Shown one piece after another: positions 1 to 44,076 of a stretch of 44,076 nucleotides of DNA. A program made the translations under genes and the position numbers. Below the pieces are notes generated by a model that saw only the letters and a list, made by a program, of their open reading frames with translations, had not been told where the DNA came from and ran no database searches. The first letter of the stretch is position 1. The number at the start of each line of letters is the position of its first letter. The DNA is from Martelella mediterranea (GTDB taxonomy: Bacteria; Pseudomonadota; Alphaproteobacteria; Rhizobiales; Rhizobiaceae), in assembly GCF_021021415.1 (NCBI RefSeq), contig NZ_JAINWJ010000060.1, forward strand, positions 1 to 44,076, in the 5' to 3' direction.

Positions 1-154
1 TCCCGCTTTAACAATAGGCCGTTTTCAACAAACAATCCTCGTGCCGACGATCGTCCCGCCGGTCTCGACCGTCGCCGCGCTGATTGCGCTTGCTCTGCTG
101 GCCTATTCATTCGCGGCCGATACCCTCTACCTCCTGCGCAAGAACCGGTCATGA
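1..154 (+). CDS. C-terminal end of an integral membrane protein (partial)
   Basis: An open frame enters from the left edge and stops with TGA at 152-154. About 50 residues are visible. They contain one hydrophobic helix (roughly VSTVAALIALALLAYSFAA) followed by a short basic tail ending RKNRS, as at the cytoplasmic end of a polytopic membrane protein. The GRFQQT segment just before the helix loosely resembles the C-terminal part of CDP-alcohol phosphatidyltransferases, a guess from memory only. The gene converges on the flippase-like gene that ends at 166, with 11 bases between them. Confidence 0.55.
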   Translation, partial: PALTIGRFQQTILVPTIVPPVSTVAALIALALLAYSFAADTLYLLRKNRS

Positions 155-165
155 GGTCGCTCGTC

Positions 166-1092
166 TCAGGATTTGGCGATCCTGCCCCTCACGAGCGAGA
201 CGGCAACCGAGATGCCGCCGGGCACGGCAGCGCCCGCCAGCGATATCACCCCGTAAAGCAGGCTGGCGGCCACGCCCTCGGCACTGGAGAAGCCGAAGAG
301 CGGCCAGAGCGCTGCGGCGGCCGCCTCTCGCGTGCCCCAGCCGCCAACGCCTGCGGGAATCAGCATGGTCATCAGGCAAAGCGGAATGGCTGTGAAGGCC
401 GCGATCGCCGGCAAGGGGGCGCCCACTGCGCGCGACGCGATCAGGAATACCGCGATATAGCCGAAGACGATCAACACGCTGAGACCGCCCTGCACCACAA
501 ACGCCCGGTCTTTCCAGAACACGGCGGCAATATCCGCGCCAGCGGCGCGGAAGCGCTGCGGCAGCCATTCCGCCCAGAACACGGCGGCGATCAGAATGGC
601 GACGATGAAGACCGCGCTTACGCCCCATATCAGCGCATCAGCCTGATCCGGCAGGCGTTCGCTCAGGAACACCGGCCAGGCGAGAAGACCGAGAAAACTC
701 AGCGCGAAGAAGGCGATCTGGCCGGACAGTCTTTCCAGAAACACCGCCGCCGCCGGCCGCTTCCAGCCGCCGACGCCCTCCAGCCGGCTGCGATAGGCGC
801 GCACGGCATCGCCCGCCATGCCGCCCGGCAGCACCAAATTGAGCGCGCTGCTGATGTAATATTCGCGAATGGCGAGGCCGAGGCCGATCTCCTGCCCGAG
901 CCTTTGGGCCGTGAAACGCCAACGGCAGGCCGAGGCTATGATCTGCACCTGCACCAGCGCGAACGCCAGAATGACGAGGGTGGGCGGCACATCGCTGAGG
1001 GCCGCGACCAGACGTTCCGGGCCGGTCAGAGCGATGAGCCCGGCAAGCAGCGCCAGACAGGCGATAACCGAAACGGCGGCAAGTTTGTTCAA
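166..1092 (-). CDS. UPF0104 / lysylphosphatidylglycerol synthase TM-domain-like membrane protein
   Basis: This is a polytopic inner-membrane protein of about 308 residues with around eight hydrophobic segments. It has the hallmarks of the UPF0104/LPG-synthetase membrane-domain family: a central NLVLPGGMAGDAVRAYR segment and a late PAGVGGWGTREAAAAALW segment. Members are flippase-like proteins or partners of lipid-modifying enzymes; the substrate here is unknown. I place the start at a TTG (1090-1092) preceded by AAGGA at 7 bases. The open frame runs upstream to 1236, but that part (cysteine- and arginine-rich, not hydrophobic) does not look coded and overlaps the divergent sulfatase. With this start the two divergent genes are about 60 bases apart. 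The sulfatase-fold neighbour suggests a shared role in envelope lipid or polymer decoration, which is inference. Confidence 0.78.
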   Translation of the reverse strand: MNKLAAVSVIACLALLAGLIALTGPERLVAALSDVPPTLVILAFALVQVQIIASACRWRFTAQRLGQEIGLGLAIREYYISSALNLVLPGGMAGDAVRAYRSRLEGVGGWKRPAAAVFLERLSGQIAFFALSFLGLLAWPVFLSERLPDQADALIWGVSAVFIVAILIAAVFWAEWLPQRFRAAGADIAAVFWKDRAFVVQGGLSVLIVFGYIAVFLIASRAVGAPLPAIAAFTAIPLCLMTMLIPAGVGGWGTREAAAAALWPLFGFSSAEGVAASLLYGVISLAGAAVPGGISVAVSLVRGRIAKS

Positions 1093-1151
1093 GCTCTGGT
1101 CCTTCGCAACATGCGGCCCGAAATTGCACGCGCCGCCTCTTGGTGAAACGT

Positions 1152-2819
1152 ATGGCGCGCGATGATGGTTTGATGACAAGAAGCAAAAGGCCTGACAAGG
1201 GGCGAACCGTCTCATCCCGCGCGGGCTGGATCGCATTCGTATTTTTCCTTGTCCTCAGCTTTGCCGCGCTGATCCTGCCGGATCATCCGGGCGCGTTTTA
1301 CGGCGCGGCTTTCCTGCGGTTTCAACTGGAAGTGCCTCTCATGGCGCTGGCGCTGCTGATGCTGCCGCGCCGAGTCGCGACCATGGCGGCCGCTTTGTTC
1401 GCCCTTGCCGTCTTCACGCTGTTGTTCCTAAAGATCGCCGATATCGGCGTGCAATCCGCCTTCCAGCGGCGCTTCAACCCCTATCTCGACATGAAGATGC
1501 TGGCCGACGGCTGGAATGTTTTCTCCGGAACGTTTGGCGCTTGGAAGGCGGGCCTCGTGCTCGGGGCGGTCCTTGCGGCCTTTATCGGCCTTCTCGCGCT
1601 TTACTTCGGGGCGGAGCGGCGGTTGATAAGGCTGAGCACGGCGCAAAAGCGCAGACCGGTGATCGCGGCGCTCGTTCTGCTCGCGATCGGCGCGGCGCTG
1701 AGTTTCGTCGAGACCCCGGTACGAGCAGAGATGAAGGCGCTTGCCTATCTCGGCAACAGGTTGGCGCTGGTGCAGAAATCGGTTGCGGATATGCAGCAGT
1801 TCGAGCGCGACCTGGCCGCCGCAGACGAAATCGGTTCCGGAAACGATCTGTTTGGCGCGATCAGGGGCCGCGACGTCATTCTCGTCTTCATCGAATCCTA
1901 CGGGCGCAGCGCCGTGGAAGATCCGCTCTACAGTCCGGTGACGGTCCCGAGGCTTGAGAATGTCCAAAACGAGCTTACCGAAGCCGGCTTCTCCTCGGCG
2001 TCCGACTGGCTGGTCTCGCCCACCATGGGCGGCTTGAGCTGGCTTGCCCATGGCACGTTTCTCTCCGGCCTCTGGACCGACAGCCAGGCCCGCTACGACC
2101 GGCTGATGATCAGCGACCGGCAGAGCCTGAACCGCCTGTTCCGCCAGGCCGGATGGCGCACGGCTGCGGTCATGCCGGCAATCACCATGGACTGGCCAGA
2201 GGCCGCCTATTACGGCTATGATGAGGTTTTCGCGTCGGGCGATCTCGGCTATCGCGGCAAGCCCTTCAACTGGATCACCATGCCGGATCAATACACGCTA
2301 TCGGCGTTTGATCGCTTGGTGCGCCAGCCCGCCCATGCAGACGGCACACCGCTGATGGCGGAAATCGCGCTGATCTCCAGTCATGCGCCATGGACGCCGG
2401 TGCCAACGCTGATCGACTGGGATGATGTCGGCGATGGCACGGTGTTCGACGGCCAGGCGGAAAGCGGACAATCGCCCCAAGAGGTGTGGTCCAACCGCGA
2501 CGATATCCGCGATCACTATATCCGAACCATCGACTACTCGCTGCAGACGGTCGGCGATTACATTGCCCGCTTCGGCGATGACGCCGTCTTCATCGTTCTC
2601 GGCGACCATCAACCCGCCCCGGTCGTCACCGGGCCCGATGCCTCGCGGGCGGTTCCGGTGCATGTCATCAGCCGGGATGCCGCACTGATCGAACGCTTCG
2701 AGGCGGACGGCTTCACCCCCGGCATGATCCCCGCCCCGAACGCGCCGGAAACGGGGATGGACACGATGCGGGCGAAGCTCATCGATATCTTCGGGGAAAG
2801 CTCCGGGCCGGCGATGTAA
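1152..2819 (+). CDS. Membrane-anchored sulfatase-family (alkaline-phosphatase fold) hydrolase/transferase
   Basis: A protein of about 555 residues. The first ~190 residues hold about five hydrophobic helices; the rest is a periplasmic sulfatase/LtaS-like domain. Visible motifs are the opening strand VILVFIESYG with its metal-binding acid, an SPTMGGLSWLAHGTFLSG stretch holding the likely nucleophile threonine, and a late VLGDHQP metal-binding motif. The family includes phosphoethanolamine and phosphoglycerol transferases as well as true hydrolases, and nothing here fixes the substrate. An ATG at 1152 is chosen; TTG at 1140 and ATG at 1173 are also possible and no candidate has a strong ribosome-binding site. 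It converges on the RND permease gene 23 bases downstream. Confidence 0.8.
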   Translation: MARDDGLMTRSKRPDKGRTVSSRAGWIAFVFFLVLSFAALILPDHPGAFYGAAFLRFQLEVPLMALALLMLPRRVATMAAALFALAVFTLLFLKIADIGVQSAFQRRFNPYLDMKMLADGWNVFSGTFGAWKAGLVLGAVLAAFIGLLALYFGAERRLIRLSTAQKRRPVIAALVLLAIGAALSFVETPVRAEMKALAYLGNRLALVQKSVADMQQFERDLAAADEIGSGNDLFGAIRGRDVILVFIESYGRSAVEDPLYSPVTVPRLENVQNELTEAGFSSASDWLVSPTMGGLSWLAHGTFLSGLWTDSQARYDRLMISDRQSLNRLFRQAGWRTAAVMPAITMDWPEAAYYGYDEVFASGDLGYRGKPFNWITMPDQYTLSAFDRLVRQPAHADGTPLMAEIALISSHAPWTPVPTLIDWDDVGDGTVFDGQAESGQSPQEVWSNRDDIRDHYIRTIDYSLQTVGDYIARFGDDAVFIVLGDHQPAPVVTGPDASRAVPVHVISRDAALIERFEADGFTPGMIPAPNAPETGMDTMRAKLIDIFGESSGPAM

Positions 2820-2842
2820 CGCCCGCCGGCCCGGATCAACGC

Positions 2843-5800
2843 CTATGCCGATGCTGAACCCTCAGGGCTCCCGTCCCCGGTTCCCGTTGCCGCACTCTCC
2901 CGCCCGTCTCCCCGCAGCACGACGTAGATCGCGGGAATGATCAGCACGGTCAGCGCCGTGGAGGAGGCAAGGCCGAACAGCAGCGAAATCGCCAGCCCCT
3001 GGAAGATCGGGTCGGTCAGGATCACCGCAGCCCCGATCATCGCGGCGAGCGCGGTGAGCAGGATCGGCTTGAAGCGGATCGCGCCGGCTTCAAGCAGCAC
3101 GTCGATCAGCGGCCGGCCGGGCGTGCGCGCATGGCGGATGAAATCGACCAGCAGGATCGAGTTGCGCACGATGATGCCGGCAAGCGCGATGAAGCCGATC
3201 ATCGAAGTCGCGGTGAACGGCGCTCCAAACAGCCAGTGTCCGCCGAGAATGCCGATGAAGGTCAGCGGAATCGGCGTCAGGATCACCAGCGGCAGCTTGA
3301 ACGAGCCGAACTGGGCAACGACCAGGATATAAATCCCGATGATCGCCACCATGAAGGCGGCGCCCATGTCGCGGAAGGTCACCCAGGTCACCTCCCATTC
3401 GCCGTCCCACAGCAGCGTCGGATGGGTCTCGTCGTCGGGCTGGCCGTGGAGGACGATGTCCGGCTTCGGCAGATCGCCCCAGTCCATGGCGTCGATCGCA
3501 TCCTGCACCGCCAGCATGCCGTAGATCGGCGCTTCATACGCGCCGGCAAGCTCGGCCATCACCATTTCGGCGGCGCGGCCATTGTGGCGGAACACCGGAT
3601 AGGATGCCGGCTCCTGCGTGACGCTGACGACATCGCCGAGTTCGACCACGCCGCGCCCGCCGGGCAGCGCATTGGCCGGCACCGGGGTGGACAGCGCGCG
3701 TTCGTTCAGCGTGCCGTGCTCCTTCGGCAGCGCAAGCCGGATCGGGATCGGCTGACGTCCGTCGCCGCGATGCGAATAGCCGACCGTTGCCCCGCCATAG
3801 AGATAGCTGAGCGTGTCGTAGACATCCGATTGCTCGACCCGGTAATATTCGAGATTGTCCTGGTCGATGGCAACCCGCATCCGTTCCGGGCGGTTGTGAT
3901 AGCTGTCGTCAAGATCGACGATGAAGGGCACGCTTTCGAAAGCCTCGCGCACCTTGTCCGCCACAGCGCGCCGTGTCTCAGGGTCCGGACCGTAGATTTC
4001 GGCGAGAAGCGTGCCCATGACCGGCGGGCCGGGCGGCGGTTCGACCACTTTCACCACCGTGCCCTGCGGCAGGTCGAGACCATCGAGCCGTTCGCGCATG
4101 TCGAGCGCGATGGCGTGGCTCGCCCGGTCGCGATCGCCCTTTGGCAACAGGTTGACGGCAACCTGCCCCTGCTCGGGATTGGCCCTCAGGTAATAGTGGC
4201 GCACCAGCCCGTTGAAATCGAAGGGCGCGGCGGTGCCGGCATAGGTCTGGAACGAGACGATTTCCGACATCTCCGCAAGCCTGTCGACAACCGATTGCAG
4301 CGCCCGGTCGGTGTCCTCGACGGAAGCGCCTTTCGGCAGGTCGACCACGACCTGAAGGTCGGACTTGTTGTCGAAGGGCAGCAGCTTGACCGTGACATCC
4401 TTGGTGTAGAACAGCGCGAGAGAGGCAAAGGTCGCCAGCGCCACCAGGGCGATGAAGGTCCAGGCCCGCGCCCGGCTTTTCAGAACCGGCCGCGCGACCG
4501 CGACATAGAAACGGCCGAGACGGCCGCCGCCAGCAGCCCCGTGCGCGGCGGCAGCGTCGCCATGTCCGTGGCCGGCTCCCTTGCCGCCGAGCTTGATCAT
4601 CAGCCACGGCGTCAGAATGACGGCGACGAAGAACGAGAACAGCATGGCCGCCGAGGCATTGGCGGGGATCGGGCTCATATAGGGGCCCATCATGCCCGAG
4701 ACGAACATCATCGGCAGCAGGGCCGCGATCACCGTCAGCGTGGCGACGATGGTGGGATTGCCGACCTCGGCAACGGCATCGATCGCCGACTGAACCCGCG
4801 AGCGATCGTCCTGCATCGCCCAGTGGCGGGCAATGTTCTCGATCACCACGATGGCATCATCGACCAGGATGCCGATGGAAAAGATCAGTGCGAACAGCGA
4901 GACGCGGTTGATCGTGTAGCCCATGATCCAGGAGGCGAAGAACGTCAGAAGGATGGTCGTCGGAATGACGACGGCGACCACCAGCGCCTCGGGCCAGCCG
5001 ATGGCGATGCCCACCAGAACGACGATCGAAACGGTCGCAAGCGCCAGATGGAACAGCAGTTCGTTGGCCTTCTCGTTGGCGGTTTCGCCGTAATTGCGCG
5101 TGACCGTCATTTCCACATCGGCGGGGAAAATCTGGCCGCGCACCTGCTCCAGCCGGTGCACGATCTCCTCGGCGATCACCACCGCATTGGTGCCGGGACG
5201 CTTGGCGATCGCCAACGAGACGGCGGCGGCACGATCCAGCCCGTCATTCGTGCGGCGGATATCGGTGACGCGGTGTTCGGCCGGCGATGTCGCGAGCACC
5301 ACGTCTGCAACATCGCGAACATAGACCGGGCGGCCATCGCGCGCCGTCAGCAGAAGATTGCCGATTTCGGGCAAGGATTGCAGCGTCTGCCCGGCGATGA
5401 CGGGAAGCTGGCCGCCGTCCTCGCGGATCGTGCCGACCCGGAAGGACCGATTGGCGCCCTGGACCTTGGCGGCGAGCTGCTGCAGCGTGATGCCGAACAG
5501 CGACAGGCGCTCGGGATCCGGTTCGACGCGGAACTGCTCGGGCTGATCGCCGACAATATAGGTAAGCCCGATATCCGGCAGTTTGGAGACTTCCACCTGA
5601 AGTTCGCGGGCAAGCCGGGTCAGGTCGTTTTCCGTCCAGCGCCCCGCGGCCTCCGGAGTCGGCCTCAGGGTAACGACGACCGCGGCCACGTCATCGATGC
5701 CGCGACCGACGATCAGCGGCTCCGGCACGCCGACCGGAATATGGTCCATATTGGCGCGGATTTTCTCATGCACCCGCAATATCGCGGTATCGGCGTTGGT

Positions 5801-6109
5801 GCCGACCTCGAAACGGGCGGTGACAAGCGCGCCGTCGTCATCCGTCTGCGAATAGACATGCTCGACGCCGTCAATGCTCTTGACGATGGTTTCCAGCGGC
5901 TCGGTAACGAGCTTGACGGCATCCTCGGCCTTCAGCCCGTTGGCGTTGACATGGATGTCGACCATCGGCACCGAGATCTGCGGCTCCTCCTCGCGCGGCA
6001 GCGAGACGAGCGCGATCAGGCCAAGCGCAATCGCGGCCAGCAGCAGGAGCGGCGTGAGTGGCGACGTGATGAAGGTGCGGGTGAGCCCGCCTGCGATACC
6101 GAGCTTCAT
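2843..6109 (-). CDS. RND-family efflux permease
   Basis: A 1088-residue inner-membrane proton-driven exporter of the AcrB/MexB superfamily, of normal length. The sequence starts with one helix and a PREEEPQISVP periplasmic entry typical of the group. It carries the TM4 acidic pair in LVDDAIVVIENI. In TM10 the position of the AcrB lysine is arginine (VRNSILLVDF). A second hydrophobic block starts near residue 550 after a His/Gly-rich linker (GHGHGDAAAAHG). Its ATG overlaps the stop of the adaptor gene (ATGA, 6106-6109), so the two are translationally coupled. No outer-membrane factor gene is present here. The link to DUF2892 and a BigR-like repressor points to export tied to reactive sulfur or redox stress rather than general drugs; this is inference from context. 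Confidence 0.93.
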   Translation of the reverse strand: MKLGIAGGLTRTFITSPLTPLLLLAAIALGLIALVSLPREEEPQISVPMVDIHVNANGLKAEDAVKLVTEPLETIVKSIDGVEHVYSQTDDDGALVTARFEVGTNADTAILRVHEKIRANMDHIPVGVPEPLIVGRGIDDVAAVVVTLRPTPEAAGRWTENDLTRLARELQVEVSKLPDIGLTYIVGDQPEQFRVEPDPERLSLFGITLQQLAAKVQGANRSFRVGTIREDGGQLPVIAGQTLQSLPEIGNLLLTARDGRPVYVRDVADVVLATSPAEHRVTDIRRTNDGLDRAAAVSLAIAKRPGTNAVVIAEEIVHRLEQVRGQIFPADVEMTVTRNYGETANEKANELLFHLALATVSIVVLVGIAIGWPEALVVAVVIPTTILLTFFASWIMGYTINRVSLFALIFSIGILVDDAIVVIENIARHWAMQDDRSRVQSAIDAVAEVGNPTIVATLTVIAALLPMMFVSGMMGPYMSPIPANASAAMLFSFFVAVILTPWLMIKLGGKGAGHGHGDAAAAHGAAGGGRLGRFYVAVARPVLKSRARAWTFIALVALATFASLALFYTKDVTVKLLPFDNKSDLQVVVDLPKGASVEDTDRALQSVVDRLAEMSEIVSFQTYAGTAAPFDFNGLVRHYYLRANPEQGQVAVNLLPKGDRDRASHAIALDMRERLDGLDLPQGTVVKVVEPPPGPPVMGTLLAEIYGPDPETRRAVADKVREAFESVPFIVDLDDSYHNRPERMRVAIDQDNLEYYRVEQSDVYDTLSYLYGGATVGYSHRGDGRQPIPIRLALPKEHGTLNERALSTPVPANALPGGRGVVELGDVVSVTQEPASYPVFRHNGRAAEMVMAELAGAYEAPIYGMLAVQDAIDAMDWGDLPKPDIVLHGQPDDETHPTLLWDGEWEVTWVTFRDMGAAFMVAIIGIYILVVAQFGSFKLPLVILTPIPLTFIGILGGHWLFGAPFTATSMIGFIALAGIIVRNSILLVDFIRHARTPGRPLIDVLLEAGAIRFKPILLTALAAMIGAAVILTDPIFQGLAISLLFGLASSTALTVLIIPAIYVVLRGDGRESAATGTGDGSPEGSASA

Positions 6110-7113
6110 GGCAGCACAACCCGATCACCGGCGCGAAGGCCAGACAGGACCTCGATCCGTTCCCCGTCATCGTCGCGCACGATCTCGCCGAGAACGACCG
6201 CGACATCCATCTCGCCATCCGCTGTCGCGATCCGTACATAGTCGACGCCGTGCACGGTCTTGACGGCTTCCGGGGGCACGACGAGGGCTGCCCGCTTGCC
6301 GACCGGGATCGACACCAGCGTGCGCTCGTTGACGAAATAATCGCCGACGCTCTCGATCTCGACATCGGCGATCACGCGGCCGTCGGCGATTTCCGGATAA
6401 ACCTTGCTGATGCGCCCGGTGCTGACGGCCGGGAGCTCTTCTTGCCCGGGCACAAGACCACGCTCGCCGACCTGCACCTCGGCGCCTTCGACGATTTCGG
6501 CGGCATGGCGCTCCGGCAGCGACAGGCGCAGGTAATACGGACCCGGCGCGATACGGGCGACATTCTCGCCCGCCATCACGACCGAGCCCAAAGTTACCGG
6601 CACGGTCAACACCCGGCCGGTCGCCGGCGCCAGAACCTCGCCCTCTTTGGCGCGCTGCTCGACGACCGCCTTTTCGGCAATGGCGGCGGCGACCTGATTG
6701 GTGGCGACGTCGAACTGCATCGTGGCCTGGTCCAGACGGGCCTGGGTGCCGGAGCCGGAGGTGCGCAACTGCTGGGCGCGTTCGAGTTCGGTGCGTGCGT
6801 TCGCAACCTGCGAATTCAGAGCCTCGAGCCTTGCATCGGCAGCCTTCAGTTCGAGCGCGATCTTGTCGTCGACGATCACCGCGATGGTGTCGCCCTTGGC
6901 GACATTATCGCCCTCGCTGACCCGAACGTCTTCGACAACGCCGCCGATCCGGGCGCGCGCCGGCACCACGATCCGGCTTTCCACCCGGCCGAAAACGGCC
7001 TTCATCTCGGTCACGGTCACAGGTTCGACGGTAAATTCGGCGGCGGCCGCGGCCGATACGACAAGCGTCGTCACGGCAAGGGCGGCAGTCAATCGGAAAA
7101 CGGCTTGTAACAT
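6106..7113 (-). CDS. RND efflux periplasmic adaptor (membrane fusion protein, HlyD family)
   Basis: About 335 residues. An N-terminal signal peptide ends near AAAAAEF. It is followed by a lipoyl-like half (GGVVEDVRVSEGDNVAKGDTIAVI), a coiled-coil hairpin (LEALNSQVANARTELERAQQL region), the returning lipoyl half (VLAPATGRVLTVPVTLGSVV) and a beta-barrel. It bridges the RND pump and an outer-membrane channel. The ATG at 7113 has GGGAGGAG about 10 bases upstream and begins directly at the signal peptide. The open frame continues to 7236 but that extension overlaps the DUF2892 gene. The C-terminal half, ending SGLRAGDRVVLP, is typical of the family. Confidence 0.9.
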   Translation of the reverse strand: MLQAVFRLTAALAVTTLVVSAAAAAEFTVEPVTVTEMKAVFGRVESRIVVPARARIGGVVEDVRVSEGDNVAKGDTIAVIVDDKIALELKAADARLEALNSQVANARTELERAQQLRTSGSGTQARLDQATMQFDVATNQVAAAIAEKAVVEQRAKEGEVLAPATGRVLTVPVTLGSVVMAGENVARIAPGPYYLRLSLPERHAAEIVEGAEVQVGERGLVPGQEELPAVSTGRISKVYPEIADGRVIADVEIESVGDYFVNERTLVSIPVGKRAALVVPPEAVKTVHGVDYVRIATADGEMDVAVVLGEIVRDDDGERIEVLSGLRAGDRVVLP

Positions 7114-7189
7114 GAGACCAAAGCTCCTCCCGGCGGCAGAGTTTAACCTCTGCGCCCGGGATAAATGTGTGATAACGAGGCTGGCGCGG

Positions 7190-7393
7190 TTATTCGAACG
7201 CCGAACCCGACTTGACTCCGAGCTTCCGGAACACAATTGCAGCAGGACAGAAACCTGTCACCGATGCCTGGATCAGGTTCAGACCGACAAAGGCATTGAG
7301 CAGGAACCACCAGGGCGAGACGTAGAAGCCGAGCGCCAGGGAGAGAAGAACCATGAAACCCGCGAACATCATCACGGCACGATCGAGCGTCAT
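7190..7393 (-). CDS. DUF2892 (YgaP-like) small inner-membrane protein
   Basis: A 67-residue protein with two hydrophobic helices and the family signature GFCPAAIVFRKLG near the C terminus. DUF2892 domains occur alone or fused to rhodanese domains, as in E. coli YgaP, a membrane sulfurtransferase. They are often encoded beside two-cysteine ArsR regulators. AAGGA lies 8 bases before the ATG. It is the first gene of the minus-strand transcript that continues into the adaptor (76 bases downstream) and the RND permease. The cysteine in GFCP is the only one and could be functional. The molecular role of stand-alone DUF2892 proteins is not established. Confidence 0.88.
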   Translation of the reverse strand: MTLDRAVMMFAGFMVLLSLALGFYVSPWWFLLNAFVGLNLIQASVTGFCPAAIVFRKLGVKSGSAFE

Positions 7394-7441
7394 TTGAGCA
7401 TTCCTTCTGTTAGATCAATATGTTGCAATGGACGGCGTGGT

Positions 7442-7459
7442 TTGAACCTCCCGGTTCAA
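7442..7459. promoter_or_regulatory. Perfect 7-bp inverted repeat in the RND-operon leader
   Basis: TTGAACC and GGTTCAA are separated by TCCC. The flanks CGGCGT (left) and CGCCG (right) extend the symmetry with a 3-base offset. It lies between the predicted minus-strand promoter (7494-7522) and the DUF2892 start at 7393. It could therefore be a second operator or a hairpin in the 5' untranslated RNA. No factor can be assigned. Confidence 0.45.
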
Positions 7460-7493
7460 CGCCGTTCGCACGACAACGTAATCGCATGGCTTG

Positions 7494-7522
7494 CATATAA
7501 CATTCAAAAATATTAAATTCAA
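7494..7522 (-). promoter_or_regulatory. Predicted promoter/operator of the DUF2892-RND operon
   Basis: On the minus strand TTGAAT (7517-7522) and TATATG (7494-7499) are spaced by exactly 17 bases, a good -35/-10 pair. The region is strikingly AT-rich in a GC-rich genome. It contains ATTCAA twice (7502-7507, 7517-7522) around the dyad AATATT. The regulator gene starts 5 bases beyond it in the opposite direction. An ArsR-family dimer bound here would cover the operon promoter and the start of its own gene. Operator identity is inference. Confidence 0.5.
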
Positions 7523-7526
7523 GAAC

Positions 7527-7826
7527 ATGAATGTCACCGAAATGATCCCCGCCGCCGAAGCGGCCGCTGAACTGATGAGCAGCCTTTCCCATCCGCAAAG
7601 GCTGCTGGTGCTTTGCGCCCTTGTGGATGGCGAGAAATCGGTCGCCGAACTGCGCCGGGAACTCGGCATCGAACAGGTGCCGATGTCACAGCAACTCATG
7701 CGGCTCAGGGCCGACGGCCTCGTCGAATCCCGGCGGGAAGGCACCACCGTATACTACGCCATCACCCGTCCGGAGGTGTTGACCGTGATCAACGCGCTCC
7801 ACGGCGCTTTTTGCAGGAAAGAATAG
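7527..7826 (+). CDS. ArsR-family repressor of the BigR/SqrR/YgaV (persulfide-sensing) type
   Basis: A 99-residue winged-helix protein: SLSHPQRLLVLCALVDGEKSVAELRRELG, then recognition helix VPMSQQLMRLRADGLV, then wing RREGTTVYYAI. It has exactly two cysteines, C30 after the first conserved helix and C96 near the C terminus in INALHGAFC. BigR/SqrR-type regulators have this two-cysteine layout and sense persulfides by forming a sulfur bridge, derepressing sulfide-detoxification genes. It lacks the metal-site motif ELCVCDL of arsenic and metal ArsR proteins. The ATG at 7527 is chosen although its ribosome-binding site is weak; an in-frame TTG lies at 7491. It is divergent from DUF2892-adaptor-RND and is their probable repressor. 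Confidence 0.85.
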   Translation: MNVTEMIPAAEAAAELMSSLSHPQRLLVLCALVDGEKSVAELRRELGIEQVPMSQQLMRLRADGLVESRREGTTVYYAITRPEVLTVINALHGAFCRKE

Positions 7827-7899
7827 CGAGCCTGCTGTTGTTCAGCCGCTGTCAGGGCTTTGCACAACCATCGCGCCGGCAGCCGCCCTTCCCGCCTCG

Positions 7900-8826
7900 C
7901 TACACCGCCACCGGCGCGGCGATCGCGGGGTGGGGATCGTAATCGGTTACCTCGAAATCTTCGATGCGGTAGCCGTCGATGGAGGCCGGGCGGCGGAGAA
8001 GGCTCAGCTTGGGGAACGGGCGCGGTTTGCGGGCGATCAGTTGCTGGGCCATGTCGAGATGGTTCAGGTAGAGGTGATAGTCGCCCGCCATCCAGATCAG
8101 TTCGCCGGGGGCCATGTCGACCTGCTGCGCCACCATGGAGAGCAGCGCCGCCGAGGCCGCGCAGTTGAACGGCGCGCCGAGGCCGACATCGAGGCTTCGC
8201 TGGAACAGCAGCATGGAGAGCTTCAACTTGGGTTCGCCTGGCCCGGCTTTTTTGTTCTCGGATGTATGGAACTGATAGGTCATATGGCAGGGCGGCAGCG
8301 CCATCTGGTCCAGTTCGCCGACATTCCAGGCGTGGAACAGCATGCGCCGGCTTGCCGGATTGGTTTTCAGCGTCTCGATGACGGTCGCGATCTGGTCGTG
8401 TTCCTTGCCGTTGGCATCGAGCCAGCGCCGCCACTGCTTGCCGTAGACGGGCCCGAGATCGCCCCACGCAAGCGCAAAATCGTCATCTGCGAGAATGCGT
8501 TCCTCGAAGGCTTCCTGCGAGATCTGCTCGCCCGTAGCCTTGCGGTATTTTTCCAGCGGCCAGTCGGTCCAGATGCGGACGTTTTCCGTCAGCAGCGACT
8601 GGATATTGGTCTGGCCGGTCAGGAACCACAGCATCTCCTTGATCGCGGTCTTCCAGTAGACGCGCTTGGTCGTGAACGCCGGAAACGTACCGTCGGAGAT
8701 ATCGAAGCGCATCATCGCGCCGAAGGCGGAAAGCGTGCCGACGCCAGTGCGATCTATCCGGCGGTCGCCTTTTTCCAAAAGGTGCTCGAGCAGGTCGAGA
8801 TATTGGTATTCGGGGTGACGCGCCAT
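7900..8826 (-). CDS. thyA: Thymidylate synthase
   Basis: A 308-residue enzyme that methylates dUMP to dTMP using methylenetetrahydrofolate. The N-terminal DRTGVGTLSAFG and TTKRVYWKTAIKEMLWFL segments, the catalytic cysteine in ALPPCHMTYQFH, the FQRSLDVGLGAPFN nucleotide-binding stretch and GDYHLYLNH near the end are all present. It is longer than the 264-residue E. coli enzyme because of an insertion before the catalytic region (roughly residues 90-130) typical of the long ThyA forms. The ATG at 8826 has AAGGAG 6 bases upstream. No folA (dihydrofolate reductase) gene is visible next to it; the next gene on its upstream side is ssrA, transcribed divergently. Confidence 0.96.
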   Translation of the reverse strand: MARHPEYQYLDLLEHLLEKGDRRIDRTGVGTLSAFGAMMRFDISDGTFPAFTTKRVYWKTAIKEMLWFLTGQTNIQSLLTENVRIWTDWPLEKYRKATGEQISQEAFEERILADDDFALAWGDLGPVYGKQWRRWLDANGKEHDQIATVIETLKTNPASRRMLFHAWNVGELDQMALPPCHMTYQFHTSENKKAGPGEPKLKLSMLLFQRSLDVGLGAPFNCAASAALLSMVAQQVDMAPGELIWMAGDYHLYLNHLDMAQQLIARKPRPFPKLSLLRRPASIDGYRIEDFEVTDYDPHPAIAAPVAV

Positions 8827-8964
8827 GCGAAGCTCCTTGGAATCGTGCCGCAAGTCTGACGACGGCGCGCCTCCAAGGCAAGATATCGGCGCCGAATTCG
8901 CCCGGTTGCCCACCGGAATGCGGCGTCTGCGGTTCCGGGATAAGATTTTCTCTGTCCCCGCCCC

Positions 8965-8993
8965 TTTCCAGAAGCTTTTGAAACACTTATATC
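8965..8993 (+). promoter_or_regulatory. Possible ssrA promoter
   Basis: TTTCCA (8965-8970) and TATATC (8988-8993) lie 17 bases apart, a little upstream of the expected start of pre-tmRNA. The match is modest and a TTGACC further downstream (from about 9005) is an alternative -35. It lies in the divergent region between thyA and ssrA. Confidence 0.25.
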
Positions 8994-9014
8994 AGGTCTG
9001 CCGGCTTGACCGGC

Positions 9015-9320
9015 TATGGTGATAAACGGCAATGCAATAAGCTCATTGGACCCGGGGGCGGTACCCGGCGCCTCCACCATGATCAGGCGGAAAGGCCTGA
9101 TTTTGATGGGGGCGAAACAGGATCGACAAGAGTGTAAAGATTGACCTTTTACCCGGCATGATACCACCGTTATCGGGTCAAACGAGTAGTTGCAAATGAC
9201 AACAAAGCTCAGGGTTACGCTGTAGCTGCCTAATGGCGGTTCCAGAAACCCAAATTAAGCCCTTGCGGGTAGCACTGTAAGGCGGGGTCCGGAGGCACCT
9301 GGCAACAGAAGCCTCCACCT
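9015..9320 (+). ncRNA. ssrA: Transfer-messenger RNA, circularly permuted two-piece form
   Basis: This RNA rescues stalled ribosomes and tags the nascent peptide for proteolysis. The gene is permuted as in alphaproteobacteria. The acceptor piece comes first, with a T-arm-like CCGGG/CCCGG stem and the 3' end ACCA at 9076-9079. A removed spacer (9080-9107) carries an ATCAGG/CCTGAT hairpin. The coding piece begins GGGGGCG (9108-9114), which pairs with CGCCTCC (9069-9075) to form the acceptor stem. The tag frame at 9192-9233 encodes ANDNKAQGYAVAA followed by TAA. A GGAGGC/GCCTCC hairpin (9291-9316) closes the coding piece. The exact 5' and 3' limits are approximate. sspB, encoding the adaptor that recognises this tag, follows at once. 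Confidence 0.95.
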
Positions 9321-9417
9321 GATTTTGAACAAAATCCCCTATAATGATTGCGATTTCCGAAAAGCCGACTTATGGCTGTGGGGAACGCAGCAACCGGGCG
9401 AGAGGCAGGAAGATTTA

Positions 9418-9894
9418 ATGGGGCAGGACCATATTCGCTACGACGTTTTGGCGCAGGATGCATTGCGGGGCATGATCCGCAAGGTTCTGGCCGAAGTGGC
9501 CGCAACCGGCCACCTGCCCGGCGAACATCATTTCTTCATCACCTTCCTGACCGGCGCGCCGGGCGTGAAAATCTCGCCGGCGCTGAAGGAAAAATACGCC
9601 CAGCAGATGACCATCGTCATCCAACACCAGTTCTGGGATCTGAAGGTGACAGACGCGCTGTTCGAGATCGGCCTGTCCTTCTCCGACGTGCCGGAGCGCC
9701 TCGTCATTCCCTTCAACGCCATTGTCGGTTTCTACGATCCTTCGGTGAATTTCGAGCTCGAATTCGACGTCGCCACCCTCGATGTCGAGGACGAGACGCC
9801 GACCGATCCGCCGATGAATGACGGCGATGACGGTCCCGGCGGCGATGACGGCGCCTCCGTTGTCTCGCTCGACGCCTTCCGCAAGAAGCACTGA
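9418..9894 (+). CDS. sspB: SspB-family ClpXP adaptor (alphaproteobacterial type)
   Basis: A 158-residue protein that binds ssrA-tagged proteins and tethers them to ClpX for degradation. The folded domain covers roughly residues 1-115: HHFFITFLTGAPGVKISPALKEKY, MTIVIQHQFWDLKV and ERLVIPFNAIVGFYDPS are characteristic SspB strands. A Gly/Asp/Pro-rich linker (~116-145) follows, then a short basic C-terminal peptide (VSLDAFRKKH) corresponding to the ClpX-binding tail. ATG at 9418 is preceded by AGGAAG. It lies about 100 bases after the tmRNA gene, so substrate tag and tag receptor are neighbours. Confidence 0.93.
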   Translation: MGQDHIRYDVLAQDALRGMIRKVLAEVAATGHLPGEHHFFITFLTGAPGVKISPALKEKYAQQMTIVIQHQFWDLKVTDALFEIGLSFSDVPERLVIPFNAIVGFYDPSVNFELEFDVATLDVEDETPTDPPMNDGDDGPGGDDGASVVSLDAFRKKH

Positions 9895-9901
9895 GCGTTC
9901 G

Positions 9902-10096
9902 ATGTGCGCCGAGATCGTCAATCTGCGGCAGCAGCGCAAACGCAACGAACGCCGCAAATCCGAGCAGAAAGCCGCTGAAAACCGCGCGCTTCACGGCCTC
10001 ACCAAGGGCGAGAAGCAGCGCGAAAAGCTTGAGCGCGACAAGGCTCAACGCCGGTTCGATCAGGGGCGGCGCGAGCGCGGCGGCGACGAGGCGTGA
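9902..10096 (+). CDS. DUF4169 family small basic protein
   Basis: A 64-residue, highly charged, probably alpha-helical protein starting VNLRQQRKRNERRKSEQKAAENR after MCAEI, the usual DUF4169 beginning. Lysine, arginine and glutamate dominate and there is no hydrophobic core. It starts 5 bases after the sspB stop. Its TGA overlaps the GTG start of the next gene (GTGA at 10093-10096). Function is unknown; in alphaproteobacteria the family commonly precedes a ribbon-helix-helix gene, as here. Confidence 0.85.
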   Translation: MCAEIVNLRQQRKRNERRKSEQKAAENRALHGLTKGEKQREKLERDKAQRRFDQGRRERGGDEA

Positions 10097-10305
10097 TCCG
10101 CAAGCACTCCGTCAGCCTGCACGGCCACCGCACCAGCTTTTCCCTGGAATATGAATTCTACACCGAACTGACCCGGATCGCGGACGCCCGCGATCTCAGC
10201 CTCGCAGCCCTTATCGCCGAAATCGACGACGGTCGGGATGGCGAGATCAACCTGTCGTCCGCCATCCGGCTTTTCGTGCTTGCCGAGGTAAAGGCGGGAC
10301 GCTGA
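10093..10305 (+). CDS. Ribbon-helix-helix domain protein
   Basis: A 70-residue protein of the RHH_4 type: a beta strand (KHSVSLHGHRTSFSLE) followed by two helices (EFYTELTRIADARDLSLAALIAEID and SSAIRLFVLAEVKAGR). The fold is used for DNA binding by small repressors and antitoxins. The start is a GTG overlapping the DUF4169 stop, so translation is probably coupled and the two proteins may act together. No toxin gene is nearby, so I do not call it an antitoxin. It converges on the GNAT gene. Confidence 0.85.
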   Translation: MIRKHSVSLHGHRTSFSLEYEFYTELTRIADARDLSLAALIAEIDDGRDGEINLSSAIRLFVLAEVKAGR

Positions 10306-10330
10306 AACCGAGCCCCTGCCCAAAGCGCCG

Positions 10331-10831
10331 TCAGACCTCGCCGTAAAACGCCCGGTGATAGGCGACTTTGCCCCTTGGAACGTGGCCATCGAAATCGAGC
10401 GCCATGAAATGGTCCGGCGGAGCCCCCTCCAGCGTCAGCGCCGGCTCGTGGCCGAAGCCGAAGCGCTGGTAGAAACCGGGCGCGCCCAGCACAACCACGC
10501 CATGCGCGCCTTCGTCCTTCAGAAGCTCCAGCCCGCCGAGCACCAGCGAGGTGCCGATCTCGCGGCGCTGGAATGCCGGGTCGACGGCGAGCGGCCCGAG
10601 GCCGAACCAGCCGTCTGTCCCATCCGAGATGCCGACCGGCGAGAACGCGATATGGCCGACGGGCCGCCCCTCCTCCTCCGCCACCAGCGCCAGCGACAAG
10701 GCGCCCGCCTTGCGCAGACGGCGGATGATGTCGGCCTCGCTGCCATCGCTGTACGGCGTCCCGGCAAAGGCGGCCGCCACGAGCCTGTAGATCGCGGCGA
10801 CGTCGTCTTGGCGTTCCCGGCGGATGATCAT
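10331..10831 (-). CDS. GNAT-family N-acetyltransferase (YhbS-like)
   Basis: A 166-residue acetyl-CoA-dependent acetyltransferase. It opens with IIRRERQDDVAAIYRLVAAAF and has the central GLGPLAVDPAFQRREIGTSLV motif A that binds the acetyl-CoA pyrophosphate (normally Q/R-x-x-G-x-G/A; here RREIGTSL). It ends GFYQRFGFGHEPAL, typical of the YhbS branch. The substrate is unknown. Its ATG overlaps the stop of glmS (ATGA at 10828-10831), so it is the third gene of a glmU-glmS-GNAT transcript. Confidence 0.88.
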   Translation of the reverse strand: MIIRRERQDDVAAIYRLVAAAFAGTPYSDGSEADIIRRLRKAGALSLALVAEEEGRPVGHIAFSPVGISDGTDGWFGLGPLAVDPAFQRREIGTSLVLGGLELLKDEGAHGVVVLGAPGFYQRFGFGHEPALTLEGAPPDHFMALDFDGHVPRGKVAYHRAFYGEV

Positions 10832-12654
10832 TCCACGGTCACCGCCTTGGCGAGATTGCGCGGCTGGTCGGCATCCGTGCCCATGAACACGGCGGTATGA
10901 TAGGCCAGAAGCTGGATCGGCAGCGAGAACACCATCGGCGCGATGAATTCCGGCATGTCCGGCAGCACGATGGTCTGCATGGTTTTCAGCTCGGAAGCCC
11001 GCGCGCCGCTCTCGTCGGTGATGAAGACGATCTTGCCGTCGCGGGCGGCGACTTCCTGCATGTTGGACACCGTTTTTTCGAAGAACCGGTCATGCGGCGC
11101 GATCACGATCACCGGCATGTTTTCGTCGATCAGCGCGATCGGCCCGTGCTTCAGCTCGCCGGCGGCATAGCCCTCGGCGTGGATATAGGTGATCTCCTTC
11201 AGCTTCAGCGCGCCTTCCATCGCCAGCGGGAAGCTGGTTCCGCGGCCGAGATAGAGAACGTGATGGAAATGCGAGAGTTCGCGGGAGAGCTTTTCGATCT
11301 GCGGCTGCACGGCATGCAGCACCTGGCTCATCAGTCGCGGCACTTCCGAAAGCGCGTGCACCAGCTCCTTTTCGTCCTCCGGCGAAAGCGTGCCGCGTTC
11401 GCGCCCGGCGCGCAACGCGAGCGATGCCATCAGCGCAAGCTGGCAGGTGAAGGCCTTGGTTGAGGCGACCGAGATTTCCGGCCCCGCCAGGATCGGGAAC
11501 ACCGCATCGGCCTCGCGCGCGATCGTCGATCCGGTAACATTGACGAGCGCGCCGGTCTTCGCGCCCTGTTCCTTGCAATAGCGCAGCGAGGCGAGCGTAT
11601 CGGCGGTTTCGCCGGACTGTGAGATGAACAGCGCAAGCGTGTCATCTGATATCGGCAATTCGCGATAGCGAAACTCGGAGGCGACGTCGATCTCCACCGG
11701 CAGGCGGGCATAGCGCTCGATCCAGTATTTGCCGATCAGGCCGGAGAGATAGGCCGTGCCGCAGGCGGCGATGGTGAGACGGGAAATATCGGAAAAATCG
11801 ATCCCGTCATCGGCCTTTGCGGTCCGGTCGGCTGCGAAATCGCAATAGCGGCCAAGCGTGTGCGAGATCACTTCCGGCTGATCGAAAATCTCCTTTTCCA
11901 TGAAATGGCGGTGATTGCCCTTGTCGATCATCATCGACGAGAGCTGGAGCGGCTGGCGCTGGCGGCGCACCGGCTCGCCGGTAAAATCGCAGAACACCGC
12001 GCCGTCGCGATCGACGATCGCCATGTCGCCGTCTTCCAGGTAGGAAATGCCGGTCGCAAGCGGCGCAAGCGCGATGGCATCGGAACCGACATACATCTCG
12101 TCGTCGCCGTGACCAATGGCGAGTGGCGGGCCGTAACGCGCGACGAACAGCGTGTCCGGCCGGTCCTTGAACAGGATGACCAGCGCGAAAGCCCCGGTAA
12201 CCCTTTGAAGCATCGCCAGCACTGCATCGCGCGGGGCCATGCCGGCGCGACGATAGTCATCCAGCAACCGGGCGACGACTTCGGTGTCGGTGTCGCTTGA
12301 AAAACTGACGCCCTTGGCCGTCAGCTCGGCGCGCAGCTCCGCGAAATTCTCGATGATGCCGTTATGGACCACGGCGACATCGCCGGCGATATGGGGATGG
12401 GCATTGGCCTCGTTGGGAACGCCATGCGTGGCCCAGCGGGTGTGGGCGATGCCGGTGACGCCGTCGACCGGATCATCGGCCAGGCAGATCCGCAGGTTTT
12501 CGAGCTTTCCCGGCGCACGGCGGCGCACCAGTTCGCCCTCCTCGATCACGGCAATGCCTGCCGAGTCATAGCCGCGATATTCGAGCCGCTTCAAAGCATC
12601 GACGAGACGACCGGCCACCGGCCGAACGCCAACGATCCCCACTATTCCGCACAT
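10828..12654 (-). CDS. glmS: Glutamine-fructose-6-phosphate aminotransferase
   Basis: A 608-residue enzyme that makes glucosamine-6-phosphate from fructose-6-phosphate and glutamine, the entry step to UDP-GlcNAc for peptidoglycan and lipid A. The N-terminal glutaminase domain starts with the catalytic Cys as residue 2 (MCGIVG) and has the HTRWATHG motif. Two SIS domains follow (CGTAYLSGLIGKYWIE, SQSGETADT, GRGTSFPLAMEGALKLKEITY, HGPIALID). The protein ends NLAKAVTVE as usual. The MCG start is fixed by the need for Cys2 exposure; the longer open frame is not coding. It starts 4 bases after the glmU stop, leaving no room for a glmS ribozyme. Confidence 0.97.
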   Translation of the reverse strand: MCGIVGIVGVRPVAGRLVDALKRLEYRGYDSAGIAVIEEGELVRRRAPGKLENLRICLADDPVDGVTGIAHTRWATHGVPNEANAHPHIAGDVAVVHNGIIENFAELRAELTAKGVSFSSDTDTEVVARLLDDYRRAGMAPRDAVLAMLQRVTGAFALVILFKDRPDTLFVARYGPPLAIGHGDDEMYVGSDAIALAPLATGISYLEDGDMAIVDRDGAVFCDFTGEPVRRQRQPLQLSSMMIDKGNHRHFMEKEIFDQPEVISHTLGRYCDFAADRTAKADDGIDFSDISRLTIAACGTAYLSGLIGKYWIERYARLPVEIDVASEFRYRELPISDDTLALFISQSGETADTLASLRYCKEQGAKTGALVNVTGSTIAREADAVFPILAGPEISVASTKAFTCQLALMASLALRAGRERGTLSPEDEKELVHALSEVPRLMSQVLHAVQPQIEKLSRELSHFHHVLYLGRGTSFPLAMEGALKLKEITYIHAEGYAAGELKHGPIALIDENMPVIVIAPHDRFFEKTVSNMQEVAARDGKIVFITDESGARASELKTMQTIVLPDMPEFIAPMVFSLPIQLLAYHTAVFMGTDADQPRNLAKAVTVE

Positions 12655-12658
12655 ATGG

Positions 12659-14026
12659 TCACTTGCCCCCGTCCTTTTTGCGCGCCGCCTTGATGGCCAG
12701 CGAGCGGGCGCGCAGCATTTCGGCACGCCCTTCCTTGTTTTCCTGACGTCCGCGCGCAAGCGCGAGCGCGTTGTCCGGCACATCGCGGGTCACCACGCTG
12801 CCGGAACCGACATAGGCGTGGCTGCCGATGCGCACCGGCGCAACCAGCGACGAATTGGAACCGATGAAACTGTCCGCCCCGATCTCCGTCCTGAACTTGT
12901 TGACCCCGTCATAATTGCAGGTGATGGTTCCGGCGCCGATATTGGCGCGCGCGCCGACGCTGGCATCGCCAATATAGGTCAGGTGGTTGACCTTGGCGCC
13001 CACGCCGATATCGCCATTCTTCACCTCGCAGAAATTGCCGACCTTGGCATCCTCGTGGAGCACCGCGCCCGGCCTCAGCCGCGCAAACGGCCCTACCTTG
13101 CTGCCGGCCGCAATCTTCGCGCCCTCAATGTGACTATAGGCGTGGATCGTGACATTATCCGCAATCTCGACGCCGGGGCCGAAGAAAACATTCGGCTCGA
13201 TGAGGCAATCGGCGCCGATCACGGTGTCGTGGCAGAGGAACACGGTTTCCGGCGCAATCATGGTCACGCCTGCAAGCATCAGCGCGCGGCGGCGGCGGAC
13301 CTGCCAGATGCGCTCAAGCTCGGCGAGTTCGGCGCGGTTGTTGCAGCCCAGAACCTCCTCGGCATCGGCCATCACCACGCCGGCGCGTCCGCCCCTTGCC
13401 AGCGCCGCCTCGACGATATCGGTCAGGTAGTATTCGCCCTTGGCATTGTCATTGCCGATCGCATCGAGCAGTTCGAGCGCGCGCCTTCCGTTGAAGGCCA
13501 TCAACCCGCTGTTGCAGAGCGTGACCTTGCGCTCCTCGTCGCTCGCATCCTTTTCCTCGCGGATGGCATAAAGCGCGCCGTCGCGGGTCAGAAGTCGGCC
13601 ATAGCCTGTCGGCTCGTCGGTTTCGAAGCCGATCACCACGACGTCGTCGCCCGCTTCGAGCGCCGCCCGCGCAGTGGCGAGCGTCTCCCCCGTCACCAAC
13701 GGCGTGTCGCCATAGGTCACGATGACATCGTCATAGCCGCGCTCAAGCGCCGCGCGGGCGGCAAGAACCGCGTGGGCGGTGCCAAGCCGTTCGCGCTGCT
13801 CATAGGTCTCCAGCGCCACGCCCGGCAATGCGCATGCGTCCGCCACCCTTTCGCCATCACGGCCGACGACGAGCGCCACCGCATCGACGCCGGAACGGGA
13901 AACCGTGTCCACCACGTGCGCCGCCATCGCGCGGCCGGCCACCTCATGCAGCATCTTGGTCCTGGCCGATTTCATCCGCGTTCCATCGCCCGCCGCCAGA
14001 ACGATTGCCAGTGCGCTGCGTGACAT
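12659..14026 (-). CDS. glmU: Bifunctional GlcNAc-1-phosphate uridyltransferase / GlcN-1-phosphate acetyltransferase
   Basis: A 455-residue enzyme catalysing the last two steps to UDP-GlcNAc. The N-terminal pyrophosphorylase domain has [11 protein letters not shown] and the VTYGDTPLV metal-binding aspartate. The C-terminal half is a left-handed beta helix of hexapeptide repeats with the acetyltransferase signature [22 protein letters not shown]. The start has a GGAAGGGG ribosome-binding site. It is the first gene of glmU-glmS-GNAT. Its upstream region (14027-14294, shared with the hemerythrin gene) includes an AT-rich ATTCA/TGAAT inverted repeat around 14092-14108. Confidence 0.97.
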
Positions 14027-14294
14027 GAAATCCCCTTCCGCTTCCTACCGTTTGAGCCGCTATCGCTTGTAGCCGAATCCTGACCGAGACCTATTCAAAA
14101 AATGTGAATAATTTTTATGTGCGGAGGCGCCATGCGACACATTTTTCGCCATGCGCCGCCCCTGCCCTGCGACGAACACCGCCACGTCCTGGAAGCCGTC
14201 TTGACCCAGGTCAATGAAGCACGAGAGGCATTGAACTCTAATGGCGACAGAACGGCCGGGCGGAAGGCCGAGCTAATGCATCCGGGAAACAGTT

Positions 14295-14738
14295 GTGAAC
14301 AAACATATGCTGGTCAAGAACCTGGCGCCGTTCTCGGCGCTCTCATCGACACATGGCACAATTCTGGGGCTTTGCGATGCGCTGGAGGCGGTTGCCGATT
14401 CGCTGCCCGGCAATATCGACCGGCACAGTTGCCAGTGTCTGTCCGAGACCTTGATGCCTCTCTTGAAACTCGCCCAGCAACGCGAGGAAAGACAGGTGTT
14501 TCCGCCATTGCGCCGCAAAGGAGGCGCGGCGGCCATGTTCGACCGGTTGCATCAGGAGCATTTCGAGGATCTGTGCTTTGCCGAGGAGGCAAGCGAGGCG
14601 CTGGGACGGCTCGCCCGGGGCGAAGAGGTCAATACCGAGGCGACCGGCTATCTGCTGCGGGGGCTTTTCACCACGCTGCGTCGGCATATCGTGTTCGAAA
14701 AGGACTTTCTCGAAAGTCTGCAAGCCACGAAGTCGTAA
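14295..14738 (+). CDS. Hemerythrin-like (HHE) domain protein
   Basis: A 147-residue all-helical protein. Histidine/carboxylate pairs consistent with a di-iron four-helix bundle are visible: STHGTILGL near residue 20, REERQVFPPL near 75, LHQEHFEDL near 90 and RRHIVFEKDFLESL near the end. Such proteins bind O2 or NO, or handle iron. The second helix has QQREE where an H..EE pattern is common, so one ligand may differ. The start is GTG at 14295; ATG at 14307 is also possible. It converges on lpxXL with 5 bases between stops. Its promoter region is shared with the divergent glmU. Confidence 0.78.
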   Translation: MNKHMLVKNLAPFSALSSTHGTILGLCDALEAVADSLPGNIDRHSCQCLSETLMPLLKLAQQREERQVFPPLRRKGGAAAMFDRLHQEHFEDLCFAEEASEALGRLARGEEVNTEATGYLLRGLFTTLRRHIVFEKDFLESLQATKS

Positions 14739-14743
14739 AGCCG

Positions 14744-15673
14744 CTATCCCCGTTTCCGGCGGTTCCAGCGGTCGTGATACCAGAGCCACTGCTCGGGATA
14801 TTCCCGCACCCAGCTTTCGACCTTGTCGTTCAGCACCTGGGCGGTCGCCGGTATGTCGATCGCGCCTTTTTCATTGCGCGGCAGCGTGATCTCGTCTTCC
14901 AGCACCAGGCGGAAGCGATTGTTCGGCAGGCGAATGCAGCGCGCGGGATAGATCGCGCAGTCGAACTGGCGCGCGAGCTTTCCGAGCAGCGGGTTGGTCT
15001 GTACCTCCTGCCCGAAGAAGGTCGAGTGGGTGCCGCGCTTGAACTTCTGATCCACCAGCACGCCGACGCCGCCGCCCTGTTCCAGCGTTCCCGCCAGCGC
15101 GAAGGCCGATCCGGCGTGCGAAGGCACCAGATCACCCATGCGCTTGCGCCGGAAACGGAAAACCTTCTTGGCGATATAGGGGTTGTTCGGCGGACGGAAC
15201 AGCACAGAGACGTGAAGATTGAACGACGCGGCGGCGACCGGCAGAAGCTCGAAATTGCCGGTATGGGCGGTGAAGACGATGAACGGCCGATCGCGATCGA
15301 GCAGCGTCACAAACCGCTCCACGCCCTCCACTTCAATCCGGCCATGGCTGTCGGCCTCCGGATCGAAATCGAAAAGCTCATCGAGAAACACATATTCCGC
15401 CGCCAGCCGGCCGATATGGCCCCAGCTTGCGATCGCGATACGCTCGATCTCGGCTTCATCCTTCTCAGGAAACGCCTTCCGCAGGTTTTCGAGAATCAGC
15501 TTGTGGCGGCCGGTATGGGGGCCGATCCTGCGCATCACCCAATCCGCAAAGCGGATCGAACCATCCGCGGGAAACAGCTTGAGAACCGAAAGCAGCGCGA
15601 AAATCAGATAGGCCACCAGCCATTGCTGGAACTGGCGGGCTTTCAGAACGACGCGGGTTATGAAGGATTTCAA
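14744..15673 (-). CDS. lpxXL: Lipid A acyltransferase for the very-long-chain acyl group (LpxL/HtrB family)
   Basis: A 309-residue membrane-associated acyltransferase. One N-terminal hydrophobic helix (WLVAYLIFALLSVLKLF) precedes the catalytic domain. That domain has the H-x4-E motif in FTAHTGNFELL, then VLFRPPNNPYI and GVGVLVDQKF. In rhizobia the LpxXL member transfers 27-hydroxyoctacosanoate or a similar chain from AcpXL to lipid A. The assignment rests on its position as the last gene of the complete acpXL cluster. It starts 85 bases after adhXL. Confidence 0.9.
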   Translation of the reverse strand: MKSFITRVVLKARQFQQWLVAYLIFALLSVLKLFPADGSIRFADWVMRRIGPHTGRHKLILENLRKAFPEKDEAEIERIAIASWGHIGRLAAEYVFLDELFDFDPEADSHGRIEVEGVERFVTLLDRDRPFIVFTAHTGNFELLPVAAASFNLHVSVLFRPPNNPYIAKKVFRFRRKRMGDLVPSHAGSAFALAGTLEQGGGVGVLVDQKFKRGTHSTFFGQEVQTNPLLGKLARQFDCAIYPARCIRLPNNRFRLVLEDEITLPRNEKGAIDIPATAQVLNDKVESWVREYPEQWLWYHDRWNRRKRG

Positions 15674-15758
15674 CGGATCGGGCCCATATTAGAACTTTGC
15701 GGCGCAAATGCCGCGCGTCCGTCTTTTATCGGCGAAAGTCGCTGAAGCCAAGTCGCGA

Positions 15759-16790
15759 TCAATCCTCGATCCTGAGCACGATCTTGCCGAACACCTGGCG
15801 GCTTTCCATGCGCTCCAGCGCCTTGTCGATGCCGTCGAAGTCGACCAGCGTATCGATCACCGGATGCACCACGCCCTGCGCCATCTTCTGCATCGCGTTT
15901 GCCATGTTCTCCATCCGGCAGCCGAACGAGCCGAGCAGCTTGAGCTGCTGCTGGAACAGCATCATCAGGTTGACATTGGTGGAGACGCCCGAGGTCGACC
16001 CGCAGGTGACCAGCCGACCGCCGCGCCTCATCGACAGCATCGAGCCCGCCCATGTATCGGCGCCGACATGTTCGAACACGACATCGACGCCCTTCTTCTT
16101 GGTGAGCTTGCGCACCACGCCCTCGAACCGGTCCTCGCGATAGTTGATGACGTGATCGGCGCCGAGTTCACGGGCCTTTTCCATCTTGTCTTCCGAGCCC
16201 ACCGTGGTGATCACGGTGCAGCCCGTCTTCTTGGCAAGCTGGATCGCCGCCGAACCGATACCCGAGCCGCCGGCATGGACGAGGATGGTTTCGCCGGGCT
16301 GAAGCTTGGCATTATCGAACAGCATATGCTCAACGGTGCCAAAGGTGACGGGCGCAAGGGCCGCCCCGATCGCGTCCACGCCGGGGGGGGCGGCCACGAG
16401 CTGGCGGGCGGGGATGTTGATTTTTTCCTGCGCGAAGCCGTCGAGATGAAAGCCGTGGACACCGCCGACATGTTCGCACAGATTGTCGCGGCCCTCGCGA
16501 CAGGCCTTGCAGCGGCCGCAGACGCGCGCGCCATAGATCGCCACCAAGTCGCCCGGCAGGACATTCGACACCCCTGCCCCGATCGCCTCGACAACGCCGG
16601 AAGCTTCCGCACCGATCGTCAGCGGCAGCTTGCGCTTGGCGAACGCCATGCCGCGCCAGCCCCAGACATCGATATGGTTGAGCGCGACCGCCTTCAAACG
16701 CAGCGTCACCTCGCCGGGCGCCGGCGCGTCGGGCTCGGCCACGTCGCGCAATTCGATCTTGCGGTCATCGGTCAGCTGCAAGGCGCGCAT
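15759..16790 (-). CDS. Zinc-type medium-chain dehydrogenase/reductase of the VLCFA cluster
   Basis: A 343-residue MDR-family NAD(P)H oxidoreductase. The structural-zinc cysteines are present (CGRCKACREGRDNLC). The nucleotide-binding glycines lie in HAGGSGIGSAAIQLAKKTG. The usual catalytic-zinc ligands are replaced: LNHIDVW where alcohol dehydrogenases have a Cys, and GAEASG for GHE. This suggests reduction of a C=C or C=O bond without catalytic zinc. Literature on rhizobia calls this gene adh2XL. In a cluster with synthases, dehydratase and ACP but no FabG or FabI, it is a plausible enoyl- or ketoacyl-ACP reductase; that is inference. Confidence 0.88.
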   Translation of the reverse strand: MRALQLTDDRKIELRDVAEPDAPAPGEVTLRLKAVALNHIDVWGWRGMAFAKRKLPLTIGAEASGVVEAIGAGVSNVLPGDLVAIYGARVCGRCKACREGRDNLCEHVGGVHGFHLDGFAQEKINIPARQLVAAPPGVDAIGAALAPVTFGTVEHMLFDNAKLQPGETILVHAGGSGIGSAAIQLAKKTGCTVITTVGSEDKMEKARELGADHVINYREDRFEGVVRKLTKKKGVDVVFEHVGADTWAGSMLSMRRGGRLVTCGSTSGVSTNVNLMMLFQQQLKLLGSFGCRMENMANAMQKMAQGVVHPVIDTLVDFDGIDKALERMESRQVFGKIVLRIED

Positions 16791-16855
16791 GGATCATTCC
16801 TTTATATTCAATATCTTAACGGCACTAACTAAACTAGATCATCAACCACTCGGGT

Positions 16856-18136
16856 TCACGCCGGCTCGCGCGTCATCACCAGGCAGGCATTCTGGCCGCC
16901 GAATCCGAACGAGTTGGAGAGCACCGATCCGACATCGGCGGCGCGCTTCACATTCGGCACAACATCGAGCTCGATCGCCGGATCCGGATTGACGTGATTG
17001 ATGGTCGGCGGCAGCACGCCGGTCTGCATCGCCTGGAACGAGAACACCGCCTCAACCGCGCCGGCCGCCGTCAGCGTATGGCCGATCATCGACTTGTTGG
17101 AAGACAGCGGGATCGACTTCAGCCGCTCGCCGAACACGGCGCTGAGCGAGGAATATTCCATCTTGTCGTTTTCCGGCGTCGAAGTGCCATGGGCGTTGAT
17201 GTAATCGATGCCGTCGATATCGAGACCCGCGTCTTCCAAAGCCGCGCGCACGGTCGCGATCGCCGGCGCGCCATCGGGCGAGGACCGGGTGCGGTGGAAG
17301 TGATCGGCTTTCTCGCCGCAGCCGCGCACAATGCCATAGACCTTCGCCCCGCGGGCGACGGCGGAGGCAAGCGATTCGAGGATCAGAGTCGCGGCCCCTT
17401 CGGCGATCACGAAGCCGTCGCGATCCTTGCTGAAGGGCTTGGAGGCCTTTTCCGGCGGGTCGTTCTGGGTCGAGAGCGCCGACAGCAGCGAGAACCGCAC
17501 CAGCGCCTCGGCGCTGACGGAACCATCGGTGGCCACCGTCATGGCGCGCTCCGTGCGGCCCTGGCGGATCGCCTCGACGCCGAGCTGGATGGCGGTCGCG
17601 CCCGAGGCGCAGGCCGTCGATGTGGTCACCGGCAGGCCGCGCGTGCCGAACTTGTCGGCGATGCGTTCCGAAATTGAACCGAACAGCACCGCTTCGTGAA
17701 AGGCCGGATCGCCCTTCTCGCGCATGGCGGCAAGGAAACGGACATAGGCGTCGTTTTCCTCTACCGGCGGACCGGAGCGATCGGTCAGCGCGAAGCGCAT
17801 CGACCATTCCGGCTCGACCGGCGGGGCGGCGAGAAACAGCGGCGCCTCGAAATCGCCGGAAAGGCCGGCTGCGGCAAGCGCCTCCTCGATGGTCGCCTCG
17901 GCAAAATTATAGGAGCGGGAAACCGCATTGTCCTCGGCCGGAATGAAATCGACCGTGCCGGCGATGCGGGTGGAAAGATGGTCGGTCGGAAAGCGCGAAA
18001 TGGCATGTATGCCGGAAACGCCCTCCGTCAGCTTCTTCCAGTTGTCCTCGAGGCCGCGACCGAGCGAGGTCACCACGCCCATGCCGGTGACGGCAACGAG
18101 CGGGCGGCCGAGATGATCTGTATAGGCATTGCTCAT
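16856..18136 (-). CDS. fabF1XL: Beta-ketoacyl-ACP synthase II of the VLCFA cluster (catalytic member)
   Basis: A 426-residue condensing enzyme. The full Cys-His-His set is visible: Cys176 in TTSTACASGATAI, His in YINAHGTSTPEND, His in SMIGHTLTAAGAVEA. The end SNSFGFGGQNACLVM is standard KASII. It extends acyl-AcpXL toward the C26-C30 hydroxy fatty acid of rhizobial lipid A. It follows fabF2XL by 15 bases in the same operon and is the only one of the two synthases with an intact active site, so it likely works as the catalytic half of a pair. Confidence 0.94.
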   Translation of the reverse strand: MSNAYTDHLGRPLVAVTGMGVVTSLGRGLEDNWKKLTEGVSGIHAISRFPTDHLSTRIAGTVDFIPAEDNAVSRSYNFAEATIEEALAAAGLSGDFEAPLFLAAPPVEPEWSMRFALTDRSGPPVEENDAYVRFLAAMREKGDPAFHEAVLFGSISERIADKFGTRGLPVTTSTACASGATAIQLGVEAIRQGRTERAMTVATDGSVSAEALVRFSLLSALSTQNDPPEKASKPFSKDRDGFVIAEGAATLILESLASAVARGAKVYGIVRGCGEKADHFHRTRSSPDGAPAIATVRAALEDAGLDIDGIDYINAHGTSTPENDKMEYSSLSAVFGERLKSIPLSSNKSMIGHTLTAAGAVEAVFSFQAMQTGVLPPTINHVNPDPAIELDVVPNVKRAADVGSVLSNSFGFGGQNACLVMTREPA

Positions 18137-18151
18137 CTGTCCGGTCCTTCC

Positions 18152-19354
18152 TTATTTCTCGGCCGAGAGCACGGCGACGCCCTCGCCGCGCTGATGGCCG
18201 ACAGTGGTCACCGCGATCTTTTCGGCCGGCGCCGCCATCGGCTGCTCGCCGCCAGCGTTGAAGACCGGCAGAGCGACCTTCCTGTCGAGCGCAAGGGCTG
18301 CCAGCGCAATGCCCAGCGTGAAATTGGCTTCCATGGCGTGGCCGGCTGCGCCGGTATAGCCGCGCAGCGGCACTGACGGAAAATGCTCTTTCACGAAAGC
18401 GGCCTCGCGCATGGTTATGTCGGTGAGGCCGGTCGCGCCGGAAAGGATCGCCTCGTTGGAAGCGCCCGTAAACCCGGCATCCTTGAACAGCCGCTCGAGC
18501 CGCTGCTCCAGACGGCCATCGTCGCGCTTGCCGCGATCGCCTTCGACGCCGGAGAGCACCGCATAGATATGCGCGCCGCGGGCCTCGGCATGTTCACGTG
18601 ATTCCAGAACCAGAAATGCACCGGCCGTGCCCATGACCATGCCGCCGTCTTCATCTTCAGGCCGGTCCCAGAGCGGTCTCCACTCACCACGCGACAGCGC
18701 ATGCACCGATTCCATCATCAGCAGGATATCGCGCCGCTCGGCCACGAATGAGCCGCCCACCAGCGTGTGGCTGGACTGGCCGGCGAGAATGCGGGCATAG
18801 GCGGTGGCGACGGCGGAAATGCCTGCCGCTTCCTCTCCCATGAAGGTGCGCGACGAGCCGGCGACCTTGTGGACGATCGAGATATTGCCGGCGACGAGAT
18901 TGGCGAGCTGGGCGAGGAACAGCGTCGGGCGCAGCTCGGTCGTCAGCTTCTCGTTCAGCAGGATCTCGCGATCATTGCGCTGGCGCGCCTCGTTGACGAT
19001 CAGGCTGTCGACGGCGATATCGCGTTCGCCGCCGCCGGCCGCGACGATCATGTCCATCGTCGCGCAAAGCTCCTCATTTTCCTTCATACCCGCATCGTCG
19101 AGCGCGAGGCCTGCGGCATAGACGCCGAGCCGCTGCCAGTTTTCCATCTGGCGCTGGTCGCCGCGCTTGGGGATCTGCCCCTTCCAGTCGATCTCCGGCA
19201 GCGGATGCACCGGATAGGGCGCGCAGATCTCGGCATCGATCCGGACTTCCGGCTGGCCGCCGGTGAGCATCGCGACGTGGGGCTCGATGCCGACGCCGAA
19301 ACTCGTGACCAGACCAATGCCGGTAACGACCACATCATTGGAGGATTTCGCCAT
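18152..19354 (-). CDS. fabF2XL: Beta-ketoacyl-ACP synthase-like protein lacking active-site residues
   Basis: A 400-residue thiolase-fold KAS family protein starting DVVVTGIGLVTSFG. Where the nucleophile cysteine belongs (about residues 160-180) the sequence reads VAGSSRTFMGEEAAG, with no Cys. The NAHGTST histidine segment is replaced by LSGATGLTD. Only the second histidine region, GAAGHAMEANF, survives. This resembles the chain-length-factor (KS-beta) subunits of type II polyketide synthases, which pair with an active KS. The ATG at 19354 starts just inside fabZXL's end; the open frame extends to 19393 but the start directly before the KAS fold fits best. Family placement is firm; loss of catalysis is read from sequence. 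Confidence 0.9.
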   Translation of the reverse strand: MAKSSNDVVVTGIGLVTSFGVGIEPHVAMLTGGQPEVRIDAEICAPYPVHPLPEIDWKGQIPKRGDQRQMENWQRLGVYAAGLALDDAGMKENEELCATMDMIVAAGGGERDIAVDSLIVNEARQRNDREILLNEKLTTELRPTLFLAQLANLVAGNISIVHKVAGSSRTFMGEEAAGISAVATAYARILAGQSSHTLVGGSFVAERRDILLMMESVHALSRGEWRPLWDRPEDEDGGMVMGTAGAFLVLESREHAEARGAHIYAVLSGVEGDRGKRDDGRLEQRLERLFKDAGFTGASNEAILSGATGLTDITMREAAFVKEHFPSVPLRGYTGAAGHAMEANFTLGIALAALALDRKVALPVFNAGGEQPMAAPAEKIAVTTVGHQRGEGVAVLSAEK

Positions 19355-19355
19355 G

Positions 19356-19841
19356 TCAGGACCTCTCCGCGACCTGTCCGGCGATTGCCGCAAACAGGCC
19401 GACTTCCTCGGCGCGCCGCTTCACGATCGGCGCTAGTTCATTGTCATCGAAGGACATCGTGCGGAATTTGAGCTGGGCGCTCGCGATCGGCTTTCCGCCG
19501 GACGCGATCTTCGCCTTGGTAACGGCAAAGCCCGAGCCCTCGTGCTCCAGTTGCGCTTCGATATCGAGTACGGCATTGGGCGCGACGAAGCCGCGCAGCT
19601 TGGCGCTGTCGACCATCATCAGAAACGGCATCGCCGTGCAGTCATTGACGCCGAGCAGCAGCATGCCGGAAGCCTGCGCCATGGTCTCGATCAAAAGCAC
19701 GCCCGGAACGAGCGGCATGCCCGGAAAATGTCCCTCGAAAACCGTGCTTTTTTCGGGAACCGTGGAACGCGCGACGATCGTCCCGGCGGAGATGTCCGCC
19801 GACACGATCTCGTCAATCATCTGGAAATATTCGAGCAGCAT
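19356..19841 (-). CDS. fabZXL: 3-hydroxyacyl-ACP dehydratase of the VLCFA cluster (FabZ type)
   Basis: A 161-residue hot-dog-fold dehydratase with the catalytic His and Glu in FEGHFPGMPLVPGVLLIETMAQ. It removes water from 3-hydroxyacyl-AcpXL during elongation. At 161 residues it is near the family norm of about 150. It sits between acpXL (77 bases upstream) and fabF2XL, whose ATG begins 1 base after its stop, so translation is tightly linked. Confidence 0.93.
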   Translation of the reverse strand: MLLEYFQMIDEIVSADISAGTIVARSTVPEKSTVFEGHFPGMPLVPGVLLIETMAQASGMLLLGVNDCTAMPFLMMVDSAKLRGFVAPNAVLDIEAQLEHEGSGFAVTKAKIASGGKPIASAQLKFRTMSFDDNELAPIVKRRAEEVGLFAAIAGQVAERS

Positions 19842-19918
19842 TGAATGCTTTCAGCCCCTGCATCAGTTCCGCAGCGAAGCCAGGCGGGCTGAGATGCCGG
19901 TCGTAAAACCGGTCGCCC

Positions 19919-20200
19919 TTAGGACTGCTTTGCCGCTCTCAGTTCGTCGATCTTGGCGCAGAGATTCTTCAGAATGAAGTACTCATCCGCATCGACCTTG
20001 CCCTCGTTGACGTCCTGCGTCCACTTTTCGAGCGGGATCTTGATACCGAATTCCTTGTCGATCGCAAAGACGATATCGAGGAAATCGAGGCTGTCGATGC
20101 CGAGATCGTCGATCGTATTGCTTTCCGGCGTAATCTGATCGCGGTCGATTTCGCTCGTTTCCGCGATGATATCGGCAACTTTATCAAATGTAGCGCTCAC
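19919..20200 (-). CDS. acpXL: Acyl carrier protein for very-long-chain lipid A fatty acid
   Basis: A 93-residue specialised acyl carrier protein. It starts [19 protein letters not shown], as in known rhizobial AcpXL. The phosphopantetheine serine is Ser37 in [10 protein letters not shown]. It carries the 27-hydroxyoctacosanoyl chain to LpxXL. The start is a GTG with AGAGG 8 bases upstream; an upstream in-frame ATG would add about 14 residues not seen in the family. It is the first gene of the six-gene cluster. A short ATTGGC-GAAAA-GCCAAT hairpin (20248-20264) lies in its 5' region. Confidence 0.95.
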
Positions 20201-20302
20201 GCCTATTACCTCTTCATCTTTCAAGTGTGCCCTCCTCATAGGCAATGATTGGCGAAAAGCCAATGGCCACAGGTTGCACGAGGGCAATTTTTCGATTGTA
20301 AC

Positions 20303-21655
20303 TCAGACGGCCGCCGAATGGCGACCCTTGCCGCGCCCAAGATAGGTATCGAAAACCGCAGCAACAGAGCGCGCGAACGGAAAAGCCTCATTTTTCAGTC
20401 GAAATCCGAACCGGTCATAAACGCACACGTCGGGATTTTCGCCCGCATAGGTCTTGGCCTCGGCGATGATATCGTCCGTTCCGGCATCGAATCGCGCTTT
20501 CAGCTCACAGACGGAAAAACCATAAGCGCACATGATTCTCTCGATCACGAAGGCCCGCGCGCGGTCTTCCGGCTGAAGTGCTACACCGCGCACCACCGCC
20601 AGATCGCCGCTTTCGACCATGCGCCGGTACTCGCCGGTCGCCGGCATGTTCTGCCAGTAGCCCTCGGGCAACTGGCTGATCGATGACGCCCCGAGCCCGA
20701 TCAGCGCATCGGCGCTTTCATCGGTATAGCCTTGGAAATTACGCCGCAGCCTGCCGGTGCGCGCCGCCTTGGCAAGCGTGTCGTCGGCAAGCGCGAAATG
20801 GTCGATGCCGATCGCCTCGTAACCGGCCTCGACCAGCATCCCGGCCGCCAGCGACATCTGGCGGAATCGCTCCTCCGCATCCGGCAGGGCGTGTTCGGGA
20901 ATCAGCACCTGATGCTTCTTCATCCACGGCACATGGGCATAGCCGAACAGCGCGATCCGGTCGGGTTTCAGGCTGATGATATCGGCGACGGTCTTCGCCA
21001 TCGTATCAAGCGTCTGATACGGCAGGCCGTAGAGCAGGTCGCAATTGACGGACCTCACGCCCCGCTTGCGCATCGCCGCAATCACCTCCGCTGTCTGCTC
21101 GAAGGTCTGCAAGCGGTTGATGGTCTTCTGCACTTTGGGATCGAAGTCCTGGACGCCGAGGCTTGCCCGCGTCACCCCGATTTCGGCCAGCGCATCATAG
21201 CGCGCCTCATCGAGATCATTGGGATCCATCTCGACGCTGATCTCGGCGTCATCTGCAAACGTGAAGACGCTCCGTAGCCAGCCCATCAGGCGGTGCATGT
21301 CTTCGGGCTTCAGCATGGTCGGAGAGCCGCCGCCCCAATGCAGGCCTGTCACGATCACATCGGGCGACACCAGCCGGCCCATGGTCTCGATTTCATGTTT
21401 CAAGCTCTCGAGATAGGCGGCCACTGGCTCATATTTGAGGGTGTGCTTGGTGTGACAGGCGCAAAACCAGCAAAGCCGGTCGCAATAGGGAATATGGACA
21501 TAAAGTGAGAGCTTCTGGCCGGCGCCGAGTGCCGTGATCCACTGTCTCGCCGTGACCGGATCGACCCCCTCGTGAAAATGCGGGGCTGTCGGGTAGCTGG
21601 TATAGCGCGGAACCGGCTCCGAAAACTTTTCCAACAACTGTCGTTGCGACGTCAT
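20303..21655 (-). CDS. hemN: Oxygen-independent coproporphyrinogen III oxidase
   Basis: A 450-residue radical-SAM enzyme that decarboxylates coproporphyrinogen III to protoporphyrinogen IX without oxygen. The [4Fe-4S] cysteines are C58, C62 and C65 with C67 next to them (YCDRLCWFCAC). GGGSPTML, DPNDLDEAR and GVQDFDPKVQKTINR are HemN motifs. It is divergent from fnrN, and an FNR/FixK box at 21715-21728 lies 60 bases before its start, which fits induction under low oxygen. Confidence 0.95.
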   Translation of the reverse strand: MTSQRQLLEKFSEPVPRYTSYPTAPHFHEGVDPVTARQWITALGAGQKLSLYVHIPYCDRLCWFCACHTKHTLKYEPVAAYLESLKHEIETMGRLVSPDVIVTGLHWGGGSPTMLKPEDMHRLMGWLRSVFTFADDAEISVEMDPNDLDEARYDALAEIGVTRASLGVQDFDPKVQKTINRLQTFEQTAEVIAAMRKRGVRSVNCDLLYGLPYQTLDTMAKTVADIISLKPDRIALFGYAHVPWMKKHQVLIPEHALPDAEERFRQMSLAAGMLVEAGYEAIGIDHFALADDTLAKAARTGRLRRNFQGYTDESADALIGLGASSISQLPEGYWQNMPATGEYRRMVESGDLAVVRGVALQPEDRARAFVIERIMCAYGFSVCELKARFDAGTDDIIAEAKTYAGENPDVCVYDRFGFRLKNEAFPFARSVAAVFDTYLGRGKGRHSAAV

Positions 21656-21714
21656 GACGCGCCCCTTCCTGACTGATAATGCGAACGGGATAGCGCCTTG
21701 GGGCAGTCGCAGCT

Positions 21715-21728
21715 TTGACTTTGATCAA
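21715..21728. promoter_or_regulatory. FNR/FixK-type anaerobox between hemN and fnrN
   Basis: TTGAC-TTTG-ATCAA differs at one base from the consensus TTGAT-N4-ATCAA. It lies 60 bases from the hemN start and about 118 from the fnrN start. That spacing fits activation of hemN as a class II site and feedback on fnrN. FnrN itself is the obvious binder. Confidence 0.85.
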
Positions 21729-21846
21729 GTTTGGTTGCACAGTAGCTGCGTGCGAACCAATGCAGTTGTGGCGGCGCCGCAGCCTTGAAGTCCGGCGTCG
21801 CACAGAAGGCAGGCGGTTCCGCGCCACGACGAACTGAGAACACCCA

Positions 21847-22578
21847 ATGACCGACAATACCCATCGACCCTATGAAGGCGACGACATCCTGCCGCACGTA
21901 TGCCGAGCTTGCGAGGCGCGGCATGGCGGCATCTGTTCGGTCCTCACGCCCGAGCAACTGGCGCAGATCAACAAGCATTCCTCGCGCCGGACAATCGAGG
22001 GCGGGGCGGAAGTCGTCGGACAGGGCGAAAGCGTCGGCAGCTATTCCAACATTCTGCGTGGCGTTGTGAAGCTTTCCAAGATGATGGCCGACGGCCGCCA
22101 GCAGATCGTGGGCCTGCAGTTCGCGCCCGATTTCATGGGACGCCCGTTTTCGCGCGAAAGCGCGCTGACCGCCGAAGCGGCAACGGAAACGGAAATATGC
22201 GCGTTCCCGCGCGCCGCGCTGGAGCGCATGATCGAAGAATCGCCGGAACTTGAGCGCAAGCTTTACAATCAGTCCCTGAAGGAACTCGATGAGGCGCGCG
22301 ACTGGATGCTGACGCTCGGCCGCAAGAGTGCGCGCGAAAAGGTCGCCTCATTTCTGTATCTGATCGCGACCCATATCGACCCGCTTGCCGATGATGGCTG
22401 CACCTTCGATCTGCCCCTGTCGCGCGCCGACATCGCCGATTTTCTTGGGCTGACCATCGAAACGGTCAGCCGTCAGATGACCAAGCTGCGCAACGAAAAG
22501 GTCATCATTGTCGAAAACAACCGCCATGTCAGCGTGCCGGATATCGACAGGCTGAACGCAGCCGCGGGCAATGACTGA
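21847..22578 (+). CDS. fnrN: FnrN-type oxygen-sensing transcription factor (Crp/Fnr family)
   Basis: A 243-residue regulator. N-terminal cysteines C19, C22 and C30 (CRACEARHGGIC) plus C118 (ETEICAF) form the ligand set for an oxygen-labile [4Fe-4S] cluster, so this is FnrN rather than cysteine-poor FixK. A cyclic-nucleotide-like beta-roll and dimer helix follow. The helix-turn-helix LSRADIADFLGLTIETVSRQMTKLR carries the FNR recognition signature E-x2-S-R. It activates genes from TTGAT-N4-ATCAA sites in low oxygen; one such site lies just upstream. It ends 8 bases from the convergent L,D-transpeptidase gene. Confidence 0.94.
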   Translation: MTDNTHRPYEGDDILPHVCRACEARHGGICSVLTPEQLAQINKHSSRRTIEGGAEVVGQGESVGSYSNILRGVVKLSKMMADGRQQIVGLQFAPDFMGRPFSRESALTAEAATETEICAFPRAALERMIEESPELERKLYNQSLKELDEARDWMLTLGRKSAREKVASFLYLIATHIDPLADDGCTFDLPLSRADIADFLGLTIETVSRQMTKLRNEKVIIVENNRHVSVPDIDRLNAAAGND

Positions 22579-22586
22579 TTCCCTTA

Positions 22587-23039
22587 TCAGTCGCCGATCA
22601 CCACCGTGACGTTTTCCAGACCCATCGTCTGCGCGAGTTCGAACAGCAGCGCCGCATTGTCCGGATGAAGCCGCACGCAACCGTGCGATGCAGGGCGGCC
22701 AAGCCGGGAGAGCTGGTCCGTGCCGTGGACGGCATAGCCGTGATGGAAGAAGATCGCATACGGCATCGGCGCATTGTTGTACTTGCGCGAGCGGTGGTTC
22801 TTCGACAACCACTCCGCCCCGTAAATGCCGGGGGGCGTCGAATAGCCCCCTGCCCCGGTCGAGACCGGCCATTCATAGCGCTCATGGCCGCCAATGATGA
22901 CCTTCATGGTCTGGCTCGTCAGGCTGACGGCCGCCACCACCTTGCCTGGATCGAAAATCTCGTCGCCGGATTTGCGGGCGGCATTCGCGGCCGACGCCGC
23001 GCCAAGCAACACCAGTAACGCCAACAGTATTTTACGCAT
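22587..23039 (-). CDS. L,D-transpeptidase family protein (YkuD domain), exported
   Basis: A 150-residue protein with a signal peptide (MRKILLALLVLLGAASAANA). A single YkuD domain carries the catalytic signature HGT...SHGCVRLHPDNAALLFEL. Such enzymes make 3-3 cross-links in peptidoglycan or attach proteins to it. The start at MRKILL is preferred over an in-frame start 15 bases upstream because it begins the signal peptide and follows GGGGGTGG. The inverted repeat at 23054-23081 lies directly upstream. Confidence 0.88.
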   Translation of the reverse strand: MRKILLALLVLLGAASAANAARKSGDEIFDPGKVVAAVSLTSQTMKVIIGGHERYEWPVSTGAGGYSTPPGIYGAEWLSKNHRSRKYNNAPMPYAIFFHHGYAVHGTDQLSRLGRPASHGCVRLHPDNAALLFELAQTMGLENVTVVIGD

Positions 23040-23053
23040 ATCCACCCCCGACA

Positions 23054-23081
23054 CACATATGTTTCTAATGAACGATATGTG
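23054..23081. promoter_or_regulatory. Inverted repeat upstream of the L,D-transpeptidase gene
   Basis: CACATAT (23054-23060) and ATATGTG (23075-23081) form perfect 7-bp arms with 14 bases between them. The repeat begins 15 bases before the gene's start codon. It could be an operator or a leader hairpin; no factor is evident. Confidence 0.4.
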
Positions 23082-23155
23082 CAGCGGGGATTACTATCAA
23101 CGCGATACTGATTTTAAGGTAAACACAACCGGCACAAGGCCGGACTGTTCCTGCG

Positions 23156-24106
23156 TCAGGGCGCGAGCGTGGCGGCGATCAGGTCGACGACCTTCTCCGC
23201 CTCGATGGTCATCGCCACCTTCTGCTCGGTCTTGTCATCCCAGGGACTCGGGCCGAACGCGCCGCCGGACGGCTTCTGCAAGGTCAGTCCGTCGGCGATG
23301 CCGCCGCAGACCACGCGCACGGCGCCCGACCTGAGACCGAAGAGCTCGGGCGCCACCACATAGGCGCAGGCGCAGCTGTCATGCACCACCATGCCGTCCT
23401 CGACCTGCTGGCTGTAGAAATCGATATAGGGATCGGAAATCCTTGCCAGCAGTTCCACCGCCGCGCCGCCGCGCAGGGCCAGATCCTTCATCATCGTGCG
23501 GGTCATCACGGTCTGGAGCGTGACGTCGAGGCCAATGATCACAACCTTCCACGGCGCGGTGAAAACGACATCGGCCGCCTCCGGGTCGCCGTGGATATTG
23601 GCTTCCGCCGCCGGCGTCACATTGCCGTTGGTGTCAAACGCGCCGCCCATCACGACGACCTGCTTGACGAGGCCGGCGATTTCCGGATCGCGTGCCAGCG
23701 CCATGGCAAGGTTGGTCATCCGGCCAACGGCGACGATCTCGACCTCGCCGGGATGTTCGCGCACCGTATCGATGATGAACTGGAAGGCCGGACGCGGATC
23801 CAGCGGCACATCTTCGATCGTCTCCGGCACATCGATATCGCCGAGCCCGTTGACGCCATGCACGAATGTCGGCCACGAGGCCATCGGCCGGCCCGGATCG
23901 AAGGTTATGTCGGCGCCACGGGCGACCGGGGCCTTGATGCCGAATTCGCGCTTGAGGAACTGCGCATTGCGGGTGGTCGTGTCGGCGGAGGCGTTGCCGA
24001 AAACAGAGGTTATGCCGAGGAGTTCGATATCGGGATGGCGCTCCAGGAAGAGCAGAGCCATGGCATCGTCAATACCGGGGTCCGTGTCGAAAATTACCTT
24101 GTGCAT
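23156..24106 (-). CDS. Inosine/uridine-preferring nucleoside hydrolase family protein
   Basis: A 316-residue N-ribohydrolase. The N-terminal calcium-binding motif FDTDPGIDDAMAL (D-x-D-x3-DD) is intact, followed by GNASADTTTRNA and VVMGGAFDTNGNVTPAAEANIHGDPEAAD. These enzymes cleave the glycosidic bond of nucleosides to base and ribose for salvage. Specificity cannot be read. No transporter or ribokinase gene adjoins it. It is divergent from the TauE/SafE gene, with 129 bases between start codons. Confidence 0.92.
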   Translation of the reverse strand: MHKVIFDTDPGIDDAMALLFLERHPDIELLGITSVFGNASADTTTRNAQFLKREFGIKAPVARGADITFDPGRPMASWPTFVHGVNGLGDIDVPETIEDVPLDPRPAFQFIIDTVREHPGEVEIVAVGRMTNLAMALARDPEIAGLVKQVVVMGGAFDTNGNVTPAAEANIHGDPEAADVVFTAPWKVVIIGLDVTLQTVMTRTMMKDLALRGGAAVELLARISDPYIDFYSQQVEDGMVVHDSCACAYVVAPELFGLRSGAVRVVCGGIADGLTLQKPSGGAFGPSPWDDKTEQKVAMTIEAEKVVDLIAATLAP

Positions 24107-24235
24107 GAAAGCGCATCCTGTTCTCGGAAATATGGTAACGGCGTTTGCGCCGGATCGAGAAAGGCCCTACACGATCCGGAGAAAAAAGGAAACGCCGCAG
24201 GTCCGCGCGGCGATGGCCCCGCAAAGGATGTTTTC

Positions 24236-25027
24236 GTGTTTGAAGCCAGTATCGAACTGCTGCTGATCCTGTTCGCGGCTGCCTATGTCGCGGGCTTCGT
24301 CGATTCGATCGCAGGCGGCGGCGGCCTCATCACCATACCTGTGCTGCTGATTTCCGGCGTGCCGCCGCTGCAGGCGCTCGGCACCAACAAGCTGCAGGGC
24401 ATGTTCGGCGCGGCTTCCGCCACGATCTCCTATGCCCGCGCCGGTCGGGTGGAGCCAATGAAACAATGGCCGATGGCGCTGATCGCGATTGCCGGCGGCG
24501 CGCTCGGCGCGCTGGTCGCGACGCTGATTTCCGGCGATGCGCTGCGCGCCGCGCTCCCCTTCCTGCTGGTCGCGATCGGGCTTTACTTCGCGCTGCGCAG
24601 CGGGCTCGACGACAGCGACCGCGAGAAGCGGCTCTCCGCCCCGCTTTTTGCCGCGCTGGTGGTGCCCGTCATCGGTTTTTATGACGGGCTATTCGGGCCG
24701 GGAACCGGTTCGTTTTTCATGATCGCCTTCGTCACACTCGGCGGTTTCGGCATGCTGAAGGCCACCGCCCACACCAAATTCCTCAACCTGTCGACCAATA
24801 TCGGCGCTTTCGCGGTGTTCATGTTCGGGGGCGCGATCCTGTGGAAGGTCGGGCTGGTCATGGGCCTCGGCCAGTTTCTGGGCGCCCGCACCGGATCGAA
24901 TCTCGCCATGAAGAATGGCGCTAAGATCATCCGCCCGCTTCTGGTGCTGTCCTGCATGGCGATGGCCGTCAAGGTATTCTTGGATGAGAAGAACCAGACC
25001 TATCAATGGCTTATGATGCAGATTTAA
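24236..25027 (+). CDS. TauE/SafE-family (TSUP) membrane transporter
   Basis: About 263 residues with eight or so hydrophobic segments. The family repeat is visible: FVDSIAGGGGLITIPVLL early, GFYDGLFGPGTGSFFMIAFV in the second half, and LNLSTNIGAFAVFMFGGAI. Members export sulfite, sulfoacetate or other small organic anions; the cargo is unknown. The start is a GTG at 24236 with AAGGA 7 bases upstream; the open frame continues far upstream antisense to the nucleoside hydrolase gene and is not coding there. Its stop lies inside the 3' end of the convergent cobalamin kinase gene (17-bp overlap). Confidence 0.9.
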   Translation: MFEASIELLLILFAAAYVAGFVDSIAGGGGLITIPVLLISGVPPLQALGTNKLQGMFGAASATISYARAGRVEPMKQWPMALIAIAGGALGALVATLISGDALRAALPFLLVAIGLYFALRSGLDDSDREKRLSAPLFAALVVPVIGFYDGLFGPGTGSFFMIAFVTLGGFGMLKATAHTKFLNLSTNIGAFAVFMFGGAILWKVGLVMGLGQFLGARTGSNLAMKNGAKIIRPLLVLSCMAMAVKVFLDEKNQTYQWLMMQI

Positions 25028-25535
25028 GATGAAGCGGCAGGCCGGCGGCCATGAACACCACCTCCGCCGAGACCGCCGCGATGCGCTGGTTCAAAATTCC
25101 GGCGGCATCGCGAAAGCGCCGCGCAAGCGCGTTGTCCGGCACGATCGAGAGCCCCACCTCATTGCTGACCATGATCAGCCGGTAGGGACAGCGCGCGACG
25201 AAATCGGCAAGCCGCGCGCTTTCGGCGTCGATATCGCGCTCCGCCAGCAGCAGATTGCTGAGCCACAGCGTCAGGCAGTCGAGCACCACCACGGGCGCAT
25301 TCTCCCGCTCCAGAGCTTCGAGACACTCGACCAGCGCGAATGGCGCTTCGTGGGTGATCCAGTCGCTGCCGCGATCAGCCCTGTGCCGCGCGATCCGCGC
25401 CGCCATTTCGGCATCACCCATGCTTTCGGCGGTCGCGATATAATGCAGGCGTTCGCCATGCCGGCGCGCCAGCATTTCGGCATGACGCGACTTGCCTGAG
25501 CGTGCTCCGCCGAGGACCAGAGAGGTATTGGTCAT
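25011..25535 (-). CDS. cobP: Adenosylcobinamide kinase / adenosylcobinamide-phosphate guanylyltransferase
   Basis: A 174-residue bifunctional nucleotide-loop assembly enzyme for vitamin B12 (CobU in Salmonella, CobP in Pseudomonas/rhizobia). The P-loop is GGARSGKS (8-15). YIATAESMGDAEMAARIARHRADR holds the GMP-binding histidine region. VVLDCLTLWLSNLL and VSNEVGLSIVPDNALARRFRDAAGILNQRIA are diagnostic. The ATG at 25535 has no good Shine-Dalgarno; a CCGAC-CCCG-GTCGG hairpin ends 4 bases upstream of it. Other cob genes are not in the window. It overlaps the convergent TauE/SafE gene by 17 bp. Confidence 0.94.
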   Translation of the reverse strand: MTNTSLVLGGARSGKSRHAEMLARRHGERLHYIATAESMGDAEMAARIARHRADRGSDWITHEAPFALVECLEALERENAPVVVLDCLTLWLSNLLLAERDIDAESARLADFVARCPYRLIMVSNEVGLSIVPDNALARRFRDAAGILNQRIAAVSAEVVFMAAGLPLHLKSAS

Positions 25536-25539
25536 CCAA

Positions 25540-25716
25540 CCGACCCCGGTCGGCTTTCCAAAGCTAAGGAGAATGCGCCGGCGGGTGGCAGTTTGGCGAA
25601 AGCGGACGATTCGTAGTTCATAGAGGCGTCCGCTGTGTTGATCGCCACGGTCACGATGACCGAACGGGGACCATCCCCGACTGCACCCTTGCCGGCACGC
25701 CGTAATCATAACGGCG
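25540..25716 (-). other. Cluster of five short hairpins upstream of the cobP gene
   Basis: Perfect inverted repeats follow one another: CCGAC/GTCGG (25540-25553), GCGGACG/CGTCCGC (25602-25633), CGGTCA/TGACCG (25648-25662), CGGGGA/TCCCCG (25665-25679) and CGCCGT/ACGGCG (25698-25716). Three have loops of 3 to 7 bases. The block fills the space between the binding-protein gene stop (25747) and the cobP start. It may be a processed or structured leader RNA, or stacked terminators of the upstream gene without U-tracts. I do not find the conserved boxes of a standard cobalamin riboswitch. Confidence 0.4.
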
Positions 25717-25746
25717 ACGAACGGGCGACGCAACAACCCTCGCCGG

Positions 25747-26748
25747 TCAGATCTTGCCGGCGACTTTGGCCGCAATGTCCTCCGGCAACCAGGCCTTCCA
25801 GACATCGGGGTAATTGGCGAGGAAATGGCGGGCGCCCGCCTCGTTACCGGCCTCTTCCTCATCCATCCAGGCCAGCACTTCGCTCACCATCCCGTTGCTC
25901 CATGAGCGCGTATTGAAATAATTCATCAGTTCGGGATTTTCGTCGACGAAATCGCCCGAGATCAGCGTGTAGACGGCCGAGACGGGATAGGTGTTGAGCT
26001 TGGGATCCGGGCAAGCCGGCACGATGGTGCAATTGTCCCATTCCTCCTTGCTGAACTCCACGCCGAAGCTGAGCTTGACCATCGGATGATTGCCGAGAAG
26101 AGCCGTCGGCGCCCAGTAATAGCCCAGCCACCCCTCTTTGCCCTCGAAGGCCCGAATAATCGATTCGTCGAGGGCGGCGGCGTCCTTCACATCGTGGAGC
26201 GCGAAGCCGGCCTCTTCCGCATCGAGCGCGCGGAACAGGTTTTCGGTCGAGGCGCGACAGGCCCAGCCCTCGGGACAGTTGAACACCGCCGGCTTGCCGC
26301 CCTCCTCGGCCGGCATGAAAAGCTCCGGATGCTGCAAGGCCTGCTGAACGGTTGTCATGCCGGGATTGGCGTCGAGGATATATTTCGGCATCCACCAGCC
26401 CTGCACCCCGCCTTCGTTCAGCAGCGCCGCCCCGAAGGCGACGCGCTTGTCGGCAACCGCCTCCTCCAGCGCCGGCGTCGTGCTTTCGAACCAAAACTCC
26501 GGCACGATATCGGGCTTGCCGTCCTTCGCGATCGAAGCGACGGCGCTGTTGGTGTCGCCTTCGACGAGCGACACCGTGCAACCGTACCCCGCTTCCATGA
26601 TCAGCTTGTCGACCCAAGCCGCAAGCCCGGCCGAGGGCCAGTTCAACTCGGCGATCGTCAGATCGCGACAGTCGGTCTCGGCTGCGGCGGCTCCGGAAAA
26701 CAAGGCAACGGCTGAGGCCAATGACAGAGCGGCGACATAGGACTTCAT
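25747..26748 (-). CDS. ABC transporter substrate-binding protein, glycine betaine/proline (ProX/OpuAC) type
   Basis: A 333-residue periplasmic binding protein. The signal peptide ends near GAAAAETD. The mature protein starts DLTIAELNWPSAGLAAWVDKLIMEAGYGC as in OpuAC-type proteins, and has WLGYYWAPTALL and a C-terminal NPELMNYFNTRSWS region. Five mature cysteines are visible (in TDCRD, YGCTV, NCPEGWACR and NCTIVPACP, among others), suggesting disulfides. No permease or ATPase gene adjoins it, so it is an orphan or serves a distant transporter. The ligand is probably a quaternary amine but cannot be fixed. Confidence 0.87.
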   Translation of the reverse strand: MKSYVAALSLASAVALFSGAAAAETDCRDLTIAELNWPSAGLAAWVDKLIMEAGYGCTVSLVEGDTNSAVASIAKDGKPDIVPEFWFESTTPALEEAVADKRVAFGAALLNEGGVQGWWMPKYILDANPGMTTVQQALQHPELFMPAEEGGKPAVFNCPEGWACRASTENLFRALDAEEAGFALHDVKDAAALDESIIRAFEGKEGWLGYYWAPTALLGNHPMVKLSFGVEFSKEEWDNCTIVPACPDPKLNTYPVSAVYTLISGDFVDENPELMNYFNTRSWSNGMVSEVLAWMDEEEAGNEAGARHFLANYPDVWKAWLPEDIAAKVAGKI

Positions 26749-27076
26749 TGTTGCTGTTTCCTCCGATCATCACATTTTAGAGCCACGGCGGGCGACATTG
26801 CCGTCTCCCGAAAGCCGTAGCACCCAATTGGTTCAAGAATACGTCTGTCGCGCTGAAATAACAAACCGCAAGTCGTGGCTTTTAGGGTGAAATCCGACCG
26901 GTTTCCGCCTTTATGCGGAAACGCTAACCAACCAGTAACGTTCTCCCGCTAGAACGGGTGTCAGCGGACGGTTGCGCGGCAAATGTCCTCCCGGCTTATC
27001 AGTTTCGCGTTTCCGGGAGTGCCGTATCAGGTATTGCGTATGCAACCGCCGCGCAGCGTCGAGCCGGGCTTCGGCG
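26749..27076. other. Intergenic region, 328 bases, no gene recognised
   Basis: No convincing coding frame or RNA gene is seen. It holds the promoter region of the minus-strand binding-protein gene and the 3' flank of the hypothetical gene that stops at 27077. Two hairpins stand out: GTTTCCGC-CTTTAT-GCGGAAAC (26901-26922) and GTTCT-CCCGCT-AGAAC (26940-26955). Neither is followed by a U-tract, so they are not classical terminators. Confidence 0.5.
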
Positions 27077-27502
27077 CTAGATTTTCTTCACCACCCAGGA
27101 ATAGCTGTCGGTCACAATATGCAGCGGCGCCGAAAAGGCGTTGGCGAGCTGCTGGCGCGTCGGCACGATGCCCATCAGCGCCGCCATCGACCCTCTTGTC
27201 AGCCGCTGGAGGCGGTTTGGCATCTCGGTTTGCGCCTGAGCGGTCGTCGTTTCGGGCATGGTTGGTGGCAAGACGGCATCCGGGTTCCGCCCGAGCGCGG
27301 CATTGACGAGCTCGCCCGGCTCCCGGCAGACGGCGATGATCGTGGGAAAACCGCTGTCGCCATAGGCCATGAGCTTGTTTTCGATCTCGCTGTCGCAGGC
27401 CTGGACAGTGGCATAGCGCGTTTCGGCCATATCGATATAGCTGCACTGGTTCAGGCTGTCATCACAGCCGAAAATCGTCATCGCAATCAACGCCGCCTGC
27501 AT
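27077..27502 (-). CDS. Hypothetical protein with paired cysteines
   Basis: A 141-residue protein I do not recognise. The ATG at 27502 has a strong GAGGTGA ribosome-binding site, which supports a real gene. The first 11 residues are mildly hydrophobic, followed by cysteines in GCDDSLNQC, VQACDSE and AVCREP. This suggests a secreted or membrane-tethered disulfide-containing protein, although the signal is short. A Pro/Thr/Gln-rich stretch (~75-95) separates an N-terminal domain from a C-terminal part ending DSYSWVVKKI. It stands alone, 249 bases before the end of cysG on the same strand. Confidence 0.65.
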   Translation of the reverse strand: MQAALIAMTIFGCDDSLNQCSYIDMAETRYATVQACDSEIENKLMAYGDSGFPTIIAVCREPGELVNAALGRNPDAVLPPTMPETTTAQAQTEMPNRLQRLTRGSMAALMGIVPTRQQLANAFSAPLHIVTDSYSWVVKKI

Positions 27503-27750
27503 GATTCACCTCGCTCGTTTCAGGGCTGAATACATCTTCCGCGCGAATGCGCCGCAAACAAGGCGCTGACAGAACTTCGCATGTCGGTGAGACCGCCGGT
27601 GAGATGGAAAGAGGCGTATAGAGATATTGATACATGCGTCGCGTCGAACTTGCGTCTTGTCCCATCTACTCCTGGTTCCTGGTCACAATCTCATCTTCAT
27701 CCCCACGGAACCGGCAGCAGAGCATTTCGAGCCTTAGCTATAGAGGTGAA

Positions 27751-29244
27751 CTATCGAGCGAGAGCGTACAGCGGCTCTGAATCGGCACCCAAAGGATTAG
27801 CGAGAACCTGTGTCGCATTTGTCGCCCCCGTAACAGCCGACTTCCGCGCAAAGACCCGGCCGACGCCGAACAGAACCGGGTTGTCATGGCCGATTTCAGC
27901 CATGCCCCGGCCAAGGCTTGCGAGCGTGCCGTGCCAGCGTCTTTCGTCGGGGCGGCTGATATTGGCGGCGATCAGGACCGGTGTTTCCGGCGGCAGGCCT
28001 TCGGCGATCAGCCGCGCGCTGATTTCGCCGGCGGTACGCCCGCCCATGTAGAACATCGTCGTTGTCGTCGGGTCGGCGATGGCGCGCCAGTCGATATCGG
28101 CGGGCAGCGCGCCCTTTTTCGAATGCCCCGTGACGAAGCGCACCGATTGGGCGCAATCGCGGTGGGTGAGCGAAGTCGTCGTGCCTGCGGCCAGCGCGCT
28201 TGCGGCGGTAATGCCGGGGATGACGGAAACAGGAATGCCCGCATCGCGAAGGGCCATGATTTCCTCGCCGGAACGCCCGAAGACCGAGGGGTCGCCGGAT
28301 TTCAGCCGCACGACACGCTTTCCGGCGCGCGCCAGATCGAGCATCATCCGGTTGATATCCTCCTGACGGCAGCTTGTCCGCCCGCCGCGTTTGCCGACCA
28401 GCATGCGCTTGGCCTCACGCCGCGCCAGTTCGAGGATTTCCGGCGCAATCAGGTCATCGAACAGGATGACGTCGGCCGCCTGCAGCGCCCGCATGGCCTT
28501 CAGCGTCAGAAGCTCGGGATCGCCCGGCCCCGCTCCGACCAGCGTGACGCTGCCCGTCTGCGGCGATGCGGCAATCCGTGTTGCCCGCGAAAGGAGCCTG
28601 TCCGCTGCACCATCATCAGGGCCGGAAGTACCAGAAAAACTCAGATCGACGAAATGCTCCCAGAAGGCCCGGCGCGCGCCGCCCGGCTTCAGTCTGGCAT
28701 TCACCCCGTCGCGTAGACCGGCCGCAAGCCCGGTCCAGTCTTTCAGCGATTTCGGCAGCAGCGTTTCGATGCGCCGCCGGATCGCCTGACCCAAAATGGG
28801 GGCCGCGCCGTCCGTTGAAATGCCGATGACAACCGGCGAGCGGTTGACGATCGAGCCGAACTGGAAGTCGCAGTAATCCGGCTTGTCGATGACGTTGACC
28901 GGTACGCCTTCAGCTTTCGCCCGCGCGCGGAAGGCCTGCGCCTCCGCGTCGTTCTCGCAATCGCCCAGCGCCAGTTCAAACGCCGTCCAATCGGCAGCCG
29001 ACCAGTGCGCGCCGGAAAGGCGCACCCGACCATCGGCCTCCAGCGCAAGCAGCGCCGCGTCGGCGACCTCGCGACCGAGAAAGACCGTGACGTCAGCCCC
29101 GGCGGCGGCCATAAGCTCTGCCTTCCAGGCGGCGGCATCACTTGCGCCCGCGATGAGCACCGCCTTGCTCTTCAGCCGGAAGAACAGCGGAAGGACGGAA
29201 AGGTCCTCCATGCGGGCGGGTGTTTTTGCGCGTCCGGTGGCCAT
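27751..29244 (-). CDS. cysG: Multifunctional siroheme synthase
   Basis: A 497-residue fusion that turns uroporphyrinogen III into siroheme. Residues ~15-215 form the precorrin-2 dehydrogenase/ferrochelatase half; ~225-480 form the SAM-dependent uroporphyrinogen III methyltransferase, with VTLVGAGPGDPELLTLKAMRALQAADVILFDDL, VGKRGG and VRLKSGDPSVFGRSGEE. The nucleotide-binding loop of the first half reads AGASDAAAWKAE instead of the usual GGGxVAxRKA. Siroheme is the cofactor of NirB, encoded upstream in the same direction, and of sulfite reductase. It starts 12 bases after nirD and closes the nitrate cluster. Confidence 0.95.
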   Translation of the reverse strand: MATGRAKTPARMEDLSVLPLFFRLKSKAVLIAGASDAAAWKAELMAAAGADVTVFLGREVADAALLALEADGRVRLSGAHWSAADWTAFELALGDCENDAEAQAFRARAKAEGVPVNVIDKPDYCDFQFGSIVNRSPVVIGISTDGAAPILGQAIRRRIETLLPKSLKDWTGLAAGLRDGVNARLKPGGARRAFWEHFVDLSFSGTSGPDDGAADRLLSRATRIAASPQTGSVTLVGAGPGDPELLTLKAMRALQAADVILFDDLIAPEILELARREAKRMLVGKRGGRTSCRQEDINRMMLDLARAGKRVVRLKSGDPSVFGRSGEEIMALRDAGIPVSVIPGITAASALAAGTTTSLTHRDCAQSVRFVTGHSKKGALPADIDWRAIADPTTTTMFYMGGRTAGEISARLIAEGLPPETPVLIAANISRPDERRWHGTLASLGRGMAEIGHDNPVLFGVGRVFARKSAVTGATNATQVLANPLGADSEPLYALAR

Positions 29245-29256
29245 GATCCGCCTCCC

Positions 29257-29592
29257 CTATTCCGCCGCCATCGGCAGCGCGGAGAGCGCAATGAAAAGCC
29301 GGCCGTCTTCGACCCGCACCGGATAGGTCTGCACCTCGCCCTCGTCTGCGCCGAGCGCCGTGCCGCTTTCCAGCGAAATCACCATATTGTGGAGCGGGCA
29401 GGTCACGGCCCTGCCATGCACAATGCCCTCGGACAGCGGACCAGCCTTGTGCGGGCAGCGGTCGTCGATGGCGAAGACCTCGTCCTCCGCGGTGCGGAAC
29501 ACCGCGATCCGCCCGAAGGCCGTATTCACGCAGCGCGCGCCGCGCCTAGGAATATCTTCGATACGGCCGATGGCGATGAAATCGTTGCTCAT
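29257..29592 (-). CDS. nirD: Assimilatory nitrite reductase small subunit (Rieske-fold)
   Basis: A 111-residue partner of NirB. Its Rieske-type fold keeps both metal-binding pairs: CPH in DDRCPHKAGPLSEG and C-x2-H in TCPLHNMV. Many NirD proteins lack these ligands, so this one may bind a [2Fe-2S] cluster and pass electrons in the NADH-dependent reduction of nitrite to ammonium. ATG at 29592 has AGGAG 6 bases upstream. It lies 10 bases after nirB. Confidence 0.95.
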   Translation of the reverse strand: MSNDFIAIGRIEDIPRRGARCVNTAFGRIAVFRTAEDEVFAIDDRCPHKAGPLSEGIVHGRAVTCPLHNMVISLESGTALGADEGEVQTYPVRVEDGRLFIALSALPMAAE

Positions 29593-29602
29593 GATAGGCT
29601 CC

Positions 29603-32050
29603 TCACTCCGCCGGCTCGGTCTGCCCGACCACGGCCATCGGCTTGAATTCGTGCTTGTCCTTGCCGGAGACGCGCTCCGACCACGGGTCGACCTGGGCGT
29701 ATTTCTGGCTTTCGACGAAGCGGTCGAAATAGGCCTTGCGCTTGTCCGCATCGTCCATGATCTGCGTGCGGACCTCGTCATAGCCGATGCGTTTTGCCCA
29801 TTTGTAGATGCGTTCCAGATAGCGGCCCTGCTCGCGGTACATCTGGGTGAGCGCCACGATATGCTCCAGCGCCTCGTCCTCGGTCTTGACCATGCCGAGC
29901 ACTTCCGTGCCCCGGATTTCGAGCCCGGCAGCTCCGGCGAAATGGATCTCGAAGCCACTATCGACGCAGATGACGCCGATATCCTTGCAGGTCGCCTCCG
30001 CGCAGTTGCGCGGACAGCCGGAAACAGCAAGCTTCAGCTTGGCTGGCGTCCACGAGCCCCACATGAACTTTTCGAGCCGGACGCCCAGACCGGTGGAATC
30101 CTGGGTGCCGAAGCGGCACCAGTCGCTGCCGACGCAGGTCTTCACCGTGCGCAGGCCCTTGGCATAGGCCTGTCCGGAGACGAAGCCCGCCTTGCCGAGG
30201 TCGGCCCAGACCGCCGGCAGGTCCTCCTTCTTCACGCCCAGCATGTCGATGCGCTGGCCGCCGGTGCATTTGACGGTCGGGATCTCGTATTTGTCGACCA
30301 CGTCGGCGATCGCGCGCAACTCCTTCGAGGACGTCACCCCGCCCCACATGCGCGGCACCACCGAATAGGTTCCATCCTTCTGGATATTGGCGTGGACGCG
30401 CTCGTTGATGAAGCGTGACTGATAGTCGTCGGCATATTCGCCGGGCCAGTCGCAGACGAGATAGTAATTGAGCGCCGGCCGGCACTTGGCGCAGCCGCAG
30501 GAGGTTTTCCATTCGAGCTCCTGCATCACGGCCGGAATGGTTTTCAGCCCCTTGGCGCGGATCAGGCGGCGCACATCGTCATGGCCGAGATCGGTGCAGC
30601 CGCAGACCGGCTGAACGGCGGCGGGGTTATAAGCATCCCCCAACGTCAGCGCCATCAGCTGCTCGACCAGCCCGGTGCAGGTGCCGCACGACGCCGAAGC
30701 CTTGGTATGGGCGCGGACATCGTCGAGCGAGGACAGGCCCTTGTCCTTGATTGCGCTGACGATCTTGCCCTTGCAGATACCGTTGCAGCCGCAGATTTCC
30801 GCGTCATCCGGAAGCGCCGCGACGGCCGCCGCCGGATCGGCCTCGGCACCGCCCTGATAGGCCTGGCCATAGATCAGAGTCTCGCGCATTTCGGAAACGT
30901 CGGTTCCGCGCTTCAGCATGTCGAAATACCAGGCGCCATCGGCGGTATCGCCGTAAAGCACCGCGCCGATGACGCGGTTATCCTGCAGGATCACGCGCTT
31001 GTAGACGCCGCGCGTGGCATCGCGCAGCACCACCTCCTCACGGTCCGGCCCCTCGGCGAAATCGCCGGCGGAAAACAGCTTGATGCCGGTAACCTTCAGC
31101 TTGGTGTTGACATGCGAGCCCTTGTATTCCGCCGCGCCACCGGCAAGCCGGTCGGCCAGCACGCCGGCGCTCTCATAGAGGGGCGCGACGAGACCGTAGC
31201 AGGTGCCGCGATGTTCGGCGCATTCACCGAGCGCGAAGATAGCGGGATCGGACGTCGCCATGCCGTCATCGACGACGATGCCGCGATTTGTTTCGAGCCC
31301 CGCATCCTTGGCAAGCCCCGCCGCCGGGCGGATGCCGACGGCCATCACCACCATGTCGGCGGAGATGATGCGGCCGTCCTCCAGCTCGACGCCTTCGACC
31401 TTGCCGTCTCCGAGGATTTGCTTGGTGTTGGCCTTGGTAATGATCTCGATACCGCGTTCGTCCAGCGCCTTTTCCAGAAGATAGGCCGCTGCCGGATCGA
31501 GCTGCCGCTCCATGATCGTGTCCATCAGGTGCAGCACGGTGACGCTCATGCCGCGCTGCTTCAGCCCGTAGGCCGCTTCAAGGCCCAGAAGCCCGCCGCC
31601 GATGACGACCGCATGGCCTTGCCCCGCGGCAATCTTCAGCATGCGATCAACGTCATCGAGATCGCGATAGGCGAGCACGCCGGGCAGATCGTGACCGGGC
31701 ACGGGGATGATGAAGGGCGAAGAGCCGGTGGCGATCACCAGCCGGTCATAGGATGCGGTGACACCGTTTTCGGCGGTCACGGTCCTTTCCTCGCGGTCGA
31801 TCTTCGACACTTTCGCGCCGCGATGCAGGGTTACGCCATGGGCTTCATACCAGTCATCGCCATGGATGATGATGTCTTCATAGGTCTTTTCACCGGAAAG
31901 CACGGGCGACAGCATGATGCGGTCGTAATTCACCCGTGGTTCGGCGTTGAAGATGGTGACGTCATAGAGGCCGGGGGCGCGCTCGAACAGGTCTTCGAGC
32001 ATGCGGCCGGGGGCCATGCCGTTTCCGATGATGACAAGTTTCTGGGCCAT
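29603..32050 (-). CDS. nirB: Assimilatory NAD(P)H-nitrite reductase large subunit
   Basis: An 815-residue cytoplasmic flavo-siroheme enzyme that reduces nitrite to ammonium. Order of domains: FAD/NAD(P)H oxidoreductase (VIIGNGMAPGRMLEDL, VVIGGGLLGLEAAYGLKQRG), two BFD-like [2Fe-2S] cysteine modules (CGCNGICKGKI...CGTC and VCGCTDLG...CGCAKC), then the siroheme/[4Fe-4S] domain with TCVGSDWC and GCPRNC. Length is normal. It starts 5 bases after the nrtCD stop and is followed by nirD and cysG, its partner subunit and the maker of its cofactor. Confidence 0.97.
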   Translation of the reverse strand: MAQKLVIIGNGMAPGRMLEDLFERAPGLYDVTIFNAEPRVNYDRIMLSPVLSGEKTYEDIIIHGDDWYEAHGVTLHRGAKVSKIDREERTVTAENGVTASYDRLVIATGSSPFIIPVPGHDLPGVLAYRDLDDVDRMLKIAAGQGHAVVIGGGLLGLEAAYGLKQRGMSVTVLHLMDTIMERQLDPAAAYLLEKALDERGIEIITKANTKQILGDGKVEGVELEDGRIISADMVVMAVGIRPAAGLAKDAGLETNRGIVVDDGMATSDPAIFALGECAEHRGTCYGLVAPLYESAGVLADRLAGGAAEYKGSHVNTKLKVTGIKLFSAGDFAEGPDREEVVLRDATRGVYKRVILQDNRVIGAVLYGDTADGAWYFDMLKRGTDVSEMRETLIYGQAYQGGAEADPAAAVAALPDDAEICGCNGICKGKIVSAIKDKGLSSLDDVRAHTKASASCGTCTGLVEQLMALTLGDAYNPAAVQPVCGCTDLGHDDVRRLIRAKGLKTIPAVMQELEWKTSCGCAKCRPALNYYLVCDWPGEYADDYQSRFINERVHANIQKDGTYSVVPRMWGGVTSSKELRAIADVVDKYEIPTVKCTGGQRIDMLGVKKEDLPAVWADLGKAGFVSGQAYAKGLRTVKTCVGSDWCRFGTQDSTGLGVRLEKFMWGSWTPAKLKLAVSGCPRNCAEATCKDIGVICVDSGFEIHFAGAAGLEIRGTEVLGMVKTEDEALEHIVALTQMYREQGRYLERIYKWAKRIGYDEVRTQIMDDADKRKAYFDRFVESQKYAQVDPWSERVSGKDKHEFKPMAVVGQTEPAE

Positions 32051-32055
32051 GTTTT

Positions 32056-33819
32056 CTACTCCGCTGCGACGCGTTTGTTGCAGGTCTGCCGGCTGATGCG
32101 CTGGTCGCGCTTCTGCCTGATGGCGGCGAGCTGTTCCTCGGCGGGCGAGGCGCCGCCTTCATAGGCTTCGAGAAACTCCAACAATTCCTCGCGGTAGGCG
32201 TAATAATCCGGGTGGTCGAGCAGCGCTTTTCTGGAGCGCGGGCGCGGCAGGTCGACCTCCATGATGTTGCCGATGCGGGCGTTCGGTCCGTTCGACATCA
32301 TCACCACCCGGTCGGCCAGCAGGATCGCTTCGTCAACATCGTGAGTGACGCAGATGGCGGTGACCTTGGTGCGCGACCAGACCTCCATCAGCACCTCCTG
32401 CAACTCCCAGCGAGTCAGGCTGTCGAGCATGCCGAAGGGCTCGTCGAGCAGCAGCAGCTTAGGCGACAGCGCGAAGGCCCGGGCAATGCCGACGCGTTGC
32501 TTCATGCCGTTCGACATGTCGGCCGCCGGCCGGTGCATGGCATCGCCAAGGCCGACGCGCTCAAGATAGTATTCGACGATATCGCGGCGCTCGGCAGGGC
32601 TTGCCTTCGGATAAACCCGGTCAACGCCGAGGGCGACATTCTCACGCGCCGTCAGCCATGGCATCAGCGAGGGGGCCTGAAACACCACGGCGCGATCCGG
32701 CCCGGCGCCGGAGATCTCGCGCCCATCGAGAATGATGCCCCCGGCATTGATCGGGTTCAGCCCCGCCGCCATGGAGAGCACTGTCGATTTTCCGCAGCCG
32801 GAATGGCCGATCACGGAAATGAACTCGCCCTTCTTCATCTTCAGGTCGAAACTGTCGACGACGGTCAGCGGGCCCTTGGGCGTCGGATAGATTTTGGTGA
32901 CGTTGGAGAATTCAACATAGCCGCTCTCGATGGCCGACTGCGCCTTTTCGCGATAGGCGGCGGGCAGCGGCTTCGAGGTCGATTTGAGCGAAATCGGAAC
33001 GACATTGGGCAACGTTTCCACCCGCGCCGTCTCCGGTTTCGCGCTGACGCCGACATCCATCAGATATTCGGTGATCGACGCGCGCAGGCGGATGAAATCG
33101 GGGTCGGAATTCATCGCCGCACGCTCACGCGGCCGGGCAATATTCACATCGAAGGACGGGCCGAAAGTGGCGTTGGGGCCGGGCGTCAGCGGCACGATCC
33201 GGTCCGCCAGAAGAATGGCCTCGTCGACATCATTGGTGACGAGAATGATGGTCTTCTTCTCTTTTTGCGAGATATCGGCAAGCTCGTCCTGGAGCTTTGC
33301 GCGGGTCAGCGCATCAAGGGCTGAAAGCGGCTCATCGAGAAGCAGCAGATCCGGCTGCATGGCAAGTGCGCGGGCGACCGAGACGCGCTGGCGCATGCCG
33401 CCTGACAGTTCCGACGGCTTGCGGTCGCGCGCATGGTTGAGGCCGACCATGGCCACATACCAGTCGACGAGCGCGGCCCGCTCCTTTGCCGGCTTGTCCT
33501 GGTGCACGGCGTCGACGGCGAGCCGCACATTGGCCTCCACCGAAAGCCAGGGCATCAGCGCATAGTTCTGGAACACGATGCCGCGCTTCGGCGACGGGCC
33601 TTCGACCGGTGCGCCGCGAAACAGGATTTCGCCGCTGTCCGGCTTATCGAGACCGGCGAGCATCGACATCAGCGTCGTCTTGCCCGCGCCGGAAAAGCCG
33701 AGGATCGCGATGAATTCGCCTTCCTGCACATCGAGCGAGATATCGGAAAGGACGGGGTTGCGCTTGACGCCTTCGCCAAAGCCCTTTTCCACGTTTCTGA
33801 GCTGAAGAATGGGTTTCAT
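32056..33819 (-). CDS. nrtCD: Nitrate ABC transporter ATPase, two nucleotide-binding domains in one chain
   Basis: A 587-residue protein with two complete ABC ATPase domains (about 5-260 and 302-555), where many systems have two genes. NBD1 has Walker A GFSGAGKT (41-48), signature LSGGM (138-142) and LLLLDEP, but its H-loop reads VTND with Asn196 in place of His. NBD2 has Walker A GHSGCGKS (338-345), a degraded signature MSNGM (435-439), LLLLDEP and an intact H-loop VTHD (His493). The second of two adjacent ATGs is chosen because AGGAGG is 5 bases before it. It powers NrtB permease, encoded just upstream. Confidence 0.95.
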
Positions 33820-33829
33820 CATGCCCTCC

Positions 33830-34906
33830 TTAGCGGTTCGCCGAATAGGTGAAGGCGGTCTGCAGCGCGAACATCACCCGGTCGAGGAAGAAGCCGATCA
33901 GGCCGATGGTGATGACGGCGACGATGATGCGGGCGAGCGAATCCGAGGACCCGTTCTGGAACTCGTCCCAGACGAACTTGCCGAGGCCGGGGTTCTGCGC
34001 CAGCATTTCCGCGGCGATCAGCACCATCCAGCCCACACCGAGCGACAACCGCATGCCGGTGAAGATCAGCGGCAGCGAGGACGGCAGGACCAGCTTGCGG
34101 ATCGTCGTCCAGGTGGAAAGCTGCAAGACCTTGCCGACATTGACGAGATCGCGATCGATCGAGGCGACCCCGAGCGCGGTGTTGATGATCGTCGGCCAGA
34201 TGGAACAGAGCGTCACCGTGATCGCCGAGATCACCATCGATTTGGGAAGAAGGTCGTTCTGGCTTTCGTAAAGCGCGGCCACCACCATGGTCACGATCGG
34301 CAGCCAGGCGAGCGGCGAGACCGGCTTGAACAGCTGGATCAGCGGATTGATCGCGCCCTCGAAGGTCTTCGACAGACCGCAGGCGATGCCGACGGGAACG
34401 GCAATCACCGTGCCGATGAAGAAACCGAGCGCGACCGTCAGCAGCGAGGTCCAGATCTGGTCGAAATAGGTCGGCTTGCCGGTATAGGGCCGCACCTTCA
34501 CCCGGTCGGCATAGCCTTCGGCGATCAACATCTGGTTGCGCTCATCCTGCCGGGCGTAAAATTCCTCGGCCTTCTGGCGCTCGGCAACATGGTCGTCCAT
34601 CAGCACCTCGGCCTGCTGGAACACCGCCGCCGGGCCGGGGATCGCGCCGAGCGAGGTATGGACCTTGGGCGCCAGGAATGCCCAGGCCGCCAGAAAAGCG
34701 AGGATGCCGATCAGAGGAACGAGCAGCATCTGTTTCAGGTCCGCCCATTGCTCCGACGGGGTATCGCCGGCGGCCAGCTTCAGAAGCGGCACGACGAAGC
34801 CGAGGCCGAAGGGGGCGAGCACCTTGCCCGACCGGTTGATCCGGGCGATGCGCCTTTCGCGGCGGGCGGCGATTTCGGGGTCCATCATGTCTGTGGCAAT
34901 GGTCAT
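33830..34906 (-). CDS. nrtB: Nitrate ABC transporter permease
   Basis: A 358-residue inner-membrane permease of the NrtB/SsuC (BPD_transp_1) family. A cytoplasmic N-terminal segment and one helix ([16 protein letters not shown]) precede a charged periplasmic stretch, then the transport domain with about six helices ([22 protein letters not shown] to the end). The EAA-like loop reads [32 protein letters not shown]. It forms the pore of the nitrate importer with NrtA outside and NrtCD inside. Confidence 0.94.
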
Positions 34907-34947
34907 AGCGTCTGAGCCTTCCTTGTCCGTGCTGGCGTCAATCGCGC

Positions 34948-36321
34948 TCAGCGTCCGGCAATCTTGTTGCCGTCAACAATCTCTTCCCCCTTCAGGCCGA
35001 TGGGGAAGCTCTCGAGATAGGCGTTCGGATGCCGGCCGTCATAGGTCACACCGTCGATGAATTCGTTGGTCGCGGGCTTGTAGCCATCGGTATCGAACGG
35101 GAAATCCGCGTCCGTGGCATGGCCCTCGTCGATCAGCTGGCGGGCGGCCTCCAGATAGATATCCGGCAGATAGACCGAGCGGGCGACCTCGTCATACCAG
35201 CCGTCTTCCCGTGGCTCGGCGATCTGGCCCCAGCGGCGCATCTGGGTCAGATACCAGATGGCGTCGGAATAATAGGGATAGGTGGCGTAGTGGCGGAAGA
35301 AGACGTTGAAGTCCTCCGCCGGGCGTTTGTCGCCCTTTTCATATTCGAACGTGCCGGTCATCGAATTGGCGATCACCTCGGCATCGGCCCCGACATATTC
35401 CGGGCGCGACAGGATTTCGACCGCCTCTTCGCGGTTGGCATTGTCGTTTTCATCCAGCCACATGGCGGCGCGGATCAGCGCCTTGGTCAGCCCCAGCGTC
35501 GTCTGCGGGTATTTTTCCGTAAATTCCTCGGTCAGGCCGAAGACCTTTTCCGGATTGTTCTTCCAGATATCGTAATCGGTGACCACCGGCACGCCGATAC
35601 CCTTGAACACGGCCGCCTGGTTCCACGGCTCGCCGACGCAATAGCCCTCGATCGTGCCCGCCTCCATCGTCGCCGGCATCTGCGGCGGCGGGGTGACGGA
35701 GAGCAGCGCATCGGCCTGGATCTGGCCGGAAATGTCGCCCGGCGAATAATAGCCGGGATTGATGCCGCCGGCGGCCAGCCAGTAGCGCAACTCGTAATTA
35801 TGGGTCGAGACCGGGAAGACCATGCCCATCTTGAACGGTTTGCCCTCGGCCTTGTAGGCCTCGACCACCGGCTTCAGCGCATCGGCCTTGATCGGGTGTT
35901 GCGGCTTGCCATCCGGACCTGCAGGAATATTTTCCTTCATCCGGCCCCAGACCGCGTTCGACACGGTGATCGCGTTGCCGTTGAGATCCATCGAGAACGG
36001 CGTGACGATATGCGCCTCGGTGCCATAGCCGATGGTGGCCGCCAGCGGCTGGCCGGCCAGCATATGCGCACCGTCGAGTTCCCCAGTGATCACCCGGTCG
36101 AGCAGCACCTTCCAGTTCGCCTGCGCTTCCAGCGTGACATAGAGCCCCTCATCCTCGAAGAAATGCATCTCCTTGGCGATCGCCAGCGGCGCCATGTCGG
36201 TCAACTTGATGAAGCCGATGGTCAGTTCGTCCTTTTCCGGAAACAGCATTTCGGCATGGGTAGCCGTCGCCGCAAAGGTCAGCGAACAGAGCATGGTGGC
36301 AGAGCAAAGGAAATGGCGCAT
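34948..36321 (-). CDS. nrtA: Nitrate ABC transporter substrate-binding protein
   Basis: A 457-residue exported binding protein of the NrtA/CmpA family. The signal peptide ends near ATATHAEM. The mature protein begins [29 protein letters not shown]. The family ligand-site region includes [15 protein letters not shown] and [16 protein letters not shown]. It captures nitrate or nitrite in the periplasm for NrtB-NrtCD. ATG at 36321 has AGGAG 6 bases upstream, and the intrinsic terminator at 36350-36411 sits just before that, so expression requires antitermination. Confidence 0.95.
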
Positions 36322-36349
36322 GGCGTTCTCCTGATGGATGGGAAGATCG

Positions 36350-36411
36350 AAAAAACGAAAAAAGCCGCCTAACGGTCATCGGGCCAGTTGTGGCGCGAAT
36401 GCGTTGGCGGC
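36350..36411 (-). terminator. Intrinsic terminator in the nrtA leader (attenuator)
   Basis: On the minus strand GCCGCCAACG pairs with CGTT-A-GGCGGC: 10 base pairs with one bulged A. It is followed at once by TTTTTT, CG and TTTTTT. The end of the U-tract is 28 bases from the nrtA start codon. The 5' arm (36402-36411) overlaps the second hexaloop hairpin (36406-36417), so the two folds exclude each other. Confidence 0.88.
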
Positions 36412-36438
36412 GTTGCCTGGCACCCTCCATTGGGCGCC
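36406..36438 (-). promoter_or_regulatory. ANTAR-type dual hexaloop RNA motif in the nrtA leader (NasT target)
   Basis: First hairpin (36419-36438): GGCGCCC-AATGGA-GGGTGCC, seven base pairs with one G-U, hexaloop with A at position 1 and G at 4. Second hairpin (36406-36417), one base later: GGC-AACGCC-GCC, again A1 and G4, but only a 3-bp stem. A pair of such loops is the known binding signal of ANTAR antiterminators. The second hairpin uses bases of the terminator's 5' arm. The first is strong; the second is supported mainly by loop signature, position and the matching nasA leader. Confidence 0.8.
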
Positions 36439-36500
36439 GAATTCTTGAGACTTATGGAAACACACAATGTCGCATCAGACAAGCGGCATCGACGGATTTT

Positions 36501-36545
36501 TGCATAAAAAATGTATTCAGAAAAATACTGCCCACATTTTATGCA
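36501..36545. promoter_or_regulatory. Long AT-rich dyad between nasS and the nrtA leader
   Basis: TGCATAAAAAATGT (36501-36514) and ACATTTTATGCA (36534-36545) form a 12-bp stem with two bulged bases. An inner GTATT/AATAC dyad (36513-36528) has a 6-base loop and overlaps the outer left arm by two bases, so the two arrangements compete in part. It could be a DNA operator near an internal promoter or a stable RNA hairpin ending the nasA-nasT-nasS message. I could not find a convincing sigma-54 or sigma-70 promoter here. Confidence 0.45.
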
Positions 36546-36599
36546 ATTGCACCCAAGAAGCGCACAATATACGGGCTTGGGTGGAGCGGGCTTTGCAGC

Positions 36600-37820
36600 T
36601 CAGATCGCCGCCTTCTGCTGTTCGATATAGGCGCCGACCTGATCGGGATCGAAGGTCTGCCCGTCGAAAAAGCCGTCGGGACCGAGGATGAGACCGCCGG
36701 CGCTCGCGCCCACCGGCGTCGGCGTCTTCAACGCGCCCTCCACCTTCAGGCTCGCGCCCGGTAGCGGCGTGTGCAGCGGCTGCAGCGCCTTGCGGTAGAT
36801 ATCCGGCCGGTAGCTCATCTTCGCGATCTCGGCGTTCTCGGCCGAGTGATCGCAAAGCCCCCAGCGCACGATCTGGCTGTAGAACCACAGCGCATGGCTC
36901 TGCCAGGGGAAGGTCGCGGCCTTGGCGGAGGTGAGGAAGAAATCCTCGACCGTGGTTTCCGCCTTTTCGCTGATCGAGAGCGTTCCGGAGAACAGCGGCT
37001 CGAGCATGGCACGGTCGACATCGAGATGGCCCGGCTCGGCGAGGATCGCGGCCAGTTCAGGGTGGTTTTCCGGCTCGGCCGCCCATTGCGAGGCGCGGTA
37101 GAGGCCACGCAGCAGCGCCGCCACGGTCTCCTCATTGGCCTCCACGAAATCGGCGGGCAGCGCCAGCACCTTTTCCGGGCTGGAGCGCCAGATCTTCGCC
37201 TTGACGGTGACGATCCTCGCCGCGCCGCGCCGCGCGGCAATCGTGTTCCACGGTTCGCCGGCGCAGTAACCGTCGATCCGCCCGGCTTCGACCGCATCCG
37301 GCATGAAGGGCGGCGGCAGCACCACGATTTCGATATCGCGGTCGGGATCGATGCCGTTGGCCGCGAGCCAGTAGCGCAGTTCGAGATTATGCCCGGAAAA
37401 CACGTAGACGACCCCGAAGCGCAGCGGCGGCAGGCCCTCAGCTCTTCTCGCCGCAATCACCCGTTTCAGCGCCGCGCCCGCTTTGGCCGGGTCAAGATCG
37501 CTCTCATCGCCCTTAGCTTCCATCGCAGCACCAAGCGCCGCCGAAACCGTCACCGCATTGCCCCCGAGCCCGAGCGCGATCGGCGCCACCAGTTTCGGCG
37601 CCAGCGGAAACAGGCCCAGATTGGCGGCAATCGGCATTGGCGCCAGCACATGGGCGGCCTGCAGGCTGCCGACCGCCAGCCGGTCACGGATCGCGCTCCA
37701 CGAGGTTTCCCGAGTGAGGCGCACCTTGAGCCCTTCCTTGATGAAAAAGCCCTTGGCCTCCGCCGCCAGAACGATGGCGCTGTCGAGAAGCGGCACAAAT
37801 CCGATTGAAAGGTCCTGCAT
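36600..37820 (-). CDS. nasS: NasS, cytoplasmic nitrate/nitrite sensor related to NrtA
   Basis: A 406-residue protein of the NrtA/CmpA binding-protein family without a signal peptide: it starts directly MQDLSIGFVPLLDSAIVLAAEAKGFF. HVLAPMPIAANLG and RIDGYCAGEPWNTIAA match the ligand-site regions of NrtA. NasS proteins hold NasT inactive in the absence of nitrate or nitrite and release it when ligand binds. It begins 2 bases after nasT, matching their 1:1 partnership. GGAG lies 8 bases before the ATG. Confidence 0.93.
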   Translation of the reverse strand: MQDLSIGFVPLLDSAIVLAAEAKGFFIKEGLKVRLTRETSWSAIRDRLAVGSLQAAHVLAPMPIAANLGLFPLAPKLVAPIALGLGGNAVTVSAALGAAMEAKGDESDLDPAKAGAALKRVIAARRAEGLPPLRFGVVYVFSGHNLELRYWLAANGIDPDRDIEIVVLPPPFMPDAVEAGRIDGYCAGEPWNTIAARRGAARIVTVKAKIWRSSPEKVLALPADFVEANEETVAALLRGLYRASQWAAEPENHPELAAILAEPGHLDVDRAMLEPLFSGTLSISEKAETTVEDFFLTSAKAATFPWQSHALWFYSQIVRWGLCDHSAENAEIAKMSYRPDIYRKALQPLHTPLPGASLKVEGALKTPTPVGASAGGLILGPDGFFDGQTFDPDQVGAYIEQQKAAI

Positions 37821-37822
37821 CT

Positions 37823-38413
37823 CTATCTCTCCAGCATCTCGAACGTCATGATCAGGCTCTGCGCCACATCGACAATCTTGCGGTTCTGATCCATCGCCGT
37901 GCGCCGCAGCAGCGCATAGGCCTTTTCCTCGTCCATGCCGCGTGATTTCATCAAAAGCGCCTTGGCGCGATCGACCACCTTGCGGTTTTCGAGCTGGCTT
38001 TTCGCCGCCTCCAGCTCCTGCGCCATGCGCGAAAACGCGTTGAACCGGGAAATCGCCATGTCGAGGATCGGCTTGACCCGCTCCTGCTTCAGCCCGTCGA
38101 CGACATAGGCCGAGACCCCGGCCTCGACGGCCGCATGGATGGTTTCGGCATCGGAGCGATCGACGAACATCGCGATCGGCTTTTTTACCGTGCGCGACAG
38201 CACGAACAGGCTCTCGAGCATGTCGCGGTTCGGATTTTCGATATCGATCACGATCACATCGGGCGACAGCCGCTCGATCGTGCGGGCAACGCCGACCAGT
38301 TCCTCCACCACCGTCACATTATGGTGGCCGGCCTTGAGCAGGCCGTCCCGGATAATGGCGGCGCGGATCGCGTTTTCATCGATGACAAGGATCGCGAGAT
38401 CACTGGTGTTCAT
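37823..38413 (-). CDS. nasT: NasT, ANTAR-domain transcription antiterminator
   Basis: A 196-residue regulator. The N-terminal receiver-like domain (LAILVIDENAIRAAIIRDGL, DVIVIDIENPNRD) is joined by a coiled-coil (~130-150) to a C-terminal ANTAR domain with KVVDRAKALLMKSRGMDEEKAYALLRR. Free NasT binds paired hexaloop hairpins in leader RNA and blocks intrinsic terminators; NasS sequesters it without nitrate. Two such leaders are in this cluster, one upstream of the operon that includes nasT itself. It starts 21 bases after nasA. Confidence 0.95.
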   Translation of the reverse strand: MNTSDLAILVIDENAIRAAIIRDGLLKAGHHNVTVVEELVGVARTIERLSPDVIVIDIENPNRDMLESLFVLSRTVKKPIAMFVDRSDAETIHAAVEAGVSAYVVDGLKQERVKPILDMAISRFNAFSRMAQELEAAKSQLENRKVVDRAKALLMKSRGMDEEKAYALLRRTAMDQNRKIVDVAQSLIMTFEMLER

Positions 38414-38434
38414 GAGGCGGCTTCCGCAAAACGG

Positions 38435-41400
38435 TCAATAGACATCGCGCATATAACGTTTTTCCCTGATGAGCGTCTTAACGTAGCCTTCGGCGGCCAC
38501 TTGCGAAAGCCCGCCATGGGTCTCGGCAACCGCCCTAAGCGCGGCATCCACATCCTTCGCCATGCGGCTCGCATCGCCGCAGACATAGAAATGCGCGCCT
38601 TCCTGCAGCCACTTCCAGATTTCGCGCCCGTTTTCCGCCATGCGGTGCTGGACATAGATCTTCTCCGCCTGATCGCGCGAAAAGGCTGTGTCGAAGCGGG
38701 TCAGCAAACCGCCCTTCTGCCAGGCCTCGATTTCGTCGCGATAATAATAGCCGCTGTCGCGCGATTGCTCGCCGAAGAACAGCCAGTTCGGCCCGCCCGC
38801 GCCCGCCGCCTCCCGGTCCTGCAAAAAGGCACGGAACGGCGCAATGCCGGTGCCCGGACCGACCATGATCGCCGGGGTGTCCGGATCGGCGGGCGGGCGG
38901 AAATGCGCCTGTTTCTTCACCGAAACGCGCACCGGCTCGGCCGCCGCCCTGTCCGCCAGAAACACCGAGGCGACGCCCTTGCGGCTCTTTCCGTAACGGG
39001 CATGGCGCAGCACCGAAACCGTCAGATGAATTTCATCCGGGCTCGCCTTCGGGCTGGAGGCGATCGAATAGAGCCGCGGCTGCAGCTTCTTCAGATTGTC
39101 GCAGAAGTCCTGTCCGGCAACGGGTTTCGGCGCGATGGCGACAATATCGGCGATCTGCCGGCCCCAAAGCCAGTCATTGAGGGCTTTCCGGTCGGCGGCG
39201 GCAATCAGGGTATTCAGCGTTTCATGCCCGCTGACATCCGCCCACCATTTGAGGAAATCCGGATGCGACTGACCGATCTCGAAATGATCGCGCAACGCCT
39301 CGCCGATGCCGATATCGTGGCCGTTGATGCCGGAAATCGGCGTCTCCGCCGGCAGCTGCAGAGAGCTCAGGATTTCATCGACAAGCTCGGGGCAGTTGCG
39401 CGGCATGATGGAAAGCGCATCGCCCGCCTCGTAATCCGCCGCGCCATCGACCCGGAAGCCGAACTGGCGCACCTCCTTGGCGCTGCCGGAACCGCTCAGC
39501 AGCCGGTTGACGCTGAGCCTGGCCGCAACGGTTTGCGGCGGTTTGCGCCCATTGGAACGGACGGCGGTTTCAGCCGAGGCCGCCGCGCCATTCGAACGCC
39601 CGGAAAGAGCGGCCATCGCCGCTGAAACCGCCTCCGCCTCCTCGCCCGCATCCAGCGTGCGACAGGCCGCCAGACGCGCGCCGCCGAGCGCTTCAAGCCG
39701 GGCATCCAGTTTCCGGCCGAAGCCGCAGAACTGATCATAGGCACTGTCGCCCATTGCCACCACGGCATAGCGCAGTCCCTCAAGGCGGGGCGCATCCTCG
39801 CGCAAGAGCGCCGCCCAGAAATCGGTCGCATGATCGGGCGGATCGCCATCGCCGAAGGTGCTGACGATGAAAAGCCCCGGGTCCTTTATCGCAAGGTCAT
39901 GCGGCGAGACCGCGTCGAGCGGGCGCAACGCCGCCCGGTACCCCGCCGCGCCGAGCGCGTCGCAAAGATCGGCGGCCGCCATTTCCGCAGTCCCCGTCTG
40001 CGAGGCAAAGAACACGGAGACACCGGTCTTTGATGGGTCCGTGTCCGGCTGCGCGTCCTTGCCTTCCGCTAACACCGGCACAGCCTCGACCTTGCCCCGC
40101 GCAACCACCGGCGCATCGGGCTTGGCCGCCGCCACGCGGGCGAGCGCAACCGCCGTCACCTTGAATTCCGGCTGGAGCGATATCGGATCGACGGCATCGC
40201 CGGTCACCGCGTTGACCGCCAATTGGTCGCCGAACACATCGTTCCAGTGAAACGGCGCAAACAACGCGCCCGGCAAAACCCGGTCGGTCACGACCGCGGG
40301 CAGCACCGCCCTGCCGTGACGCGAGGAAACAGAAACCCGGTCACCCTCGCCAATCGCAAGCGCCGCAGCATCGGCCGGATTGATCTCGACGAACGGCGCG
40401 GCATTGAGCTTGTTCAGCCGGGCGACCTTGCCGGTCTTGGTCATGGTGTGCCACTGGTGCTGAAGCCTGCCGGTGTTGAGAATGAACGGATAGTCGCCAT
40501 CCGGCATTTCACGCGCACCAGAGTGCGGCCGTGGCCAGAATTTCGCCCGGCCGCTTTCGGTGGCGAATTTCAATCCCGTATCAGGCGTGCGGTAGCGGAT
40601 GGGGTTGCGCGTGGCTTGCCCGGTCTCGGATGCCGGCCACTGGATGCTGCCTTCACGCAGACGTTCATGCGTGACGCCGGAAATATCGTAGCCGGTGACA
40701 GGATTGGAGAACCGCCGGATTTCCTCAAACACCTCTGCCGCGCTCCCATAGCCGAAGGCTTCCTCGTAGCCCATGGCGCAGGCGACTTTTGCGATGATCT
40801 GCCAGTCCGGCAGGGCCTCGCCCGGCGCCTTTGCGGCCGCCGCCGTCAGCGCCATGTTGCGCTCGGAATTGACCATGACGCCATCGGCCTCGAACGACAC
40901 CGCCGCCGGCAGGAGGATATCGGCATAGGGCGTGGTTTCGGTTTCGGCATAGGCATCCTGCACCGAGACGAATTCGGCGCGCTCAAGCGCCGCCGTCACC
41001 GTCTTGCGGTTGGCGACGCTCGCCACCGGATTGGTGCAGATGATCCAGGCGGCCTTGATCGCGCCCGCGGCCATCGCCTCGAACATGGCGATGGTGCCGG
41101 TGCCCTCCTCGGTGCGGATGGTGCCGGGCGCAAGGCCCCAGCGGGTCTCGCAGAAGCGACGGTCATCTTCGACGAGCGCCGAACGCTGCCCCGGAAGGCC
41201 GGGCCCCATATAGCCCATCTCGCGTCCGCCCATGGCATTCGGCTGGCCGGTCAGAGAGAACGGCCCGCTGCCCGGGCGACAGATCTTGCCCGTCGCAAGA
41301 TGCAGATTGCAGATTGCATTGGTGTTGAACGTGCCCTGCACCGACTGATTGAGCCCCATGGTCCAGAGCGTCATGAATTCGCCGGCGGCGCGCAGCATAT

Positions 41401-42238
41401 CGGCAGCGGCCCTGATGTCCTCGACCTCAAGCCCGGTGATCGCCGCGACCTGCTCCGGCGGGTAATCGGCGAGAAAGGCCGGCATATCGGTCCAGCCCTC
41501 GGTGTGGGCCTCGATAAAGGCCTGATCGATGCCGCCCGCCTCGACGATCAGATGCAGGAGGCCGTTCAGCAGCGCGAGGTCGGTTCCGGATTTCGGCGCG
41601 AGATGAAGGTCGGCTTTCTCGGCAGTCGTAGTGCGGCGCGGATCGACGACCACCAGCTTCGCGCCTTGCTTCACCCGGTCCATCATCCGCAGGAACAGGA
41701 TCGGATGGCAATCGGCCATGTTCGAGCCGATCACGAGGAACAGATCGGCCTTTTCGATATCGTCATAGGATCCCGGCGGCGCGTCTGCGCCGAGCGACAG
41801 CTTGTACCCGGAACCGGCGCTGGCCATGCACAGCCTCGAATTGGACTCGATATGGCGCGTGCGTAAAAACCCCTTGGCGAGCTTGTTGGCAAGATATTGC
41901 GCCTCCATCGACATCTGGCCCGAAACATAAAGCGCAACCGCGTCCGGCCCGTGCGTGTCGGCAATTGCGCGCAGCCGCTTCGCCGTTTCAGCAATCGCCA
42001 CATCGACGGAGGCAGCCTCTGGCGCAACGCCCTCCCCCCGCACAAGCGCATTCGCAAGACGACCGGCAGCGACAATCGCCTCATGCGCGGTCTTGCCCTT
42101 GGTGCAGAGCCGCCCGCGATTGGCCGGATGCTCTCTATCGCCGGAAAGTCGGATAATCCGCCCGTCCTCGACATCGAGCACCACGCCGCAGCCGACGCCG
42201 CAATAGGGACAGACGCTCTTGACGGTCTCTACACCCAT
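38435..42238 (-). CDS. nasA: Assimilatory nitrate reductase fused to flavodoxin and CysJ-like NADPH reductase domains
   Basis: A single 1267-residue polypeptide. Residues ~1-700 are a molybdopterin nitrate reductase: [4Fe-4S] cysteines C10, C13, C17 and C45 (VCPYCGVGC...LCTKGK), Mo-ligand cysteine in [15 protein letters not shown], and the C-terminal MGD domain. From ~735 comes a flavodoxin domain ([41 protein letters not shown]). From ~905 comes a CysJ-type FAD/NADPH reductase ([46 protein letters not shown]). NADPH can thus feed nitrate reduction with no separate electron-transfer subunit. ATG has GGAGG 6 bases upstream. It opens the nasA-nasT-nasS unit behind an attenuator. Confidence 0.95.
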
Positions 42239-42345
42239 CGCCGTCCTCCGCCTTGAGAAGGGCTGACGATTGACGGAAACGGGAGATGACGCGCAGAATG
42301 GATCACATGCCGGGGTGGCATCGGCTTTCCTCGCTGTCTAAAATG

Positions 42346-42411
42346 AAAACAAAAAAGCCGCGGCATCATTCGAAGCGCTCCCTTGAAGGAAACGGTTCTC
42401 AGATCCGCAGC
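42346..42411 (-). terminator. Intrinsic terminator in the nasA leader (attenuator)
   Basis: On the minus strand GCTGCGGATC pairs with GAT-G-CCGCGGC: 10 base pairs including one wobble and one bulged G. It is followed by TTTTTT, G and TTTT (42356 down to 42346). It lies about 108 bases before the nasA start. Its 5' arm (42405-42411 and beyond) overlaps the second hexaloop hairpin (42403-42419). Confidence 0.85.
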
Positions 42412-42441
42412 TTTGCGATGGAATGCCCGCCATTGGACATT
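42403..42441 (-). promoter_or_regulatory. ANTAR-type dual hexaloop RNA motif in the nasA leader (NasT target)
   Basis: First hairpin (42422-42441): AATGTCC-AATGGC-GGGCATT, seven pairs with one G-U, loop A1/G4. Second hairpin (42403-42419), two bases later: ATCGC-AAAGCT-GCGGAT, five pairs with one bulged G, loop A1/G4. The first loop shares AATGG with the nrtA leader, and the second again overlaps the terminator arm. Both elements match the known ANTAR RNA signal. The same organisation in two leaders makes chance unlikely. Confidence 0.87.
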
Positions 42442-42451
42442 GATATGTTCA

Positions 42452-42480
42452 ACGATAGTCCGACACGCGGCGACTTTCAA
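42452..42480 (-). promoter_or_regulatory. Predicted promoter of the nasA-nasT-nasS unit
   Basis: Minus-strand TTGAAA (42475-42480) and TATCGT (42452-42457) are 17 bases apart. Transcription would start around 42442-42447, a few bases before the first hexaloop hairpin. A TTGA-TATGT-TCAA dyad (42440-42452) overlaps the start region and could be an operator. Confidence 0.5.
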
Positions 42481-42533
42481 GCCCGACCGCTGATTTGCAG
42501 TTGCGGGGCATCACAAGGGAGGAAGACAGCACG

Positions 42534-43061
42534 ATGCCGGTAAAGATCAAACGGGTCTATGACGAACCCGACAAGGCGGACGGCCTGCGCGTTCTCGTCG
42601 ACCGGCTCTGGCCGCGCGGCCTTGCGAAGGACAAGGCCCGCGTCGATCTCTGGGCCAAGGACGTCGCGCCTTCAGGCGAATTGCGCAAATGGTTCGCGCA
42701 CAGAGAAGACCGGTGGGAGGATTTTCAACGGCGCTATCGCGCGGAGCTTGCGGAAAACGCCGCGCTTGATGAACTGTGCGCAAGGAACGAGAAACACACC
42801 GTGACCTTGCTCTACGCCGCCCGCGACGAATGCATCAACCACGCGCGGGTCCTCGCGGCCGTTATCGCGGAAAGGAGCGGCCGCCACGCCGAGACGGATC
42901 AGCCGGACGAAGGCGCAATGGAGGTGTCGTCACCGCCCTGTTTTCTGCACGAACTGGACCCGGCCTGGCTGGAAACGGAACGTCGCGACGACAGCGGCGA
43001 AACGGCCGATCGCGAATCCAACGACCAGCCCTCGCACAAGAAAACCGGCCGTTCGCAATAG
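42534..43061 (+). CDS. DUF488 family protein with a C-terminal SPPCFLHELDP tail
   Basis: A 175-residue protein. Residues 1-115 are a standard DUF488 domain: KIKRVYDEPDKADGLRVLVDRLWPRG, ELRKWFAHREDRWEDFQRRY, VTLLYAARDECINHARVLAAVI. DUF488 proteins are of unknown function, with some suggested links to nitrogen and redox metabolism. After a charged linker comes SSPPCFLHELDPAW (132-145) and a polar tail. The tail is not part of DUF488. It is divergent from nasA with about 295 bases between starts. ATG at 42534 has AGGAAG 8 bases upstream. Confidence 0.82.
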   Translation: MPVKIKRVYDEPDKADGLRVLVDRLWPRGLAKDKARVDLWAKDVAPSGELRKWFAHREDRWEDFQRRYRAELAENAALDELCARNEKHTVTLLYAARDECINHARVLAAVIAERSGRHAETDQPDEGAMEVSSPPCFLHELDPAWLETERRDDSGETADRESNDQPSHKKTGRSQ

Positions 43062-43097
43062 AGCGCTTCCGCTTTTCCTGGAAACGCTTTAGCGCTC
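43061..43097. terminator. Palindrome between convergent genes, probable bidirectional terminator
   Basis: GAGCGCT (43061-43067) and AGCGCTC (43091-43097) form perfect 7-bp arms. Inside is a smaller TTCC/GGAA dyad around CTTTTCCT. The repeat touches the stop codons of both flanking genes (DUF488 and DUF6522), so it can serve as a transcription end for both strands. It may also be a member of a dispersed palindrome family; only one copy is in this window. Confidence 0.55.
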
Positions 43098-43386
43098 AGG
43101 CCGAACGCCCGCCGGAGGTGACAATGCTGAACTCATCGTCTTCGATCATGCCATCCTCGCGCACGGTCAGCCGCCAGCGGCGGTTGCCGATGCGAAAGGA
43201 GAGTCGCCAGCGTCCCGCATCCTCGCCGTCGCCGCGTTCAACCGAAGACCGCACCTGCCCGCGCGCCGTCATCGCGCGCAGATCATCGACGCCGAGGCCG
43301 AAGCGGCGCGCGAGCCGCTCCGCGCCGATTTCGAACTGGCCTTCCGCATTGCGCGCGACGAATGCCCCGGTTTCCTGAGCGTTCAT
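43096..43386 (-). CDS. DUF6522-type small protein
   Basis: A 96-residue soluble protein: a short strand-helix start (FEIGAERLARRFGLGVDDLRAMTARGQVRS) followed by SSVERGDGEDAGRWRLSFRIGNRRWRLTVREDG, the characteristic part. The DUF6522 assignment is from memory of this motif. Its ATG overlaps the stop of the truncated hemoglobin gene (ATGA, 43383-43386), so it is made together with that protein and is probably functionally tied to it. Function unknown. Confidence 0.75.
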   Translation of the reverse strand: MNAQETGAFVARNAEGQFEIGAERLARRFGLGVDDLRAMTARGQVRSSVERGDGEDAGRWRLSFRIGNRRWRLTVREDGMIEDDEFSIVTSGGRSA

Positions 43387-43874
43387 GATCTCGCACCGCC
43401 TGCCTGACGCGCAAGATCGGCGTGGCCGATCGGGCATAGCCCGGTCGTATCCTCGCCGCGATGAAAGCCGATCGCCAGACGGAAGGAATGGGCAATGCGC
43501 ATGGCCCTGTCGAGAAACAGCGAAGCCACTTCTTCCGGGCAAAGCGCATCCACGGTTTCGGCAAAGAGTTGCAGCCAGCGGTGAAAATGCCGTTCCTCGA
43601 TTTCGGGAATCGCCAGATGCGGCGGCAGCGGACGGCCCTGATAGCGCGCCGTGCGCAACAGCGTCGCCGACCAGAAGTCGCACATGCGCTGAAGATGGCG
43701 CGGCCAGTCATCGGCAGCGATCCGGCTGTTGAAGACCGGCCCGAGCAGCGCGTCCTCGCGAATCCGGTCATAAAAGCCATGCACCACGGCGACGATCATC
43801 GCCTCGTCCAGAACCTCGGGAAGCGGCTTGCCGTCGATGATCACCGTGCGCTCCGGCGCGGGACGTCCTTTCAT
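43383..43874 (-). CDS. Group III truncated hemoglobin
   Basis: A 163-residue heme protein. FYDRIREDALLGPVFNSRI matches the early helix, DFWSATLL the E-helix region, and IEERHFHRWLQLF contains the proximal histidine of group III truncated globins. Members are linked to oxygen or nitric oxide chemistry, but roles differ. The start at MKGRP is preferred (upstream in-frame sites add only seven residues). It is followed in overlap by DUF6522 and preceded by a MogA-type gene; NO from nitrite reduction is a possible substrate, by inference. Confidence 0.9.
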   Translation of the reverse strand: MKGRPAPERTVIIDGKPLPEVLDEAMIVAVVHGFYDRIREDALLGPVFNSRIAADDWPRHLQRMCDFWSATLLRTARYQGRPLPPHLAIPEIEERHFHRWLQLFAETVDALCPEEVASLFLDRAMRIAHSFRLAIGFHRGEDTTGLCPIGHADLARQAGGARS

Positions 43875-43908
43875 GTCTGAAACTCCTTTCTGCAAACCAC
43901 GACCGGCC

Positions 43909-44076
43909 TCAAGCCGGCGGCCGATGCGCCTTGACCCGTGCCGGGTCGGTCTCGATGCGCCCGGCGCCGATCAGGTCGAGACAATAGGGGATCGCCGGGA
44001 AAACCGCATCGAGGCAAAGCCTTATCGACGCCGGTCGGCCCGGCAGGTTGACGATCAGGCTCTTTCCGCGCACACC
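43909..44076 (-). CDS. MogA/MoaB-type molybdopterin adenylyltransferase, C-terminal part (partial)
   Basis: The last 55 residues of a gene that enters from the right edge and stops at 43909. RGKSLIVNLPGRPASIRLCLDAVF is the late conserved segment of MogA-family enzymes, which adenylylate molybdopterin before molybdate insertion. PYCLDLIGAGRIETD and the end HRPPA complete it. Molybdenum cofactor is required by the NasA nitrate reductase encoded nearby. The N-terminal part and start are outside the window. Confidence 0.85.
   Translation of the reverse strand, partial: GVRGKSLIVNLPGRPASIRLCLDAVFPAIPYCLDLIGAGRIETDPARVKAHRPPA

Follow-up and report, generated by a model that had tools for sequence, protein, structure and literature searches.

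Two putative dual-hexaloop ANTAR-target attenuators flank nasT-nasS in the nitrate-assimilation operon of Martelella mediterranea

In Paracoccus denitrificans, NasT is reported to bind the leader RNA of nasA, and nitrate-dependent release of NasT has been described (PMC3795266). The system is presented as a REC-ANTAR NasT, a cytosolic NrtA-like NasS and a hairpin leader before nasA (PMC3795266, PMC5424462), with nasTS forming a separate unit upstream of the leader under its own NtrC-dependent promoter (PMC5424462). As the ANTAR model is described, the second of two leader hairpins (P2) has to form early and be held (PMC3369931, PMC3369936, PMC8934654).

Here we analysed a 44,076-nucleotide stretch of Martelella mediterranea DNA (contig NZ_JAINWJ010000060.1 of assembly GCF_021021415.1), referred to as the window. 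Its nitrate-assimilation genes follow the order switch 1-nasA-nasT-nasS-switch 2-nrtA-nrtB-nrtCD-nirB-nirD. This shares the components described for P. denitrificans; unlike the arrangement reported there, the nasA switch precedes nasTS, and nrtA has a second switch in front of it. The genes are the following:

38435-42238, minus strand: nasA, 1267 aa, molybdopterin nitrate reductase fused to a CysJ-like flavodoxin/FAD/NAD module
37823-38413, minus strand: nasT, 196 aa, receiver-like domain plus ANTAR, beginning 21 bases after nasA
36600-37820, minus strand: nasS, 406 aa, NrtA-like sensor, no obvious signal peptide by eye
34948-36321, minus strand: nrtA, nitrate-binding protein (PF13379), named from gene context
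33830-34906, minus strand: nrtB, nitrate ABC permease (TIGR01183, below its cut-off)
32056-33822, minus strand: nrtCD, fused nitrate ABC ATPases (TIGR01184, above its cut-off)
29603-32050, minus strand: nirB, nitrite reductase large subunit (TIGR02374, above its cut-off)
29257-29592, minus strand: probable nirD, Rieske-like small subunit, read from the translation

The probable nirD is the C-terminal part of an open reading frame listed as 29257-30030. NasA relatives that align over nearly the whole length occur in Pseudomonas and Actinobacteria. Elsewhere in the window, an alphaproteobacterial (permuted) tmRNA gene lies at 8961-9319 on the plus strand.

A preliminary description of this DNA, made by eye, had placed a NasT-responsive attenuator before nasA and a nasT gene in the same operon; nasT is indeed found there, downstream of nasA. 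PF00072 and PF03861 (NasT) and PF13379 (NasS) all score above their Pfam cut-offs, so that both the architecture and the adjacency of a NasS-NasT pair are present. NasT retains the phospho-acceptor aspartate, but at position 106 the receiver lysine of EutV is replaced by aspartate, which would fit regulation by NasS binding rather than by a kinase. Seven EutV positions have been named as RNA-contacting (PMC8934654). Mapped onto NasT through an alignment, with a numbering offset of two inferred from matching letters, five are identical or conservative (K145, R149, R170, M174 and K179) and two differ (D175 and N177), as they do in NasR.

The nasA-leader element occupies 42346-42441 of the minus strand, directly behind a conserved promoter, and its parts are:

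42480-42452, minus strand: sigma-70-type promoter of nasA, TTGAAA-17-TATCGT
42422-42441, minus strand: P1 hairpin AAUGUCC-AAUGGC-GGGCAUU, hexaloop AAUGGC, 7 pairs including one U.G
42406-42417, minus strand: P2 (antiterminator) hairpin CGC-AAAGCU-GCG, hexaloop AAAGCU, three G-C pairs
42346-42414, minus strand: intrinsic terminator, 10-bp stem and U tract to 42346

These are the hairpins, the terminator and the -35/-10 pair that the preliminary description had picked out, with small refinements. P2 could gain an outer U.G pair at 42418/42405, and the tract described as T6-G-T4 is U3-G-U4 after the 3' arm, reaching six only if the last three arm bases are counted. The terminator arms are AAAGCUGCGG at 42405-42414 and CCGCGGCUUU at 42354-42363, and the 5' arm, AAAGCUGCGG, consists of the P2 loop and the P2 3' arm, which is the overlap already reported. 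The two hairpins stand close to each other, each with a stem of 3 bp or more and a six-base loop that has A1 and G4, as had been noted. The RNA start is predicted from the promoter at about 42445, and a further 107 nt of leader separate the U tract from the nasA start. Upstream, the divergent neighbour, a DUF488 protein gene at 42534-43061, is on the plus strand; the terminator is therefore not the end of a neighbouring minus-strand gene, and it sits just behind the promoter, as an attenuator would.

A second dual-hexaloop attenuator, absent from the preliminary description, lies in the nasS-nrtA gap of the same operon at 36350-36438 on the minus strand:

36419-36438, minus strand: P1, GGCGCCC-AAUGGA-GGGUGCC
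36406-36417, minus strand: P2, GGC-AACGCC-GCC, one base after P1
36350-36411, minus strand: terminator, GCCGCC(AACG) with (CGUUA)GGCGGC, then U6-CG-U6

A1 and G4 are present in both of its loops too. Conserved DNA precedes nrtA, but no single promoter could be fixed there. With the sigma-54 consensus pattern used, the coding strand shows no such site within 400 bases upstream of nasA or nrtA. An NtrC-like site with two mismatches upstream of nrtA was discarded as meaningless, since there are 64 such matches on both strands of the window.

We then asked how exceptional these structures are. The nasA leader folds with z = -3.33, a value equalled by 1 of 200 shuffles, while the plus strand of the region shows nothing unusual (z -1.12), placing the element on the minus strand. 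A descriptor written post hoc, with the sites known (two ANNGNN hairpins, a first stem of at least 5 pairs and a terminator starting around the second loop), matches twice in the 44-kb window, at the nasA and nrtA leaders, and once in total in 60 dinucleotide shuffles. Without the terminator requirement, it matches twice in the window against a shuffle mean of 0.75, so most of the weight comes from the terminator overlap.

The folds compete as the ANTAR model demands. For the nasA leader, the terminator fold (-38.5 kcal/mol) is 12.8 kcal/mol better than the best P1+P2 fold (-25.7 kcal/mol), and for the nrtA leader the values are -42.0 and -32.2 kcal/mol. P2 of the nasA leader is weak by itself (-2.9 kcal/mol). 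When the RNA is cut before the terminator 3' arm, the P2 core pairs form with a probability of 0.94-0.99 in nasA (outer U.G 0.41) and 0.99 in nrtA, falling to zero in both full-length leaders; P2 would thus form first and be lost unless held. Folding the leader with and without the terminator, a check suggested by the preliminary description, supports its proposal. In free nasA RNA, A1 of loop 2 also pairs with U6, a pair that a bound protein would need to open. P1 stays folded in the terminated fold (pair probability 0.75-1.0 in nasA and 1.0 in nrtA).

We consider the nasA-leader element very probably a dual-hexaloop ANTAR-target attenuator that most likely acts through NasT freed from NasS by nitrate. 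Transcription would begin a few bases upstream of P1. In the absence of nitrate, NasS would hold NasT, P1 would form, the P2 sequence would be taken into the terminator and transcription would stop about 100 nt from its start. With nitrate (or nitrite), NasT would be freed, bind the emerging hexaloops and hold P2; with P2 held, the terminator could not form and nasA-nasT-nasS would be transcribed. The second copy before nrtA would repeat the decision for nrtA-nrtB-nrtCD-nirB-nirD. We infer NasT release by nitrate, RNA binding and read-through from the related systems.

Because nasT-nasS lies behind switch 1, its expression should rise with read-through, a positive feedback suggested by gene order alone. 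This allows a tentative picture of a nested antitermination circuit, possible although we would not bet on it, in which switch 1 precedes the nasT-nasS that opens it, the same protein opens switch 2, and the P1 hexaloops of terminated leaders can soak up NasT. If so, NasT and NasS would increase jointly once switch 1 is read through, and the circuit could respond above a threshold, remember past nitrate and deliver its output, transport and nitrite reduction, late and multiplied. A related addition to our preferred explanation, compatible with it, is that the terminated leader (about 100 nt, with P1 folded) is also a stable sRNA that binds free NasT and damps induction. The persistence of P1 in terminated leaders fits this, as do reports that EutV binds each isolated hexaloop and that EutX of Enterococcus sequesters EutV (PMC8934654); we nevertheless regard it as unlikely.

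Conservation within the genus was examined in 13 genomes, the window's own included. Whole nasA, in one or two aligned pieces, is present in 11 of these, in 12 copies, the other two (G001 and G003) having only distant nasA homologues. P1, P2 and the terminator are kept in all 12 nasA leaders, 11 of which have A1 and G4 in both loops, L014 being the exception, and the second element is kept in all 12 nrtA leaders of the same 11 genomes; taken together, 23 of 24 genus leaders carry A1 and G4 in both loops. Every nasA copy is followed by nasT and then nasS, and the double-switch layout occurs in all 11 nasA-bearing genomes. The promoter hexamers are identical in 11 of the 12 nasA leaders, the twelfth having TTGCAA-17-TATTCT; the spacer is 17 bases throughout, with P1 8-10 nt downstream. 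One genome (G009; L008, L017, L037 and L046) carries the nasA cluster twice, each time with leaders. Of the 11 other genus copies, 7 have a NasT with 99.5-100% identity, and the catalytic part of NasA there is 89-93% identical.

To follow the element beyond the genus, we built a covariance model, R1, from 13 of the 24 genus leaders, including both nasA and nrtA kinds. The window elements, both training sequences, score 70.5 (nasA leader) and 59.4 bits (nrtA leader). After these, the best score is 11.7 bits within the window and, genome-wide, 17.3 bits (E 0.03); since all other R1 matches have E of 0.03 or worse, only two targets are supported in this genome. Run with stricter filters on 297 genomes of the family, R1 hit 279 with an E value of 1 or less, mostly by chance. 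Strong elements, defined as 83 matches at E up to 1.6e-6 plus one at 3.4e-6, come from 78 genomes, of which 72 have a single match and 6 have two.

Loci were taken for 80 of these 84 matches, 30 directly with the search and 50 from their coordinates, omitting three genus nrtA leaders already included and a match at a contig start (G139). Together with the 24 genus leaders and one further locus, L135, they make 105 segments, three of them present twice; 77 elements are new in the family set beyond the genus leaders. L135, from a Rhizobiales bacterium (43.8 bits), was the one clear match when R1 was run on nasA homologue loci of other organisms, the 80 top-ranking ones among 594, a selection that may omit the window's genome and its near kin; the other four matches there scored 14.6 bits or less. 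The order nasA-nasT-nasS is also seen in Acetobacter cerevisiae (L204), where R1 found no match in the 503 bases covered before nasA, which are apparently coding.

A strict pattern parsed 97 of the 105 segments. The 8 that it missed differ in a stem or a second-loop base and keep A1 and G4 of loop 1 by eye; L105 is unclear in loop 2. A1 and G4 occur in both loops of 94 of the 97 parsed leaders. Because A1, A2 and G4 of loop 1, like A2 and G4 of loop 2, are built into the pattern, counts at these positions are not independent evidence. In the 3 remaining leaders (L014, L055 and L118), loop 2 reads GAAGCU, with G at position 1, and the terminator still pairs by G.U. The A1 rule is therefore not absolute, and these leaders offer a natural test of it. 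In the terminator loop, between the arms, several relatives (L053-L060) have a hairpin-like sequence in common that resembles GATCCCGGATGTACGGACGC.

Downstream of the 80 loci, nrtA-, nirB- or nasA-like sequence was found in 71. Eight show only nasS upstream, with 1.5 kb downstream covered, and one (L128) shows neither. In L128, a weaker element (28.9 bits) precedes nirD-like and formate/nitrite-transporter-like open reading frames, followed by a kinase/phosphatase-like one (by eye). Most other family genomes have their sole strong element behind nasTS. One genome of another genus (G108) has the same order as the window, split by contig ends inside nasT, provided that its two contigs join.

The preliminary description had also looked to a covariance search with the ANTAR RNA family model. 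No existing Rfam family matches, but R1, trained on the genus leaders, detects the element in 78 of the 297 genomes. Rfam 15 gave no match at gathering level at the nasA-leader element. A permissive scan of 42300-42500 had as its best hit c4-a1b1, upstream of the element, at 19.5 bits (gathering 46.7; E 0.006), and at the nrtA leader such a scan found nothing of note. No Rfam match at E up to 1 was found in 20 loci, nor in a 71-base rescan. An identity with the narK RNA (RF03032) was dropped, as it scored 11.1 bits (E 8) in the scan of 42300-42500 against a gathering value of 43.2 and was found in none of the 20 loci.

Compensatory change was assessed in 66 distinct parsed leaders, with slid partners as the control. 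P1 is 96.1% paired with 34 double-change cells, compared with 38-61% and 2-15 cells for slid partners. The P2 core is 100% paired with 13 such cells, against none in slid controls, though one slide pairs 94%. For the terminator, pairing reaches 98.3% and the cells number 52 (slid, 24-68% and 0-10), its paired percentage being partly built in because partners were chosen by best pairing. All three stems therefore exceed their slid controls, and the compensatory changes that the preliminary description proposed looking for in orthologous leaders are present. The 80 R1 matches are 97.9% paired with 56 double-change cells, and none of 500 shuffles reaches either value, a count in which the structure is favoured since the alignment was fitted to the model. 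The number of pairs with double change in these matches does not go beyond shuffles (5 versus 3.6; 48 of 500 letter shuffles as high), and neither do the genus leaders taken alone (4 versus 3.1, 140 of 500 as high; for pair types, 401 of 500).

In the P2 3' arm, the third residue has two alternative partners, one in the P2 5' arm and one in the terminator 3' arm. Across the 97 parsed leaders, the triples at these positions are G-C-G in 69, C-G-C in 15, A-U-A in 11 and imperfect in 2 (A-U-U and C-G-U). Such a residue, with three states that are each complemented on both sides, is expected from two mutually exclusive folds, although the leaders are related and the independent events are therefore few. 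A competing terminator whose 5' arm overlaps P2 is present in 97 of 97 parsed leaders. A terminator of at least 8 pairs is found in 62 of the 66 distinct leaders and in 21 of 1,320 with shuffled downstream tails; a loose terminator rule is passed by 152 of the 1,320 shuffled tails.

Of the same 297 genomes, 151 encode a NasT homologue at E up to 1e-15. They include 77 of the 78 genomes that carry a strong element and 74 of the 219 that do not (Fisher p 3e-27, a value that overstates independence because the genomes are related). In 75 of the 78, a same-strand nasT is found within 6 kb and ends 1330-2491 nt ahead of the closest element; the remaining three are G108 (split), G135 (on another contig) and G251 (no NasT found, short contig). 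The 74 genomes with NasT and no strong R1 match mean that R1 is too narrow or that NasT has other targets.

This linkage bears on which protein acts. The genome encodes three ANTAR proteins above the Pfam cut-off, and the other two (at L002 and L003) each adjoin a binding-protein-like gene by eye, so that the attenuator could be real and served by one of them, as an AmiR-like protein beside an AmiC-like sensor. We judge this very improbable. Their ANTAR domains score 44.1 and 36.9 bits, compared with 74.5 for NasT, and their 3-kb loci have no R1 match at E up to 1, whereas nasT accompanies the element as above and nrtA-, nirB- or nasA-like sequence follows it in 71 of 80 loci. Taken together, the folding, the covariation and the nasT linkage support ANTAR-target attenuation of nasA, most likely via NasT, as the preliminary description had predicted; they were computed here, as were the sequence, the conserved promoter, the exclusive folds and the presence in NasT of most RNA-contact residues.

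The DNA between the terminator and nasA (42229-42345, minus strand) is a conserved block, and it contains one further feature:

42229-42321, minus strand: candidate leader ORF of 30 codons, with SD-like GAGGAAAG and ATG, ending 10 nt inside nasA

Its frame (29-30 codons) and the SD-like GAGGAAAG are kept in 11 of 12 genus leaders, with one in-frame 3-nt deletion, and a ribosome acting on this or another leader peptide might set nasA expression, the hexaloops being incidental. Such control is highly improbable. The frame lies behind the terminator and so cannot govern it by classical attenuation, it runs into nasA in L014, and elsewhere in the family the dual-hexaloop element precedes other genes. 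Substitutions in 10 leaders of equal length show no codon-position signal (296/283/276), and coding is not supported by the sequence; we record the frame as an observation only. Least credible is a constitutive, unregulated partial terminator that sets a low basal level, which would suit the strongly favoured terminator fold of both leaders and leaves the hexaloops, the P1 covariation, the three-way covariation of P2 and the nasT linkage unexplained.

Our preferred reading, ANTAR-target attenuation through NasT, turns a guess made by eye into a well-supported regulatory prediction, for an element that is strong in 78 of 297 family genomes and matched by no Rfam 15 family in the window or the 20 loci. 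Among plasmids, 178 records match the nasTS region at 60-80% identity, 81 from Sinorhizobium, 29 from Rhizobium, 15 from Paracoccus and 9 from Ensifer, and in Sinorhizobium meliloti the regulation of the assimilatory genes has been called not yet known (PMC6616083). A double switch with its regulator in between also provides a natural test of antitermination wired for positive feedback. In the literature on NasT and ANTAR proteins, NasT autoregulation, AmiR and rhizobial nasTS, we found no such double switch among titles and abstract openings, a body of text to which subscription journals mostly do not belong.

Comparison with P. denitrificans is not wholly favourable. Mutation of its hairpin HI is reported to lower expression severely and to stop growth on nitrate, and mutation of the second hairpin, HII, to have had little effect with nitrate (PMC5424462); the latter counts against our explanation. 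So does a report from Bradyrhizobium diazoefficiens, in which hairpins predicted ahead of narK were associated with raised expression when nasT was mutated (PMC6759348). The weakness of P2 alone, the two differing contact positions of NasT and the three leaders with G1 in loop 2 likewise weigh against it. The Klebsiella nasF leader and NasR resemble the present case as a nitrate-responsive ANTAR antitermination system with a dual-hexaloop leader, with the difference that NasR is described as sensing nitrate itself through a NIT domain, without NasS (PMC3369936). The EutV targets of Enterococcus faecalis likewise have two A1/G4 hexaloop hairpins with P2 overlapping a terminator, and the eut cluster is described as holding several attenuators (PMC3369931, PMC8934654). 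Between minimal 3-bp stems, the hairpins are 8 nt apart in nasA and 5 nt in nrtA, within the range of 5-12 nt reported for the E. faecalis eut genes. EutV is switched by the kinase EutW, whereas NasT, with aspartate in place of the receiver lysine, is expected to be switched by NasS. In Pseudomonas aeruginosa amiECBRS (AmiC-AmiR), an ANTAR regulator and its ligand-binding partner are encoded inside their own attenuated operon, as here, and AmiR has a pseudo-receiver; that system is described as responding to amide, not nitrate, and with one leader (PMC3369936). The nasA switch is of a known kind; what sets this operon apart from the systems compared is the double switch around its own regulator.
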